Below are positions 1-64,000 of a DNA stretch of 64,000 bases, in pieces. The first letter of the stretch is position 1. Each line of letters starts with the position of its first letter. A program made the translations under genes and the position numbers. Below the pieces are notes generated by a model. The model ran no database searches. It was not told the origin of the DNA and worked only from the letters and a program-made list of their open reading frames with translations. Source of the DNA: Deinococcales bacterium (GTDB taxonomy: Bacteria > Deinococcota > Deinococci > Deinococcales > JAAFIG01); the NCBI GenBank assembly GCA_025359505.1, contig JANYHH010000112.1:1-64000 (forward strand). The letters are read 5' to 3'.

Positions 1-2
1 TA

Positions 3-137
3 GGGCAGATTTCAAAATGGTTGACCGCTTTTGTCAACCATTTTCGAGTAACACGAGTAGAAACAAAGGGCGTATTGCACACGTTGGGAGCAAATTGTTT
101 CTGAACAATTTGTGGACAACCTTTGTGCAAAACGCCC
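3..137 (-). mobile_element. MITE-like palindromic element, copy 1, flanked by TA (1-2 and 138-139)
   Basis: 12-bp perfect hairpin 14-25/33-44 (aaaatggttgac/gtcaaccatttt); second stem 68-80/125-137 (gggcgtattgcac/gtgcaaaacgccc, one mismatch). Same architecture and linker (ttttcgagtaacacgagtagaaac) as the copy at 36991-37114. GGGC...GCCC termini between TA dinucleotides. Confidence 0.8.
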
Positions 138-235
138 TAAAGCAACAGCGCGGTCACGACGGACTGAGCGGCCGGTAAATCTAACCGCCGCAAATCCTTC
201 TCAGCCGCTCGAGTGAACAGTACGTTTTCGATCAC
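137..235 (-). pseudogene. RelE/ParE-family toxin N-terminus, truncated by MITE-like copy 1
   Basis: GTG at 235 overlaps antitoxin stop (GTGA). Translation VIENVLFTRAAEKDLRRLDLPAAQSVVTALLL* resembles RelE/ParE N-termini; stop TAG (137-139) is formed by the TA target plus first G of the element. Confidence 0.65.
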
Positions 236-474
236 GAAATTCCGAGGCGAGTCATGATTTCAGACAGCGGAATCTTCGGCTCTGACTGCGCTTTTGCAAG
301 CCGCGCCTTGATGCGCCTCGTATCAGTCGGTGTCAGCACCTCTTCGTCAATCGCCAATGCCTCGGACAGCACGACCTCGAGCGCTTTGGCTCGAGTGCGA
401 ATGCCGCGCTGGAGCCGCACGCGATCCAATGCGGCGACAGTTTTGTCCGATACGTTCAGCAACGTCACGCTCAT
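232..474 (-). CDS. small ribbon-helix-helix-like antitoxin
   Basis: 80-aa ORF MSVTLLNVSDKTVAALDRVRLQRGIRTRAKALEVVLSEAL..., GTGA overlap with RelE-like ORF. Confidence 0.65.
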   Translation of the reverse strand: MSVTLLNVSDKTVAALDRVRLQRGIRTRAKALEVVLSEALAIDEEVLTPTDTRRIKARLAKAQSEPKIPLSEIMTRLGIS

Positions 475-537
475 CAGATTACTCCAAGCGTCTCGAGCGT
501 GATTGTGAGCGCTGTCATCACCGCTGAGGAATAAAAA

Positions 538-566
538 AGAGGCTCGAGGTCATTGCCTCGAGCCTG
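538..566 (-). terminator. Rho-independent terminator, probable original tRNA-Ala terminator on the left flank
   Basis: minus strand: aggctcgaggcaatgacctcgagcctctttttta; stem contains CTCGAG on both arms. Confidence 0.6.
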
Positions 567-578
567 CTTCTGGCACTG

Positions 579-626
579 TGGTGGAGGTGGAGGGATTTGA
601 ACCCACGACACCCCGCTTGCAAAGCG
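579..626. repeat. attL: 48-bp duplication of tRNA-Ala 3' half
   Basis: identical to 13070-13117 (tggtggaggtggagggatttgaacccacgacaccccgcttgcaaagcg). Confidence 0.92.
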
Positions 627-729
627 CTCAAAAGGCATACTCGAGCAAACCCGCTTATGCTGATTGTGCGTCTGAGACGCAATTCGCAAGAAGGGTCATT
701 CTCGCTCGTACCTCTCTGAACCCGTCTTG

Positions 730-748
730 TAGGTCACGGGTAGGTCAC
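730..748 (+). promoter_or_regulatory. putative integrase arm-type site (left)
   Basis: taggtcacgggtaggtcac, identical to 12980-12998, itself a tandem of taggtcac, about 100 bp inside attL. Confidence 0.55.
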
Positions 749-813
749 GAAACGCAACGCTCGAGGCGGAATTGGTGCGGGTAAGTATGAGCGGGGCTAA
801 ATTGTGGTAGGTT

Positions 814-1254
814 ATGAGTGTGACCTCGAGAGGATGGCGCTTACGGATTTCAAGGCAAGCCAGCCTCGAGAAGTATGCAGCGTTGAAAGTGCAATCTGAG
901 CGGTTTATATCTGTGTTTTTTATGCTTCGCGAGAAAATGCCATTGAAGTGGGTAAAAGACATCGGTGCGTTTTGCACTGCGCTCACCGAAAAGGCGCGGT
1001 CGAAGCATTTTCGCGCAGGGCAAAAAATCGACTTACGCTTTGGTCTAACAGAATCAGACGAAGACTCTTTTGCAGCTTCCGCGCTCGAGGAATTGAATCG
1101 CCTCAAAGTTTCGCTTTGGACGCTTTTGCAATTCCTAGTTTTACCAAACGCAGCAGTCCCAGACGCAATTGTCATATTCTGGGTTAACGAAACGAAAGCC
1201 ATTCCACCCCTCGAGTACCGCCCACAAATATCACCGAACGCCCCCGCGCTGTAA
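814..1254 (+). CDS. hypothetical protein
   Basis: 146-aa ORF inside the element, left end. Confidence 0.5.
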   Translation: MSVTSRGWRLRISRQASLEKYAALKVQSERFISVFFMLREKMPLKWVKDIGAFCTALTEKARSKHFRAGQKIDLRFGLTESDEDSFAASALEELNRLKVSLWTLLQFLVLPNAAVPDAIVIFWVNETKAIPPLEYRPQISPNAPAL

Positions 1255-1310
1255 CCGTGGCTGGCTCGAGATTTCCTCGAGCCTAAGCAACGACCAGCGA
1301 GGGCTTTTTC

Positions 1311-1511
1311 ATGACTGAATTAAAAGACGCCGCGCAAACGCGCCGTGTGTTCAATGCGTTTGAAGCGGGCAAAATTGCAGGTGTAGGACACAACCGAATC
1401 CGCGAATGGGTACGCGCTGGCACGCTCAGAGCCTTACCGGGCCGTCGCATCCTCATCCCAGAAGCCGCGCTCGAGACGTTCTTGCAAAGCGCGTCGCGGG
1501 GTGAAATGTGA
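1311..1511 (+). CDS. excisionase-like helix-turn-helix protein
   Basis: 66 aa: FNAFEAGKIAGVGHNRIREWVRAGTLRALPGRRILIPEAALETFLQ, HTH_17/Xis-like pattern. Confidence 0.7.
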   Translation: MTELKDAAQTRRVFNAFEAGKIAGVGHNRIREWVRAGTLRALPGRRILIPEAALETFLQSASRGEM

Positions 1512-1689
1512 AGCCCCGCGCTGGCAACGCGGGACGCTCGAGCAAAACCAAGGGCAGTGTACAACCTCGAGACCTGACGCCGATCAGCAGCGCGTCAACG
1601 ATCCAATGGGATGACCTGCCCGGCGTGCAGCTCGAGGCGGGCCGTGACCAGCCGCTCGAGCTTGCCCTGACCAAGAAACGCGGTTCATA

Positions 1690-2535
1690 GTGAGCGCTGA
1701 TACCCTGACGCGGGCCGTGAGCGCTGCTGACCTGCCCGCGTTGGTCGCGTCGCATTTCCCAGAGTCTCGAGCCATGCCGGGCAAAGTGGGGCGTGTGCGC
1801 TGCACATGGCGCTCGGACTCGGGCGACCTGAACGGCGCATTGTTTCGTGGTCGCGGCGGTGCGTGGCGTTTGCACGACTTTGTGACGGGCGAAAACTGGG
1901 ACGCTTTTAGCTTCTGTACCGATGTGCTGAGCATGACGCGCTCGAGCGCCGCGTCTTACCTGATTCGCCTTGCTGGACTCGAGGGTGAACGCGACTCGAG
2001 CAAACCCCGTCACCGACCAGCAGCGATCAGCACAGCCCGCGATGACTTGCCCGCGTTTCCCGTCGCGCTCGAGTCATGGCGGCGCGTCTACGCGCTCTTG
2101 GGTCAGCCGCTACGCCTCGAGTTGCAAGGCGTGGGACGTGAAGCGCTCGAATCGCTTGCTGAGTGGCTGGCAGATGCACTCAGACCCGTCAAGGCGCGAC
2201 TCGAGGGCATGGCGGCGGGCGTCACGCTCGAGCTGTGCGCGGATACCTTCATGGGCGTTGAGGCTCGAGTCTGCCCGTTTGGTCAGCGCTGGCTGTCACG
2301 ACTGGCGATGCTCGAGCGTGACGCGACGGGGCGCGGGTTCTCGAGGGTTGCGTTCGGTTGCGAACCGTGCGGGGAACTGTGGACGGCGGTGGAACTCGAG
2401 GCAAGCCATGAGCGACCACGCAATTTGATGCAACAGTTTGATTTGATGAAATCGGGCAGTGCATCAAATCCTAAGCCGTGCCAAACGGCAAACATGGATT
2501 TGATGCAATCGCGCCCTACAGATCGGGGGTGGTAA
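1690..2535 (+). CDS. primase-N-terminus-like replication-associated protein
   Basis: 281 aa; VRCTWRSDSGDLNGALFRGRGGAWRLHDFVTGENWDAFSFCTDVL resembles CHC2-type primase N-termini; followed directly by Rep-like ATPase. Confidence 0.5.
   Translation: MSADTLTRAVSAADLPALVASHFPESRAMPGKVGRVRCTWRSDSGDLNGALFRGRGGAWRLHDFVTGENWDAFSFCTDVLSMTRSSAASYLIRLAGLEGERDSSKPRHRPAAISTARDDLPAFPVALESWRRVYALLGQPLRLELQGVGREALESLAEWLADALRPVKARLEGMAAGVTLELCADTFMGVEARVCPFGQRWLSRLAMLERDATGRGFSRVAFGCEPCGELWTAVELEASHERPRNLMQQFDLMKSGSASNPKPCQTANMDLMQSRPTDRGW
2423..2507. repeat. iteron cluster I (4 copies of GATTTGATGCA-like 11-mer)
   Basis: 2423-2432 atttgatgca; 2440-2450 gatttgatgaa; 2460-2470 tgcatcaaatc (inverted); 2497-2507 gatttgatgca. 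Confidence 0.75.
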
Positions 2536-3980
2536 GCGTGGGATTGAAAGCCGTTTCGATGATTGGCCCACTCAGACCCATTCAATTCGCCGTCCCCGAT
2601 TTCATCCCAGCAGCCTTCGTGAGCTTCTTAGGTGCAAGGGAAGGTGTTGGAAAAACAACCATGCTCACGGGGCTACTGTGGCAACTGTCGCGCCCTAACG
2701 GTGGCGAGTGGCTTGGGATGCGCGTCAAGACAGGCTCGAGCATCTATGTCAACACTGACGCCCCTGACGGTGAGAGCCGCAGTGTCCGGCACTGGCTCGA
2801 GAAGCATCGCGCCGCGTATCCAGATGGCAGTGTCGAGCGGATTTACGTTCTCGAGCCTGAGAACAGCGGTTTGTCATCTCAAGACTTGATTGACCTTGAG
2901 CAGCTAGCCAGAGACACCGAAGCGCGGGTGATCGTGATTGACTCTTACATGGGCGCGTTCCCCGCGTCTGACAGCAATAGGCTTGAGCAAACCATGATCC
3001 CGATGCAGTCCCTTGTGAAGCTGGCGGCCAAAACGGGCGCAGCGGTGATCGTCACCGATCACCTACCGAAGCGGGCCGCAGGTGAGCGCGACGGGGATAG
3101 GGGCATCATGGGCAGCGTTGCAAAGAGCGCACAGGCGCGGGCCGTGATCCTGCTCACCCGCATTCCCCCGAAAGATTGCGAAGGCAAGACCGCCGTGCGG
3201 CTCGAGGTCACGAAGCAAAGCTATGCACAGCATCTCGAGCCGTTCGGTGTGGTGCTGAGGGTCACGCCTGACGAAGAAAACGCACTCGGGGCGGTTTACC
3301 TCGAGCCATTTGAACTGCCTGACGAAGCGACGCACACGGGCAAGTACCGCGCCCAGCAGGGCGTCATTCAAGCGATGCGCTTATCAGTCGGGGAGTGGTT
3401 CTCGAGATCGGCGCTGCTGCAAATTGCGGTACGCTCGGGGAACATCGGTGAACGTCAAGCGGCCCCGGCGTTACACGCGGCCCTCGGGGAACTCGGGGAC
3501 GCGCTAGAGGAACGCACGCTCAAAGAGCGCGGTAGCCCGAAGGAGTACCGCGTCAAGCCGCTCGAGGTCAGCGGCGATTCACTCCCGACCGTGCCGCCTG
3601 AAAGTGCGTCGCTCTGGGATGGAGAGCCTGAATTCATCAAATCAAGTGAAGCTGTGCAGTACGCGAATGATTTGATGCACACCGCGATTGCATCAAATCA
3701 GGGTAACTTTCAGACCCCCGTCTGCGCTGTCCCCGCAAATTCAGACCCTACTTCCCTAAGTTTGCTCGACAAGGATGCAACGGCCCACGAGGCGATCCTG
3801 ACGGCCCTCGAGAATGGCACGGTGCGCCGCGCTGACTTTCCCCAGACCCGTGCCTTCCGCCGGGCGTTCTCGCAACTTGTAGAAGCGAATCAAATCATTC
3901 AAGCTGACTCCAAAACCTATGCCCGCGCCGCTCGAGCGCTCGAGCCTGTACCCGGTGAGGTGGCGTATGACCTCGAATGA
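2478..3980 (+). CDS. RepA-like / AAA (RecA-fold) ATPase; true start probably GTG near 2532
   Basis: Walker A GAREGVGKTTM, Walker B-like ARVIVIDSYMGAF, VIVTDHLPKRA; RepA/AAA_25-like. Confidence 0.75.
   Translation: MPNGKHGFDAIAPYRSGVVSVGLKAVSMIGPLRPIQFAVPDFIPAAFVSFLGAREGVGKTTMLTGLLWQLSRPNGGEWLGMRVKTGSSIYVNTDAPDGESRSVRHWLEKHRAAYPDGSVERIYVLEPENSGLSSQDLIDLEQLARDTEARVIVIDSYMGAFPASDSNRLEQTMIPMQSLVKLAAKTGAAVIVTDHLPKRAAGERDGDRGIMGSVAKSAQARAVILLTRIPPKDCEGKTAVRLEVTKQSYAQHLEPFGVVLRVTPDEENALGAVYLEPFELPDEATHTGKYRAQQGVIQAMRLSVGEWFSRSALLQIAVRSGNIGERQAAPALHAALGELGDALEERTLKERGSPKEYRVKPLEVSGDSLPTVPPESASLWDGEPEFIKSSEAVQYANDLMHTAIASNQGNFQTPVCAVPANSDPTSLSLLDKDATAHEAILTALENGTVRRADFPQTRAFRRAFSQLVEANQIIQADSKTYARAARALEPVPGEVAYDLE
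3633..3699. repeat. iteron cluster II (3 copies) inside the Rep-like gene
   Basis: 3633-3643 ttcatcaaatc; 3669-3679 gatttgatgca; 3689-3699 tgcatcaaatc. Confidence 0.7.
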
Positions 3981-4404
3981 CCTCATGGCCTTGGTGCAGC
4001 TCCTCGAGCGTCGCGGGGTGAAGTTTGAAGCCAAACCCGACGGCGGCATTCGCGTCAAATCACCCACGCCGCTCGAGCCTGAACTGCTCGAGCAAGTCCG
4101 TCTCAACAAAACCCAGATTCTCGAGCTGCTGAGTCAACCAGTACGGCCCGCACCGCCTTTGCCATTGGCAAACATCACGCCGCTCGAGCCATTGCCACTT
4201 GACTTGCACGCCCTCGTGCGAGCCGCCTCGAGTGGCGTACTTCCCAAAGGTGCGGTCAACCTCGGCACGGGCTTCACTGTTGACCTCGAGCGCTACGTCT
4301 TGGGTTTTGCAGCGCAGTACCTGACCGGCGATCAGTCGCACGCACTCGAGAACCTACGGGCCGCACTCGGGGCGTGGTTGCCATCTCGCATGGGCTTGAA
4401 TTGA
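3966..4404 (+). CDS. TubC N-terminal docking-domain-like small protein
   Basis: LVQLLERRGVKFEAKPDGGIRVKSPTPLEPELLEQVRLNKTQILELL. Confidence 0.5.
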
Positions 4405-4464
4405 ATGCAAGGGCAAGGTGGTCAAGTAAGACGCACGCCTTCTAAGCGTGTTGGACACTAGCGC

Positions 4465-7140
4465 ATGGCGTTTTCCATCGAAGCCCTGTTCTTCCTGCGC
4501 GACCGCGCCAGCGGGCCCGCACGGGGCATCGGTGCAGCGGCTCAGAGTGCAGCCGCGAAACTCAGTAACGCCGGAACCCAAGGGCAAACCGCGACTGGCA
4601 AGATCGGTGCAGCAGCGACCGCAGCGGGCGGCAAGCTGCGCGGCATGGGAACGCAAGCCACCAGCGCCGGGCAGCAACTCAGCACTGGCTTAGCTCGAGG
4701 CAAGAACGCCGCCGCGACCCTCGGCACGGGACTCAATCAAGCCAGTCGAAACGCTGACCGGCTGACCTCGAGCGCCCGTCGCGCCGGAGGTGCAATCCAA
4801 TCAGCGCTCGAGAAACCGATGGGGGCCGTCACGGGATTGACGGGCAAGATTTTCAGTTTGCAAACCGCGCTCGGCGCACTGGCCGCCGGGGCGGGCATCG
4901 CCATGATCGGCAAGGGCATTGTGAACGCGGTGGGTTACAAAGAACAAAGCCTGATCGCGTTCACCAGCCTCTTAAAAGATGCGGGCAGCGCTAACAGAGC
5001 CTACAAGGACAGCATTGCGTTCGCTGCCAGCACCCCGTTTGAAACAAGGGAAGTCGTCGAAGCCACCAAGAGCCTGCTGTCCTACGGCTTCGGAATCAGG
5101 AACATCAAAAGCGTGATGACCAGCGCTGGCAACGTCGCCGCTGGCATGGGCAAGCCGCTCGAGCAGGCCGTGATCGCATTCAGCGCGTTGCGAAGCGGTG
5201 ATTTCGGGCAGGCGTTCGGTGTCGGGCAGGGCTTCAATCAACTCGGAATTACTCGAGAGCAACTGATGGGCAAGGGCTTGGTGTTCGACAAGAAAGGCAG
5301 TTACAAAGGATCAGTGGAATCGGCGATGGTCGCGGTGCAACGCATCATCAAAGACCGTTTCGGGAACGGCATGGCGCAGCAAAGCCGCAGCATCTTCGGG
5401 TTGGTCTCCACGCTGCAAAGCCGTCCGTTCGAGTTGTTCTCGAGCCTCGATGCGAACGGGGCGCTGAAACCGTTCAAGAATGTGCTGGAACGCATCGCGG
5501 AAATGACGGACTTTGAAAACAATCCGACGGGACGGCGCATCAAAGCATCGTTCACCGCGTTCGCTGGTAGCATTTTTAAGAACGGCTTTCAGGGCGTTGA
5601 GAGTTTCTTCACACCCAAGCGCGTCCCGACCGCGAAAAAGATCATCACCAGCGGGCATATCACCACGAAGTACGTGATGATGAGCGACGCGGAACTGATG
5701 CTCGACCGCGTGATGAACCGCATCACCAAGTTCACCAAGTGGGTGCAGACCAACGGGCCCATCATCATCAAAGGCATTCAGGAGATCGGCGCGGGCATCA
5801 GGGACGGCTTCACGACGATCCGCAGCGCGTATGAAACCGCGAAACCGTTTCTCGAGGGCATCGGTGACATCCTCGGCAAGATCATGCCCAAAGGTCAGGG
5901 CGGCTCGAGTCTCGCCCGCACAGCGGGTCAGGTACTCGTACTGGTCGGAGCGCTGAAACTGCTGAACGTCGTCAGCCTCGGGGCAAGCGCGTCGCTGCTG
6001 CGCTTTGCAGCCAGCGCCGCGTTGAAGGTCGTGTCCGTCCCCATCAAGTTTGTCGCAGGCAAAGCGGGCGGCTTGCTGGCAAGGGCAGCCAAGAACGCGT
6101 TGGTTAAGTCGCCCGTGCTGAATCTGGCGCGTCGCGCTGGTGGCGCGGTGGTCAGGGCGGGGCGCGACGTGCTCGGCAACATGGGCGAGGTCGGGCGCGG
6201 CGCGGCATCGTTCGTCAAGGAACGCATCCCGGTGGCTCGAGCGGCCGTGCGAACAGTGATGACTCGTTTTCTGACGAGTGGAACTGAAAAGCTCAAACTC
6301 GCAGGGCAAGCACTCAAGAACTTCGGTGCAGGCGCGAAGACCGTCGCGGTCAACTTTGCAACTCGAGGCATGGGAGCGCTGAAGACGGACGCGACGCTAC
6401 TGGGCAATTTATCGGCTCGAGCGGTCACAGCCACCGCTCGTTTCGCGGTCAGCGGCGTGCAATTACTTAAAAGCGGTGTAATCGCGCTCTCGAGCATGGG
6501 ACTGACCGCGCTCAGAAGCGCTGGGCAACTCGCACTCAGCGCCGCTCGAGGATCAGTTGCGTTGATTCGCTTAGGTGTGCAAAGCCTGCTGATGGGCGGG
6601 CGCATGGCGGCCGCGTGGCTGATCGGACTGGGGCCCATCGGTTGGATCATCGCGGGCGTCGCGCTGGTCGGCGGGGCGCTCGTGCTGGCGTACAACAAGG
6701 TTGGGTGGTTCAAGGATGGGGTGAACGCGGCGTGGGCGTGGATCAAAACCGCGACCTCGAGCGCGGCCGCGTGGATCAGCAGCGCATTTCAGAACAGCCT
6801 CGCGTTCGTGCAAGGATTGCCCGCGAAAGTCGTGGGGTTCTTCACGGGCTTACCCGGTCAGCTTCAGACCATCGGCACTCAGATGCTGCAAGGACTGGCG
6901 AGCGGCATCACGGGCGCACTGGCGGGCGTCAAGGATGCGGTGGTCGGTGCGGGTCAGAGCGCCATTGGTTGGCTGAAAAGCACGCTGGGTATTGCCAGTC
7001 CGTCGAGGGTCTTCATGGGCTTGGGCGGGTACGTCGGGGATGGTTTCGCGCTTGGCATTGGGGCAGCTCGAGACGCGTCGCGGGTGCGTCGCGGCGCTTG
7101 GCGGGTGCAGCGGTGCGCGGCGTGGGCAATCCCAGTCTGA
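4465..7140 (+). CDS. phage tail tape measure protein (C-terminus probably continues in another frame to 7535)
   Basis: 891 aa, Ala/Gly-rich, hydrophobic segments, ...IGWLKSTLGIASPSRVFMGLGGYVGDGFALGIG; typical TMP motif. Confidence 0.85.
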   Translation: MAFSIEALFFLRDRASGPARGIGAAAQSAAAKLSNAGTQGQTATGKIGAAATAAGGKLRGMGTQATSAGQQLSTGLARGKNAAATLGTGLNQASRNADRLTSSARRAGGAIQSALEKPMGAVTGLTGKIFSLQTALGALAAGAGIAMIGKGIVNAVGYKEQSLIAFTSLLKDAGSANRAYKDSIAFAASTPFETREVVEATKSLLSYGFGIRNIKSVMTSAGNVAAGMGKPLEQAVIAFSALRSGDFGQAFGVGQGFNQLGITREQLMGKGLVFDKKGSYKGSVESAMVAVQRIIKDRFGNGMAQQSRSIFGLVSTLQSRPFELFSSLDANGALKPFKNVLERIAEMTDFENNPTGRRIKASFTAFAGSIFKNGFQGVESFFTPKRVPTAKKIITSGHITTKYVMMSDAELMLDRVMNRITKFTKWVQTNGPIIIKGIQEIGAGIRDGFTTIRSAYETAKPFLEGIGDILGKIMPKGQGGSSLARTAGQVLVLVGALKLLNVVSLGASASLLRFAASAALKVVSVPIKFVAGKAGGLLARAAKNALVKSPVLNLARRAGGAVVRAGRDVLGNMGEVGRGAASFVKERIPVARAAVRTVMTRFLTSGTEKLKLAGQALKNFGAGAKTVAVNFATRGMGALKTDATLLGNLSARAVTATARFAVSGVQLLKSGVIALSSMGLTALRSAGQLALSAARGSVALIRLGVQSLLMGGRMAAAWLIGLGPIGWIIAGVALVGGALVLAYNKVGWFKDGVNAAWAWIKTATSSAAAWISSAFQNSLAFVQGLPAKVVGFFTGLPGQLQTIGTQMLQGLASGITGALAGVKDAVVGAGQSAIGWLKSTLGIASPSRVFMGLGGYVGDGFALGIGAARDASRVRRGAWRVQRCAAWAIPV

Positions 7141-7535
7141 AGCGCCGCGAGACGGGCAAGGCGCTCAGTACCCCGCCGCGTCGCGCCTCGGTCAGCATCT
7201 TGCGTCGTGGTCCAGTCGCACAACCTCGAGCCAAATCAGTCAGCACGCCCCGCTCCGCGCTTTTACCAGCTCGAGCGACGCAGGTCAGTGCGCGTCAAGC
7301 ACCTTTAACCCGTCCCGTGCAGGTACTCGCTCGAGCCACGCCGCAGCGCGGATCGGCTCGGGGGAACGTGACGATTTCTTCAGGGGCGATTTCATCCGGC
7401 GCGATTGTCGTGCAGGTCATCGCCAATGCCGGGCAGAGTCCAAAGGAAATTGCGAGTGCAGCAGCGGACATTATCGAGGAGCGCTTGGAGATGATGGCCT
7501 TGCGGTTCGGGTCTGGCTTGCAGGCAAGGGAGTGA
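7062..7535 (+). CDS. probable tape-measure C-terminal segment in -1 frame
   Basis: SSRRVAGASRRLAGAAVRGVGNPSL...GQSPKEIASAAADIIEERLEMMALRFGSG; continuous with TMP motif FALGIG but in another frame. Confidence 0.5.
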   Translation, partial: GSSRRVAGASRRLAGAAVRGVGNPSLKRRETGKALSTPPRRASVSILRRGPVAQPRAKSVSTPRSALLPARATQVSARQAPLTRPVQVLARATPQRGSARGNVTISSGAISSGAIVVQVIANAGQSPKEIASAAADIIEERLEMMALRFGSGLQARE

Positions 7536-7538
7536 AAC

Positions 7539-8108
7539 GTGGCTAAATTTGGTGTTCCACAGAAGAATCCGGAAGTCTGGCAGACGCTGACTTTGAACGG
7601 TAAAACCTTGCCGGGCATCGTTCAAGATGTCAGGCTCGGCGGTCAGTTATCCATGCAAAAAGAAACCGTGAACGGCAAGGACGGCACGATCCTCGCCAAT
7701 GCTCAGTGGGATGAAGACACAGCAACGTTCACTGTCAAAGTCTCGAGTGAAACGGACATTGATGCGTTGTCAGATTTCACTAAAGCGTACAAAGCAAGGC
7801 CCGGTCAGCGTCCACAAGTGGTTTTTGTGCAGCATCCGCTGCTGCAACTGTTTGGGGTGTACCAGATGATCGTCTCGAGCATCGAGATTCGATGGACGCC
7901 GGAGCAGTGGAAGAACATCATCGTGGTGGACATTGGATTGACGAATATCAATCCGAAACTCGGTAAGAGGGCCCCTGATGGTGTGAACGGAACTCCGAAA
8001 GTAGCGATCACACCTGACCAAGCGGCGGCATTCGATTTTTACGATCAAACCTTCGTCGAGGGCGTCAGGGTCAAACCGTCAGATGCACCGCCTCCCGTCA
8101 AACCATAG
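7539..8108 (+). CDS. phage tail-associated protein
   Basis: 189 aa directly downstream of TMP; WQTLTLNGKTLPGIVQDVRLGGQL... Confidence 0.5.
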   Translation: MAKFGVPQKNPEVWQTLTLNGKTLPGIVQDVRLGGQLSMQKETVNGKDGTILANAQWDEDTATFTVKVSSETDIDALSDFTKAYKARPGQRPQVVFVQHPLLQLFGVYQMIVSSIEIRWTPEQWKNIIVVDIGLTNINPKLGKRAPDGVNGTPKVAITPDQAAAFDFYDQTFVEGVRVKPSDAPPPVKP

Positions 8109-8148
8109 CCCCGGTCACCGCGCACGACATCTCACAGGAGAATTCACG

Positions 8149-8844
8149 ATGAATCAAGCCACATTGACCCCACAGCCGACCCTCGAGACTTCGCCCCGCG
8201 TGACCACGGCCGGTTACACGCACCCGCGCAACCCTGAACAGCTCGAGCCGCTGATTCAAGCCGCAAAGGCAGCCGTGCGAACCGCTCGGGATAACCTTGA
8301 GGATCTGCAAGCTGAGCGCAACAAAGCCGAGGAGTTCGCTGAGGGCCTTGCGAAGACTGGACGCCCTGACTTCAAACTCCTCGACGAGTACGAAACGCGT
8401 TTCCAATCCGTCGCCCGGGCCCTCAGAGCAGGACAAAAAACGCTCGAGGAGGCAACGACCGCGCTGGCTGACCTCGAGCATGAACACAAAGCCTTTGCTC
8501 GAGACGAGGCGGTGTGGGCGAATGCCACGGATTTTATGGCGATCATCAATGCTTACGACGCGCAGCGCGATTTGCTGCTGTCAACGGTGATGGGCGCTCG
8601 AGCGAAACTCGTGGAGCTGAGAGAAGCGGCGATCAGCAAGCATATGCAAGCGGTCGGGATGGGCGTACCCAGTGGCGACCGCACGGCCTTGAGGGCTTTG
8701 CTGACCGATCAGGGCATCAGCGGTCGGGCGCTCGAGCTGCTGCTGATTGACGCTTCTAATTTCACGTTTTACGAGGAGTCACACCCGATCCTGCGCGTCA
8801 ATGACAACTTGGATAGGTTGTTTGCCACTGGCAAATTGCAGTAA
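8149..8844 (+). CDS. hypothetical coiled-coil protein of tail module
   Basis: ATG 8149 preceded by aggag; 230+ aa. Confidence 0.55.
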   Translation: MNQATLTPQPTLETSPRVTTAGYTHPRNPEQLEPLIQAAKAAVRTARDNLEDLQAERNKAEEFAEGLAKTGRPDFKLLDEYETRFQSVARALRAGQKTLEEATTALADLEHEHKAFARDEAVWANATDFMAIINAYDAQRDLLLSTVMGARAKLVELREAAISKHMQAVGMGVPSGDRTALRALLTDQGISGRALELLLIDASNFTFYEESHPILRVNDNLDRLFATGKLQ

Positions 8845-8882
8845 ACTGCTCTTCAGCTAGAAACAGTGGGAAAGGGGACGAT

Positions 8883-9119
8883 GTGAAAGACCACGTGAAG
8901 CTCAAGAAGTTGATTGATGAGCTGAAAGCCGCTCGAGCCGCTGGCACGCTCACCGCAAGCCAAGCGAGCCGCATTCGCGCTGAGGCGGAAGTGGCGGCCG
9001 ACCACGATCCGCGCTTCTTAGCGACGTTCTTTCACAACGCGCCGCCGGAATTCTTATCGGGGCGGCTCGAGGTGCAAACAGCCCGGTTGGACTTCCCACC
9101 GGAAAAGCCGAATCGGTAA
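8883..9119 (+). CDS. hypothetical small protein
   Basis: 78 aa, GTG start, upstream aaagggg. Confidence 0.5.
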   Translation: MKDHVKLKKLIDELKAARAAGTLTASQASRIRAEAEVAADHDPRFLATFFHNAPPEFLSGRLEVQTARLDFPPEKPNR

Positions 9120-9136
9120 ACCTGACCTCGAGCGGT

Positions 9137-9178
9137 AACGCAGGTGCGACTAGTTTTAAGCAGTCGCACCTGCTTTTT
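9137..9178 (+). terminator. Rho-independent terminator
   Basis: gcaggtgcgact agttttaagc agtcgcacctgc tttttt. Confidence 0.85.
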
Positions 9179-9248
9179 TGATAGCGGACTGTGCATTGTG
9201 TATAACGATTCTCGAGGGTCACGCAGGCCGTACAATTCACGTGAGGCA

Positions 9249-9482
9249 ATGCGAGACGATCCGGAACTTCACACATTGCGCGGTGTCTTAGCCCGCGCTG
9301 ACTGGCTGACCGCACATGGCGCTTGGACTCAGGAGTGCTTTGACGAGCTGGTCAGGGCGTCACTGGGCACGGGTGAGCAGGACAGCCTCGAGCCGCTGTT
9401 CTTGCGAGTGCCAGAAGTGCCAGACGAGTACGTCGGCCCGTACCTAGACCGCACGTTCAAACGCGGTCAGCCCATCCGGTGA
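9249..9482 (+). CDS. hypothetical protein
   Basis: MRDDPELHTLRGVLARADWLTAHGAWTQECFDELVRASLG... Confidence 0.45.
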   Translation: MRDDPELHTLRGVLARADWLTAHGAWTQECFDELVRASLGTGEQDSLEPLFLRVPEVPDEYVGPYLDRTFKRGQPIR

Positions 9483-9718
9483 CGCTCGAGCGCGTCAAGT
9501 TTCGCGCATCTTGAGACCTCGGGTTTGACCTGCGGCGCTCACTTCGTACTCGTCACAGGCTAAACGCTCTTTTCACTCATGAAGCAGTGCGGCAACCAAG
9601 ACAGCCCGCACGAGGTGAACGTTGTATCACTCGAGCGTGGTAAAGGGCGGCAGAAGGGCAACAGAAGGGCGGCAAAAGCAAGCTGAGTGAATTCCGAAAA
9701 AGGTACTCAAAGGGTACT

Positions 9719-9755
9719 CAAAAACGCCCTCGAGTATTTGGCTCAAGGGCGCTAT
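9719..9755 (-). terminator. terminator of the minus-strand small-gene operon
   Basis: minus: gcgcccttgag ccaaata ctcgagggcg tttttg. Confidence 0.65.
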
Positions 9756-9763
9756 TACTTCGG

Positions 9764-10081
9764 TCAGGCGCTATCTTCGGGATTATCGCGGCGGTACTGC
9801 TCGAGGCGTTTTACGTGCGGCTCGAGCAGCTTCTGAGCGGTGAGGTGGTCTCGAGGGGCGCACCAGAGGCGTGCAAGCTGTCCTTCAGCCGTCACAGCGC
9901 AGCGCACGTCACGGCGGTGCAATTCGTGCATGGTTGACATCGCTGTTCCGAGTGTCGGGGCGACCACGCTGACGGTAAAAGCTGCGAAGGCGTGTTCTTC
10001 GGGCAGGAAGATACCTTTGGCTCGAGTGGCGAGGCGTTCGGCCCAGTTGCGGAGCGCGTAAGGGTCTTGGGTGCGTTTCAT
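9764..10081 (-). CDS. hypothetical protein
   Basis: 105 aa; ATGA overlap with upstream 58-aa ORF. Confidence 0.55.
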   Translation of the reverse strand: MKRTQDPYALRNWAERLATRAKGIFLPEEHAFAAFTVSVVAPTLGTAMSTMHELHRRDVRCAVTAEGQLARLWCAPRDHLTAQKLLEPHVKRLEQYRRDNPEDSA

Positions 10082-10254
10082 GCCGTGACCTGCCTTTCGA
10101 GTTTCTTACCGATCAGCTCGAGAACGAACGGGGTGACGCGCATCGTGACGGCTTTGCCACTGACCTCGAGTGTGACGTGGGGCGTGCCGTCGCGTAGGAA
10201 GGGTTTGGCAGTCACGAGTTCACCGTCTGGGCTTGTCCAGCGCAGGCGCTTCAT
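10078..10254 (-). CDS. hypothetical small protein (below ORF-track cutoff)
   Basis: MKRLRWTSPDGELVTAKPFLRDGTPHVTLEVSGKAVTMRVTPFVLELIGKKLERQVTA; ATGA overlaps at both ends. Confidence 0.55.
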   Translation of the reverse strand: MKRLRWTSPDGELVTAKPFLRDGTPHVTLEVSGKAVTMRVTPFVLELIGKKLERQVTA

Positions 10255-10514
10255 CGCGTCGCCCCTGCGAACTCGAGTAGGGCGTTACCGAGACGCTTGG
10301 CGGCTTCGCGGTCAAGCTCGAGGTGCAAGTCCTGATCTGTGACGCGCACCAGTAACCACAAACCCGTGACGGTCTGGGTGAGGGTCAGCGCAGCCGTGTC
10401 GCGGCTCGAGGTGCTGGTGATGACGCTGACCAGTGTGCGCGGCAGGGTGGGTGAGGGCTTCACGCCCTCACCTCTTTTTTGTGTTCGCGGGCATCCTCGA
10501 GCCGCGCCTTCCAC
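10251..10514 (-). CDS. hypothetical protein
   Basis: ORF in tightly packed minus operon. Confidence 0.45.
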   Translation of the reverse strand: MEGAARGCPRTQKRGEGVKPSPTLPRTLVSVITSTSSRDTAALTLTQTVTGLWLLVRVTDQDLHLELDREAAKRLGNALLEFAGATR

Positions 10515-10725
10515 GTGCGGGCGTCGCGTTCGGTGACGGTGAAGCTGATGGTGCTGTCTTCGCGCCGGGCGGTGATCGTGCGGCGTGATGGGTGTTCGTT
10601 GGTCATCTCGAGTTTGTACCAGTCACCGCCGTGACCGTGTGTGACGAGTACGCGACGGGTGATGAAGCCGTTCTCGAGTTTGCCGCTGTGCGTCATTTCT
10701 TGCGTGAGGGCTGTGATACTGTTCA
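10460..10725 (-). CDS. hypothetical protein
   Basis: MNSITALTQEMTHSGKLENGFITRRVLVTHGHGGDWYKLEMTNEHPSRRTITARREDSTISFTV... Confidence 0.45.
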
Positions 10726-10819
10726 TTTCGACTCCTGACAACTTGGGATTCTCGAGACCATCCTTTCTTTGCCGGGATGGTGGTCTTGAGTGCCAATATA
10801 GTATCAACTCTTGGTAGTC

Positions 10820-10847
10820 TTGTCAAGTATCGGTATTTGTGTATATT
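10820..10847 (+). promoter_or_regulatory. sigma70-type promoter of the XRE-PemK-int operon
   Basis: TTGTCA(10820)-N16-TATATT(10842) with ATG at 10857; overlapping repeated ggtat/ttggta motifs suggest an operator. Confidence 0.6.
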
Positions 10848-10856
10848 GGTATTGTC

Positions 10857-11219
10857 ATGATTAGATTGAATATTGGTAGTTACCTCCAGCAAAAGAACAT
10901 CACCCCCTACCGCTTAGTCAAAGAAAGCGGTTTGGCTCCCAACACGGTTTACACGCTGGCAAGATCACCAGCTAAACGAGTTGACCTCGACACCCTAGGA
11001 TCAATCGTCGAGGCACTGACGCGCCTCACGGGTCAGCCCGTTACACCAAACGACCTGCTCGAGGTCATCGAAACACCCGCACCACTCGAGACCACTGACA
11101 GCGACGCTCGAGCATGGCTCACAGCCGACCTCGCACCGAACCTCGAGCCTTACGACTGGGGAGAAATTAACCCTGACACGCTCGGTAAAGCCGTCACCAA
11201 AAGCAGGACGCACCAGTGA
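10857..11219 (+). CDS. XRE-family HTH antitoxin
   Basis: MIRLNIGSYLQQKNITPYRLVKESGLAPNTVYTLAR..., followed by PemK/MazF-like toxin with GTGA overlap. Confidence 0.75.
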   Translation: MIRLNIGSYLQQKNITPYRLVKESGLAPNTVYTLARSPAKRVDLDTLGSIVEALTRLTGQPVTPNDLLEVIETPAPLETTDSDARAWLTADLAPNLEPYDWGEINPDTLGKAVTKSRTHQ

Positions 11220-11593
11220 CCACATTCAAAGCTCGAGACCTCATCATTGTCGAGTTCCCCAGTCAAACACCGCAGGGTCACGAGCAGGAAGGTAGACGGC
11301 CCGCAGTGATCCTCGGAGTTCCCACGAAAAACCGCTACCCGACGGTCATCATTGCGCCGTTCACTCGAGACACAGGGCAAGCATGGGCGCTGAAAAACCC
11401 GAGTTTGTACCCGCGACTGGCGAGTGACACGGGCGGGTTGCCACTAGCAAGCATCGTCATGCTTGACCAGATCAAAGCCGCTGATGTCACGCGAATCAGC
11501 CGCAAACTTGGCAGGCTGACCGCTGATGAGTACACACCGATTCTGAACGGCGTACTGGACTTGCTCGAGGTGGTGCGCGATGCCTCGAGCTAA
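11216..11593 (+). CDS. PemK/MazF-family toxin
   Basis: FKARDLIIVEFPSQTPQGHEQEGRRPAVILGVPTKNRYPTVIIAPFT...SIVMLDQIKAADVTRISRKLGRLTADEYTPILNGVLDLL. Confidence 0.8.
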   Translation: MTTFKARDLIIVEFPSQTPQGHEQEGRRPAVILGVPTKNRYPTVIIAPFTRDTGQAWALKNPSLYPRLASDTGGLPLASIVMLDQIKAADVTRISRKLGRLTADEYTPILNGVLDLLEVVRDASS

Positions 11594-12962
11594 AGAAGCA
11601 GGCGACAAATTACCCGAGGGAATGGACAGACTCCCCAGTGGCAAGTATCGCTGGCGCGTCACCGTCGGATACCGCAACGGTAAGCAAGTCAGGGTCACAG
11701 GCGCATCTGACACGCTGAAAGAAGCTAAATTAGACCGCGCTAAAGCCATTGCTGATTACGAACGGCGCGTGCTGGCCATGCCTGACCGCGTGACCGTCAA
11801 GGACTACGCCCTACGCTGGCTCGAGGTGCAAGACGTGCGCCCGAACACCCGCAAAATGTACGCGCACGAACTGAGTTACGCGCTCGAGGTGGTGGGCGAT
11901 ATGCCACTGCGCGACGTGCGCCCCACGCACATCAAAGACGCACTGGCAACCCTGAAGAATCGCGTCATGGGCAGTGCAGCCGCCAAAAAACGCGGCGTGA
12001 AGCTGCATACGATGTCAACCAGAACACTTGGAAAGGTCAGAACACGACTGCATTCTATTTTCGCAGCGGCTCAGGCCGATCAGCGCATTTACACCAATCC
12101 CGTAGAGGCAACCAAACGCATCAAAGGACAGGACGGCGGCGACGCCCGTCAAGGTGTGGCGCTGGACTTTGACCAAGCCGCCCGCTTGCACGAACTCGGA
12201 GATGCGCTACACGCCGCCGGAGTGTGCCGTTTGTGGGTGGCGATCTTCACAGCCGTGTCCATCGGTTTGCGGCGCGGTGAGGTCATGGGGCTACGCATCG
12301 AAGACGTAGACCTCGAGAAAAACCTGCTGACGATCCGGCAGAACCTTATCAGCGTGGACGGCGTAATCCAGATCAGCAAACCCAAGACGCGGCAAAGCAC
12401 CCGTGATATTCCGATCCCGCCAAGTTTGCGCGTCGCGCTCGAGCAGCAATGCGCGGCGATGCAGGAAGAAGCCAGCATCAGAGGTGAGCGCTTACGGGCT
12501 GACGCGCCGTTGTTTGCGACGGTCACAGGCGAATACACGCAACCCGACAACCTGTATCGCGCCCTGAAAGGCGTGCTGGCATGGTCAAACCCGAACGGGG
12601 CAGTGAACAAACCGCGAGCAAAACGCGGCGCTAAAACTCGAGTGGTGACTGTGCAACGCAGTGAACTCGAGCGACGCCTGAAGACCGTGCCAATCGCGCA
12701 CAGGGCGCGACTCGAGGCGATCATCAACGACGGTGCGGCCCTGCCGCGCATCTCGCCGCACGACCTGCGACACACAGCCGGGACGCAGATGCTACGCCGC
12801 AAAATGCCGTTTGAAGTGGTTAGCAAAGTTCTTGGTCACGCAAAAGTCAGCATCACGCTTGACGTGTACCGCCATGTCCTCGAGTCGGAAACGAAAGCTG
12901 AGATGGTGGATTTATACCCACTACGGGCCGCTCGAGTGGTGGGTGTCGCGCCGATGAATTGA
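11580..12962 (+). CDS. tyrosine site-specific integrase
   Basis: 460 aa; R...H-L-R-H-T (ISPHDLRHTAGTQML), VSKVLGHAKVSITLDVYRHV. Confidence 0.95.
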   Translation: MPRAKEAGDKLPEGMDRLPSGKYRWRVTVGYRNGKQVRVTGASDTLKEAKLDRAKAIADYERRVLAMPDRVTVKDYALRWLEVQDVRPNTRKMYAHELSYALEVVGDMPLRDVRPTHIKDALATLKNRVMGSAAAKKRGVKLHTMSTRTLGKVRTRLHSIFAAAQADQRIYTNPVEATKRIKGQDGGDARQGVALDFDQAARLHELGDALHAAGVCRLWVAIFTAVSIGLRRGEVMGLRIEDVDLEKNLLTIRQNLISVDGVIQISKPKTRQSTRDIPIPPSLRVALEQQCAAMQEEASIRGERLRADAPLFATVTGEYTQPDNLYRALKGVLAWSNPNGAVNKPRAKRGAKTRVVTVQRSELERRLKTVPIAHRARLEAIINDGAALPRISPHDLRHTAGTQMLRRKMPFEVVSKVLGHAKVSITLDVYRHVLESETKAEMVDLYPLRAARVVGVAPMN

Positions 12963-12979
12963 CGCGCTTTTTTGAGTTT

Positions 12980-12998
12980 TAGGTCACGGGTAGGTCAC
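12980..12998 (+). promoter_or_regulatory. putative integrase arm-type site (right)
   Basis: taggtcacgggtaggtcac identical to 730-748, about 70 bp inside attR. Confidence 0.55.
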
Positions 12999-13040
12999 AG
13001 ACCAGCGAATAAACGAGCAAAGCGATACCGCTTAAAACGA

Positions 13041-13068
13041 AGAATCCCGTCACTGACGGGATTCTTTT
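13041..13068 (-). terminator. terminator downstream of restored tRNA-Ala
   Basis: agaatcccgtcactgacgggattctttt. Confidence 0.6.
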
Positions 13069-13069
13069 A

Positions 13070-13144
13070 TGGTGGAGGTGGAGGGATTTGAACCCACGAC
13101 ACCCCGCTTGCAAAGCGGGTGCTCTCCCCCTGAGCTACACCCCC
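13070..13144 (-). tRNA. tRNA-Ala(UGC), CCA encoded; attR within its 3' half
   Basis: GGGGGTGTAGCTCAGGGGGAGAGCACCCGCTTTGCAAGCGGGGTGTCGTGGGTTCAAATCCCTCCACCTCCACCA folds as cloverleaf with TGC anticodon. Confidence 0.97.
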
Positions 13145-13187
13145 GTTCAAGTGCGGTGTGCAGGTTATCAGCCATAGAGCCAACGGT

Positions 13188-13220
13188 CAAGCCCCTCGAG
13201 CGTCAAGTCTCGAGGGGCTT
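13188..13220 (-). terminator. recA terminator built from two CTCGAG palindromes
   Basis: aagcccctcgag cgtcaagt ctcgaggggctt. Confidence 0.75.
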
Positions 13221-13229
13221 GGAGTGCGC

Positions 13230-14336
13230 TCAGGCTTCTTTCTCGTCCTCGACGCCGACCTTGACGATGGTGTCGCCCTTGCCGAGTTTGATCGCTTCAA
13301 AGACCTTGGCTCGCATCTCGTCCTCCAAAGACGGCTTGGCTTTGATGAACTCGACGACTTTTTCCTTGCCCTGCCCGATGCGCTCGCCCATGTACGAAAA
13401 CCAGCTTCCGGCTTTCTCGATCACCTCGAGCGACACCGCTAAGTTCACGAGGTCGTTGAGCTGGTCGATGCCTTTGCCGAAGTAGATCTGGACTTCGACC
13501 TCCTTGAAGGGTGGCGCGACCTTGTTTTTGACGACTTTGATTTTGACGTTGTTGCCAATCGCGTCGTTGCCGATTTTGATTGGTTGCCCCATGCGGCGAA
13601 TATCAAGGCGCACGCTGGCGTAGAATTTCAAGGCTTTACCGCCGGTGGTCGTCTCGGGGTTGCCGTACATCACGCCGATTTTCTCACGCACTTGGTTGAT
13701 GAAAATCATCGTGGTGTTGGATTTACTCAAAATCGCTGTCAGCTTACGCAGCGCTTGTGACATCAGACGGGCTTGCAAGCCCGGCAGGCTGTCGCCCATC
13801 TCGCCCTCGATCTCGGCGCGTGGCGTCAATGCCGCCACCGAGTCGATCACGATGATGTCGACCGCGCCGCTCCTGACCAGCAGCTCGCTGATCTCGAGCG
13901 CTTGCTCGCCGGTGTCGGGCTGGCTGACCAAGAGTTCCTCGGTGTTGACGCCCAAGGCGCGGGCGTACAGCGGATCGAGCGCGTGTTCGGCGTCGATGAA
14001 GGCGGCCGTGCCGCCCATTTTCTGGCACTGCGCGATGATCGACAGGCTGAGGGTCGTCTTGCCGCCGGATTCCGGGCCGTAAATCTCGGTGACGCGCCCT
14101 TTGGGGATGCCGCCGACGCCGAGCGCCAAATCGAGGCTCAGGCTGCCCGTCGGGATCACTTCGATGTCGAGCTTGGATGTGGCGGCCAGCTTCATGATGC
14201 TGCCCTTGCCGAATTGCTTTTCGATCTGGCTCATCGCGGTATCCAGCGCCTTCTTGCGCTGGGCGCTGCTCTGAACGGCGGTGTTGAGTTCCTCGGCGGC
14301 GGCGGCGTCTTCTTTACGTTTAGCGGCTTGCGTCAT
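13230..14336 (-). CDS. recA: recombinase RecA
   Basis: [10 protein letters not shown], full-length RecA. Confidence 0.99.
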
Positions 14337-14410
14337 ATAAGTCTCCTTGAATCAAATGATTGTGGCTGGTCAAACTGAACACAGAGGGCGGGAATCGGTC
14401 AATCGCGTGC

Positions 14411-15016
14411 TTAGAGTTGGAGCGTCCGGGTGACTTCATCTCGAGGAACATCAATGGGTGCAGGGAGATAAAACTTCTCTAAGATGGTGTACTGCGGCCC
14501 GTCGCGTTGCAAGAAGCTGCGTACCAATGCGAACTGCGAAACTTGAAACTCGAGGTTAGCGGTCTGGGTTGGTGGTTTCGGGCCGCGCTCGCGCTTGCGG
14601 CCAAGGGTCACATGCGGTTGGAATTTGTGTTCCGGGGTGAGCGCTAAGCGTTCGTTCAGACCGCTCGAGATCGTCTGCAACTGAGGCGCGTCGGCTTTCA
14701 GAAACCAGACTCGAGGGCTGCCGTCCGTGGGGTAAAAACCCGTGCCGCGCAAAGTGACGGTGAACGGCTCAAGTTGACTGGCGACACTGCGCCCAGCTTG
14801 GAGAAACGTGCTCAGTGGTTCATCAGCCGCTTCGCCCATGAACGCCAGCGTCACGTGGAGTTGAACAGCGGGCGTAGTCGTCCAGCCGATCTTCACGGGG
14901 CTTTGCAGCAGCTCGAGCGGCGGGTGCAACTCTGGCGGCACGAAGACCGCGTAGAACAAGTGGGTCTGCGGCTTGCGAAACGGTGCTTTGACGGGCTTGG
15001 CGGCTGCTCGAGTCAC
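14411..15016 (-). CDS. thpR: RNA 2',3'-cyclic phosphodiesterase (LigT/ThpR)
   Basis: LHVTLAFMG and PHVTLGRKR motifs; next to recA. Confidence 0.92.
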   Translation of the reverse strand: MTRAAAKPVKAPFRKPQTHLFYAVFVPPELHPPLELLQSPVKIGWTTTPAVQLHVTLAFMGEAADEPLSTFLQAGRSVASQLEPFTVTLRGTGFYPTDGSPRVWFLKADAPQLQTISSGLNERLALTPEHKFQPHVTLGRKRERGPKPPTQTANLEFQVSQFALVRSFLQRDGPQYTILEKFYLPAPIDVPRDEVTRTLQL

Positions 15017-15531
15017 GCGCTCACCAGAGTCTCGAGTTGATAGCAGATTGTGCCGTCTGCGTCCACCCGCGTCTGCTCAAAACCCAGTTTCTCGAGGATG
15101 CGCTGACTGGCCTTATTTTGCGGATAGATGCTGGCAACGATGCGCGGCAGAATGGTCTGTCCGTACTCGAGCATCGCACGGGCGCTCTCCGTAGCGTAAC
15201 CGCGTCCCCAATGGGCGGGCGCGAAGCCGTAAATCAGTTCGATTTCGCCCACGTTATCACCAACGACCAGCCCGCAAAAGCCGATCATGGTGTTTGTATC
15301 GCGTTCGATCACCGCCATGCAGCCCCTCGAGTGCAGGCTGTAGTTGCGTTGCGATACGTCAATCCATTGCCTCGTTTGCTCGAGCGTTAGGGGTAGCCCG
15401 TCGCCCATCAGACGCATGGTGGCGGCATCGCTGCAAATCGCAAAGAACGCGTCCAGATCACTCATCTCGAGCGCTCTGATATTCAAGCGTGCGGTGTTCA
15501 GCGTCTTCACGTTTTCACCAATTCGCGCCAC
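15013..15531 (-). CDS. GNAT N-acetyltransferase
   Basis: TARLNIRALEMSDLDAFFAICSD...YGFAPAHWGRGYATESARAML...NKASQRILEKLGF. Confidence 0.92.
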   Translation of the reverse strand: MARIGENVKTLNTARLNIRALEMSDLDAFFAICSDAATMRLMGDGLPLTLEQTRQWIDVSQRNYSLHSRGCMAVIERDTNTMIGFCGLVVGDNVGEIELIYGFAPAHWGRGYATESARAMLEYGQTILPRIVASIYPQNKASQRILEKLGFEQTRVDADGTICYQLETLVSA

Positions 15532-16739
15532 AATGCCCCGAGCGCGAAGAACGCGGCGCGTTCCTTCATCGTGCGGCGGTCGCCCGCGACGGTCAGCGCC
15601 GCGTCGACGACCGAGCCGTCTGGCTTGGCGATGCTGACGAACAGCGTCCCGGCGGGCATCGTGTTGCCTAAGCTGCTGTCGGCTGCACCGGTCGCTGCCA
15701 GTGCCCAGCTCGAGCCAAAGCGGGTTTTCGCCTCGAGCGCGAGGGCGCGGGTGGTTTGAGCGCTGATCGCGCCGTGTTGCTCGAGCGTGGATTCACTGAC
15801 TCCGAAATGCCGCTTGGCGGTATTGGAGTACGCGACCGCACTGGCTTGAAACGCGTCGCTCGAGCCAGCCGTATCGGTCAGCACGTCGGCGATCAGCCCG
15901 CCGGTGATGCTCTCGATCACACTCAACGTCTGCCCCTTGGAGCGCAGCAGCTCGAGGATCACGCCCGGCAGGGTTTGCTCGTCCGTGCCATAGATGAAAC
16001 CAGAGAGCGCTTTTCGCACCTCGAGTTCGGTGGGAGCGGCCAGCGCTTCGGCTTCAATGAGCGTCGCGGCGCTGCTGGCGACGCGGACGTGAACGCCGTC
16101 GCGCCGCGCATACGTGCCGATGCTCGGGTTGCTGCCTTGCGTCAGTGCGCCCAGACGCTCAGCGAGATGAGACTCGCCGATGCCGACGGTGCGGAAGGTC
16201 GTGTAATGGAAACCGTTCTGCGGCAGGGATAAGCGCGGCAAAAGCTGCTCGAGGAACATCTTTTTCATTTCACGCGGCGGGCCCGGCATGGCGACAATGA
16301 TTTTGCCCGTGTTGGGGACGGTGGTGAACCAGCCCGGTGCGGTTCCGACGGGGTTTGGCAGCGCTTGGGTGCTTTTGGATACCCAAGCTTGCTTGGTGTT
16401 GGCTTGCGGGAAGCTGCGCCCTCTGGACTGAAACCACTTGGTCAGCGTCTCGAGGTACACAGTGTCAATCACGGGAGTTTCGCCGATGGTTGCCAGAATC
16501 GCTTCGCGGGTCAGGTCGTCATCGGTGGGCCCGAGTCCACCGCCGAGGATCACCAAATCAGCGCGGGTCAGCGCACGGCTGATTGCTTCCTGTAAACGCG
16601 TCAGGTTGTCACCGACGGTCGTTTTCCAGTGAATGAAGACGCCGCGATTCTTCAACTCCTGCGCGATGAACGCCGCGTTGGAGTCAACGATTTCGCCCAT
16701 CAGCAATTCTGTCCCGACACTGATTAATTCTGCTAACAA
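15507..16739 (-). CDS. cinA: CinA family protein (competence/damage-inducible; nicotinamide-nucleotide amidase)
   Basis: ELISVGTELLMGEIVDSNAAFIAQELKNRG...GGLGPTDDDLTREA...ALAATGAAD; probable TTG start. Confidence 0.95.
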   Translation of the reverse strand: MLAELISVGTELLMGEIVDSNAAFIAQELKNRGVFIHWKTTVGDNLTRLQEAISRALTRADLVILGGGLGPTDDDLTREAILATIGETPVIDTVYLETLTKWFQSRGRSFPQANTKQAWVSKSTQALPNPVGTAPGWFTTVPNTGKIIVAMPGPPREMKKMFLEQLLPRLSLPQNGFHYTTFRTVGIGESHLAERLGALTQGSNPSIGTYARRDGVHVRVASSAATLIEAEALAAPTELEVRKALSGFIYGTDEQTLPGVILELLRSKGQTLSVIESITGGLIADVLTDTAGSSDAFQASAVAYSNTAKRHFGVSESTLEQHGAISAQTTRALALEAKTRFGSSWALAATGAADSSLGNTMPAGTLFVSIAKPDGSVVDAALTVAGDRRTMKERAAFFALGALWRELVKT

Positions 16740-16758
16740 CGTAATCAACTCCTCGTGT

Positions 16759-16787
16759 TTTATACCAGACAAAGCTCACAATGTAAA
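16759..16787 (-). promoter_or_regulatory. promoter of cinA-GNAT-thpR-recA cluster
   Basis: minus: TTTACA-N17-TATAAA, then gagg. Confidence 0.65.
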
Positions 16788-17031
16788 GAGGCGGCGGTAC
16801 TCGAGGCTGAAATCACCGCTCGAGCCTTTGCGCCCAGTGTACGCCCGGTGCTCGAGCGGTAATCTGACGGCATGTTGACTAGCCTCCAAATCCGAGGAAT
16901 CGAACCCGACCCTCGAGACTCGAGATTCCTGCGTCATGGGGCGGCGCGGTGGTAGGGGCGAGCGGACAAACCCGCAGATTGATCCGGCAAGCCGTTCGAG
17001 CCTCGAGCCTTGCACGAAACGAGGCAGCACG

Positions 17032-17865
17032 GTGATACAGACAGACGCGCAAACCTACGAACTCAGCGGCGCTGGACTCGAGACGGTCGTGTTGCTGCAC
17101 GGTGAATTCAGCCAGCCATCTGCGTGGCAACGCACATTGGACGCGCTGACCCCCAAGTACCGCGTGCTAACTTACGCCCGCTCGCTCGAGGACAGCTTTG
17201 AAACGCAACTCGCCGATCTCGAGGGGCTGCTCGATCATTTGGAGCTTCCTGCCGTTCACCTGATCGCGCACAGTGCTAGCGGCGTGCTGGCCTACAGCTT
17301 CGCGGGGCAGCACCCGACCCGCGTCCTCAGTCTGTGCTTGGTTGGCGGCTTCACGCGTTTAGACGCGCCGCTGGAGCTGAAGCTTCGCAGCATCAACGCT
17401 GGTCTCGAGGCGGGCGGCGTACCCCTTGCCTCGAGCGTCGCCGCGCCGTGGCTGTGGGGCAGCGCGTACCTGTACAGCAATACTCCAGCGCCGCTGACGC
17501 TTTCGAGCGAGCAGCTTCAGTTCGCGATCATTGGGATGCTAAGCCCCGGCGATCAGCGCAAGTGGCTGCGAGCCGTGAATTGCCCCGTGCTGGTCGCGGT
17601 TGGCAGCGACGACGTGTTGACCCCATTGCGTTACAGCCACGAGATCGTCGAATGGGTCAAACAGGGTTTGGGCGTGCTGGTGACGATCACCGGTGGCGGG
17701 CACAACGCGCCGCTCGAGAAGCCGGATGAGTTCAACCGCATATTGATCGGGTTTTTGGAGCGTTACGCCAGTTTCACCTCGAGTCCGTGGGCATTGGATG
17801 ACGATGAGGATGATGGGGACAGTGGTGCGGATTACGTGGATTTTAACGACCTCGAGCGCAAATGA
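17032..17865 (+). CDS. alpha/beta hydrolase
   Basis: VVLLHGEFSQPSAWQRTLDAL...VHLIAHSASGVLAY...GGGHNAPLEKPDEF. Confidence 0.85.
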   Translation: MIQTDAQTYELSGAGLETVVLLHGEFSQPSAWQRTLDALTPKYRVLTYARSLEDSFETQLADLEGLLDHLELPAVHLIAHSASGVLAYSFAGQHPTRVLSLCLVGGFTRLDAPLELKLRSINAGLEAGGVPLASSVAAPWLWGSAYLYSNTPAPLTLSSEQLQFAIIGMLSPGDQRKWLRAVNCPVLVAVGSDDVLTPLRYSHEIVEWVKQGLGVLVTITGGGHNAPLEKPDEFNRILIGFLERYASFTSSPWALDDDEDDGDSGADYVDFNDLERK

Positions 17866-17893
17866 TCTCTCTAGTGTGATTTAGAATCATGTG

Positions 17894-18154
17894 ATGTCAA
17901 AGCCTCAATTCTCGAGCAGCAACAAAATGCAGCGGCGGGAGGCCATCTGGGCAGATTTCCTCGAGCACGTGCTGCAACTGCCTTGGGCGTTCGTGTCCGA
18001 TGAAAGCTGTCTTGGGGACTTCGAGGGCTTAATGGACGCCAGCGAATTGACGCGGCGCGTCCACGTGCGGTACGGACTCGAGTTGTCGAGTGAGCATCAG
18101 GCGATGCCGCTGTATCAGTTCCTCGATTTGCTCGAGCCGCCACTGAAAACTTGA
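17894..18154 (+). CDS. hypothetical protein
   Basis: 86-aa ORF with TAGAAT-N6-ATG. Confidence 0.55.
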   Translation: MSKPQFSSSNKMQRREAIWADFLEHVLQLPWAFVSDESCLGDFEGLMDASELTRRVHVRYGLELSSEHQAMPLYQFLDLLEPPLKT

Positions 18155-18205
18155 ATCCGATCAGCTCGTAGGTTTCCACGTGTCGCAATCAGTACGATAC
18201 TAGAT

Positions 18206-18466
18206 ATGAAAGCCAGCATTTACCTTCCCAAAGAACTCGAGATTCTCGTCAAAAACTACCTTGCTGACCATCCCGAGATGACGCTCTCGAGCCTCGTGCA
18301 AGAAGCCTTGGAGAGCAAACTCAAACCGCGTCGCAATCGCATCCTCGAGCTGGCGGGCTTTGTGTCGTTCAATGGGGTGGACAGACGCACGCCACAGGAA
18401 AAAGCTGATGACTTGCGCGAACGTCCCGAGGACGAAATCGTCAAACGCGGCTTAGACCGCAGGTGA
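18206..18466 (+). CDS. RHH-type antitoxin (VapB-like)
   Basis: MKASIYLPKELEILVKNYLADHPEMTLSSLVQEALESKL; 4-nt overlap with PIN toxin. Confidence 0.75.
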   Translation: MKASIYLPKELEILVKNYLADHPEMTLSSLVQEALESKLKPRRNRILELAGFVSFNGVDRRTPQEKADDLRERPEDEIVKRGLDRR

Positions 18467-18876
18467 TGCTTAAACGCATCGTGTTAGACACTGGCGTGCT
18501 GCTGGCACTCTTCAATGACCGTGATCTGGATCACGCGGCGGCGAAGCGTGGCTTTTCAACGCTCGAGTCATTCAACACGCGCTTGATCGCGCCTTCGAGC
18601 ATCGTCCTCGAGACCGCTAAGCGGCTGCTGTTCGATGTGAGTGCCACTGCGATGCAAACCGCTACCTCCGCGATGCTCGAGACTTTGGAAGTGCTGGACA
18701 CCACGCCACAAACTATTTCTTCCGCCCTCGAGTTGATCCACAGCATGGGTAAGTGGGGCGCGACGCTCGAGGACGCCATGGTCATCAACACCGCTCTGGC
18801 GCTGGGTGCGCCCGTGTGGACGTTCAACTACCGCGATTTTGGCACGATTCAAAACCTTGAGTTCTGGACGCCGTGA
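18463..18876 (+). CDS. PIN-domain ribonuclease toxin (VapC-like)
   Basis: IVLDTGVLLALFNDRDLDHAAA...SIVLETAKRLL...LEDAMVINTALALGAPVWTFNYRDF. Confidence 0.85.
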   Translation: MMLKRIVLDTGVLLALFNDRDLDHAAAKRGFSTLESFNTRLIAPSSIVLETAKRLLFDVSATAMQTATSAMLETLEVLDTTPQTISSALELIHSMGKWGATLEDAMVINTALALGAPVWTFNYRDFGTIQNLEFWTP

Positions 18877-18877
18877 A

Positions 18878-19411
18878 TCAGCCCAGCCGACCCTCGATCG
18901 CCGTGCGGTGATGCGCGACGTGATAGACCGTGAACAGCAGGAACTCGCGCAAAGAAAGCATGCCCATCGCCGGGTGACGACCCTCAAACGCGTCCAGTTC
19001 CTCATCCGCGTACCTCGCCAATGCCGCCTCGAGCGCCCTGCCGCTTTGTAGCCACTCGCTCAGAAATAAGCCCCGCGTCGCCTCGAGCGCGTCCAATCCA
19101 GCGTATTCCGGTGGTGGGAATGGATTGCTGGTCAGCGATGTGGTTCGTAGCGCCTCGCGGTACGCGGCTGCGACTTCATCGTATGACTTGGAGACGGCGG
19201 GCGTTCCCAGCGGCTTGAACTTGCGAGCCTCGAGCGTGCCCGCGATCAGCTTCTCTGGAGCCATCAGGTGCTGCGCGTGCTGCAACGGCGACCACGTGCC
19301 TTGCAGCGGGTGCATAAATGTCGCCAGCGGCAGGGCTTGCAGGTACGCCGCGAAATCCGTGTGCGATTCAAGAATAGCGGCGCGAAGCTCAGGCAGGCTG
19401 TACGGGTTCAC
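18878..19411 (-). CDS. DinB superfamily protein
   Basis: TWSPLQHAQHLMAPEKL...LREFLLFTVYHVAHHRTAIEGRLG. Confidence 0.85.
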   Translation of the reverse strand: MNPYSLPELRAAILESHTDFAAYLQALPLATFMHPLQGTWSPLQHAQHLMAPEKLIAGTLEARKFKPLGTPAVSKSYDEVAAAYREALRTTSLTSNPFPPPEYAGLDALEATRGLFLSEWLQSGRALEAALARYADEELDAFEGRHPAMGMLSLREFLLFTVYHVAHHRTAIEGRLG

Positions 19412-19471
19412 GCATCACACAATACTCGAGATGCAGAGGTTGAAGATGCAGGGTGCTCGAGATGTTGACAT

Positions 19472-19502
19472 GAAAAACCTCCGCGTTTTCGGCGGAGGGT
19501 TC
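19472..19502 (-). terminator. terminator between 19411 and 19519 genes
   Basis: aaaaacctccgcgttttcggcggaggg. Confidence 0.6.
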
Positions 19503-19518
19503 ACTGGTTTTTGAAGCT

Positions 19519-20142
19519 TTAATTCAAATCGTTTGAGTCGTAGGTCACGTTGTCGAACGTCTGCACACCATCGGTGGTGCTGCTGACCGAACCGTTGATG
19601 GTGATCGTTGCCTTGACGACGGGTTTGGCTTGCGTTCCCGTGTTTTGAGCAACAAGCTTGATTGAGAAGTTGGTGTACGCGAACGTCTCGGTGCTCGAGC
19701 CAGTCGTGATTGTCGCGCCGCCATTGATCCCGAGTGTGAATGTGAAATTTGACGTATCAAAATCGCCGCTGCCCGTGAAGGTCATGGACAGCCCAGCATC
19801 TGGTGTTTTGATTGTCGTGCCGCTCGAGGTGCAACCTGTGCCGGGAGCTTTCAAAACGAGGGCGAGGCTGGTGGCGCTGCTGGTCACGGTAATCGTGCCG
19901 CCGCTGCCACTGCTGCACGTCAACGCAACGGTTTCTGGACCCGCCTGTAAACGCGGTTTGTTGGACAACAGGCTACCGACCGAGCCGAAGATTGACGGCC
20001 CGAGCGCTGAGATGGCCCTGAACGATGCGCTGGCTGATTTCTTCTGAGACGCTGAATTGCCACCGCCCGTACCACCGCCCGTACCACCGCACGAAACCAT
20101 CACCAGTGCCAACGCCGCGACCAACATCATTTTCAAGTTCAT
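19519..20142 (-). CDS. exported lipoprotein, hypothetical
   Basis: MNLKMMLVAALALVMVSCGGTGGGTGGG lipobox. Confidence 0.7.
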   Translation of the reverse strand: MNLKMMLVAALALVMVSCGGTGGGTGGGNSASQKKSASASFRAISALGPSIFGSVGSLLSNKPRLQAGPETVALTCSSGSGGTITVTSSATSLALVLKAPGTGCTSSGTTIKTPDAGLSMTFTGSGDFDTSNFTFTLGINGGATITTGSSTETFAYTNFSIKLVAQNTGTQAKPVVKATITINGSVSSTTDGVQTFDNVTYDSNDLN

Positions 20143-20376
20143 AAGTTAACCTCCAACCGCCTCGAGCGATTGCCAAAAGTATAGCCACAACTTAAATGTG
20201 AGGTGTAATAATGGCGTGTTCAACCTGATCTGCACGCAATACTTCTGTTACATAAATTAAGCGCTGCTCGAGGCAGTGCCACCGATCCGATGATGTGAAC
20301 CTGAGGCGTTGAGCGACGATCTGTCATGGCTTTGTGACTTACCATCGCCTGACGAAGCCTCGGTACGGTCACGCCC

Positions 20377-21252
20377 ATGTCCGTTTCGCTGCGCCGCTTG
20401 GGTCAGGCATTGCCGTACTTGCTGCCCGCGCTTGTCGTCTTCGGGCTGTTCACGTATTACCCACTCTGGAACGTGATTTACATGAGCTTCACCGATGCCG
20501 ATTTCCTGCGAGCGCCGAACTGGGTTGGCTTAGACAACTACACCAAGATGTTCAATGCTCAAGAGTTCTGGGCCAGCCTGACCATCACCACGATTTTCGC
20601 CGTTGGCGTGACCGCGCTCGAGGTCGTGCTGGGCATGATGCTGGGCTTTTTGATGAACGCAAAGACTCGAGTCACGCCGCTGCTCAGAGCCGCCGTTTTT
20701 GCGCCGGTCGTGATCTCTGTGTCAGCCACCGCGATTCTGTGGCTGTTTTTCCTCAACACGCAGGCGGGGCCCGTCAACCGCGCCCTAGCGCTGTTTGGCA
20801 TCCCGCCGATTGGTTGGTTCACCGATCCGAAAATCGCGCTGCTCGGTGTAATCGTCGTCGCGGTCTGGAAAGGTGTGGGGCTGCCCGCCGTGTTGTACCT
20901 GTCGGGCTTGCAGGGGATATCGCGTGAACTCGAGGAGGCGGCGATTGTCGACGGCGCGAACCGTTGGCAGGTCGCCAGTCGCATCACGATTCCACTGCTG
21001 GCTCCGACGACGATGGTGGTGTTTTTCATCAGTCTGGTCGGCACGTTCCAGAGTTACGGGCTGGTGCTGCTGCTGACTCGGGGCGGCCCGGTCGGCTCGA
21101 CCGAGTTGCTTGGTTATTACATTTTTGAAAACGCCTTCCAGTTTTTCCAGATGGGTTACGCCAGCGCGTTGTCGGTCGCGCTGTTCGTGTTGCTGGCGCT
21201 GCTGGCTTGGATGCAGTTCAAGGTTTCCGAAAGGCGGGTGCATTACCAGTGA
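20377..21252 (+). CDS. carbohydrate ABC transporter permease
   Basis: MalF-type; GLQGISRELEEAAIVDGANRWQVASRITIPLLAPT EAA motif. Confidence 0.93.
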   Translation: MSVSLRRLGQALPYLLPALVVFGLFTYYPLWNVIYMSFTDADFLRAPNWVGLDNYTKMFNAQEFWASLTITTIFAVGVTALEVVLGMMLGFLMNAKTRVTPLLRAAVFAPVVISVSATAILWLFFLNTQAGPVNRALALFGIPPIGWFTDPKIALLGVIVVAVWKGVGLPAVLYLSGLQGISRELEEAAIVDGANRWQVASRITIPLLAPTTMVVFFISLVGTFQSYGLVLLLTRGGPVGSTELLGYYIFENAFQFFQMGYASALSVALFVLLALLAWMQFKVSERRVHYQ

Positions 21253-22136
21253 CGGCCAGTGACAAGTCAGCCAGTGACAAGTACCGCGAGCGCCACCAAT
21301 CCAAGCCGTACTCGAGACGCCGCGCCGCCGCTCGAGCTGCGTGGTTGCAGGGGAGCTTGAGTCTGTTGGTGTCGTTATTTTTCGTGCTGCCGCTGCTGTT
21401 CATGCTGCTCGGCGCGTTCAAGCAGCAGCGCGAGGTCTTCTTGGGGTCGTTCATCCCAGAGCAATGGGTCTGGGGCAATTTTCTCGAGGCGTGGAACGGC
21501 GCACCGTTCGGGCGCTACTTCTTCAACTCGCTGCTCGTGTCGATTATCGTGACCGTCAGCGTCGTGCTGACCTCGAGCCTCGCCGCGTTCGCGTTCTCAC
21601 GGATGCAGTTTTTTGGGAAAGGCTTGCTGTTCATCCTCGCGCTCGGGCCGCTGATGATCCCCGGCGATGTGCTGCTGATCCCCAATTTCATCACGATCCG
21701 CCAGTTTGGGTGGCAGAACTCCTACCCAGCGCTGATCGTGCCGTTTCTAGCCAGTGCTTTCGGAATTTTCTTGCTGCGCCAAGCGTTTCTGAAAACCTCG
21801 CAGGAACTCGAGGATGCCAGCCGCATCGACGGCGCGACGCCGCTGCAATTTTTGTTCCGAATTTTGATGCCCGTGAATGCCCCGGCATTATCCGCGCTGT
21901 CGGTGCTGACGTTTCTAGGCATCTGGAACGCACTGGTCTGGCCGTACATCGCCATCAGCAAAGACGAGTTTCGCACCGTGCAAGTCGGACTTGCCAGCTT
22001 CACCAATCTCGAGGGCAGCAATGTCCCCGTCGTATTGGCGGCCACGACACTGGTGATTTTGCCAGTGATGGTCGTCTACATCTTCGCGCAGAAGTGGTTC
22101 ATCGACAGCGCCGCCTCGAGCGGTCTCAAAGGCTAA
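21249..22136 (+). CDS. carbohydrate ABC transporter permease
   Basis: MalG-type; SQELEDASRIDGATPLQFLFRILMPVNAPALSAL; GTGA overlap. Confidence 0.92.
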   Translation: MTASDKSASDKYRERHQSKPYSRRRAAARAAWLQGSLSLLVSLFFVLPLLFMLLGAFKQQREVFLGSFIPEQWVWGNFLEAWNGAPFGRYFFNSLLVSIIVTVSVVLTSSLAAFAFSRMQFFGKGLLFILALGPLMIPGDVLLIPNFITIRQFGWQNSYPALIVPFLASAFGIFLLRQAFLKTSQELEDASRIDGATPLQFLFRILMPVNAPALSALSVLTFLGIWNALVWPYIAISKDEFRTVQVGLASFTNLEGSNVPVVLAATTLVILPVMVVYIFAQKWFIDSAASSGLKG

Positions 22137-22174
22137 AAGGTACGGCTCGAGACGACCTCGAGCAAAGGAGAGTT

Positions 22175-23407
22175 ATGAAAAAGCGATTTGCGATATTGGC
22201 AGCGGCGTTCGGTTTTGGGGGAGTTTTGCTGGGTGCAGCCCAAGGGCAAGCCAAGCGCACCGAAGTGACGTTTTTGTATGGCTTGGGCGGCGAGTTGGGC
22301 AAAGCGATTGAAGTGATGATTAAGGGTTTCAACGAATCCCAATCCGACGTGACCGTCAAGGGTGAATTCAGCGGCAGCAACTACGAAGGCGTCGTCACCA
22401 AAGCCCTCGCGGGGATTGCGGCCGGAGCGCCCGCCGCCGACATCCTGCAACTCGAGGTTTCGTACTGGCCGCGCCTGGCGCAGGCCGGGGCGCTCGAGGA
22501 ACTGTCCAAGTTTGACGGCTTCAAAACGACGTTCGACAACTTCTGGCCCGTCTTCAAGCGCCAAGCCGACCCCGATGGCAACGGCAAAGTCTTCGCGATG
22601 CCGTGGAATAACTCCAACCCCGTGACGTACTACAACCCAGACTTGCTGGCCAAAGCGGGCGTCAAAGAAGCCGACCTGCGTACTTACACCGGGATGCGCG
22701 AAGCCGCCAAGAAGATCAAAGCCGCGACCGGCCTGCCGGCCGTGGCGATTGAGAGCTTCCCGTGGGTGCTCGAGGGCGCGATTGCCAGCAACGGTGGCGA
22801 GATCGTCAAAAACAACCGTCTGAACATGGACAGCCCCGAAGTGCTCGAGGTCGTCAACACTTGGGCGGGCTTCTTCCGCGACGGTACGGCCGTGGTCAGC
22901 AACGCCAACAGCAATCTGGACTTCTGCGCTGGCAAGTTTGCGATTCGTTTCAGCAGCGTCGCCAGCCGCCCGAATATTAAAAACAACTGCAAATTTGCCT
23001 TCAAAGTCGCGCCGCTCCCGTACTTCAAAAAGCCATCCGTGCCCGTTGGCGGCGCGACGCTGGCCATTTCCAAAATCAGCCCCGACAAGCAAAAAGCCGC
23101 GTGGCAGTTCATCAAGTGGTTGACGCAACCAGAGCAGCAGTTCACCTTCATCAAAATGAGCAATTACGTGCCAATCACTCGCCCGACCAGCGAGCTAAAA
23201 GCCTTCAAGGACTACATCGCCAGTGAGCAAGGTTTGGACATGGGCGTGCGCCAGTTGCCCTTCGCCCGCCCGCGCCCCAGCACCGGCGCGTACTTCCAAG
23301 TCACGACCGAGATCGTCAAGAGCTTGGAGAGCATTTACCTCAACAACACGCCCGTCGAAAGCACGCTCAAAGACCTCGTGACGCGCACCGCACCGCTGTT
23401 TAAGTAA
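22175..23407 (+). CDS. ABC transporter extracellular solute-binding protein
   Basis: MKKRFAILAAAFGFGGVLLGAAQGQAKRTEVTFLYGLGGELGKAIEVMIKGFNESQ; aggag RBS. Confidence 0.93.
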   Translation: MKKRFAILAAAFGFGGVLLGAAQGQAKRTEVTFLYGLGGELGKAIEVMIKGFNESQSDVTVKGEFSGSNYEGVVTKALAGIAAGAPAADILQLEVSYWPRLAQAGALEELSKFDGFKTTFDNFWPVFKRQADPDGNGKVFAMPWNNSNPVTYYNPDLLAKAGVKEADLRTYTGMREAAKKIKAATGLPAVAIESFPWVLEGAIASNGGEIVKNNRLNMDSPEVLEVVNTWAGFFRDGTAVVSNANSNLDFCAGKFAIRFSSVASRPNIKNNCKFAFKVAPLPYFKKPSVPVGGATLAISKISPDKQKAAWQFIKWLTQPEQQFTFIKMSNYVPITRPTSELKAFKDYIASEQGLDMGVRQLPFARPRPSTGAYFQVTTEIVKSLESIYLNNTPVESTLKDLVTRTAPLFK

Positions 23408-23438
23408 ACCGCTCGAGACTCGAGTTTTCAGCTTTACG

Positions 23439-23480
23439 GTACGGGGGCGCAAGCATCACTGTGCGCCCCTCGCCCGTACC
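23439..23480. repeat. GGGGCG-type palindromic repeat
   Basis: ggtacgggggcgcaagcatcactgtgcgcccctcgcccgtacc. Confidence 0.55.
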
Positions 23481-23493
23481 AGACGAGGACATC

Positions 23494-24330
23494 ATGACCC
23501 TACAAACACTCGGCGCAGCTCTCTCCATTCATCAACTCGAGCACAACCGCGACTTTTTACTCGAGCACGGCGGGCGCGATTTGGAAATTCAAGACCCGTG
23601 CCGCGTTGGAATGCTCGAGGAAGACTGGACACCGCTTTTGGCGACCCTAAAAACCAATCTGACGGGTCACACCGCAAGGGTCGGGATTCACGCGCCGTTC
23701 GACGGCTATCACATCGGCTCGTATGACGCTTTCGCTGGCGAGTTCGTCGCCAAGCGCTTCCTGCGTACCCTCGAGTTTATTGAGAGCGTCGCAGATGCGC
23801 TCGGCGGCAGCCGCGCCCCGCACATGGTGCTCCACAGCCCGTTCCTGTTTTTCGGTCATCCGCTGGTCGCGCACAGTGAAGCGACTGGATTGCGCCAGCA
23901 GATCGGTTTCATCCAGCGCACGTTGGAGCCAGTCCTCGAACGGGCGGCGAAGCTCGACTGCACGCTAGTGATCGAGAACATCCGCGACACCAACCCCTAC
24001 GCACTGCTCGAGACGGTGAAATCGTTTGACAGCGATCACGTCCGCATGAGCTTGGACGCGGGTCACGCGCACCTGATGCACCAGTGCGGCGGCCCGAGGG
24101 CGGATCAGTGGGTGCGGCAAGCTGGGGCGCTGCTTGGACACGTGCACATTCAGGACAACGACGGGCAACTGGATCATCACTGGCATCCGGGGCAGGGCGA
24201 CATCAACTGGTGGGCCGTGTTGAAAGAGCTGGGCAGATTAGAGCACAAGCCGCGTTTGATTTTAGAATTGCGCGACCACGACGTGCAAAAATCCATTCAG
24301 TGGTTCATCGCGCACGGTTTAGCCCAGTAA
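23494..24330 (+). CDS. sugar phosphate isomerase/epimerase (TIM barrel, AP_endonuc_2-like)
   Basis: LVIENIRDTNPYALLETVKSFDSDHVRMSLDAGHAHLM...GHVHIQDNDGQLDHHWHPGQGDINW. Confidence 0.85.
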   Translation: MTLQTLGAALSIHQLEHNRDFLLEHGGRDLEIQDPCRVGMLEEDWTPLLATLKTNLTGHTARVGIHAPFDGYHIGSYDAFAGEFVAKRFLRTLEFIESVADALGGSRAPHMVLHSPFLFFGHPLVAHSEATGLRQQIGFIQRTLEPVLERAAKLDCTLVIENIRDTNPYALLETVKSFDSDHVRMSLDAGHAHLMHQCGGPRADQWVRQAGALLGHVHIQDNDGQLDHHWHPGQGDINWWAVLKELGRLEHKPRLILELRDHDVQKSIQWFIAHGLAQ

Positions 24331-24386
24331 AGTTCCAAGCTCGAGCGACGGATGTTTTGCGCCCCTCGCTCGAGCTTTGCTTGTGG

Positions 24387-25019
24387 TCACTCGAGATTTG
24401 CCGATGAACTGCGCTGCCAAGTGGCTGGAACGCACTCTGCGCTGGATTCGCCCTGTGAATACTCAAGGGTATTGTTGTCGCGCCAGCCTGTCACATCGTC
24501 ATACTCCTCGAGCCGCGCCAATTCGGGTAGCGGCAGCTTGCTCGGGTCGCGGAAGTCGTAAAACACGAGTTCATAAGGACAGGCCCAGTAGCAGCCTTCG
24601 ACGGCCAGCACGAATCCGTCTGGCGAGGGGTGTACTTTTGTCCAACAGAATCCAACCCCATCAAATGCCTCAGATGGGAAGAAGCAATTGTTCGCGGCGT
24701 TGTCTAAATCAATAACGTTGTAGCCCTGATAGTCCTCGCCGCACAGCAAATACTCGGAACCATCGAGGTGCTGCACCCAGCAATGCCAGAAGACTCCGTA
24801 ATTGCGAATCACCTCGGCAATTTCAACGCTATCAGCGACTCGAGTGATAACGCCGCGAACGTAACTCCATGTGTTTCCGCCTTTTGACGCTTCTTGAGTC
24901 TCGAGCAAGTAGCGACCACTCGGTGACGTAAACGACTCTCGCGTGTTCTCGAGCCGCACCATTTGCGCGAATTCCTCGAGCGTTTCGCGTCGGCGCTCCG
25001 CGTATCGGCTGGTATCCAT
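24387..25019 (-). CDS. hypothetical protein
   Basis: 210-aa ORF. Confidence 0.65.
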   Translation of the reverse strand: MDTSRYAERRRETLEEFAQMVRLENTRESFTSPSGRYLLETQEASKGGNTWSYVRGVITRVADSVEIAEVIRNYGVFWHCWVQHLDGSEYLLCGEDYQGYNVIDLDNAANNCFFPSEAFDGVGFCWTKVHPSPDGFVLAVEGCYWACPYELVFYDFRDPSKLPLPELARLEEYDDVTGWRDNNTLEYSQGESSAECVPATWQRSSSANLE

Positions 25020-25053
25020 TTTTGCAAGTTACCAAGAAACCGCAGCTCGAGGT

Positions 25054-25938
25054 TTAGATAATGCCTGACCCGTCCCACGCGACAATCGCCTCGGACTCCA
25101 ACACTTCAAATCCCAGCTCGAGGTAATCGGCGCTGTTCGCGTCACTTTCGCCCCAACTCTCGAGCGTGAAACGGGCAGCATCTCGAGCGCTTAGTTCGCG
25201 CAGCGCGTGACCGAGCAGGGCGCAATGCAAGTTCAAGCCCCTCGAGTCCGACCGCACCACGCCGGGCGCGTCGATCCAAGCTGAGGCGTCGCTGAGCGTA
25301 GCGCGGCAGACGCCCGCAACATTGCCCAACTCGTCTCGAGCCAACCAGATCAGCGCTGCATCGTAGTTGCTCAGCCCTGCTGCGACCTGCGCTGGTTGGG
25401 CGCGGTGATGCCCCCACATGTCCTCGTAACACCGCAACCCCGCGATCAGCCCCGTCAGATCGGGCTTGTCTGCGTAGCTCGAGACCGTGAAGCCAGCGGG
25501 CCACGCGACTGACTCGAGACCCGGCGCGGTCGCCTGCAAACGCTGGTACTGCGCGACGGTTTTGAAACCCAGCGGCTCGAGGGCGCTGACTTCCCAGTAC
25601 AGCTCGGAGGCGAAAGTCGCCAGCACCGCGTCCGGTGCTGCCGCTCGAGCGCCGCGCAGCAGAGCGCGGCTGATCTCATGGCGCTCTGGATGCGCGGGCA
25701 CGCCGCCAAACAACTCCAGATGACCCATCGGCATCGGGCGCAGCGCGACCGCGCCGACGATCTCGAGTTGCTTGACCGCGAAGACCAATGCCGTCTCGAA
25801 AGCATTTCCTATTGATGAGCGCAATGATTCGACAAATCCTCGAGCTTGGTCTGGGCTGCACCCCTCGAGCGCGGCGATCACGCCGATCAACGCCTCAGCA
25901 TCTGCGGCACTCTCAAGGTTGCGCGTGGTGATGTTCAT
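25054..25938 (-). CDS. GNAT-like N-acetyltransferase
   Basis: 294 aa, two GNAT-like halves; TAAACT-N6-ATG. Confidence 0.6.
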   Translation of the reverse strand: MNITTRNLESAADAEALIGVIAALEGCSPDQARGFVESLRSSIGNAFETALVFAVKQLEIVGAVALRPMPMGHLELFGGVPAHPERHEISRALLRGARAAAPDAVLATFASELYWEVSALEPLGFKTVAQYQRLQATAPGLESVAWPAGFTVSSYADKPDLTGLIAGLRCYEDMWGHHRAQPAQVAAGLSNYDAALIWLARDELGNVAGVCRATLSDASAWIDAPGVVRSDSRGLNLHCALLGHALRELSARDAARFTLESWGESDANSADYLELGFEVLESEAIVAWDGSGII

Positions 25939-26126
25939 GCGGATAGTTTAGCCAAGTAATGCTCGAGGACAGCATCAGCTCGGCGCTGAACTCGTCATTT
26001 GTCATAGAAGGCTTCGATATGGAACGGCCCGAGTTGCACAAGCCGAGTCTAGTGGGTTCATCGAAGGTATGGCGCGATGCAGCTTTGGGCCGCCCATCAG
26101 CTCGAGAATCGAGTAAGAGGTCATTC

Positions 26127-27167
26127 ATGCAAATTGGTATCGACAGTTTCGCCGCTACTGTTTCCGACCCCGCAACGGGTTTGGCTTTGAGTGCCAGTCA
26201 GCGCCTGAATAATTTAATCGAGGAAATCGTCGTCGCCGACCAGAGCGGTGTGGATGCCTTCGGCGTCGGTGAGCATCACCGCAAGGAGTACTTAGACTCC
26301 GCGCCGACGATGATCCTCGCGGCGGCCGCGTCGCGCACGCAGCATATCCGACTCTCGAGCGCCGTGACGGTGCTGAGCGCCAGTGACCCGGTACGGGTTT
26401 TTCAGGAGTTTGCGACGCTGGATTTAATTTCAAAGGGACGCGCCGAAATCGTTGCCGGGCGCGGTTCGTTCGTCGAAAGCTACCCGCTGTTCGGCTTGAA
26501 ACTCGAGGATTACGACAGTTTATTCACCGAGAAGCTCGAGTTGTTGCTGCAACTGCGCGATGAAACGTTCGTGCATTGGTCGGGCAAGCACCGCGCTGCG
26601 CTGACGGGGCAGGGCGTCTACCCGCGCCCGCTGCAAGCCCAGCTCCCGATCTGGCTCGGGGTCGGCGGCACACCGGAGAGTTTCGCTCGAGCCGGATTGC
26701 TGGGTTTGCCGCTGATGGTGGCGATCATCGGTGGGGATTTCAGGCGTTTCCGCCCGCTGATTGACCTGTACCGCGAGGCGGGTCAGCACGCGGGTCATCG
26801 TGTTGATACCCTCAAAGTCGGCATTCACGCCTTTGGCTTCGTCGGCGACACCGCGCAGCAGGCCGGAGACGATTACTACCCCGGTTACGCACGAATGCTG
26901 AATACGATTGGGCGCGAGCGCGGCTGGTCGCCGCCAAACCGCGCCCAGTTCGACGCGATGACCGCACCCGGCGGGCCGTACTTGATCGGTGATTCGCAAA
27001 GCGTGGCTGACAAAGTGCTGTACGTCAACGAGGTGCTGGGCGGCATCTCGAGGTTGTCGTTCCAGATGACCAACGTCGCGCTGCCGCACGCCAAGATGTT
27101 GCGTGCGGTGGAACTCTTGGGGACGAAAGTCGCGCCGCTGGTGCGCGAGGGCTTGCTGGTGCGCTAA
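26127..27167 (+). CDS. LLM class flavin-dependent oxidoreductase
   Basis: GVDAFGVGEHHRKEYLDSAPTMILAAAASRTQHIRLSSAVTVLSASDPVRVFQEFATLDLISKGRAEIVAGRGSF. Confidence 0.93.
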   Translation: MQIGIDSFAATVSDPATGLALSASQRLNNLIEEIVVADQSGVDAFGVGEHHRKEYLDSAPTMILAAAASRTQHIRLSSAVTVLSASDPVRVFQEFATLDLISKGRAEIVAGRGSFVESYPLFGLKLEDYDSLFTEKLELLLQLRDETFVHWSGKHRAALTGQGVYPRPLQAQLPIWLGVGGTPESFARAGLLGLPLMVAIIGGDFRRFRPLIDLYREAGQHAGHRVDTLKVGIHAFGFVGDTAQQAGDDYYPGYARMLNTIGRERGWSPPNRAQFDAMTAPGGPYLIGDSQSVADKVLYVNEVLGGISRLSFQMTNVALPHAKMLRAVELLGTKVAPLVREGLLVR

Positions 27168-27757
27168 ACGCTGGTTGAGACTCGAGCAACTGGGCTGGAA
27201 ACGATGGCTCTCGGTAACCAGAAACGGTCGAGTCCCCAGTAGCCGGCCGTGCGCCAGGCCAGCACCAGCAACGTCGCAAAGATGAACAGCAGCGGATTGG
27301 TGGAGACCGCGCCCGCGAACAGGTAACTGGCGTTCATGAACCCGCCGAAGAACGCGGCGATGCCGGTGAACAACCCTAGGATCAGCGCCACACCGACGGC
27401 GATCTCGCCGAACGTCACGAGGTAGCTAAACAGCGCCGCGTTGGGCAATGCGACGTGCTGAAAGAACCATGCCGCGTAACCCTGCACGTCTGGATAATCG
27501 CCGGCCGTTTTTTGCAGCGCCCCGTTCAAAAACCCCGTCACGGCCGCGCCCGCTTTCTCGCCGACCCAGACGCCCGCCGGGTTGGTCAGCTTGCCCCAAC
27601 CGGCCGTCAGCCACTCGTAACCGACGTACAGTCGAATCACCGTCCACAGCAGCGCCAGCCGCGTGTCACCGAACAAAAACCTCGAGATAGCCGGCTCCGG
27701 AATCTCCATGTTGGTACGGCGAGCTGCGGGTGTTCCAGCGGCGTTTTGTGCTTTCAT
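27164..27757 (-). CDS. DoxX family membrane protein
   Basis: RLYVGYEWLTAGWGKL...GEIAVGVALILGLFTGIAAFFGGFMNASYLFAG. Confidence 0.85.
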   Translation of the reverse strand: MKAQNAAGTPAARRTNMEIPEPAISRFLFGDTRLALLWTVIRLYVGYEWLTAGWGKLTNPAGVWVGEKAGAAVTGFLNGALQKTAGDYPDVQGYAAWFFQHVALPNAALFSYLVTFGEIAVGVALILGLFTGIAAFFGGFMNASYLFAGAVSTNPLLFIFATLLVLAWRTAGYWGLDRFWLPRAIVSSPVARVSTSV

Positions 27758-27881
27758 GGTGATGCTCCTCGAGCGACCGGCCGCCCGCGATGTCTCGCGG
27801 ACGTGTTGAAGTGAATCAAGGCTCACCTTAGATGCCCAAGCTGAGGTGCAGCCACCCACGCCGCATTTCAGTCGACCACAC

Positions 27882-28646
27882 TCACTCGAGCGGCGCGACG
27901 ATCAGCTTGATTCCTCGCAGCGTCTCGAGGGTATCTGGCGCGGCATTCCAGTCCGTTACAAGGCAGCTTAAGTCTGAGAGCGCCGCGAAACTGGCGAGCG
28001 TCACCCGCCCCAATTTGCTCGAGTCCACGATGCCAATGACTTGCGATGCGGCGCGGATCATCGCACGTTTGGACTGCGCCTCCAAGTCGTTGGGTGTCGT
28101 CAGTCCGTGCGCGACCGACGCGCCAGTCGCGCTCAAGATTGCTTTATCCACGTGGTACGGCTCGAGCGCCCTGACCGTCGCGGGCCCGATCAGCGCTTGG
28201 CTGTGATGACGCACCGAACCACCGAGCAGCAGCAACTCCCAGCTTGTCTCTGATAACTCGAGCGCGATGGGCACGGAGTTGGTGATGACGTGCAGATGCC
28301 GAAAACGTTTCTTCATCGCACGGGCCAGCGCGTGCGTCGTGCTGCCCGCATCCAAAATCAGCGAATCGCCCTCTTCGATCAGCTCAAGGGTGACGCGGGC
28401 TATGGCCTGCTTCTCAGCCTGCTGCAAGTACGCTTTCTCGCGGAAACTCGGGTTGAACAAACTCCTGTGCGCCCAACTCGCGCCGCCGTGCGTGCGGTGC
28501 AGCAAACCCCTCGCCTCCAACTCCGATAAGTCCTTGCGGATCGTCACCAGCGACACGCCGAACTCCAGCGCCAGCCCCTCGACCAAAACCTGCCCTCGAG
28601 CCTCGAGCGTTTCGATGATCTGAGCGCGACGTTGCTGCGTGGTCAT
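27882..28646 (-). CDS. iolR: DeoR/GlpR family regulator, likely iol repressor
   Basis: RRAQIIETLEARGQVLVEGLALEFGVSLVTIRKDLSELEARGLLHRTHGGA; adjacent to iol genes. Confidence 0.8.
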   Translation of the reverse strand: MTTQQRRAQIIETLEARGQVLVEGLALEFGVSLVTIRKDLSELEARGLLHRTHGGASWAHRSLFNPSFREKAYLQQAEKQAIARVTLELIEEGDSLILDAGSTTHALARAMKKRFRHLHVITNSVPIALELSETSWELLLLGGSVRHHSQALIGPATVRALEPYHVDKAILSATGASVAHGLTTPNDLEAQSKRAMIRAASQVIGIVDSSKLGRVTLASFAALSDLSCLVTDWNAAPDTLETLRGIKLIVAPLE

Positions 28647-29467
28647 TGCTTGCCGTCCCCGAAAGGAATCGCAAACGGCTTACCCGCCCAATCGCCGCGC
28701 ATCCACGCCCAATCCGCGTCGTCCACGGGCGGCGTCGCTCGAGCCGCGCCCACTGCTTCGCCCGCCATGTAGTTGAGGTAATAAACGTTGCTGCCCGGCG
28801 GGGCACTGACCGGATGGTAGCCGTGCGGCGCGAGGATCAAATCGCCGTCTCGGGCGAGCAGTAACTCATCCAGCCCGTGCTGCGGGCTGTAATTGCGATG
28901 CACCGCCCAGCCGCTCGAGGGTGCGATTTTGTAGAAATACGTTTCCTCGATGTACACACTGCCCAGCTCACCGTCGTGCCGATGCGGGGGCCAACCGCTC
29001 CAATTGCCCGACGGCGTGTAGACCTCGTACAGCAGCAGGCGCTCGGCGGGCAGCTCAGCCCCCAGAATGTGATTGACCTGCCGCGCAGCGTTCGCGCCGC
29101 CGCGCAGCTCGGAGCGCATCTCAGACGGCTCGAGCAACCGCACGGCATAGCGTCCCTCTGCGGGTGCGCCGCCGACGCTGAACTCGAGCCTTGAGTCGGT
29201 CGTGACCGTGAACGCCGTGTGCGGCGGTAAATACAGCACCTGCGGCAATGCCAGCCAGACGCTCGCCCTCGAGAGGTTGAAGGTTTGACCTCCGACTTCG
29301 ATCACGCCCGCGCCACTGAGCGGCACAATCGCCAACTCGAGACCGCCCGAATCGCCCGCGTACACCTCGCCCATCTCGAGGGTCTGCACCGCGAAGCTCA
29401 GGTATTGCCAGCCCGCCGACTGCGGCGTGACCGCTACGCGCCCGCCAACAGACGGGAAGTGATTCAC
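28643..29467 (-). CDS. iolB: 5-deoxy-glucuronate isomerase
   Basis: WPPHRHDGELGSVYIEETYFYKIAPSSGWAVHRNYSP...GYHPVSAPPGSNVYYLNYMAG. Confidence 0.93.
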   Translation of the reverse strand: MNHFPSVGGRVAVTPQSAGWQYLSFAVQTLEMGEVYAGDSGGLELAIVPLSGAGVIEVGGQTFNLSRASVWLALPQVLYLPPHTAFTVTTDSRLEFSVGGAPAEGRYAVRLLEPSEMRSELRGGANAARQVNHILGAELPAERLLLYEVYTPSGNWSGWPPHRHDGELGSVYIEETYFYKIAPSSGWAVHRNYSPQHGLDELLLARDGDLILAPHGYHPVSAPPGSNVYYLNYMAGEAVGAARATPPVDDADWAWMRGDWAGKPFAIPFGDGKQ

Positions 29468-30468
29468 CGCAGTTCCTCGAGCAGCACGGGACGCTTTTCG
29501 ATCAAGCTGCGCGTCATCGCCAATGCGATTCGCAACGATTCCACCGCGTCCTTCGTGCCCGGCGTCGGCTTTGTGCCCGCCTCGAGCGCCGCGAAAAACG
29601 CCTGCAATTCCAAACGATACGCGTCGATAAACCTGTCCATGAAGAAGTAATAGTGATCGCTGCTGACGCCGCCCTCGCCAAATTGCCACAATGGAGTTTT
29701 CGGCGTCGCATCAATCACCAACTTGCCGCTCGAGCCGAAAATTTCAGAGCGCACGTCGTAGCCATACACGGCTCGCCTCGAGTTCTCGATCACGCCGAGC
29801 GCCCCGTTCTCAAAACGCAGCAGACTCGTGACGGTATCCGCGTCGCCCATCTCGCCGATGCGCGGGTCAACGCGGGACGCGCCCCAGACGCTGACCTCGC
29901 TGACCTCACCGACCAGAAACCGTGCGATGTCAATGTCGTGAATCGCCTGATCGCAAAAAATTCCACCAGAGATTCGCAGGTACTCGAGCGGCGGCGGCGC
30001 GGGATCGCGCCCGACCGCCCTGAACTGCTCGAGCTGCCCGAGTGCGCCCGCTGCAATGCGGCGCTTGGCTTCAGCGAACGCCACATCGTAGCGGCGTTGA
30101 AAACCGATCTGAAACGGAATGCCGATCTCATCCACCAGCGCCATCACGCGCAGCGTTTCCGGCAGCTCGAGCGCAATCGGTTTCTCGCAAAAGACCGCTT
30201 TGCCCGCTTTGGCTGCGAGTTCCGTCAGCGGCGCGTGCGTCGGCGTCGGCGTGCAGACGATCACGACCTGCACATCCGCGTCCGCAATCGCGTCTTTCGG
30301 GTCAGCGTAAACTCGTTCCCCTCGAGCCAAGATTTTCGCTGATTCAGCCGCCTCGAGATTCGGGTCTGCCACCGCGATCACTCGAGCCTGCGGGATCCCC
30401 GCGAGGTTGCGGGCGTGTTCCGTACCAATGCGACCCGCGCCGAGCAATGCCACGCCAAATGTTTTCAT
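29464..30468 (-). CDS. iolG: inositol 2-dehydrogenase (Gfo/Idh/MocA)
   Basis: VALLGAGRIGTEHARNLAG...VFCEKPIALELPETLRVMALVDE. Confidence 0.9.
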   Translation of the reverse strand: MKTFGVALLGAGRIGTEHARNLAGIPQARVIAVADPNLEAAESAKILARGERVYADPKDAIADADVQVVIVCTPTPTHAPLTELAAKAGKAVFCEKPIALELPETLRVMALVDEIGIPFQIGFQRRYDVAFAEAKRRIAAGALGQLEQFRAVGRDPAPPPLEYLRISGGIFCDQAIHDIDIARFLVGEVSEVSVWGASRVDPRIGEMGDADTVTSLLRFENGALGVIENSRRAVYGYDVRSEIFGSSGKLVIDATPKTPLWQFGEGGVSSDHYYFFMDRFIDAYRLELQAFFAALEAGTKPTPGTKDAVESLRIALAMTRSLIEKRPVLLEELR

Positions 30469-30489
30469 GTGACCCCCAGTTTTATTTTC

Positions 30490-30521
30490 TGTAGGGGCGA
30501 ACTGAATGTTCGCCCTGTGCG
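30490..30521. repeat. TGTAGGGGCG-type palindromic repeat
   Basis: tgtaggggcgaactgaatgttcgccctgtgcg. Confidence 0.6.
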
Positions 30522-30585
30522 ACGGTGATTTTTGCGCGTCTCTCGAGGCTTGCAGGTCAAGTGCAACTCGCTGCGCTCGCCCCCC

Positions 30586-30632
30586 TCACCCGCGCTTTGC
30601 GCGGCCTCTCCCGCAGGGAGAGGCGAAACTGC
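30586..30632. repeat. intergenic double hairpin (ctcacccgcgctttgcgcgg / cctctcccgcagggagagg)
   Basis: two adjacent palindromes in the iolC-iolG gap; common bacterial dispersed intergenic motif. Confidence 0.55.
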
Positions 30633-30660
30633 GAACGGCAACTCGAGCTTCGCCTTACTG

Positions 30661-31749
30661 TCAGAAGCCGCCATGTGACGCTATGAATTCCATCGTCTCC
30701 TCGAGATAGGGCGTGAAATCCGCGCAGCCGATGCGGGTGACGACGATTGCGCCGCAGGCATTGCCCATGCGGGCGCTTTTGCGCCAGTCCCAGCCTTTCG
30801 CTCGAGCGTAGATCAATCCAGCCGCGAACGCGTCGCCCGCCCCGAGAATGCTCAGCACGTCCACTGCGAATCCCGCCGCAGCGATCACCTCGAGCCTGCC
30901 TGCACTTTTCACGAACACGCTCGAGCCTCGAGCGCCGCGTTTGACGACCAGCGCCGCGCTTGCGGGCAGTTTCTCGAGCAGCGCGGTGATATTGGCGTCG
31001 GTGTCGCCGCGAATCTCGGGCGCGGTGATCTGGCTGTGCTGGATGGTGATGTCACTCGAGTTTCGCAGCAGCGCCGCGTTGATTTCCTCCTCCGTGCCAA
31101 TCGCCACGTCCACACTGCCCAACACGCCGCGCACCGTCACGCCGTAGGCTCGTGGGTCGTGCCACTGGTCAGCTCTGAAATCCAAATCTAGGTAGACCGT
31201 CACCCCAGCCGCTCGAGCCACCTCGAGCGCCAGCAGCGCTGCGCTGCGGCTGGGTTCTTTGGCAAAGGCCGACGCGCTGATCTCGAGTGCGCCTGATGTG
31301 GCGATTGGGGCGTTTAGCACATCGTCGATGCTGAGTTGAATATCGGCGGCGTTGTCGCGGTAGAAGGTGATCGGGAATTTATCCGGCGGCTCGATCCCCA
31401 GCAGCACCGCGCTCGAGCGAGCGCCTGCTTTCACGCCGATGAAGCGCGTCTCCACGCCCTCGTGCTTTAACCTCTCGAGGATGAACTCGCCAGTTTTGTC
31501 CGCTCCGACGCCCGTCAGCAGCGCCGTTCGCAAGCCAAGCCGCTGTGCGCCGACGGCGATGTTCAGCGGACTGCCACCGATGTACGCCCCGAAACTGCCA
31601 ATATCCACAAAGCTCGAGCCGATGTCATTGGAGTACAAATCCATGCTCGAGCGCCCGAGCGTGACGAGATCAAACTCTCGAGCCAGCTTTTGTTTCTGAC
31701 CGCCGTTCCCTTTGCCTTTCGCCCTTCGCCCTTCGCCCACCTCACTCAC
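30661..31749 (-). CDS. iolC: 5-dehydro-2-deoxygluconokinase
   Basis: FDLVTLGRSSMDLYSNDIGSSFVDIGSFGAYIGGSPLNIAVGAQRLG...ILGAGDAFAAGLIYARAKGWDW. Confidence 0.93.
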   Translation of the reverse strand: MSEVGEGRRAKGKGNGGQKQKLAREFDLVTLGRSSMDLYSNDIGSSFVDIGSFGAYIGGSPLNIAVGAQRLGLRTALLTGVGADKTGEFILERLKHEGVETRFIGVKAGARSSAVLLGIEPPDKFPITFYRDNAADIQLSIDDVLNAPIATSGALEISASAFAKEPSRSAALLALEVARAAGVTVYLDLDFRADQWHDPRAYGVTVRGVLGSVDVAIGTEEEINAALLRNSSDITIQHSQITAPEIRGDTDANITALLEKLPASAALVVKRGARGSSVFVKSAGRLEVIAAAGFAVDVLSILGAGDAFAAGLIYARAKGWDWRKSARMGNACGAIVVTRIGCADFTPYLEETMEFIASHGGF

Positions 31750-32675
31750 AGCCCCGTCACCGCCCGCAGATGCTCGCGGTTGCGTTGTGCGCTGGCTTTC
31801 GGGTCGCCCATGCCGGGCAGCACGTCCTGTTCAATCGTGATCCAGCCGCTGTAACTCTGTTGCACGAGTTTGCGTGTGACCTGCCCGAAATCCACGCTGC
31901 CGCGTCCTAGCTCGCAAAATACGCCGCTCGAGATGGATTCTTTGTATGTCATGCCCGTTTCTCGAGCTTGCTCGGCGACGACTGGATCGCAGTCCTTGAA
32001 GTGGATCAACGCGATGCGGTCTTTGAACAGCTCGAGACCGTCCAGCACAAGTTCCCCGTGTGTGCTGCCCGTGCCGAACAGGTAATGCCCGGTGTCGAAG
32101 CATAGGTTAATCAGGCTCGAGTCTGTCAACGCTAAAAACTCCTCGAGTTCCCACGGCGCTTCGACGTACCCGCCGCAATGATGGTGAAACACAGTTTTGA
32201 GTCCGGTTTCATCAAGCACTGCTTTTGCGATGCGCTCCGCGCCTGCCGCAAACGTCCGCCAGTCTGAACTCGAGAGGCTGAGGTCTGGCGTGATCCGCCC
32301 CGCGTTGTGAAAGCGCTCCGGGTCGCGGCTGTGTTCGTCCGCCAGCATCAGCACGGGTTGCGTGTCGGCGTCGCCCACGTCCGCTACGCTTTTCAACAGC
32401 CGCGCCGTTCGCAACACTCGAGCCTCGCCCTCGGCCTGCGCCGCAGCGTCGCGCAGGTACACGCCCTCGTAAGCGCTGAGCATCGTCAAGCCTCTCGAGT
32501 TCAGTGCCTCGCGCAAGGCGGCGGGATCGGTCGGCATGTAGCCGTAATCGCCTAGCTCCGTGCCGGTGTATCCCGTCTCTTTCAGCTCGTCGAGCATCTG
32601 CGCGTAAGGCACGCCCTGACCCCAGCCCTCAATGGTTCCCCACGAACACGGCGCGTTCCCAAAGCGGATGCTCAC
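31746..32675 (-). CDS. iolE: inosose dehydratase-type TIM-barrel protein
   Basis: FGNAPCSWGTIEGWGQG...GYTGTELGDYGYMPTD; position in iol operon. Confidence 0.85.
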   Translation of the reverse strand: MSIRFGNAPCSWGTIEGWGQGVPYAQMLDELKETGYTGTELGDYGYMPTDPAALREALNSRGLTMLSAYEGVYLRDAAAQAEGEARVLRTARLLKSVADVGDADTQPVLMLADEHSRDPERFHNAGRITPDLSLSSSDWRTFAAGAERIAKAVLDETGLKTVFHHHCGGYVEAPWELEEFLALTDSSLINLCFDTGHYLFGTGSTHGELVLDGLELFKDRIALIHFKDCDPVVAEQARETGMTYKESISSGVFCELGRGSVDFGQVTRKLVQQSYSGWITIEQDVLPGMGDPKASAQRNREHLRAVTGL

Positions 32676-32720
32676 GCGTCACCTCGAGCCTGATTTGATA
32701 AGACCGTGAACCGCCCACCC

Positions 32721-32772
32721 GTAGGGGCGAGGCTAGCGTCGAACACTGTTCGCATGGGCGAAACGCCCCTAC
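32721..32772. repeat. GTAGGGGCG...CGCCCCTAC palindromic repeat
   Basis: gtaggggcg 32721-32729 / cgcccctac 32764-32772. Confidence 0.6.
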
Positions 32773-32792
32773 ACCGATATTGCTGTCCCATA

Positions 32793-34679
32793 TCAATACA
32801 CCCGCCTTTGCTTTTTCAGTGCCGCCTCGTACTCCACCCGTGCCGCCCGCACCGCCGCTTGGCTCGAGACTTCGGCAACCGGCACATCCCACCAGCTTTC
32901 AAACCCGCCTAAACGGTCGTGCAAACTGACTGGGACGACGATCACGCGCACGCCCCTCGTCCCTCGAGCCTCACTCAGCGCCGTCTCGAGCTGCGCGTAA
33001 TTCTTGGGATGCCACGCATTCGCGCCCATGCTGCGGGCGTGCGCCGCGAAATCCACGATGATCTGCTCGCCATCGGTGCGGTTGGTTTTCGCGTCTCGAG
33101 CGCGGAGTTCGTTGTTGAAACTCGGACTGCCGAGCGACATCTGTAAGCCTCTGATCGAGCCGTAAGCGCGGTTGTCGAGCAGCATGATCGTCAGCTCGAG
33201 GTGTTCCGCGACCGCCGTGACGATTTCACTGTTCATCAATAAATACGTGCCGTCGCCGACGAAGACCACGACTTCGCGGTTTGGTTCTGCCATCTTGACG
33301 CCCAGCCCAGCGGGAATCTCGTAACCCATGCAGCTAAAGCCATACTCGAGGTGGTACGCGTGTGGGTCTTCGGGTCGCCAGAGTTTCAGTAAGTCACCCG
33401 GCAGGCTGCCCGCCGCGCAGATCACGGTTGCCGCGCCGCCAAAGGACTCGTTCGCCAGCCCAATCACCTCAGCCTGCGCCATCTCGAGCTTCGTGGTGTC
33501 CGGCGTGCGGCTTTTGGTCACGATGCTGTCCCACTCGAGCTTGAGCGCACTGACTCGCTGGCGGTACTCGAGGCTCGTCCCCGCGAATCCCTCGAGCGCT
33601 TTTTGTAACATCTCGAGTCCGCGCTTGGCATCGCAAATCAGGCTGACGCCGCGCAATTTGCTCGAGTCGGCGGCGCAGATGTTCAGCCCCACAAAGCGCA
33701 CGTCGGGGTTTTGAAACGCCGTCTTGGAAGCCGTCGTGAAATCCGCCAGCCGCGTGCCGACCGCGATCACCAAGTCCGCCTCGAGCGCCAAGCGATTCGC
33801 CGCTGTGCCGCCGTTCGCGCCGACGGGCCCGACGCATTGCGGGTGATTCCAGCGCAACGCGCCTTTGCCGCCCTGCGTCTCCGCGACGGGAATGCCCAGC
33901 TTGCTCGCCAGTGCGTCCAACTCGCTCGAGGCCGCGCTGTAAATCGTGCCGCCGCCCGTGACGATCAGCGGATTTTTGGCGGCGCGAATCAGCGCGGCGA
34001 CTTCCTCTATCGCCTCGAGTTCCGGCACGGGTCGGCGCACGCGCCAAGTGCGCGGCGCAAAAAACGCCACTGGCCAGTCGTAAGCTTCGGTTTGCACGTC
34101 CTCCGGCAAGCTGATTGTCACCGCGCCCGTCTCACTCGGGTCGGTCAGCACGCGCATCGCCTCGGGCAGCGCGGATAGCAGTTGCTCAGCCCTCGAGATG
34201 CGCGTGAAAAATCTACTGACTGGTCTGAAACAATCGTTCACGCTCGAGTCGTGTTCGCTTGGATGCTCGAGTTGCTGCAATACGGGGTCGGGCAGGCGAT
34301 TGGCGAAATAATCGCTGGGCAGTAGCAGCACGGGCACGCGGTTGACCGTCGCGGTCGCGGCAGCGGTCAGCATGTTGAGGCTGCCCGGCCCGACCGACGC
34401 GGTGCAGGCGAAAGTCTGCAATCTGTTGGTGTGCTTGGCGAACGCCGCAGCCGCGTGAACCATGCTCTGCTCGTTCTGTGGGCGGTAGGTCGGCAGATCG
34501 CTCCCGTATTCCTCGAGCGCCTGCCCCAACCCGCCGACATTGCCATGGCCGAAGATGCCCCACACGCCGGGGATCAAGCGTTGGCGCTGCCCGTCGCGCT
34601 CGGAGAATTGTACCGATAGAAACTTGACGAGGGCTTGCGCGACGGTCAGTCGCTCGGTGGCTCGAGGCTCGAGGTTCAT
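32793..34679 (-). CDS. iolD: 3D-(3,5/4)-trihydroxycyclohexane-1,2-dione acylhydrolase (ThDP enzyme)
   Basis: GVWGIFGHGNVGGLGQALEEY...HLEYGFSCMGYEIPAGLGVKMAEPNREVVVFVGDGTYLLMNSEI. Confidence 0.95.
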   Translation of the reverse strand: MNLEPRATERLTVAQALVKFLSVQFSERDGQRQRLIPGVWGIFGHGNVGGLGQALEEYGSDLPTYRPQNEQSMVHAAAAFAKHTNRLQTFACTASVGPGSLNMLTAAATATVNRVPVLLLPSDYFANRLPDPVLQQLEHPSEHDSSVNDCFRPVSRFFTRISRAEQLLSALPEAMRVLTDPSETGAVTISLPEDVQTEAYDWPVAFFAPRTWRVRRPVPELEAIEEVAALIRAAKNPLIVTGGGTIYSAASSELDALASKLGIPVAETQGGKGALRWNHPQCVGPVGANGGTAANRLALEADLVIAVGTRLADFTTASKTAFQNPDVRFVGLNICAADSSKLRGVSLICDAKRGLEMLQKALEGFAGTSLEYRQRVSALKLEWDSIVTKSRTPDTTKLEMAQAEVIGLANESFGGAATVICAAGSLPGDLLKLWRPEDPHAYHLEYGFSCMGYEIPAGLGVKMAEPNREVVVFVGDGTYLLMNSEIVTAVAEHLELTIMLLDNRAYGSIRGLQMSLGSPSFNNELRARDAKTNRTDGEQIIVDFAAHARSMGANAWHPKNYAQLETALSEARGTRGVRVIVVPVSLHDRLGGFESWWDVPVAEVSSQAAVRAARVEYEAALKKQRRVY

Positions 34680-34811
34680 GGGTTGTCCCTTTCAATAACG
34701 TTTTGGATCGCTCGAGTTTAAGACGGCACGTTTCGAGTGTCAATAAAACGAAAGCGAAACGAAAGGCTCGAGAGTCATGGTGACATCGTGACTTAGAGCT
34801 ATAGTGGCATC

Positions 34812-35402
34812 ATGTTGCGAGATGTGCCCGTAAAAACTGGAGCAACCTTCGAGGAGTACGTCGCTTTCGAGACCACTTCCGACGTGCGCCACGAGTTTAT
34901 TGATGGTAACTTGTTCCGCATGGCGGGTGGAACTCGGCGACATAATTTTGTGACGAACCGCCTGACGATGAAGCTTTTTGACGTTGCTCTGCAAAAAGGC
35001 TGCGTTGTATACAGCAGTGACGTAATCGTGCGCTTGCCAAGCGGAAAGGGCTTTTACCCGGATGTGTTTGTGACGTGCGACCCCAGCATGGACTCGGCGC
35101 AGGTCGTGCAGCGCCCTTGCATCATCATCGAGGTTTTATCCACCAGCACAGAAATCTTTGACCGCCGGGAAAAATGGGAGCAGTACCAGCAAATCCCGAC
35201 GCTCGAGCAATACGTTTTGCTTTCGCAATCCGAGCCAGTCGCAGAGGTTTACTCGAGGCGAGGGCAAGAGTGGATGTACGAGCGCGTTGCGGGCGACGCT
35301 GCGCTGCGATTCCCTTTGCTCGAGTTGCAGTTTGCACTGTCCGAGATTTACGCGGGTGCGTCAGCCATTGCGTTTGACGAGACTGAATCCGCTGACAGTT
35401 AA
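34812..35402 (+). CDS. Uma2 family endonuclease-like protein
   Basis: TFEEYVAFETTSDVRHEFIDGNLFRMAGGTRRHNFVTNRLTMKL...KGFYPDVFVTCD. Confidence 0.88.
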   Translation: MLRDVPVKTGATFEEYVAFETTSDVRHEFIDGNLFRMAGGTRRHNFVTNRLTMKLFDVALQKGCVVYSSDVIVRLPSGKGFYPDVFVTCDPSMDSAQVVQRPCIIIEVLSTSTEIFDRREKWEQYQQIPTLEQYVLLSQSEPVAEVYSRRGQEWMYERVAGDAALRFPLLELQFALSEIYAGASAIAFDETESADS

Positions 35403-35863
35403 ACCCCGCCCGCTGGCTCGAGCGGCTGATGCTCGAAAGCCGTGCTCAAGCTGACCATCGTGTTCGTTCTGACCACGCCCGGCACTTGCTTGACGCGGTA
35501 CAGCAGCAACTCCAAAGCGTGCGGGTTGGCGGTGCGAACTTTGAGGATCACGTCCACGTCGCCCGCGATGCTGTGGCACTCCTCGACTTCTGGGAACTGA
35601 ACGAAATTCGGGGCGACCGTCGCGCAGTTGGAGTTGTTCTCCAAGCGCACCTGAATGAATGCCAATGTACTCAAGCCCAGCGCCACCGGATTGACTCGAG
35701 CGCTGTAGCCATGCACGATGCCGCGCCGCTCGAGGTTTTTCACGCGGGCGTGAACGGTCGCAGCGCTCAGGGCGACCTTGTGGGCGATGTCGGCGTAAGT
35801 CTGGCGGCAATCGCGTTGCAGCTCCAATAAAATTGCCCGATCCGTGTCGTCCATGTGAACCAT
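35399..35863 (-). CDS. Lrp/AsnC family regulator
   Basis: DDTDRAILLELQRDCRQTYADIAHKVALSAATVHARVKNLERRGIVHGYSARVNP. Confidence 0.93.
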   Translation of the reverse strand: MVHMDDTDRAILLELQRDCRQTYADIAHKVALSAATVHARVKNLERRGIVHGYSARVNPVALGLSTLAFIQVRLENNSNCATVAPNFVQFPEVEECHSIAGDVDVILKVRTANPHALELLLYRVKQVPGVVRTNTMVSLSTAFEHQPLEPAGGV

Positions 35864-35933
35864 ATTCGGCAGATTAGCACATCGTCCGTAACACATATTG
35901 ACAGTTGGGCTGGTGGGGCGATAGCGTCTCACC

Positions 35934-36851
35934 ATGACGCCCGCCGTGACCGCACCACCAAAAGCCAACAACGACCGCTGGCTGATTCCGCTGGCGCTCG
36001 TGTCGCTCTACCTGATCTGGGGCAGCACGTATCTGGGCATCAGCGTTGCGGTGCGCCCCGGCGGGTTCGCGTCGTTTCAACTCAACACCTTGCGTTTCAT
36101 CATCGCGGGCTTGGCGTTGTTCATCTTCTTGCGAATGCGCGGCGCACCAATGCCGAGCCGCCTGCAGATCCGCAACGCCGCCATCGTCGGCGTGTTGCTG
36201 GTGATCGGCGGCAACGGCTTGACGACACTGGCACTCAAACTCGGTGCACCCAGCGGCATCAGCGCGACGGTGATCGCCACGACCACGCTCTGGGCGGGCT
36301 TGTGGGGCACGCTGTGGGGCAACCGTCCGCGCAAGTTGGAGTGGCTGGGCATGGCGGTCGGACTGCTCGGTGTGGGTGTGTTGACGCTCGAGGGCAGCTT
36401 TCAGAGCAACCCCGCGATTCTGATTCAATTCGTCGCGCCGATGCTCTGGGCGCTCGGCAGCATCCTCAGCCGTCACTTGGAGATGCCCGAAGGGATGATG
36501 GCCTCCGCCGTGGAGATGCTCGCGGGCGGCGTGGCAGCGCTACCGATCAGTCTGCTGATGGGGGAGAGGTGGGTCATGCCGAGTCTCGAGGCGTGGGGCG
36601 CATTTGCGTACCTCGTCGTGGTCGGCAGTTTGATGGGGTACAACGCCTACATTTTCTTGCTGCAAAAAGTCCGCCCAGCCGTCGCCACCAGTTACGCGTA
36701 TGTCAATCCAATCGTCGCACTGGCGCTCGGGATTTGGTTGCTGGGTGAGACGATTGACAGTAAGACGTTTATCGCGTTGCCGATCATTCTGGCCGGCGTT
36801 GGGCTGATCGCGCTGGCGCAGAATCAGCGATCTCGAGATGCGAAGACGTGA
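35934..36851 (+). CDS. EamA/DMT family transporter
   Basis: LIPLALVSLYLIWGSTYLGISVAVRPGGFASFQLNTLRFIIAG. Confidence 0.93.
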   Translation: MTPAVTAPPKANNDRWLIPLALVSLYLIWGSTYLGISVAVRPGGFASFQLNTLRFIIAGLALFIFLRMRGAPMPSRLQIRNAAIVGVLLVIGGNGLTTLALKLGAPSGISATVIATTTLWAGLWGTLWGNRPRKLEWLGMAVGLLGVGVLTLEGSFQSNPAILIQFVAPMLWALGSILSRHLEMPEGMMASAVEMLAGGVAALPISLLMGERWVMPSLEAWGAFAYLVVVGSLMGYNAYIFLLQKVRPAVATSYAYVNPIVALALGIWLLGETIDSKTFIALPIILAGVGLIALAQNQRSRDAKT

Positions 36852-36869
36852 GTGTCACAGCTTGAAGGT

Positions 36870-37334
36870 TTACTCGAGGTGCAACACCAGTTTCAGTCCC
36901 AAATCAACCTCGTCCATGAGCCAGTCTGGAAGTTGACCAATCCGCCTTACGAGTAGCTTTTTGGTTGCTGTCACGAGTTGCGTGACGTTACGGCAAATTT
37001 CAAAATGCTTGACGGCAGTTCTGTCAAGCATTTTCGAGGAACCCGAGTGGAAACGACGGGCGGTTTGCAATGGAGTGAACGCACGAAGTGCGACAACGTA
37101 TTTGCAAACCGCCCTAATCACCGAGTCTTTACTCAGCTCGTAATCCGCCTCGAGCAGCACATTGCCTCACGCCCGTGCCAATTCGAGGTTTGTGGTCAAC
37201 CCGACGACGATCACGGTGTTCAAACGGCTTTGATTGAATGTATCGTCCTGTACGATCAACACGGGGCGTTCAAACCCCGGATTCGACTCCCCAGCAGGCG
37301 CGAGATTCGCCCACCATAATTCGCCGCGCTGCAC
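36870..37334 (-). pseudogene. MazF-family toxin, disrupted by TGA (37167-37169) and in-frame MITE-like insertion
   Basis: VQRGELWWANLAPAGESNPGFERPVLIVQDDTFNQSRLNTVIVVGLTTNLELARA*GNVLLEADYELSKDSVI-[42 aa]-NVTQLVTATKKLLVRRIGQLPDWLMDEVDLGLKLVLHLE; TGAGTG overlap with antitoxin. Confidence 0.85.
36991..37114 (-). mobile_element. MITE-like palindromic element, copy 2, flanked by TA (36989-36990, 37115-37116)
   Basis: hairpin 37002-37013/37023-37034 (aaaatgcttgac/gtcaagcatttt) and 13-bp perfect stem 37058-37070/37102-37114; covaries with copy 1. Confidence 0.85.
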
Positions 37335-37649
37335 TCAGCGCCACTCGTTTTGCAGTAACGTTGATTTTGCGGCGTTCTCGATCACTGCATCTGACTCGAG
37401 GTCAGTGTAGATTTCATTCAGATTCTCGAGCAACTGCTTTCGCGCCTCGGGATTTCTGTAATCCACGCGCCTTGAGAGATCGGCAGGCCCTTTGGCAATG
37501 CCAACCCAACTGGGTACACCCTTGAGCCGCGACGCAGCAAAACTTTGCAGTGCGTCGTGAATGACCTCACTGACCTCACGCTGCTCTCGAGCAGCGATTT
37601 CGTGGAGTGCTGCCTCGAGTTCCTGCGGTAAGTTCACAGAGACGTTCAT
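37335..37649 (-). CDS. CopG/RHH-type antitoxin
   Basis: MNVSVNLPQELEAALHEIAAREQREVSEVIHDALQSF. Confidence 0.8.
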   Translation of the reverse strand: MNVSVNLPQELEAALHEIAAREQREVSEVIHDALQSFAASRLKGVPSWVGIAKGPADLSRRVDYRNPEARKQLLENLNEIYTDLESDAVIENAAKSTLLQNEWR

Positions 37650-37704
37650 GCAAAGAATCTTAGCAGAACGCTGGGGAATGGCTCGAAAGCGTAAACGTCA
37701 CTGA

Positions 37705-37732
37705 TTGACAACTCGAGCATCCCGCATAGAAT
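37705..37732 (+). promoter_or_regulatory. leaderless-type promoter
   Basis: TTGACA-N16-TAGAAT-N6-ATG(37739). Confidence 0.8.
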
Positions 37733-37738
37733 TTACGC

Positions 37739-38068
37739 ATGATATCGCTGACTGAAGTGCAAGCTGCTATCGCTCAACTATCGCCGAGCGAGAAAGCGCT
37801 AGTGCTGCAATGGGTCGCCAAAGATTTGCAAGGCGCGAGCGCTGGCATTGAGAGCCGCGCCGATGTCAACGGCGGTGAAGCCTGCATCGTTCGCACTCGC
37901 ATCCCCGTGTGGCTGCTGGTGCAACTGCGCCGCGCTGGGGCGTCCGAAGCGGATTTGCTGCGCGATTACCCGAGTTTACGCGCCGAAGACCTGACGAATA
38001 CTTGGGCGTTCGCGCAAGCGCACGCCGCGCAAATCGAAAGCGATATCGCAGCCAATGAGGCCGCGTGA
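37739..38068 (+). CDS. DUF433 domain protein
   Basis: DVNGGEACIVRTRIPVWLLVQLRRAGASEADLLRDYPSLRAEDLTNTWAFAQAH. Confidence 0.85.
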   Translation: MISLTEVQAAIAQLSPSEKALVLQWVAKDLQGASAGIESRADVNGGEACIVRTRIPVWLLVQLRRAGASEADLLRDYPSLRAEDLTNTWAFAQAHAAQIESDIAANEAA

Positions 38069-38397
38069 AGCTCTATGCAAACGAAAACATTCCGCTCAGG
38101 CTCGTCCTCGAGCTGCGCTCTATCGGGCATGACGTAATGACAACTTTTGAGAGCGGTAAAGCTGGGCAAGCGATCCCCGACGATGCGGTACTCGAGTTTG
38201 CGACGTTGCAGCGACGGGTTGTGGTTACTCTTAACCGCAGGCATTTCGTGAAGCTGCACCTCGAGCAAGTCCCGCACGCTGGGATCATGGTATGCAGCGT
38301 AGACTTCGATTACGCAGCACTGGCGAGGCGAATTAATGCGGCGCTGCTCGAGGATATGACGCAGCAGTTGGTGCGCGTCAATCGTCCGAGTTTTTGA
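38065..38397 (+). CDS. DUF5615 PIN-like protein
   Basis: MKLYANENIPLRLVLELRSIGHDVMTTFESGKAGQAIPDDAVLEFATLQRRVVVTLNRRHF. Confidence 0.85.
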   Translation: MKLYANENIPLRLVLELRSIGHDVMTTFESGKAGQAIPDDAVLEFATLQRRVVVTLNRRHFVKLHLEQVPHAGIMVCSVDFDYAALARRINAALLEDMTQQLVRVNRPSF

Positions 38398-38428
38398 AAT
38401 GATTGCAGGCTAGAGTGAATGCGGTCTT

Positions 38429-38905
38429 TTAGGTTCGCAACGCCAAAAAACAATCTGAGGCACAAGCACTAGCGATTTGCTGGCGTCCGTTATCGCCCCA
38501 ACCAAGCAACGCTGCGGCATCAGTCGGCGAAGCGAATCGTCGGTCAACGAAACGTCCCGTCGCCACATCAACCGTTTGTGGCAGCAGCTTCGTGATGCGG
38601 CAAGCGTAACGCAACTGCGCGTAGGCAGCCCCGCCAAACTTGTCAGGATCGCTCGTGACGAGCTGAAAACCAATGTACTCGAGGTCAGCGATTTCGCACT
38701 GGACTTCCTCGAGAACCTCGCGGATCAGGGTTTCCTCGTGCGTCTCGTCGTTTTCAGGTTTGCCACCGGGCAGACTGTATAAACCTTGATCGAACGTCAG
38801 CAGAATTTCGCCGCGCTGATTGAAACAAAAGCCGTAAGCCTGAGTGACTGGCAGATCGTGCGGCAGCGCTCGTGGATACCACTCGAGTTTTGGCATCATA
38901 TGCAG
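38429..38905 (-). CDS. NUDIX hydrolase
   Basis: LYSLPGGKPENDETHEETLIREVLEEVQCEI Nudix box. Confidence 0.92.
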   Translation of the reverse strand: MHMMPKLEWYPRALPHDLPVTQAYGFCFNQRGEILLTFDQGLYSLPGGKPENDETHEETLIREVLEEVQCEIADLEYIGFQLVTSDPDKFGGAAYAQLRYACRITKLLPQTVDVATGRFVDRRFASPTDAAALLGWGDNGRQQIASACASDCFLALRT

Positions 38906-38915
38906 CTTGAGCGAA

Positions 38916-39326
38916 TCACAAAAACGCACCGACTGGCACACCAAAATACGCGCCGAGCTTCTTCGCAACGCCTCTGCTGATGCCGCGCTTGCCGTTCAAA
39001 ATCTGCGACAGCGTGGACTGCGCCACGACCCCCGCCGTCTCGAGGTCAACTTGATTGACGCTGCGGTCGCGCATCAAACTCGCCAGCACGTCTCGAGGTG
39101 CGGCTTGGATACTTGCCCAAGGGTCGTTGGCGTTTTCCCACTCGAGCATATAGCGCCCGATCAGGTCGATCAGCGGACTCCACACGGGGTCGTCCATGCG
39201 GTACTTGCTGGTCAGCGCGTCCATCAAGGCGTGCAACTCGAGGTAATCGCTTTCGGTGTTTGGACGCTTGATTTGCGCGTTGCTTTGAAATTGCGCCCAA
39301 GCTTGTTGGGTTTGTTCGGTGTTCAC
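38916..39326 (-). CDS. HigA-family antitoxin
   Basis: MRDRSVNQVDLETAGVVAQSTLSQILNGKRGISRGVAKKLGAYFGV. Confidence 0.85.
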   Translation of the reverse strand: MNTEQTQQAWAQFQSNAQIKRPNTESDYLELHALMDALTSKYRMDDPVWSPLIDLIGRYMLEWENANDPWASIQAAPRDVLASLMRDRSVNQVDLETAGVVAQSTLSQILNGKRGISRGVAKKLGAYFGVPVGAFL

Positions 39327-39634
39327 AACCGCCTCCCTTGCTGGTTCCAGCGCGTGTACTCGTCATGGGTCAGAATCAGTTTGATGAACGCAAGGCTCGA
39401 GGTGAAGTTGATGCCGCAAACCACGCGGTACTTGTTGCCGCCGATATCGAAAATAAAAACGATTAAATCGTCTGCGGTTCGAGCGGCGTCAACGCTGTTG
39501 AAATGCGTGCTGAGTTCAGCGAAATTCTGAGGTTCTATTCGTCTGAGGTGGTTGTACCAATCACGCAAGACAGCTTCTGATTCTGGATATCGCTCTGCGA
39601 ATTCGCGTAAAGCTCGCGGAGCGATAACATTCAT
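39323..39634 (-). CDS. HigB-family toxin
   Basis: MNVIAPRALREFAERYPESEAVLRDWYNHL...FDIGGNKYRVVCGINFTSSLAFIKLILTHDEY. Confidence 0.9.
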   Translation of the reverse strand: MNVIAPRALREFAERYPESEAVLRDWYNHLRRIEPQNFAELSTHFNSVDAARTADDLIVFIFDIGGNKYRVVCGINFTSSLAFIKLILTHDEYTRWNQQGRRL

Positions 39635-39680
39635 CCGAAAACTAGAGTATTACAAAATGTAATACCAGTCAAGCAGAGTT

Positions 39681-40565
39681 TTACCGCGCTGTCTCCGCTA
39701 ACTTCTCCCACAGCTCGAGTTCAGCCACACTCGGCTCCTTCGGCACGGTCACACGCAGCTCCAAGAGCGCATCGCCCCTCGAGCCGTCCTTCTTGACCCA
39801 GCCCTGCCCGCGCAATCGCAATACGCGCCCGGCTTGACTGCGCGGTGGGATGTTGACCTCACCGCGCCCCTCGAGCGTCAGGGCTTCCAATTTGCCGCCC
39901 AGCACCATCACGGGGGCGGGGACATCCAGCAGCACGCGCACATCGTCACCCTCGAGTTTGAAGGTCGCGTCACCCTCGAGCCGGATGGTCAGCAGCACGT
40001 TGCCACCGCCGGGCGCTTGCCCGCGCAAGCGTAGTTTCTGACCGTCGCGTGCGCCGCGTGGCACGCTGACATCAATGCGTTTGCCGCCGACTTCAACGGT
40101 GCGGGTCGTGCCCCTGAAGGCTTCGGTCAATGCGACGCCGAGTGTGCCTTCGACATCCTGCGGGGGGCGCTGGAAGCCGCCGCCGAACATGTCTTCCATG
40201 TTGACTCGAGCGCCGCCCATACCGCCCCCTCGAGCGGGATTGGCTTGCCCGAAGAGCGTTTGGAAGAAATCACTGAAATCTCCAGCGCCGCCCGGCTGCC
40301 CGCCGAAACCGCCGCCGCCGTACCCGCCTTGCGGCACGCGCCCATTGGCGGCGTCCGCGCCGTACAGATCGTACATTTTGCGCTTTTCGCTATCCCCGAG
40401 GGCTTCGTAAGCCTCGTTGATCTCCTTGAATTTCGCCTCGGCGGTCTTACTTTTATTCTTGTCGGGGTGAAACTCTTTGGCGAGCTGGCGGTACGCTTTT
40501 TTAATCTCGTCCTCAGTCGCGCCTTTCGCCACCCCGAGCGTTTTGTAGTAATCCTTATAAGTCAT
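39681..40565 (-). CDS. dnaJ: DnaJ (CbpA-type) co-chaperone
   Basis: [33 protein letters not shown]; lacks Cys-rich zinc domain. Confidence 0.94.
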
Positions 40566-40666
40566 TAAAAAACCTCGCTGAGGGCAGAGGGCGAAGAGCA
40601 GAGGGCAAAATCGGCGTCACTCGAGAGTAAGGGTTTGAGCATTCAACTTTCTGCCCTTAGCCGCCT

Positions 40667-41269
40667 TTAGTTCACTTGCTTGCTGACGATCACTCGAGCG
40701 GGTCTGACCAGTTTACCGTTCAGGGTAAAGCCGGTTTGGAAAACCTCTAAGATTTCGTCGTCGGTCGCGCCGGGGATGACTTGCAGCGCCTCGTGGACGG
40801 CTGGATCGAACTGAGCGCCCTTGCCGGGGACGGGTTCAGCGCCGAAGGCGGCGAGGTTTTTTAAGAAGTTGTCTCGCACGCTGTGCAGTCCGGGGATCAG
40901 GCTGGCGGTGTCTTTGACGCCCGCGTCAATGGCGCGGCTGACATCATCGAAGGTTCCGAGCAGCGCTTCAATCGCGGCTGCCGAGCCAGTGGTTTTCGCG
41001 TCGCTCAACTCGCCCGCCATGCGGTTGCGGTAACTGTCGAAATCGGTTTGCAACCGGAACGCCCGCGTTTTCCACTCCGCGACCTCGCGCTCCAAGTCAT
41101 CGGAGCGTTGGAGCTTCTTCATCATCTCCTCGAGACCTTTGAAGGCGTCCTCGTTCAGTTCCGGTGCATCGTCACTCGAGGCTTCAACGCCAGCGTCGTC
41201 GTTGGGGCTGTCCACGCTTGCGATGTCGTTGATTTTTTCAAACGTCACGTCTTTTTTCTCTTCACTCAT
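40667..41269 (-). CDS. grpE: GrpE nucleotide exchange factor
   Basis: ...FDPAVHEALQVIPGATDDEILEVFQTGFTLNGKLVRPARVIVSK. Confidence 0.95.
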   Translation of the reverse strand: MSEEKKDVTFEKINDIASVDSPNDDAGVEASSDDAPELNEDAFKGLEEMMKKLQRSDDLEREVAEWKTRAFRLQTDFDSYRNRMAGELSDAKTTGSAAAIEALLGTFDDVSRAIDAGVKDTASLIPGLHSVRDNFLKNLAAFGAEPVPGKGAQFDPAVHEALQVIPGATDDEILEVFQTGFTLNGKLVRPARVIVSKQVN

Positions 41270-41292
41270 GTTTAGTCACTCCGTTACAAAGC

Positions 41293-41319
41293 AGGGGCGC
41301 AGTCATGAACTGCGCCCCG
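41293..41319. repeat. GGGGCG-type palindromic repeat
   Basis: aggggcgcagtcatgaactgcgccccg. Confidence 0.5.
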
Positions 41320-41460
41320 TGTGTACTCCTCGAGTCTCGAGCTAATGCGGGGCGCTGTGGTTGATGTCAAAATCTTGGATTAAACCAGTGTTTCGGTCAA
41401 TCAGTTGTGCGACACTCGGGCAACCAGTTCAAATCCAAGTTTCGACTCGAGATGCAGCGC

Positions 41461-43353
41461 TTAGCCTGCGGGCTTGAAGTCTGCGTCCACCACGTCGTCG
41501 TCCTTCTTGGCTTCGCTGGTTGAAGCGTCGTCGCTCGAGTTGCTGGGCTGCGTGGCGGCGTTGGCCTGCATCAGCTCTTGCAGCGCTTCCTCGAGCTGCT
41601 TCTGAGCGCTCTCGATCGTCGCATCGTCGGCTTCGGTCTGCACGGCTTCCCTTGCTTTGTCGCTGAGCTGCTGCACTTTATCTTTGAGGTCTTGCGGCGC
41701 ACTGCCAGATTCGCTCAGGGCTTTCTCGGCGCTGAGTCTCAGCGCATCCAATGCGTTGCGCTTCTCGACTTTTTCTTTGCGGAGCTTGTCGGCTTCGGCG
41801 TTCTGCTCGGCTTCCATCACCATGCGGTCGATTTCGTCCTTGCCCAGCGTCGTGGTGTTCTCGATACGGATGTTGGACTCTTTGCCGGTGGATTTCTCTT
41901 TGGCTGAGACTTTCAGGATGCCGTTGGTATCAAGGTCAAACGTGACCTCGACCTGCGGCACGCCTGCTGGCATTGGCGGGATGCCCTCGAGCTTGAAGCG
42001 TCCGAGGCTTTTGTTGTCGTTCGCCATCGTGCGCTCGCCTTGCAAGACGTTGATTTCCACGCCGGGCTGGTTGTTTTCAGCCGTGGTGTAAACTTCAGTG
42101 CGTTTGGCGGGTACGGCGGTGTTGCGGGTAATCATCGGCGCGACCACGCCGCCTTTGACCTCGACGCCCAATGTCAGCGGCGTGACATCGACCAGCACGA
42201 TATCGCCGACGCTCGAGTCACCGCTCAAAATTCCGGCTTGCACCGCTGCGCCCAGCGCGACGGCTTCGTCGGGGTTGACGCTCTCGTTCGGGGTTTTCCC
42301 GAGCAAGCTCTGCACCAGTGCCTTGACGGCCGGAACCCTTGTGCTGCCACCGACCAGAATCACTTCGTCGATCTTCGCAGCCGAAAGCTTCGCATCCTCG
42401 AGCGCTTGCAGCACGGGCTTGCGGACGCGTTCGATCAGGTCGCCCACTAAGCTCTCAAACTGGGCGCGGGTCAGCTTCTTCTCCAAATGCATCGGCGTGC
42501 GCGTCTCTGGGTCGAAGGTGATGAACGGCAGGCTGATCGTGGTCTCGTTGGCAGATGACAGGTCAATCTTGGCTTTCTCAGCCGCTTCGATCAGGCGTTG
42601 CAGCGCTTGTGGGTCTTTACGCAAGTCGAATTTGTTTTCCTTCTCAAACTCGCCCGCCAGCCATTTGACGATGCGCTGATCGAAGTCTGCGCCGCCCAAA
42701 TGCGTGTCGCCGTTGGTGGATTTGACTTCAAACACGCCGTCACCGATCTCGAGGATCGTTACGTCGAAGGTTCCGCCGCCCAAGTCGAAGACTAGGATCG
42801 TTTCGTTGCCTTTGCGGTCTAAGCCGTAGCTCAGCGCGGCGGCGGTCGGTTCGTTGATGATGCGAAGGACATTTAAGCCCGCGATTTTGCCAGCGGCGGC
42901 CGTTGCCTCGCGCTGCGTGTTGTCAAAGTACGCTGGGACGGTAATCACCACGTCGGTGACGGTGTAGCCCAGTTTGGCGCTGGCGTCGTCGACCATTTTA
43001 CGCAAGACCATCGCGCTGATTTCTTCGGGGGCTTTCAAGCCGTCGGTGGTTTCGATGCGGATGCCGCCGTTGGGCCCTTCAACGACCTTGAACGGAGCGC
43101 GGCCAGCTTCCTCGCGCACCTCGTCCCAGCGTCGTCCGATAAAGCGTTTGACTTCAAAAAACGTGTTGGTCGCGTTCATCGCCGCTTGGCGCTTGGCGAT
43201 GTTGCCGACCAGCCGCTCCGCACCTTTGAAGGCCACGACGGACGGGGTGGTGCGCGTGCCTTCGGAGTTGACGATCACGTCGGGTTTGCCACCCTCGACG
43301 ACCGCGATCACGCTGTTGGTGGTTCCCAGATCAATGCCGACTGCTTTTGCCAT
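41461..43353 (-). CDS. dnaK: DnaK chaperone
   Basis: MAKAVGIDLGTTNSVIAVVEGGKPDVIVNSEGTRTTPSVVAF. Confidence 0.99.
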   Translation of the reverse strand: MAKAVGIDLGTTNSVIAVVEGGKPDVIVNSEGTRTTPSVVAFKGAERLVGNIAKRQAAMNATNTFFEVKRFIGRRWDEVREEAGRAPFKVVEGPNGGIRIETTDGLKAPEEISAMVLRKMVDDASAKLGYTVTDVVITVPAYFDNTQREATAAAGKIAGLNVLRIINEPTAAALSYGLDRKGNETILVFDLGGGTFDVTILEIGDGVFEVKSTNGDTHLGGADFDQRIVKWLAGEFEKENKFDLRKDPQALQRLIEAAEKAKIDLSSANETTISLPFITFDPETRTPMHLEKKLTRAQFESLVGDLIERVRKPVLQALEDAKLSAAKIDEVILVGGSTRVPAVKALVQSLLGKTPNESVNPDEAVALGAAVQAGILSGDSSVGDIVLVDVTPLTLGVEVKGGVVAPMITRNTAVPAKRTEVYTTAENNQPGVEINVLQGERTMANDNKSLGRFKLEGIPPMPAGVPQVEVTFDLDTNGILKVSAKEKSTGKESNIRIENTTTLGKDEIDRMVMEAEQNAEADKLRKEKVEKRNALDALRLSAEKALSESGSAPQDLKDKVQQLSDKAREAVQTEADDATIESAQKQLEEALQELMQANAATQPSNSSDDASTSEAKKDDDVVDADFKPAG

Positions 43354-43618
43354 TGTTTCGCCTCCAAGCACCCGAGTTGTAGCTCGAGGGTGCGGGTGTG
43401 TGAGCAGCCACGCTTCAAGCGTGTTGCACTCAGGGCAGTGTAGTGATCTGGCAGGCTTTTGTCAATAGACTTGAGTGCAGTCGTATCAAGTTTCTGATTT
43501 CCAATCCACTGCAAGGTTCAATACAGCCAAGCTCACAAGTCCCCTGTAGATTCACCCATAGATGACTGTGCCTCGCAAAGCTGATGCGCCGCTGACCAGC
43601 GGTGAGCAAGCTGCTGCC

Positions 43619-44779
43619 ATGAAACTGGCGATGCTCTGCCACGCCAGCGCGGGCGGCAGCGGCGTCGTCGCCACGGAGCTGGCACTGGCGCTCGCGGCGC
43701 GGGGCGTAGAAGTTCACCTGATTTCAAGTTCGCGCCCGTTCAGACTGCCCGCCCCGAAGCCAGACGCGCCCGTGCCGTGGTGGAAACGCTTCGTGCCCAG
43801 CAAAACCGAGCGCCAAACGCTGTTTTTTCACCAGATCGAAAGCCTCGAGTACCCGCTGTTCGACGATTCGATGATCGCGCTGACCGCTGCCAACACCGTG
43901 CAGCGCGTTGCTGAGGAACATGGTATTGATGTGGTTCACACGCATTACGCGATTCCGTTTGCGACCAGTGCGCTACTGGCGCAGTCACTCTCCAAACGCG
44001 ATTTTAAGGTCGTCAACACCTTGCACGGTTCGGACGTGACGCTGCTCGGGCGCGAGCGAGCATTGCACGGCACGACAGCCCAAGCCATTCAGCACGGCGA
44101 CGCCGCGACGGCCGTATCAATGGACTTGGCACTCGAGGCTGAAATGACTTTCGCGCTCGCCAAAAACAGCGTCCATGTCATCCCTAACTGGGTAGACAGC
44201 GAGCGGTTCAAGCCAATCACTGACTCGAGCCTGCGCGAGAAGTACGTTCACGCGGACGAGAAACTGATCGTTCACGTCAGCAACTTCAGGGAAGTCAAAC
44301 GCCCGCAAGACGTGATCCGCGTCTTCGCGGGCATCCAAAAGCGCATCCCAGCGCGGCTCGTCATGGTCGGGCAAGGCCCGGAGCGCGAGGAGTGCGTCAC
44401 GCTCGCACGGGATCTCGAGGTCACGGGGCGCGTGGTGTTCCTAGATTTCGAGCCGAAGATCGAAAAGATCCTCGGGCTTGCAGACCTGTTCCTGCTGCCC
44501 AGCCAATTGGAGAGCTTCGGATTGGCGGCGCTCGAGGCGATGTCCTGCGGCGTGCCCGTCGTGGCCAGCAACGTCGGCGGTCTCCCCGAGGTCGTGCTGC
44601 ACGGTGTCACAGGCTTTTTATGCCCGTACCGCAATGTCGACGCGATGATCGAAGCCAGTCTCGAGGCGCTGTCTAGACCAGAGTTTCGCGTTGCAGCCCG
44701 CGCTCGAGCCGTCGAGGTCTTCAGCCCGGAGTTGATTCTGCCGCGTTATTTGGAGCTGTACCGCGCACTGCTGGCGTAG
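43619..44779 (+). CDS. bshA: N-acetyl-alpha-D-glucosaminyl L-malate synthase (bacillithiol)
   Basis: MKLAMLCHASAGGSGVVATELALALAARGVEVHLISSSRPFRL...HTHYAIPFATSALLA. Confidence 0.93.
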   Translation: MKLAMLCHASAGGSGVVATELALALAARGVEVHLISSSRPFRLPAPKPDAPVPWWKRFVPSKTERQTLFFHQIESLEYPLFDDSMIALTAANTVQRVAEEHGIDVVHTHYAIPFATSALLAQSLSKRDFKVVNTLHGSDVTLLGRERALHGTTAQAIQHGDAATAVSMDLALEAEMTFALAKNSVHVIPNWVDSERFKPITDSSLREKYVHADEKLIVHVSNFREVKRPQDVIRVFAGIQKRIPARLVMVGQGPEREECVTLARDLEVTGRVVFLDFEPKIEKILGLADLFLLPSQLESFGLAALEAMSCGVPVVASNVGGLPEVVLHGVTGFLCPYRNVDAMIEASLEALSRPEFRVAARARAVEVFSPELILPRYLELYRALLA

Positions 44780-44800
44780 ACCCTCGAGAATCCAACGTTC

Positions 44801-44829
44801 TGTAGGGGCTTGCCACTGCAAGCCCAGCC
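44801..44829. repeat. TGTAGGGGC-type palindromic repeat
   Basis: tgtaggggcttgccactgcaagcccagcc. Confidence 0.55.
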
Positions 44830-44991
44830 ACTGCCCAGTTCGACGAAACCAGCCCGCCAGCGTCTCGAGCCGTACCCAAAAACCGCCGCTCGAGTGACAC
44901 TTACGCTGACAACGAAACGATATACTTTGCGCGGTGATTGACTCGGGGTCAACCTCGAGCGAATGCGAATTGTTCTCGAGGGGCTAACACC

Positions 44992-46590
44992 TTGCGTCGT
45001 CTGGAAATTCAAAACTTAGCGATCATCCAGCAGCTCGAGTTGACGCTCGGGGATGGCTTCAACGTCTTCACCGGCGAGACCGGCGCGGGCAAGAGCATCA
45101 TCGTCGACGCGATCTGGTTGCTGACTGGCTCACGTGCGGACGCGGAGCTGGTCAGGACTGGTGAGGAGAGCCTGCTGGTCACGGGCTTCTGGGATGGTTT
45201 GACGCTCGGGCGGCGCGTGTCGCAAAGCGGGCGCAGCGTGGCGCGGATCGACGGCGAGGTCGTCAGCAACCGCGAGCTGTCCGAACGCGCCAGCGGCTTG
45301 GTGACGGTGCATTGGCAGCACGCCGCGCAAGCGCTGCTCGAGCCAAAATACCACCGCGAGTTTCTAGATTCGGGGCTGGACAAATCCGGCAAAACCTCGC
45401 TCGAGGCGTACCGCGTCGCCTTCAAGTCCTTCAATGAAACCAATGCGCGGCTCGAGGGTTTGCGCGAATCCGAGCGCGAGCGCACGCGCCGGGCTGACCT
45501 GCTGCGCTATCAGCTCGAGGAGATTTTGAGCGCCAAAGTGCAGGTTGGTGAGGAGGAAACGCTGCGGCTCGAGCGTGAACGCCTCGCCAATGCCGAGCGC
45601 ATCGCATTGGACGCGGGAATCGCCGTGGACGCGCTCGAGGATGCCGAAGTGAATGCGGCGGGGCTGCTGTCGGATGCGCTGAAAGCCTTGACCAGCGCCG
45701 GGCGTTTCGATGCGGCAGCGGCGCAACTGAGCCGCGATCTGCGCGAAGCCCTGAGCGCGATTCAAGCCGTCAGCGGTGAAGCCCGCGAGATCGTTGACCG
45801 CACAGCCGCCGATCCAGAAGCCTTGGATGCTTTGGAGGCGCGACTGGCGCTCTTAGAAAAGCTCAAGACCAAGTACGGCGCGAGTCTGCGCGAAGTCCTC
45901 GAGTACGCGGGTGGTTTGCAAGCCGAACTTTCTACGCTCGAGCAAGCCGAAAGCGACATCCTCAAGCTCGAGGCGACTTTGAAACCCTTGCGGCACGCCC
46001 TCGAGACCAGCAGTGCCAGTTTGAGCAAAGCCCGCCGCGCCACCGCCCAGCGAGTCGCACCGCAGCTCGAGCGGATCATCCGCAATCTGGGGATGCCCAA
46101 AGCCCGTTTGGAGTTCGCGCTCGAGCCAGTGGCAATGGGCGTGTACGGTGCGGAGGACATCGAGATTCGCTTCAACGCCAACAGCGGCGAGGAGCTGGGC
46201 AGCCTGAGCAAAATCGCGTCGGGCGGTGAGCTGTCGCGGGTGATGCTGGCGTTGTCGGCTGTGCTGGGCGCGAACACGCCGACCGTGATTTTCGATGAGG
46301 TGGACGCGGGCATCGGCGGCGCAGCCGCGACCGCCGTGGGCGAACAACTCGAGACGCTGGCCCGCACGCATCAAGTGCTGGTCGTCACGCATTTGGCGCA
46401 AATCGCTGCCAAAGCCACGCATCACTACAAAGTCGAAAAGCTCGAGCGTGGCGGGCGCACCGTCACGGGCGTCACGCGTTTGGAAGGCGAGGCTCGGGTG
46501 CGCGAGTTGGCGCGGATGCTCAGCGGGTCGGACTCGAGCACCGCGTTCGCCCATGCGCGGGAATTGCTAGGCTTGGCGGTCAGCGGGTAA
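44992..46590 (+). CDS. recN: DNA repair protein RecN
   Basis: LRRLEIQNLAIIQQLELTLGDGFNVFTGETGAGKSIIVDAI...FDEVDAGIGGAAATAVGEQLETLA; start approximate. Confidence 0.96.
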   Translation: MRRLEIQNLAIIQQLELTLGDGFNVFTGETGAGKSIIVDAIWLLTGSRADAELVRTGEESLLVTGFWDGLTLGRRVSQSGRSVARIDGEVVSNRELSERASGLVTVHWQHAAQALLEPKYHREFLDSGLDKSGKTSLEAYRVAFKSFNETNARLEGLRESERERTRRADLLRYQLEEILSAKVQVGEEETLRLERERLANAERIALDAGIAVDALEDAEVNAAGLLSDALKALTSAGRFDAAAAQLSRDLREALSAIQAVSGEAREIVDRTAADPEALDALEARLALLEKLKTKYGASLREVLEYAGGLQAELSTLEQAESDILKLEATLKPLRHALETSSASLSKARRATAQRVAPQLERIIRNLGMPKARLEFALEPVAMGVYGAEDIEIRFNANSGEELGSLSKIASGGELSRVMLALSAVLGANTPTVIFDEVDAGIGGAAATAVGEQLETLARTHQVLVVTHLAQIAAKATHHYKVEKLERGGRTVTGVTRLEGEARVRELARMLSGSDSSTAFAHARELLGLAVSG

Positions 46591-46619
46591 GCTCGAGGGG
46601 GAAACTGAACTCGACCGTG

Positions 46620-47690
46620 TTCAGTTTGTGTTTTGACTGTCAAATTACAGATTAGTTTTCACTCGGGTTTCTGTTTTCAAGTTATCGGTTTCTAAGCGCT
46701 AAATCAGCATGGAGAGCTGCTGAAGGACGTGTCTTCGAAGACGTTTGTGCTGGAATATATAATTCTTAGCAAGAATGAGTTTCACTCTGACATACTCTAA
46801 GTATTGTGTCTCGGGTCAGCGGTGTGAAGCAAATTTATTCAATTTTTTCTGCCATTTTGGTATATTTTAATCTAGGTAAGTTTTTTATCCGTGACTTAAT
46901 TTCCGCATCTAAGCGCAACTTCGGACGTAGGAAAGAGAAATAACCCGTGGCAACCATGACGATTATGCTAACCGCAAAGATCATATTGACCACCGATTCG
47001 GCGATTTTTACTATTCCTAATGCGCTGCTTGCTCCGCTTGAAACAAGTTCAAAATAATACCACCATGATCCAATAGGTAAAAAAAGCCAAATAATCACAA
47101 AAATTGGTAAGTAAGTCGTAAGAAATCCGACACTGAATGACTTTGATACATGCCCCCAGATATCTCGTTGTGCGTATGTCTGTGGCATAAAGTCTTCAAA
47201 AAGCACGTTAATTTTCACCTCAAGTAAGTCTGCGTATTGCTGGTAGTAGTTGACTGTTAACATCCAAGTCATTTGTAAACCAGTAATAACAACCCCTAAA
47301 ATAGGAATTATTAATAAAAGAATAGGGTTAGTCGCAGCGGATGGAGCGATTAGCCCTAAAACAGCGATGACTACCGACATGGCTCCTGCGGCAAGGGATG
47401 CGTAAGTCCTTGAAAGATCCCAATACATTTTCCACTGCTCTTGGAGATGCTGTGCAATCTCGAAGCGCAGTTTCAAATCCATTTCCGTCTCTATACTTTC
47501 TCGTGCGTTCGTATCCATACAAATCCTCCGATTCAGTGAGGCTTACGTGGCACGCCATAGAAAAGTTCCCTTTTGTAGGTAACACTGTATGAACTTGTTG
47601 GAGAAAATTAACCTGCGACGGATTAAGTCACATTGTACGTGACCGAAATTCTCTTGAGCCGAGTGTCTCTTTGCACTAATTACGAAGCGA
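46620..47690. other. AT-rich, CTCGAG-free island (probable recent acquisition)
   Basis: no CTCGAG between copies near 46592 and 47696; visibly lower GC. Confidence 0.7.
46835..47518 (-). CDS. multi-spanning membrane protein of unknown function
   Basis: 227 aa with 4 hydrophobic segments (SLATT-like topology). Confidence 0.7.
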   Translation of the reverse strand: MDTNARESIETEMDLKLRFEIAQHLQEQWKMYWDLSRTYASLAAGAMSVVIAVLGLIAPSAATNPILLLIIPILGVVITGLQMTWMLTVNYYQQYADLLEVKINVLFEDFMPQTYAQRDIWGHVSKSFSVGFLTTYLPIFVIIWLFLPIGSWWYYFELVSSGASSALGIVKIAESVVNMIFAVSIIVMVATGYFSFLRPKLRLDAEIKSRIKNLPRLKYTKMAEKIE

Positions 47691-47721
47691 TCAAGCTCGA
47701 GGACGAAAAAACCTGAACCCG

Positions 47722-47850
47722 ACTCACACCCGCGCTCCCTTGAGCAATTCGCGCACCGCGTCATCCGCGCTCAGCTCACCGCGCTCGAGACGCGGCAACA
47801 GTTGTGACTCTCGAGTTGCCACCAAACGCTGGGCTGCGTCCTAAATCGAG
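47722..47850 (-). pseudogene. remnant of MeaB-like GTPase C-terminus
   Basis: minus: *DAAQRLVATRESQLLPRLERGELSADDAVRELLKGARV* vs DAARRLLAAREAELLPRLERGELSADDAVRELLYGAPPPVES* of MeaB at 49371. Confidence 0.8.
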
Positions 47851-47960
47851 CCTGCTCGAGCCGCCGCTTGAAATCGCTGTCTAGTTTGCCCGTCGCTCCT
47901 TTGCATTGGCGAGGTTCAAGTCGCGTCGCACTGGGAACGACGGGTGCTCGAGACTTCAGC

Positions 47961-49205
47961 TCAGATCGACAACGTGTTGCTGTTGCCGGTTTTCGGATCG
48001 AAGACCGTCAGCACCGTGTCCATGCTGATCATCAGCAGGTCGCTGCCGGGCAGCGCGAAGACTTTCTGGACGAGCGCCCCGCGCATTTTCATCAGCGGGC
48101 CGGCTTGGGCGGGAACGCGGGTGCGCTCACCGTTTTTCGGGTCGATGCGGATCAGTTTGAAATCGTCGCCGACCTCTTTGATCGTCCAAATTCCAGCCGC
48201 GTTGAGCGCAATCCCCAGCGTGCCGACGCCGATCTCACCCTTGCCTTTGGATCTGCTGGCCACGCTGTCTTTGTGCGAGATCACTTTGCGTTCACCCGTC
48301 TCGAGGTTGACGCTCAGCAGGTGACCGGTGTCCGCGAAGTACGAGACGCTGTACAGCGTATTGCCGTCGATGACCATGTGGTTGACTTCCTCGCGCGGCG
48401 TTTTGAAGCCGCTGCCCTCGAGGTCGTTGAGGTCAAAATCGTAGGTGCTCAGATCCTCGCATTTGCCGTTCTTGATCCGCACGTAGCCGTAGCCGATTCC
48501 CATCGGGTTGTTGTTGATTTGCAGGTACGCGCTGCCGGCCGCGTCCACGGCCACGGTGTACGAGGTCGGATTGGGATTGCGGTTGTTCGGGCCCTTCTCC
48601 GGGCAGCGTTTGGTGATATCCATTTTCTCTTTGTCGCGCAAGCCCCCTGCGTGCGTGTCAGCCGCGAGATCGCTCGCCCAGTAGAGTTTGCGGTCGCCGG
48701 TTTTGGCGTCCACTTCGATCAGTTCCATGCGTTCGACGCTGCGTCGCACAATCGCCAAGTAATTGCCGTTCGGCAGCGGTTTCACATCGCTGATGCCGTC
48801 CAATTTGTAAGCTTCGGTGTCTTCCTTGCCGCCGGGCGAGCCGACGTAGCGCAACCCTTTACCTCGAGACTCGTTGATGTTCATGCGCCCGGAGATCAGC
48901 TCGCGGTCACCGGTCTCCAAATTGACCGCGACAATCGCGCCGCCCGTCGAGAGCTTCGCCGCCAGAATCGCGCGGTTGCCTTGGATGAAACCGCCAGCGA
49001 TGGCCTCGCCGACCCCGCCTTGATTGAAGGTCACGCCCTCGCCGATGCTCGAGGTACTGCTCGGGCGCTGGCATTTGACGTTCTCACTGTCTTTGAAGCA
49101 ATCGACCAGTTTGATGTTCGCGCCCGCAGTTTGCGCGACGGCGCTGACGAAGGCGAGAAGTGCGAGGCTCGAGGCGAGCGCGATTATTGTGAAGCGATGA
49201 TTCAT
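47961..49205 (-). CDS. secreted beta-propeller-like protein
   Basis: MNHRFTIIALASSLALLAFVSAVAQ signal; repeated 'NLETGERKVIS', 'DPKNGERTRV', 'DAKTGDRKLYWA' motifs. Confidence 0.7.
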   Translation of the reverse strand: MNHRFTIIALASSLALLAFVSAVAQTAGANIKLVDCFKDSENVKCQRPSSTSSIGEGVTFNQGGVGEAIAGGFIQGNRAILAAKLSTGGAIVAVNLETGDRELISGRMNINESRGKGLRYVGSPGGKEDTEAYKLDGISDVKPLPNGNYLAIVRRSVERMELIEVDAKTGDRKLYWASDLAADTHAGGLRDKEKMDITKRCPEKGPNNRNPNPTSYTVAVDAAGSAYLQINNNPMGIGYGYVRIKNGKCEDLSTYDFDLNDLEGSGFKTPREEVNHMVIDGNTLYSVSYFADTGHLLSVNLETGERKVISHKDSVASRSKGKGEIGVGTLGIALNAAGIWTIKEVGDDFKLIRIDPKNGERTRVPAQAGPLMKMRGALVQKVFALPGSDLLMISMDTVLTVFDPKTGNSNTLSI

Positions 49206-49370
49206 GATGTTCCTCCCTGTGACTCGCCATGATCGGCACTCAAACGATACCGTGATTGCGTTGGATTGACATGGAATCGGTGGCTCAAGCTGCTTTGCGG
49301 CTTTTCGCAACTCAATCTAGGACTCGGGTATCCCGGTTGCAGTGGGGTTCGCCCGGGGCGCAGCGCAGAT

Positions 49371-50303
49371 TCACGATTCTACCGGAGGCGGTGCTCCGTA
49401 GAGCAATTCGCGCACCGCGTCGTCCGCGCTCAGCTCCCCGCGCTCGAGTCGCGGCAACAACTCAGCTTCTCGAGCCGCGAGTAACCGCCGCGCTGCGTCC
49501 TGAATCGCTTGATTCAACTCGAACCGCGCCCGCTCGAGTCGCCGTGCGGTGATGCCCGCCTCGCCCAGCCAGACGCGGTGCGCGTCGATGGCCTCGAGCA
49601 GTGTGGTGATGCCTTGTGTGTTGCTCGCCACTGTTTGCACGATCTCAGCCCAGTGCGTGTGCTCGTCGTGCGCTCCGAGTTCCTGCGCGGCTCTGATCTC
49701 GCGCTGCAAGCGATCCGCGCCGGGCAGATCGGCTTTATTGATGCAAAACACATCCGCGATTTCCATGATGCCCGCTTTGAAAGCCTGCACCGCGTCACCG
49801 CCCGCCGGGGTCAGCACGACGACCACGTGATCTGCGACGCTAGCGATGTCGACCTCGGATTGACCGACGCCGACGGTCTCCAAAAAAATCACGTCGAAGC
49901 CGAACAGCTCGAGCGCAGAAAGTGTACTCACGACTGTTCGAGCCAAGCCGCCCAGTGCTCCGCGTGTCGCCATGCTCCGCAGGTACACGCCGTTGTCGGC
50001 GTGGTGCTTGCCCATGCGGATGCGGTCGCCCAAGATTGCGCCGCCCGTGAACGGGCTGCTCGGGTCGATCATCAGCACCGCGACGCGCTGCCCCCTTGCG
50101 CGACACGCGAAGATCAGCCCATCGGTCAGCGTGCTTTTGCCCGCGCCGGGCGCACCCGTGATGCCGATCACGTGGGAGCGCTGCACAGTTTTATGCGCTC
50201 GAGCATCGCGCAGTAAAGCTGTCCCTCGGATATCGCCCGCCTCGAGCAGCGAGATCAGCCGCGCCAGTGCCCGTTCGTCCCCCGCTAAGAATCGCTCGAG
50301 CAC
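49371..50303 (-). CDS. meaB: methylmalonyl-CoA mutase-associated GTPase MeaB
   Basis: HVIGITGAPGAGKSTLTDGL...VAVLMIDPSSPFTGGAILGDRIRMG. Confidence 0.95.
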   Translation of the reverse strand: MLERFLAGDERALARLISLLEAGDIRGTALLRDARAHKTVQRSHVIGITGAPGAGKSTLTDGLIFACRARGQRVAVLMIDPSSPFTGGAILGDRIRMGKHHADNGVYLRSMATRGALGGLARTVVSTLSALELFGFDVIFLETVGVGQSEVDIASVADHVVVVLTPAGGDAVQAFKAGIMEIADVFCINKADLPGADRLQREIRAAQELGAHDEHTHWAEIVQTVASNTQGITTLLEAIDAHRVWLGEAGITARRLERARFELNQAIQDAARRLLAAREAELLPRLERGELSADDAVRELLYGAPPPVES

Positions 50304-50309
50304 TGCTCC

Positions 50310-52871
50310 TTATTGTAGCTCGAGCTGGCGCTCCGCGACTTGCACTGTCCCCGCCTCGAGCCAGCGCGTGGCCATGCGTGCCGGGGCTGGTTTGGCGTAC
50401 AGGTAGCCTTGGGCGGCATCGCAACCCAGTAAGCGCAGCAACTCGAGTTGCTCAAGGGTTTCGATGCCCTCGGCGGTGACGCGCAAGCCCAAACTGCGGG
50501 CGATAGCGATGATCGCTTCCAGCACGGGTTGAATGCCGCGATCCTCGTTGTTGTGCAGAATTCGTGTGAAGTTCTGCGGGATTTTCAGCGCGTCAATCGG
50601 CAGGCGGTGCAAGTACGACAAGCTGCTGTACCCCGTGCCGAAATCATCGACGGTCAGGTGCACCCCCAATGCCCGCAACTCCTGAAGCGGCCGAGCGGCC
50701 TGAGCACTGGCCAGCACCGTCTCGACCAATTCCAACTCCAGCCATGTGGCCGCCAAGCCGCTGCGTTTCAGGGCCGCTCCCACCAATTGCGGCAAGTCGG
50801 GTTGCTCGAGCTGCATCGCGCTCAGGTTGACGGCGATTCGCACGGGCGGCAGGCCCGCCCGTTGCCACGCGGCATTCTGGGCACAGGCTTGGTTAAGTAC
50901 CCAATCGGAGAGCGAGGCGATCAAACCGCTTTTCTCGGCCACGGCGATGAACTGGTCGGGCATCATCCACCCCAGTACCGGGCTGTTCCAGCGCACCAGC
51001 GCCTCGAGCGTCAGCAGTGCACCACTGTGAATGTCCAGAATCGGTTGGTAGTACAACTCGAGCTGATCCCCAGCGATGGCTTGCCGCAATTGGTTTTCAA
51101 TCTCTAAGCGTTGCTCTATTTTGGCTTTAATTTCGTTGCTGAACCCCTGAATCTGTCCGCGTCCACGACTCTTGGCGGTGTACATCGCGGCGTCGGCTTG
51201 TCGTTGCAGGTTTTCACTCTCCAAGCTGTGATCTGGGTAGAGGCTGAAACCGATGCTGGCGTTGATGCTGAATTCACCGCTCAGCAGTTCAAAGGGTTGC
51301 TCTAAACTCTGGACGATCCGCTTGGCAAAGCTCAACGCATCGCTGCTCAAATCCGTCAGTGAGAGCTGAGTCAGTGGCAGCGCGATGACGAACTCATCGC
51401 CGCCCGTGCGCGACAGCAGCGCTGAACTGGGCAGCACCCCTTGAAAGCGCTGCGTGACGCCGCGCAGCAGCAGATCGCCCGCGTTGTGCCCCAGTGTGTC
51501 GTTGATGCGCTTGAAGCCGTCTAAGTCGATCACGTACACCACCACGCGGGCGTGCTCATTCAAGTACCGCTCGAGCCAGACTTGCAGTGACCGGCGGTTG
51601 AGCAAACCCGTCAGCGCATCGCGGGTCGCGTTCCACTCCAAACGCTCCATCAGCGCCGAGCGCTCAGTGGAAAGCGTCGTCAGCATCGAAGCGCCGTCGG
51701 GATCATCGCGGCTGAACTCGAGCAGCGCGGGTTCCAATGCGTCCATGTCCTCGCCGTGAACAATGCGTTCCAATAACGCGGATCGCTGACGCCCGCGCTG
51801 CTCGCGCTGCTCGAGTTGCTGCGTGCGCTCTAAAATCCTGCGTTCCAAGGAAGCCGACAGGGTTTTCAAATCGCGGTTCAAGCGTTCATTGTCGGCAAAC
51901 ACGGCGACTTGCCTCACCATCACCAGTGCGATCACCAGCAGCGTTCCAATCTGGCTGCCTATCCGCTCGAGCGGACTGGGTTGCGGGTCGAAGATCGGAA
52001 TGGCGACCACGGTCAGAATGGCCAGAAAAGGCGCGAGTAAAAATAAGAAAGGCGGGCTTTTGGTCTCGAGCGTCGCAGTACTTGTCGGTTCTGGGGAATC
52101 ACGGTGATGCAAGCGGATGAACGCGGCCGTGCAAATCAAGACGTTAGCGAATAACCAAAAAGAGTAGTACGGCGCTGGCGCGTCGCTAAAATTCTGTGCG
52201 TTGGACAGACTGAAGGTCACATCAGCGCAGGTCATCAGTGCAATCGCCACGGCGAGTAAAACCGTTTCGGTGAACATGCTCTTCAAGTGCGGTCGTGCAA
52301 GATGAAAAATCATCAGACAAATGATGACAAAGTTGCACAAAGGGTAAAGCAGCGAGATGACGAAGGGCAGTGATTCTCCACCCATGTCGATCACTGGCGC
52401 GATGGCGTAGCGCCACATGACCGTGGCGACCGCTGCGGTCAGCACACTGATGTTGAGCGCGATGCGTAACCCTTCCGTGCGTCGCAATGCTCTTCTGGGC
52501 AAGTTAAGAATCCCAAGGACAAGCAGCGGTACTCGCGCTAGGTAAAACGCATCGGCCAGCGACGGAAAAGGATCGAGCCGCAAGCCGACCTCAATGTAAA
52601 ACCAAATCGCATCGCCGATGGTGTAGAGCAACAAACCGAGTCCCCAAAAAAGCCACAACTGGCGCTCCTGAGGTCGCCGCCACGCGACGTACAAGCACAA
52701 AGCAGTGCAGAACACGCCGACAGTGACGGTCAGTATGTTCTCAATCAACACATAACTCGAGCCGCTGTTGTTGAACTGTGTCACCCACAGTAAATGCGAC
52801 ACTGCACCGACAAGGGCCGCGCACAGCAGCGTCAGCGCAATCGGATCGAATCGGGGATGGGAACCACGCAT
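50310..52871 (-). CDS. membrane GGDEF/EAL bifunctional protein
   Basis: N-terminal TM segments; RTGGDEFVIALP; EALVRWNSP. Confidence 0.94.
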   Translation of the reverse strand: MRGSHPRFDPIALTLLCAALVGAVSHLLWVTQFNNSGSSYVLIENILTVTVGVFCTALCLYVAWRRPQERQLWLFWGLGLLLYTIGDAIWFYIEVGLRLDPFPSLADAFYLARVPLLVLGILNLPRRALRRTEGLRIALNISVLTAAVATVMWRYAIAPVIDMGGESLPFVISLLYPLCNFVIICLMIFHLARPHLKSMFTETVLLAVAIALMTCADVTFSLSNAQNFSDAPAPYYSFWLFANVLICTAAFIRLHHRDSPEPTSTATLETKSPPFLFLLAPFLAILTVVAIPIFDPQPSPLERIGSQIGTLLVIALVMVRQVAVFADNERLNRDLKTLSASLERRILERTQQLEQREQRGRQRSALLERIVHGEDMDALEPALLEFSRDDPDGASMLTTLSTERSALMERLEWNATRDALTGLLNRRSLQVWLERYLNEHARVVVYVIDLDGFKRINDTLGHNAGDLLLRGVTQRFQGVLPSSALLSRTGGDEFVIALPLTQLSLTDLSSDALSFAKRIVQSLEQPFELLSGEFSINASIGFSLYPDHSLESENLQRQADAAMYTAKSRGRGQIQGFSNEIKAKIEQRLEIENQLRQAIAGDQLELYYQPILDIHSGALLTLEALVRWNSPVLGWMMPDQFIAVAEKSGLIASLSDWVLNQACAQNAAWQRAGLPPVRIAVNLSAMQLEQPDLPQLVGAALKRSGLAATWLELELVETVLASAQAARPLQELRALGVHLTVDDFGTGYSSLSYLHRLPIDALKIPQNFTRILHNNEDRGIQPVLEAIIAIARSLGLRVTAEGIETLEQLELLRLLGCDAAQGYLYAKPAPARMATRWLEAGTVQVAERQLELQ

Positions 52872-53119
52872 AAGGTCAGGAGGGTTTGAAATGTCGCTCG
52901 GCGAACGAAATCAGTAACTTCATTTAACGCCCCGAAACTCACAATTGATGTGCAATTTCGACAGTCTGCCACTGGAGTAGGGATGCGGGCAGCACTGAAA
53001 GCAACCAGCGGCTCGAGCAATGACAGCGCTCCATACATGTTCATGCTCGAGCCTTCACTTGAGAGGAATGGCGAGGGTATGAAAAAACGACAAGAAATGA
53101 CCTTTGGGAAAGCTTCACG

Positions 53120-54616
53120 CTATTGGCGTAACACGAAAAAATACGATGCGCCGACGATGCCGGAACGCCACGTGAACACGCGATCAGTCAGGTCAATTTG
53201 GCTGGCGATGTAGCGCTCACGGTACTGCTCGAGGCTCGGCAGGGCTAGCAAATACCGCTCGAGCAACTTGGCGCTCGAGTCGTAAACCCTGAGTTCCTTA
53301 CTGCGGAGCAACACGTAGACCCGCTCCCCACGTTGCTTGAGCCACAACACATCCTCGAGCGCGAAAGCGTTACGCACTGCTGCTAACGCAAAGCTCTCAC
53401 CGAATAAGTTCATGCGAATTTGAACGGGAATCTGCCCGCGCACGACGCCGATTCGCCCGCCGCTCGAGCGCGACTGGGCGTAGCGCTGCTCCAAGGAAAG
53501 GGTTTCTGGTACGGTCAAGTAACTCACTGCGCTCGTGCTGCGCGAGATGGACACCAAGCGGCGACCGCAATCGTTGGCAACCTCGAGCCAAACTGTGTCC
53601 GCGTTGACGGCGACGAAGCTAACGGCTTCACTGATCGTCGTCATGATTTTTCCTATGTATAGCGAATTATTACCGTTGTAACGGCTGATATTGAACCCTT
53701 CCCCTAAGCACTCGAGCGGGGGTGTTAGATCAAACACCCCCAAACCTTGTAAGAGCACTGGTTGGTCGGTGTTGCTATAAATTGACAGCCGAAAGTTGTA
53801 AGACTCCTTCAGCTCGTGATCGCTGTAGGCTGGCAAATAAGTCAGGTACTCGAGCTTGACGAACTCGTTGCCCGATAAACTTTGATTGAGAATCGAGGCG
53901 TCACGCTCAAAGTACCAACCGGTTTTCGTATCCAAAAAAGACGACGGTGGCGGGCCCATTGGGGAATCCGACTGCGTTGGATCGATGATGTAGCGGTTCC
54001 GAGCGACACCGAAGCTGCGGGCGTAAGGTGCTGGCGTGTCCCTGCTCCAAACCGTGCGCCCAGTCGCAGGCTCGAGCGCCGAGGTCGTGAAGGTGTACGT
54101 ACTTTTCACTCGCCGATTGACGAGCAGCAATCCGTCAATCACGCGCAAGTAACCGGTTTCGCTGCTCGCGTTTGCTTCCTAGAAAGCTTGAACGCTCCAG
54201 ACCTGTTTCTGGGTTGTCGCGGTGTACGCCGTGACCAGTCCGCGCCGATCAGCGGTGATGAGCAGGTCGCGCCAAGCGGTGAACAACCACGGTAGCGGCT
54301 GCTGCCAGATGATGCGCTTGGCAACGGGATCGAGCGACCGCAGAAGCGTACCTTTCGCGTAGAAAATCAGATTGCTGCTCGAGATCGCCAGTTGCGCGTT
54401 CTCGAAGTCATTCCGGAAATCCTCGCCCAGTCTGGGATCGGTGTAGGAGGTCAAAGTCAGCGCTGGCTCGAGGCGCGGTGCAGCTTGTTCGGTGACGCTA
54501 GGGGCATTAACGGGTTGCGGTGCGACTCGAGGCATAAACCGCGACCCGATGGTCAGGGCTAGGGCGAGGCTCGAGATCGTAGCAGCGGTAACGAAGCTTG
54601 CGTTCACGCTCATCAC
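53120..54616 (-). pseudogene. PQQ-like beta-propeller protein interrupted by in-frame TAG (54179-54181)
   Basis: ORFs 54179-54616 and 53120-54148 are in the same frame: ...TTQKQVWSVQAF*EANASSETGYLRVIDGLLLVNRR... Confidence 0.8.
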
Positions 54617-54630
54617 CTCGAGCTGACGGT

Positions 54631-55857
54631 TTAATTTACGGTTTTAACGCGCTTGTTGACGAAATCCATCAGCACGTACTGCCCGATGTTGTACGGCGTG
54701 GTGAAGTACGCCTTGCCGTGCGTCATCTCGGAGACTTTCTTGACGAACGCAATCAGATCCGGGTCGCGTGCCAGCATGAAGGTGTTGATCTGAATGCCTT
54801 GCCTGCGGCACATCGCCACTTCGCGCAGGGTTTCACTCATCACGAACGGGTCTAAGCCCCACGCGTTCTTGTAAATCCGACCGTCGGGCAGCGTCAAGGC
54901 GCTGGGTTTGCCGTCGGTAATCATCACGATCTGCTTCATGTCTTTGTTCTCGCGCTTCAAGAGTTGCTGCGCTAAGCGCAAACCGCCAGCGGTGTTGGTG
55001 TGGTACGGCCCGACCTGCACCTGTGCCAGCCGCTCGAGCGGAACTTGCTCGGCGGTGTCGTGAAACAGCACGAACTTGATCGTGTCGCCAGCGTACTGGT
55101 GGCGGATCATGTGCGCTAGCGCCAGCGCGACTTGCTTGGCGGGCGTGAAGCGGTCTTCGCCGTACAAAATCATGCTGTGCGAGCAGTCGAGCATCACGAC
55201 CGTCGCGGCGCTGCTTTGGTATTCGGATTGCCGAATCACGATGTCGGACTCTTCGATGTTCTCCAAGCCCTTGACGACCGTGTTGGTCAGCGTGCTCGAG
55301 ATGTCCATGTTCATCGTGTCGCCGAACTCATACTCTTTTAAGTCGCCGGTCATTTCCACGCCGCTCGAGTACTCGCGGGTGTCGTGGCGTCCAGCGCTGG
55401 ATTTGCCCAGACCGCCCAAGAGGTCGCGCAGGGTTTTGTACCCCAGAAAGTCAATGCTTTTCTGGGTCAATTCAAATTTGGCGTCGCCGCTCGGGCCGCT
55501 TGTGCCTTCGCCCTGCGCGGTCTGACCGGGTTGCGGGTCGTCCACGCGAATGAAGCCCTCGTCGCGCAGCCGCTGGATCATCTTGGAGATCTCTTGGTTG
55601 AGTCGCGTCTGGTCAAAATTCTTGCTTTTTTGCGCCTCGCGCAGCATGTCCTCGGGGATCATGTCGCGCTCCATCAACGCTTGCAGAATCGCTTCGCGCA
55701 GCTCGTCCATGCTTTGACCCGCGTTCGGATCGGGGTCGTAAGGATCGTTGAAGTTGGAGCCGATGATGCTGTCGCGGATCATCTCCATCAAGCTGCTGGT
55801 GTCAATGTCATCCAAGGACGACTCGTATTTGCTGTAGCGGGTGCTGCGCGTGGCCAT
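54631..55857 (-). CDS. VWA domain-containing protein
   Basis: [34 protein letters not shown]. Confidence 0.9.
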
Positions 55858-55943
55858 GAATGGACTCCTCGAGTGCGTGAACCTGAAAAAAATTCTACTC
55901 CCCGAGCCGCCATCATCTCGAGCGTCGCCGTTACAGTCTGAGG

Positions 55944-56222
55944 TCAGTACACATCGTCGTGCGTACCGATATTGATGAGCAGCAGATCATCCTCGGGTTC
56001 GTTTGCCACGAACTCAAAGAGAATCCTCAAATCGTAGCCCGCACTGCACGACCAGACGCCTGCAAATGCCCCCTTGAGTTTATGCGTCTCGAGGGAAGCC
56101 TGGAACGGATCACTGGCGAGTTGCTCGAGAGTTTGCGCGATGCCGGTTGCCAGTTTCGGGTTTTTCTTGGTGATGCGTTTGTAAGCCCTGAAAAAGTGCG
56201 GTGTGGGTAGTACGCGCCTCAC
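55944..56222 (-). CDS. RelE/YafQ-family toxin
   Basis: [62 protein letters not shown]. Confidence 0.88.
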
Positions 56223-56461
56223 TGCTTGAGCTTCTGAATCAGCTCCGCGACGCTCATCGGCTCGAGTTCGCCGTTGGCCTGCTGCTGTCGCGCTTCTAAA
56301 ACCGATTCGATCAGCTCGGCGCGGCTCAGCTCGAGACTGCGTTTCTTCAAGATATCGGCAAGCGTCACGCGCTGCTCTGGCGGCAGCAATTCGGCGAGGT
56401 CGAGTACCTGATCTAGTGTTACGGCTTGCGGCGTTGCCATTGCTCTACCTCCGTCTGTCAA
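56219..56461 (-). CDS. cognate antitoxin-like protein
   Basis: overlaps RelE-like toxin by 4 nt; 80 aa. Confidence 0.7.
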   Translation of the reverse strand: MTDGGRAMATPQAVTLDQVLDLAELLPPEQRVTLADILKKRSLELSRAELIESVLEARQQQANGELEPMSVAELIQKLKQ

Positions 56462-56521
56462 AAGTTTACTCTTTCGGTCTCCGCGCCTCGAGCCTGATGA
56501 TTACAGTTTCAGCGCGGGTTA

Positions 56522-56527
56522 TAGAAT
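56522..56527 (+). promoter_or_regulatory. leaderless-type -10 element
   Basis: TAGAAT-N7-ATG(56535). Confidence 0.65.
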
Positions 56528-56534
56528 CTCGAGC

Positions 56535-57413
56535 ATGACTTTCAAGTTGGCCGTGGTGCAGATGGGCATGAGCAGTGACCTCGAGACGAACGTGTCTCAG
56601 GCAATGGCTTTCGTGCGCGAGGCAGCGGGGCTGGGCGCGAAACTGGTGTTGCTGCCAGAACTGTTTGAGAACCTGTACTGGTGTCAGGTGCAGCGAGAAG
56701 AGTATTTCGCATTAGCGCATCCGCTCGAGGCGCACCCGTTTATCGGTCGGTTCGAGGCGTTGGCGAAGGAACTGGGTGTGGTGCTGCCGCTGAGCTTTTT
56801 TGAGAAAGCGGGTCACGCGCATTACAACAGCCTCGTGATGCTGGACGCGAACGGCGGGCAGTTGGGCTTATACCGCAAAAGTCACATCCCAGACGGGCCC
56901 GGTTACTCTGAAAAGTATTACTTCAATCCGGGCGACACGGGCTTCAAAGCGTTTTCAACTCGAGTCGGGATGGTTGGTGCGGGCATCTGCTGGGATCAGT
57001 GGTATCCAGAGTCGGCTCGAGCGATGGCGCTTCAGGGGGCTGAGATTTTGCTGTACCCCACGGCGATTGGTTCCGAGCCAGCCGAGGCGGGTGGTGTCGA
57101 CAGTCGGCTGATGTGGCAGCGGGCGATGATCGGTCACGCGGTCAGTAATTCTTGCTATCTGGGCGCAGCCAACCGCATCGGCACGGAAACAGTAGAGGGC
57201 AACTCGCAGACGTATTACGGCTCGAGTTTCATCTGCGACTTTACAGGCGAGAAGTTATCAGAAGCGGGCACGACAGAAGAGACCGTGCTGATCGCTGACG
57301 TTGACCTCGAGCGGGCGCGGGTGTTCAGGGCGGGCTTTGGGTTTTTCAGGGATCGCCGCCCGGAGCTGTACGGGGCGCTGCTGACGCTGGATGGCAAGAC
57401 GCGGAGGGGCTGA
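56535..57413 (+). CDS. aguB: carbon-nitrogen hydrolase, N-carbamoylputrescine amidase-like
   Basis: LPELFENLYWCQVQREEYF...YRKSHIPDGPGYSEKYYFNPGDTGF...GICWDQWYPE. Confidence 0.92.
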   Translation: MTFKLAVVQMGMSSDLETNVSQAMAFVREAAGLGAKLVLLPELFENLYWCQVQREEYFALAHPLEAHPFIGRFEALAKELGVVLPLSFFEKAGHAHYNSLVMLDANGGQLGLYRKSHIPDGPGYSEKYYFNPGDTGFKAFSTRVGMVGAGICWDQWYPESARAMALQGAEILLYPTAIGSEPAEAGGVDSRLMWQRAMIGHAVSNSCYLGAANRIGTETVEGNSQTYYGSSFICDFTGEKLSEAGTTEETVLIADVDLERARVFRAGFGFFRDRRPELYGALLTLDGKTRRG

Positions 57414-57451
57414 AAGGCTGCTCGGCTCGAGGGTGCGAGTATCATTGCCTC

Positions 57452-59041
57452 ATGCGATCTCGAGCGGTTTCGGCGGTTTTGGTCACGCTGCTGTGCCTTG
57501 GGCTGCCGTTGATTGCGCTCGGCGATTTCCGCCCTGACCCCAATCCGACTGGCGGCAATCTGGCCCCGGAAGGGGCGACAAAAGTGCAGATGCTGCGCGA
57601 GGCGATTGTCTTGGAGGTGCAGTCCACTGGCTCCAGTTCCCTATCGCCGGATGTGGCGGCTGTGACTGGCGATTTCGCGTTCAAAAATCAGGGTCAGGCA
57701 AACGAACAGATGCGGGTGTTGTTTCCGGTAGCGTCTGAATACTCACGGTTTTACGTCGGGCGCGACCTGCGGGTCTGGGTGGATGGTCGGGAAGTCATCA
57801 CCAAAGAAGTCAAGAAGCGCGACTCGAATGGCACGATGTACACGTGGCGCGGCTTCACTGCCAGTTTTCCGCCCGCCCGCGAGGTTCATCTGACCGTCAA
57901 GTACCTGACTGATCCGCTGAATTTTAACTTCAATGTCAACAGCGCTAATCCACCGACAGCGTTTGGGAACTTTGCCTACACCTTCGCCACGGGCGCGGCG
58001 TGGTTTGGGAAAATCGGTGCGATTGATTTGACGGTGCGCTTACCCTACACAGTCACCAAGGAAAACTTTGCCGCGAATATGTATCGGCTGTTCAGTGAAT
58101 ACCAAACGAGTCCAGTGATCCCCCAATACCGAGGCAACGAGGCGCATTGGCGCTGGGAAAACGTCGAACCGACGGATCTCAGCGTCCTCGAGATGACGAC
58201 GCCCGCGACGTGGTTGTGGCGCGACGTTTTGGAGACGCGCACCAAACTGGCGCGTGTGCCAACAGACTTGAGCGCCAATCAAACGCTGATCCGTCTGATG
58301 GCGACGCTGTATGGGTCGCAGAACCGTGAGCTTGGCGGAGTTGATTTGGATAAACTGCTGGACATCTGTCGGCAGGGTTTCAAGCGGTTGCCGAAATCGC
58401 TCGAGTTGCGGTTTCTGTGCTTCAACTCACTGCCAGCGATGTTTTTCAAGAATGAGTACGGTTCCGAGGGCGATCCGGTGTTGGACGCGATGCTGGACAT
58501 CCTCGGCGAAATCAACCAAATTGACCCGTACAACCTCCAAGCCGAGGCGTTGTACGCTAACTTAAGTCAGAGCACGCCCTACAACTGGCAAACGCTGCCC
58601 GCGACGCCACCGCGAGCGGGTTCACTCGGCGCGAGCGCTCAACTCAGCCCAGCGCAGACCGTGGCGAGCTTGGCGCAATCGGCGCAATTGCGACCCAGCC
58701 AGACCAAAGGTTGCGCGGCAATGTTGTTGAAGCTCAAGCCCAATCCGGGCTACGAAGCAAGGTTCCAACCCGAGCGGTCTTACGCTTACACCGCGCCCAC
58801 TGCGCCGTTCAATGTCACCAAAGCGAGTCTCGAGCGAGCAATCGCAAGCTTTGGGCGCACTTGGATCAGCCCATTGTGGGGGACGGACGAGTGGTTCTTG
58901 GACAGTCAGAAGGAAGAATGGGCGATGTCGGTGCGGTTCTTTGCGAATCTAGACGGCTCGAGGCGCTACGCGGTGGCGGTGCGTGACGGCACTGTGGGCC
59001 GCACCGTGTGCTTCCTGACGTATTTACGGCAAAAGCCTTGA
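57452..59041 (+). CDS. exported protein of unknown function
   Basis: signal peptide, 529 aa; TATCAT-N6-ATG. Confidence 0.8.
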   Translation: MRSRAVSAVLVTLLCLGLPLIALGDFRPDPNPTGGNLAPEGATKVQMLREAIVLEVQSTGSSSLSPDVAAVTGDFAFKNQGQANEQMRVLFPVASEYSRFYVGRDLRVWVDGREVITKEVKKRDSNGTMYTWRGFTASFPPAREVHLTVKYLTDPLNFNFNVNSANPPTAFGNFAYTFATGAAWFGKIGAIDLTVRLPYTVTKENFAANMYRLFSEYQTSPVIPQYRGNEAHWRWENVEPTDLSVLEMTTPATWLWRDVLETRTKLARVPTDLSANQTLIRLMATLYGSQNRELGGVDLDKLLDICRQGFKRLPKSLELRFLCFNSLPAMFFKNEYGSEGDPVLDAMLDILGEINQIDPYNLQAEALYANLSQSTPYNWQTLPATPPRAGSLGASAQLSPAQTVASLAQSAQLRPSQTKGCAAMLLKLKPNPGYEARFQPERSYAYTAPTAPFNVTKASLERAIASFGRTWISPLWGTDEWFLDSQKEEWAMSVRFFANLDGSRRYAVAVRDGTVGRTVCFLTYLRQKP

Positions 59042-59218
59042 GCGAAGTGAAGGCTTGAGATTGACTGGGTGGCCTACTGGATCAGCCCTCGAGCTGGAGT
59101 GAAACGTTGCCAAATTCAATATGTCGAGACTGAAACGCAACTTCATACTATGCTCTTGACAAAATCTTGACGATCCTCGAGAATACTACTTGCGACACAA
59201 TTAAAAAGGGGTTCAACC

Positions 59219-59638
59219 ATGATTACAGGCATCACGCACGCCGTCCGCTACATCCCGGATTACAGCCAAGCTTTGGAGTTCTACCGTGATCTGCTGGGGA
59301 TGCAGGTCATCACCGACACCAGCATGGCTCCCGATAAAATGCGCTGGCTCGGTGTGGGTGGCACTGGCCAAACTGGCGTTGAACTGGTGCTGCAAGTCCC
59401 CAGCGACTGGATGAGCGGCGAAGCCTTGGCTCGAGCCGAGGCGCAGTTCGGCAAGCAAAGCATGATCTGCTTGTCCACTAACGATATTGACGGCGTGCTC
59501 AGCAAGCTGAATGCGAGTGGCGCGACCATTCGCCAGCCCGGTATAAGCGAGATGCCTTGGGGACGCGACTTATCGTTTTCAGATCCGTTCGGTAACGAGA
59601 TTTACCTCGTCGAACCCGCCGCGATGCCCGCCAATTGA
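59219..59638 (+). CDS. VOC (glyoxalase-fold) family protein
   Basis: GITHAVRYIPDYSQALEFYRDLLGMQV...FSDPFGNEIYLVEP. Confidence 0.93.
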   Translation: MITGITHAVRYIPDYSQALEFYRDLLGMQVITDTSMAPDKMRWLGVGGTGQTGVELVLQVPSDWMSGEALARAEAQFGKQSMICLSTNDIDGVLSKLNASGATIRQPGISEMPWGRDLSFSDPFGNEIYLVEPAAMPAN

Positions 59639-59654
59639 ACTCGAGGAGATCACG

Positions 59655-60068
59655 ATGCCAGCAATCACTGTTTCGACTGTCGTCGACGCCCCCGTCGCTC
59701 GAGCTTGGGAGGCGTTCACGCATCCAGAGCACATCACGCAGTGGAATTTCGCTGCGCCCGAATGGTGCTGCCCGAGCGCTGAGAACGACCTGCGCGTCGG
59801 TGGCGAATTTTCATCTCGCATGGAAGCCAAAGACGGCAGCTTCGGGTTCGACTTCGCGGGCGTCTACACCGATGTGCAACCGCTCGAGTCTTTTTCCTAC
59901 GCCCTCGGTGACGAGCGCCGCGTGACGGTCAGCTTCGAGGCGATCTCGAGCGACTTGACCAAAGTGACCGAGGTCTTCGATCCCGAAACCGTCAACCCCG
60001 AGGAGATGCAACGCGGCGGCTGGCAGGCGATTTTAGACAATTACAAGAAGCACACCGAAACGCTGTAA
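59655..60068 (+). CDS. SRPBCC/AHSA1 family protein
   Basis: VDAPVARAWEAFTHPEHITQWNFAAPEW...GGWQAILDNYKKHTE. Confidence 0.93.
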   Translation: MPAITVSTVVDAPVARAWEAFTHPEHITQWNFAAPEWCCPSAENDLRVGGEFSSRMEAKDGSFGFDFAGVYTDVQPLESFSYALGDERRVTVSFEAISSDLTKVTEVFDPETVNPEEMQRGGWQAILDNYKKHTETL

Positions 60069-60081
60069 GCGACTTTTCGTT

Positions 60082-60121
60082 AGACCGCTCGAGATTTGAC
60101 GCTCGAGCGGTTTTACCTTTT
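60082..60121. terminator. bidirectional terminator with CTCGAG on both stem arms
   Basis: accgctcgagatttgacgctcgagcggtttta. Confidence 0.7.
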
Positions 60122-61726
60122 CAAGAAACGCTTGGTGAGGCTCGAGACTTCCTGCACGCGAAACGCGACGCACAATCCCAGATAGACCGCGCCGCCCGCC
60201 CCGCCCGCCAGCGCCACGTGAATCGCGCCGTTGACGAAGCCTCGAGTCGTTGGAATCAGCGATGACACGCCGTACATCACCAAGCCCGCAATCCCGGCTG
60301 CGGCGAAAACCTTGACGGTGTGGCCGACGAGCTTCTTGTCGTTGAAACCCACGAGTCTATTCAAGCGCCAGAAGTAAAACCCGACGATCAGCACGCCCGC
60401 GATCACCGTCGCGTAGTTCATCAGCGCGTAGCGGTGCAGCGCGTCCTGCAAAACCACGTCCCTGCTCGAGCCAACCGCAGCGCCGCCCCTCGAGAGCCAG
60501 AAGTACAGCCCAGTGTTGAGCAAAAAGCCCGCGACGTTGATGACAATCGCGTCCCTCGTGCGTTGCAGCGCGTACAGCGTCCGTACCAGAAACTGATTCA
60601 AGCCCCACGGCAGCATCGCCAGTGCCAGCGGCGGCAGCGCGGCAGCGGTGAAGAAAAACTTGTCGTCGCTGATCTTACCGACCACTTCGTAGAACGCGCT
60701 CGAGACGGCGTTCGGCAGCACAAAAATCGCTGCCGCTGCGAACGCGGTCAGGAACAGTACAAAACGGGCGTTGCTCGAGATGAGTGATCTGAACGCGGGC
60801 CAGTCCTGCGCGACGGCGTGTTCAGACAAGCGCGGGTAGGCGGCCAGCGCGGGCGACACGGCGAACAAGCCCAGCACCAGCAAGAAGACCTGATCGGCGT
60901 TGTAAAAACCCGTGTTCGCGCCGGCCGGAAAGCCCGTCAGGATCGTGCTCAGCACGATCGTCAGGAACTCCCGCGTGCCGGTCGTGAAGGTGAACGGAAT
61001 CATGTTCCCCAGCGCGGTTTTCAAACCCGGATGCAGCCTGAACTCGAGGCGCGGCATCAGACCGTATTTGCGAAGACTGGGAATCTGCACGAAAAACTGC
61101 GCGAAGCCGCCCAGTACCGTCACCAGCGCCAGCCACGTAGCGTTGTTCGGCGAGAACCAGTGAATCAGCGCGAAGCCGATCACCGAGACGACGCTAAAAG
61201 CCAGCGGACTGAAGCTGGTCGCGGCGAATTTCTCCTCGGCGTTCAGCAGCGCCATTGCCAAAGCGCTGAAACTGATGCCGGTCAGGAACGGCCAGACGAG
61301 TTGTGTCAAGTAGACCGTCAGCTCGTAATTGACCTGCGTCGCGCTTGACATTCGTAAGCCCACCACGAACGGCGCGAGCAGCACCCCCAGACCGACCAGC
61401 GCGATGTTGACTGCCAGCAGCACCCCGGTCAGGCTCGAGGCGAAGTTTTTACGTTCGCTTTTCGGCAGGGATTTGTAAACCGGGATGATCGAGTTGGTCA
61501 GTGCGCCTTCGGCCAGCAACTCGCGGAACAAATTTGGGATGCGGTACGCCAGCCCGAACGCATCGGTCAATTCGGTGGAAAAAACGCGGTTGAACAGCGC
61601 GTTCCTCAGCATCCCCAGCACGCGGCTGGAGAGCGTTCCACCCATCACGGTGATGATGTTGCGCCGCGCAGACGGGCGAATCGTGGCGCTGTTAATGGCG
61701 GTACTCGAGGTGTCGGCTTCGGTCAT
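60113..61726 (-). CDS. murJ: lipid II flippase MurJ
   Basis: GTLSSRVLGMLRNALFNRVF...DAFGLAYRIPNLFRELLAEGALTNSIIPVY. Confidence 0.95.
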   Translation of the reverse strand: MTEADTSSTAINSATIRPSARRNIITVMGGTLSSRVLGMLRNALFNRVFSTELTDAFGLAYRIPNLFRELLAEGALTNSIIPVYKSLPKSERKNFASSLTGVLLAVNIALVGLGVLLAPFVVGLRMSSATQVNYELTVYLTQLVWPFLTGISFSALAMALLNAEEKFAATSFSPLAFSVVSVIGFALIHWFSPNNATWLALVTVLGGFAQFFVQIPSLRKYGLMPRLEFRLHPGLKTALGNMIPFTFTTGTREFLTIVLSTILTGFPAGANTGFYNADQVFLLVLGLFAVSPALAAYPRLSEHAVAQDWPAFRSLISSNARFVLFLTAFAAAAIFVLPNAVSSAFYEVVGKISDDKFFFTAAALPPLALAMLPWGLNQFLVRTLYALQRTRDAIVINVAGFLLNTGLYFWLSRGGAAVGSSRDVVLQDALHRYALMNYATVIAGVLIVGFYFWRLNRLVGFNDKKLVGHTVKVFAAAGIAGLVMYGVSSLIPTTRGFVNGAIHVALAGGAGGAVYLGLCVAFRVQEVSSLTKRFLKR

Positions 61727-61856
61727 CGTGAATCCATCTCGGGGTGTAGGTTATCAGGCTTTGGTGACGGCCGCGCTCATAAAAAACGCTCGGGCGAGTT
61801 TCTTACGCTGCGCTGCGTCATGCGGTGCTAACCTAACAGATCGCTCGGGAGGGTTG

Positions 61857-63362
61857 ATGGACGGATCGTTAGAGACAATCCATTTCACCTTAGCTGTGCT
61901 GACCAGTGCCATCGCGGTGATCGCGTGGCGCGTCCGCAACTTGCGCGGCGCGTCTGAGCTGACTTGGTTGATGGTCTGCCTGACGTTCTGGCTGATTGCC
62001 AGCGCCACGACGCTGCTGGTTCCAGATTTGACGGATAAGATTTTGTGGCAAAAGCTCACGTACATCGGCGCGTTCAGCGTGCCGCCGCTGTGGTTGATTT
62101 TCTCCGCTCGAGTCACGCTGGATCCCAAATGGTTGACGGTCGGCTTGGTGGCCGTGCTGTTCGTCGTGCCACTCATCACCCTGACGCTGCTGTTCTCCAC
62201 CAGCCTTGTGCTGCAAGACTTCCGCATCGATCCAGACTTGCCCAGAGGCGTGACCTCGAGCGCCGGGCCGTGGTGGGGCGCTCACCTGCTGTACTCCTAC
62301 GGCACACTGCTGACGGGGACGCTGCTGCTGACGCGGGCGTGGACGCAGCACCGGGGCGTGTACCGCCGACAGCTCGGCATCTGGATTCTCAGCGTGACGA
62401 TCCCGTTCAGCCTGAACATCCTGCGACAAACCGCGTGGTTGCCCGGACTGAATTTCGATCCCAGTCCCTCGGCGCTGGCGCTGTGCAGCCTGCTGATCCT
62501 CAACGGCTTACTGCGCCACAGACTTTTGGCCCTCGAGCCAGTCGCGCTCGAGGGTGCGGTTGACAATCTGCGCGACGGTTTTATTGTGCTGGATGACGAA
62601 AACCGCGTGGTCAGGGCGAACCCGGCAGCCCACGCCGAGTTCAGTGTTCCCCTGCGAGACGCGCCCGGCGAGGACGCGAAGACCATTCTCAAGGCTTGGG
62701 CACTGCTGCAACCCGCGCTAACGGCGTACCGCGATCAGACGATGACCGTCGCGGCTGACGGTGTGGAGCGCGACCTCGAGTACCGCGTCTCACCGATCCG
62801 CGACTGGCGCGGGCGGATCACGGCTTCGGTGGTGATCGTGCGCGATGTCACCGAGGTGCGGCGCTACCAGCGCCGCATCGCGGAGTGGGCGCTGCGCGAC
62901 GCGCTGACCGGACTCGCCAATCGGCGGTCGCTGTTTGACGAGGGAACAGCGATGCTCAACATTGCGCGGCAATCGGCTCAGCCTTGCGCGGTGATCTACA
63001 TTGACTTGGATGGCTTCAAGGCGATCAACGATGCGCTAGGGCATAACGTCGGCGATCACATTTTGGCGCGAACCGCCGGGCGTTTGCAGGAGTTGAACCG
63101 TGTGGATGCACTCGTGGCCCGCAATGGTGGTGACGAGTTTGTGATTGTGGTCAGCACCGACCGCGACTCGGCCGTGTCACTCATCAAGCGCTTGGAGACC
63201 GCCATCACGACGGGGATTGTCTTTGAAGCCAAGGAATTGCACGTCGGTTGCAGCCTTGGTCTGGCGATGTTCCCCGACGACGGCGATCACTTGGAGGCGC
63301 TGCTGCGAAGTGCGGACGGCGCGATGTACACCGTCAAACGCGCCAAGCCGCGCTCGCGTTGA
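61857..63362 (+). CDS. diguanylate cyclase (7TM N-terminus, PAS, GGDEF)
   Basis: ALTGLANRRSLFDEG...VARNGGDEFVIVVS; gggagg upstream of ATG. Confidence 0.92.
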   Translation: MDGSLETIHFTLAVLTSAIAVIAWRVRNLRGASELTWLMVCLTFWLIASATTLLVPDLTDKILWQKLTYIGAFSVPPLWLIFSARVTLDPKWLTVGLVAVLFVVPLITLTLLFSTSLVLQDFRIDPDLPRGVTSSAGPWWGAHLLYSYGTLLTGTLLLTRAWTQHRGVYRRQLGIWILSVTIPFSLNILRQTAWLPGLNFDPSPSALALCSLLILNGLLRHRLLALEPVALEGAVDNLRDGFIVLDDENRVVRANPAAHAEFSVPLRDAPGEDAKTILKAWALLQPALTAYRDQTMTVAADGVERDLEYRVSPIRDWRGRITASVVIVRDVTEVRRYQRRIAEWALRDALTGLANRRSLFDEGTAMLNIARQSAQPCAVIYIDLDGFKAINDALGHNVGDHILARTAGRLQELNRVDALVARNGGDEFVIVVSTDRDSAVSLIKRLETAITTGIVFEAKELHVGCSLGLAMFPDDGDHLEALLRSADGAMYTVKRAKPRSR

Positions 63363-63404
63363 ACCTTCACGCTTTCGGCGCATCAGTCACGTAACCTTGA
63401 CATT

Positions 63405-64000
63405 GTGAACTTCGGGTTCAAATCGCCTTTCAAGCATCGCCACGTCGCGCATTTTGAAGCCGTACTGGGCACGGCGCTCGAGGTGCAGATCACGGCCGAC
63501 TCCCGAGCGCAAGCGTTGAGGGCGCAAACCGCGCTTTTGGCAGAGATCGATCGGCTCGAGTTGATTTTCAGCCGTTACAACCCAAGCAGTGAACTGAACC
63601 GCTGGCAGGCCACGATTCATCAGCCGATCGCGGTCTCAAAAGACCTGCGCGTTGTGCTCAAGACCGCACAGCATTGGCAAACGTGGTCAGGTGGCGCGTT
63701 TCATCCGGGCGCGGACGCGCTGGGCGCGGTGTGGCGGGACGCGGCTCGAGCCAGCATCGCGCCCAGCGAGAGGCAAATTGCGGCTGTGCTCGAGTCACTG
63801 CATCAACCCCTGTACGCAGTCTCGAACGATGCTGCGACGCGCTTGTCCACCGCGCCACTGAACTTCAACGCCATCGCCAAGGGCTACATCGTGGACGGCG
63901 CGACTCGAGCCGCGCAAGCTGTGAACGGCGTCTCGAGCGTGCTGGTCAACATTGGCGGCGACCTGCGGCACTCTGGCGCGGGGGCGGTCACGGTGAACAT
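63405..64000 (+). CDS. ApbE-like FAD:protein FMN transferase (runs off window)
   Basis: VLGTALEVQITADSRAQALRAQTALLAEIDRLELIFSRYNPSSELNRWQ...LNFNAIAKGYIVDGATRAAQ...VLVNIGGDLRHSG; TAACCT-N7-GTG. Confidence 0.88.
   Translation, partial: MNFGFKSPFKHRHVAHFEAVLGTALEVQITADSRAQALRAQTALLAEIDRLELIFSRYNPSSELNRWQATIHQPIAVSKDLRVVLKTAQHWQTWSGGAFHPGADALGAVWRDAARASIAPSERQIAAVLESLHQPLYAVSNDAATRLSTAPLNFNAIAKGYIVDGATRAAQAVNGVSSVLVNIGGDLRHSGAGAVTVN

What the first reader, a model, noticed from the sequence alone, without database searches (positions are those of the whole stretch)
1..474. The other element copy disrupts a RelE-like toxin: both copies sit in TA toxin genes
Seen directly: downstream of the RHH antitoxin (232-474, minus), a GTGA-coupled ORF reads VIENVLFTRAAEKDLRRLDLPAAQSVVTALLL and stops at TAG formed by the target TA plus element G (137-139). 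So in one 64-kb window both copies lie in the toxin, in the same orientation relative to transcription, with antitoxins intact. Inference: either preferential survival of insertions that neutralise toxins, or targeting. This could be a transposon-mediated toxin-silencing strategy.
Basis: partly seen in the sequence, partly recalled or inferred. Interest (0 to 1): 0.85.

Follow-up and report, generated by a model that had tools for sequence, protein, structure and literature searches.

The report
Mobile DNA repeat breaks toxin gene
In an uncultured Deinococcales bacterium a short non-autonomous transposon has landed inside the toxin half of a toxin-antitoxin pair; at least three other toxin genes in the genome are broken by mobile elements with their antitoxins intact, most simply because such hits are survivable while hits in antitoxins are not.

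Summary
Window 1-139 is a complete 139-bp MITE (TA...TA, two hairpins) that cuts a RelE/ParE-family toxin after codon 32; the 80-aa antitoxin upstream is intact. The contig begins exactly at the MITE because of a 141-bp assembly overlap, so nothing lies to the left. The missing C-terminal half is nevertheless in the same genome, on contig C21, next to an identical MITE copy: the two halves match residues 1-30 and about 35-85 of one intact toxin of a related genome, leaving a single codon at the TA. The gene is therefore split over two contigs, by MITE-MITE recombination or by an assembly chimera.

A survey of about 28 MITE copies finds five inside genes; three of the five are toxins (RelE, MazF/PemK, PIN/TIGR00305). 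An unrelated ISAs1-type IS with a 9-bp duplication breaks a fourth toxin (RelE). All four antitoxins are intact. Two further PIN toxins are dead through a stop codon or a frameshift.

Because two unrelated elements and point mutations hit the same class of gene, survivorship explains this better than targeting by this MITE. 'Same orientation' fails for the PIN copy. The toxin excess is small in number and partly post hoc.

The parts
1..139 (.). MITE family A, complete copy: TA + GGGCAGATTTC at one end, GGGCGTTTTGCAC (read from the other strand) + TA at the other; two strong hairpins
   Evidence: three further places at 100%; folding z = -8.0 as DNA, -6.6 as RNA
137..235 (-). truncated RelE/ParE-family toxin, 32 codons, GTG start overlapping the antitoxin stop; stop TAG created by target TA + element G
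   Evidence: PF05016 E 0.19; 57% to residues 1-30 of the intact toxin of G001
232..474 (-). intact 80-aa antitoxin gene
   Evidence: 50% identical to the antitoxin coupled to an intact toxin in G001
138..139 (.). TA target dinucleotide (2-bp duplication with 1-2)
   Evidence: the SDR gene hit by an identical copy reads in frame when one TA is removed
36989..37117 (.). MITE family B, 129-bp copy inside the PemK/MazF gene
37167..37334 (-). PemK/MazF N-terminal part, ends at an in-frame TGA before the insertion
   Evidence: (PF02452 E 1.7e-12)
36870..36988 (-). PemK/MazF C-terminal part beyond the MITE
   Evidence: PF02452 positions 75-109
37335..37649 (-). intact CopG/RHH-like antitoxin of the MazF module
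   Evidence: PF01402 E 0.0012

Best explanation
A TA-targeting MITE, moved in trans by a transposase that was not found, inserted into the Tyr-33-equivalent codon of a RelE/ParE-family toxin. Its first bases (TA+G) create an immediate stop and leave a 32-residue stub under an intact antitoxin. The module is dead as a toxin. Insertions pile up in toxins because toxins are the dispensable half: a hit in an antitoxin frees the toxin and is lost, a hit in a toxin is neutral or mildly beneficial, and toxin-antitoxin islands carry many mobile elements. Later recombination between identical MITE copies (or a chimeric contig) put the toxin's C-terminal half on contig C21. Shown: the insertion, the stub, the C-terminal half, and the counts. 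Inferred: lethality of antitoxin hits, loss of toxicity, and recombination rather than chimera.
For: Stub and C21 piece align to residues 1-30 and about 35-85 of the same 94-aa toxin in G001 (57% and 63%). Of about 28 MITE copies, five interrupt genes: RelE, PemK, PIN (PF13470 E 2e-11 and TIGR00305), an SDR and a beta-lactamase-fold hydrolase. Five others lie exactly in stop codons and the rest are intergenic or unresolved, whereas 78% of the window's TA sites are coding, so coding hits are strongly purged. An unrelated ISAs1-type IS (PF13808/PF01609; 9-bp duplication GGGCTTGTT) breaks a second RelE (C8/C81). Two PIN toxins are dead by TAA or frameshift. All four transposon-broken toxins keep an open antitoxin frame.
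Against: At the intergenic insertion density only 0.24-0.49 toxin hits are expected and three are seen (P 0.002-0.014), so neutral tolerance alone falls a little short, although two of the three prompted the question. No antitoxin search was made, so absence of hits in antitoxins is not quantified. Nothing shows experimentally that the toxin was active before insertion.
Confidence: 0.75

Rival explanations
1. The MITE's transposase prefers toxin genes (by sequence or because of their transcription state) and so targets them.
For: Three of five gene hits are toxins.
Against: Target flanks share only TA; most copies are intergenic or in stop codons; an unrelated IS with a 9-bp duplication hits the same class; orientation is mixed.
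Confidence: 0.06
2. Loss of the toxin is positively selected in this lineage, so insertions of any kind in toxins rise in frequency.
For: Six of about 26-28 toxins in three families are broken (four by transposons, two by stop or frameshift), with the antitoxin frame open in the four transposon cases; hits exceed even the intergenic density.
Against: Small numbers; neutral decay plus clustering of MITEs with toxin-antitoxin modules (C31 carries four copies in 38.7 kb) could explain it.
Confidence: 0.15
3. The window start and the C21 junction are assembly artefacts and the toxin is intact in the organism.
For: C60, C76 and C127 share an exact 141-mer at the MITE, and the two toxin halves lie on different contigs.
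Against: Both halves are directly abutted by the MITE in contigs that continue into unique flanks, which needs a MITE at that site; the MazF and PIN insertions are internal to contigs.
Confidence: 0.04

Closest known systems
Bacterial MITEs with TA duplication (IS630/Tc1-mariner-related, Correia-type repeats; from general knowledge)
   Same: 100-200 bp, non-coding, strong hairpins, TA duplicated, many near-identical copies
   Different: Terminal repeat identity is limited to GGGC plus a few bases; no parental transposase found; no match in 120 related genomes
RelE/ParE toxin (PF05016) with an antitoxin encoded upstream
   Same: GTGA-coupled, 94 aa in the relative, PF05016 E 2e-7 for the intact homologue
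   Different: In the window it is truncated to 32 residues
MITEPsy2 of Pseudomonas syringae plasmids (PMC6354349)
   Same: Short MITE copies recombine and rearrange DNA near toxin-antitoxin modules (8.3-kb deletion at 3.8e-3)
   Different: There the modules hinder rearrangement; here the MITE disrupts the toxin itself
ISAs1-family IS
   Same: In the same genome, breaks another RelE; ends YAGGGCAAACGCACCAAGT
   Different: 9-bp duplication and different ends: not the MITE's parent, although the first bases look alike

Membership tests
MITE (TA-duplicating) | Short, non-coding, multicopy | tested here: met
   129-213 bp, about 28 copies
MITE (TA-duplicating) | 2-bp TA target duplication | tested here: met
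   SDR gene reads through in frame when the element and one TA are removed; beta-lactamase-fold halves are in compatible frames
MITE (TA-duplicating) | Terminal inverted repeats shared with an autonomous IS | tested here: inconclusive
   Ends share only TAGGGC; no transposase gene with these ends was seen in the incomplete assembly; the ISAs1-like IS has a 9-bp duplication
RelE/ParE toxin | PF05016 domain | tested here: inconclusive
   N stub E 0.19, C piece E 7e-4 (profile positions 49-89), intact homologue E 2e-7
RelE/ParE toxin | Toxic activity neutralised by the antitoxin | not testable with these tools
   needs expression
PIN toxin TIGR00305 | Family score | tested here: inconclusive
   N piece 27.1 bits against cut-off 29.15 (interrupted gene); PF13470 45.1 bits, above cut-off 27
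PemK/MazF toxin | PF02452 above gathering score | tested here: met
   N piece 47.9 bits against cut-off 23.1

The most novel reading that the evidence does not exclude
In this lineage mobile elements act as the main route by which toxins are selectively silenced while antitoxins are kept (perhaps as protection against incoming toxins), giving an excess of toxin insertions beyond neutral survival.
Probability: 0.15. Interest if true: 0.6.

Novelty: new member of a known kind. Interest (0 to 1): 0.36.

Why it matters
It gives a countable case of how toxin-antitoxin modules decay: transposons record which half of the pair can be lost. The four toxin-minus, antitoxin-plus modules allow a direct test of whether orphan antitoxins are kept for a purpose.

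Tried and rejected
ISAs1-like IS as parent of the MITE: rejected, because its TA/CA belong to its own ends and it makes a 9-bp duplication. A third RelE hit at C21: reduced to the same gene as the window stub. Synteny in G001 to decide between chimera and recombination: the acetamidase cluster is conserved, but neither C21-left nor C60 genes lie beside it, so inconclusive. MITE in relatives: none in 120 genomes by DNA. Rfam: no credible family for 1-139. Codon-usage scoring of flanks was too weak to be used alone, and its C127 row used wrong coordinates. ParE hit C123:16838 looks like a false positive inside a longer gene. Literature: no paper found on MITE insertion into toxin genes with the phrases tried, which is weak evidence because the library is partial.

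Full report
What is in the window. Bases 1-139 are a complete MITE. The contig (G000:C60, MAG of 4.23 Mb in 127 contigs) starts at its first base. The same 139 bp occur at 100% in C76:1-139, C127:3-141 and C21:111993-112131. C60 and C76 share exactly 141 bases and C127 ends with the same 141-mer, which fits a k=141 assembly graph; a relative's contig bears 'k141' in its name and is titled Deinococcales. So the window start is an assembly break at the repeat.

The toxin. The antitoxin (232-474 minus) is followed by a GTGA-coupled frame of 32 codons that ends at TAG, made of target TA and the element's G. The relative G001 has the same two-gene arrangement with a 50% identical antitoxin and an intact 94-aa toxin, which matches PF05016 at E 2e-7. 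The window stub matches that toxin's residues 1-30. A search of the own genome with PF05016 found a C-terminal piece at C21:112133-112285 that begins right after another MITE copy. It matches the same G001 toxin over about residues 35-85 at 63%. The two pieces leave one codon, the one straddling the TA, unaccounted for (Tyr in G001). They are therefore, by inference, the halves of one gene. On C21 the C-terminal half is joined through the MITE to an HTH_17 gene, and C60's true left partner is not in the assembly under that arrangement. C127 and C76 pair with each other across an SDR gene that reads through in frame. By graph logic an unsplit C21 path argues for a real MITE-MITE exchange, but pruning by the assembler cannot be excluded; recombination between short MITE copies is documented elsewhere (PMC6354349).

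Survey. I count about 28 copies in two families: A of 139-213 bp and B of 129 or about 170 bp. Five interrupt genes: RelE (window), PemK (window 36989-37117), a PIN_3/TIGR00305 toxin at about C31:25805-25972, an SDR, and a beta-lactamase-fold hydrolase (C76 right end with C90). Five sit exactly in the TA of a stop codon (aldolase-, VgrG-, FecCD- and NHL-like genes and one unnamed), where TA+G recreates the stop; those names are from the look of the translations only. The others are intergenic or unresolved at contig ends. In the window 960 of 1235 TA sites are coding, 29 are in stop codons and 246 are intergenic by a simple gene call, so coding hits are purged heavily.

Is there toxin enrichment? 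Three families give about 20-22 intact toxins and six broken ones: four by transposons (RelE window/C21, RelE C8/C81, PemK, PIN) and two PIN genes by a TAA (C21:74190) or a frameshift (C30:56569). At the intergenic density of MITEs, 10-20 kb of toxin DNA (my assumption for all toxins of the genome) would receive 0.24-0.49 hits; three are seen (P 0.002-0.014). Two of these prompted the question. Among the other three gene hits one is a toxin, which alone proves little. C31 is a toxin-antitoxin island (PIN, ParE, three PemK) with four MITE copies, so clustering adds to the excess.

Why not targeting. The C8/C81 RelE is cut by an ISAs1-type IS with a 9-bp duplication (GGGCTTGTT on both sides), mechanistically unrelated to the TA-duplicating MITE. 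Other copies of that IS pair up by 9-mers and include a globin-like gene, by its look. Target flanks of the MITE share only TA. Orientation: RelE and PemK run into the MITE's right end, PIN into its left end. Thus selection on the outcome, common to all elements, is the better account. That toxins are dispensable and antitoxins needed while the toxin is present is established knowledge of type II modules; I found no paper in the library to cite for it.

Note on method. Flank joining was used in a survey script to show empty sites. The known toxin sites were left out; the PIN site was recognised as a toxin only from that output, and its pieces were kept apart afterwards.

Noticed in passing
window 1-64000: CTCGAG occurs 477 times (about 20 expected from base composition): a hyperabundant palindrome like HIP1 of cyanobacteria.
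   Followed up: partly
window 580-13144: Integrated element of about 12.5 kb between direct repeats of about 47 bp: the 3' part of tRNA-Ala at 13070-13144 (minus) and a copy at about 580-625.
   Followed up: partly
L142 (G000:C31:20001-38722), about 25.6-31 kb of C31: Toxin-antitoxin island: PIN (broken), ParE and three PemK genes in about 5 kb, with MITE copies at both sides.
   Followed up: partly
L084 / L096 (G000:C8 and C81 ends): ISAs1-type IS with 9-bp duplication splits a second RelE toxin; antitoxin at C8:356-538 intact.
   Followed up: yes
L018, L026, L030, L009, L012: Five MITE copies lie exactly in stop-codon TA; the element's TAG start keeps the stop. Not clearly above chance among non-coding sites (P 0.06).
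   Followed up: partly
L080, about 870-960: Another short inserted element (TACGGATTCCGTTAAATC...) inside an IS copy: probably a further MITE family.
   Followed up: no
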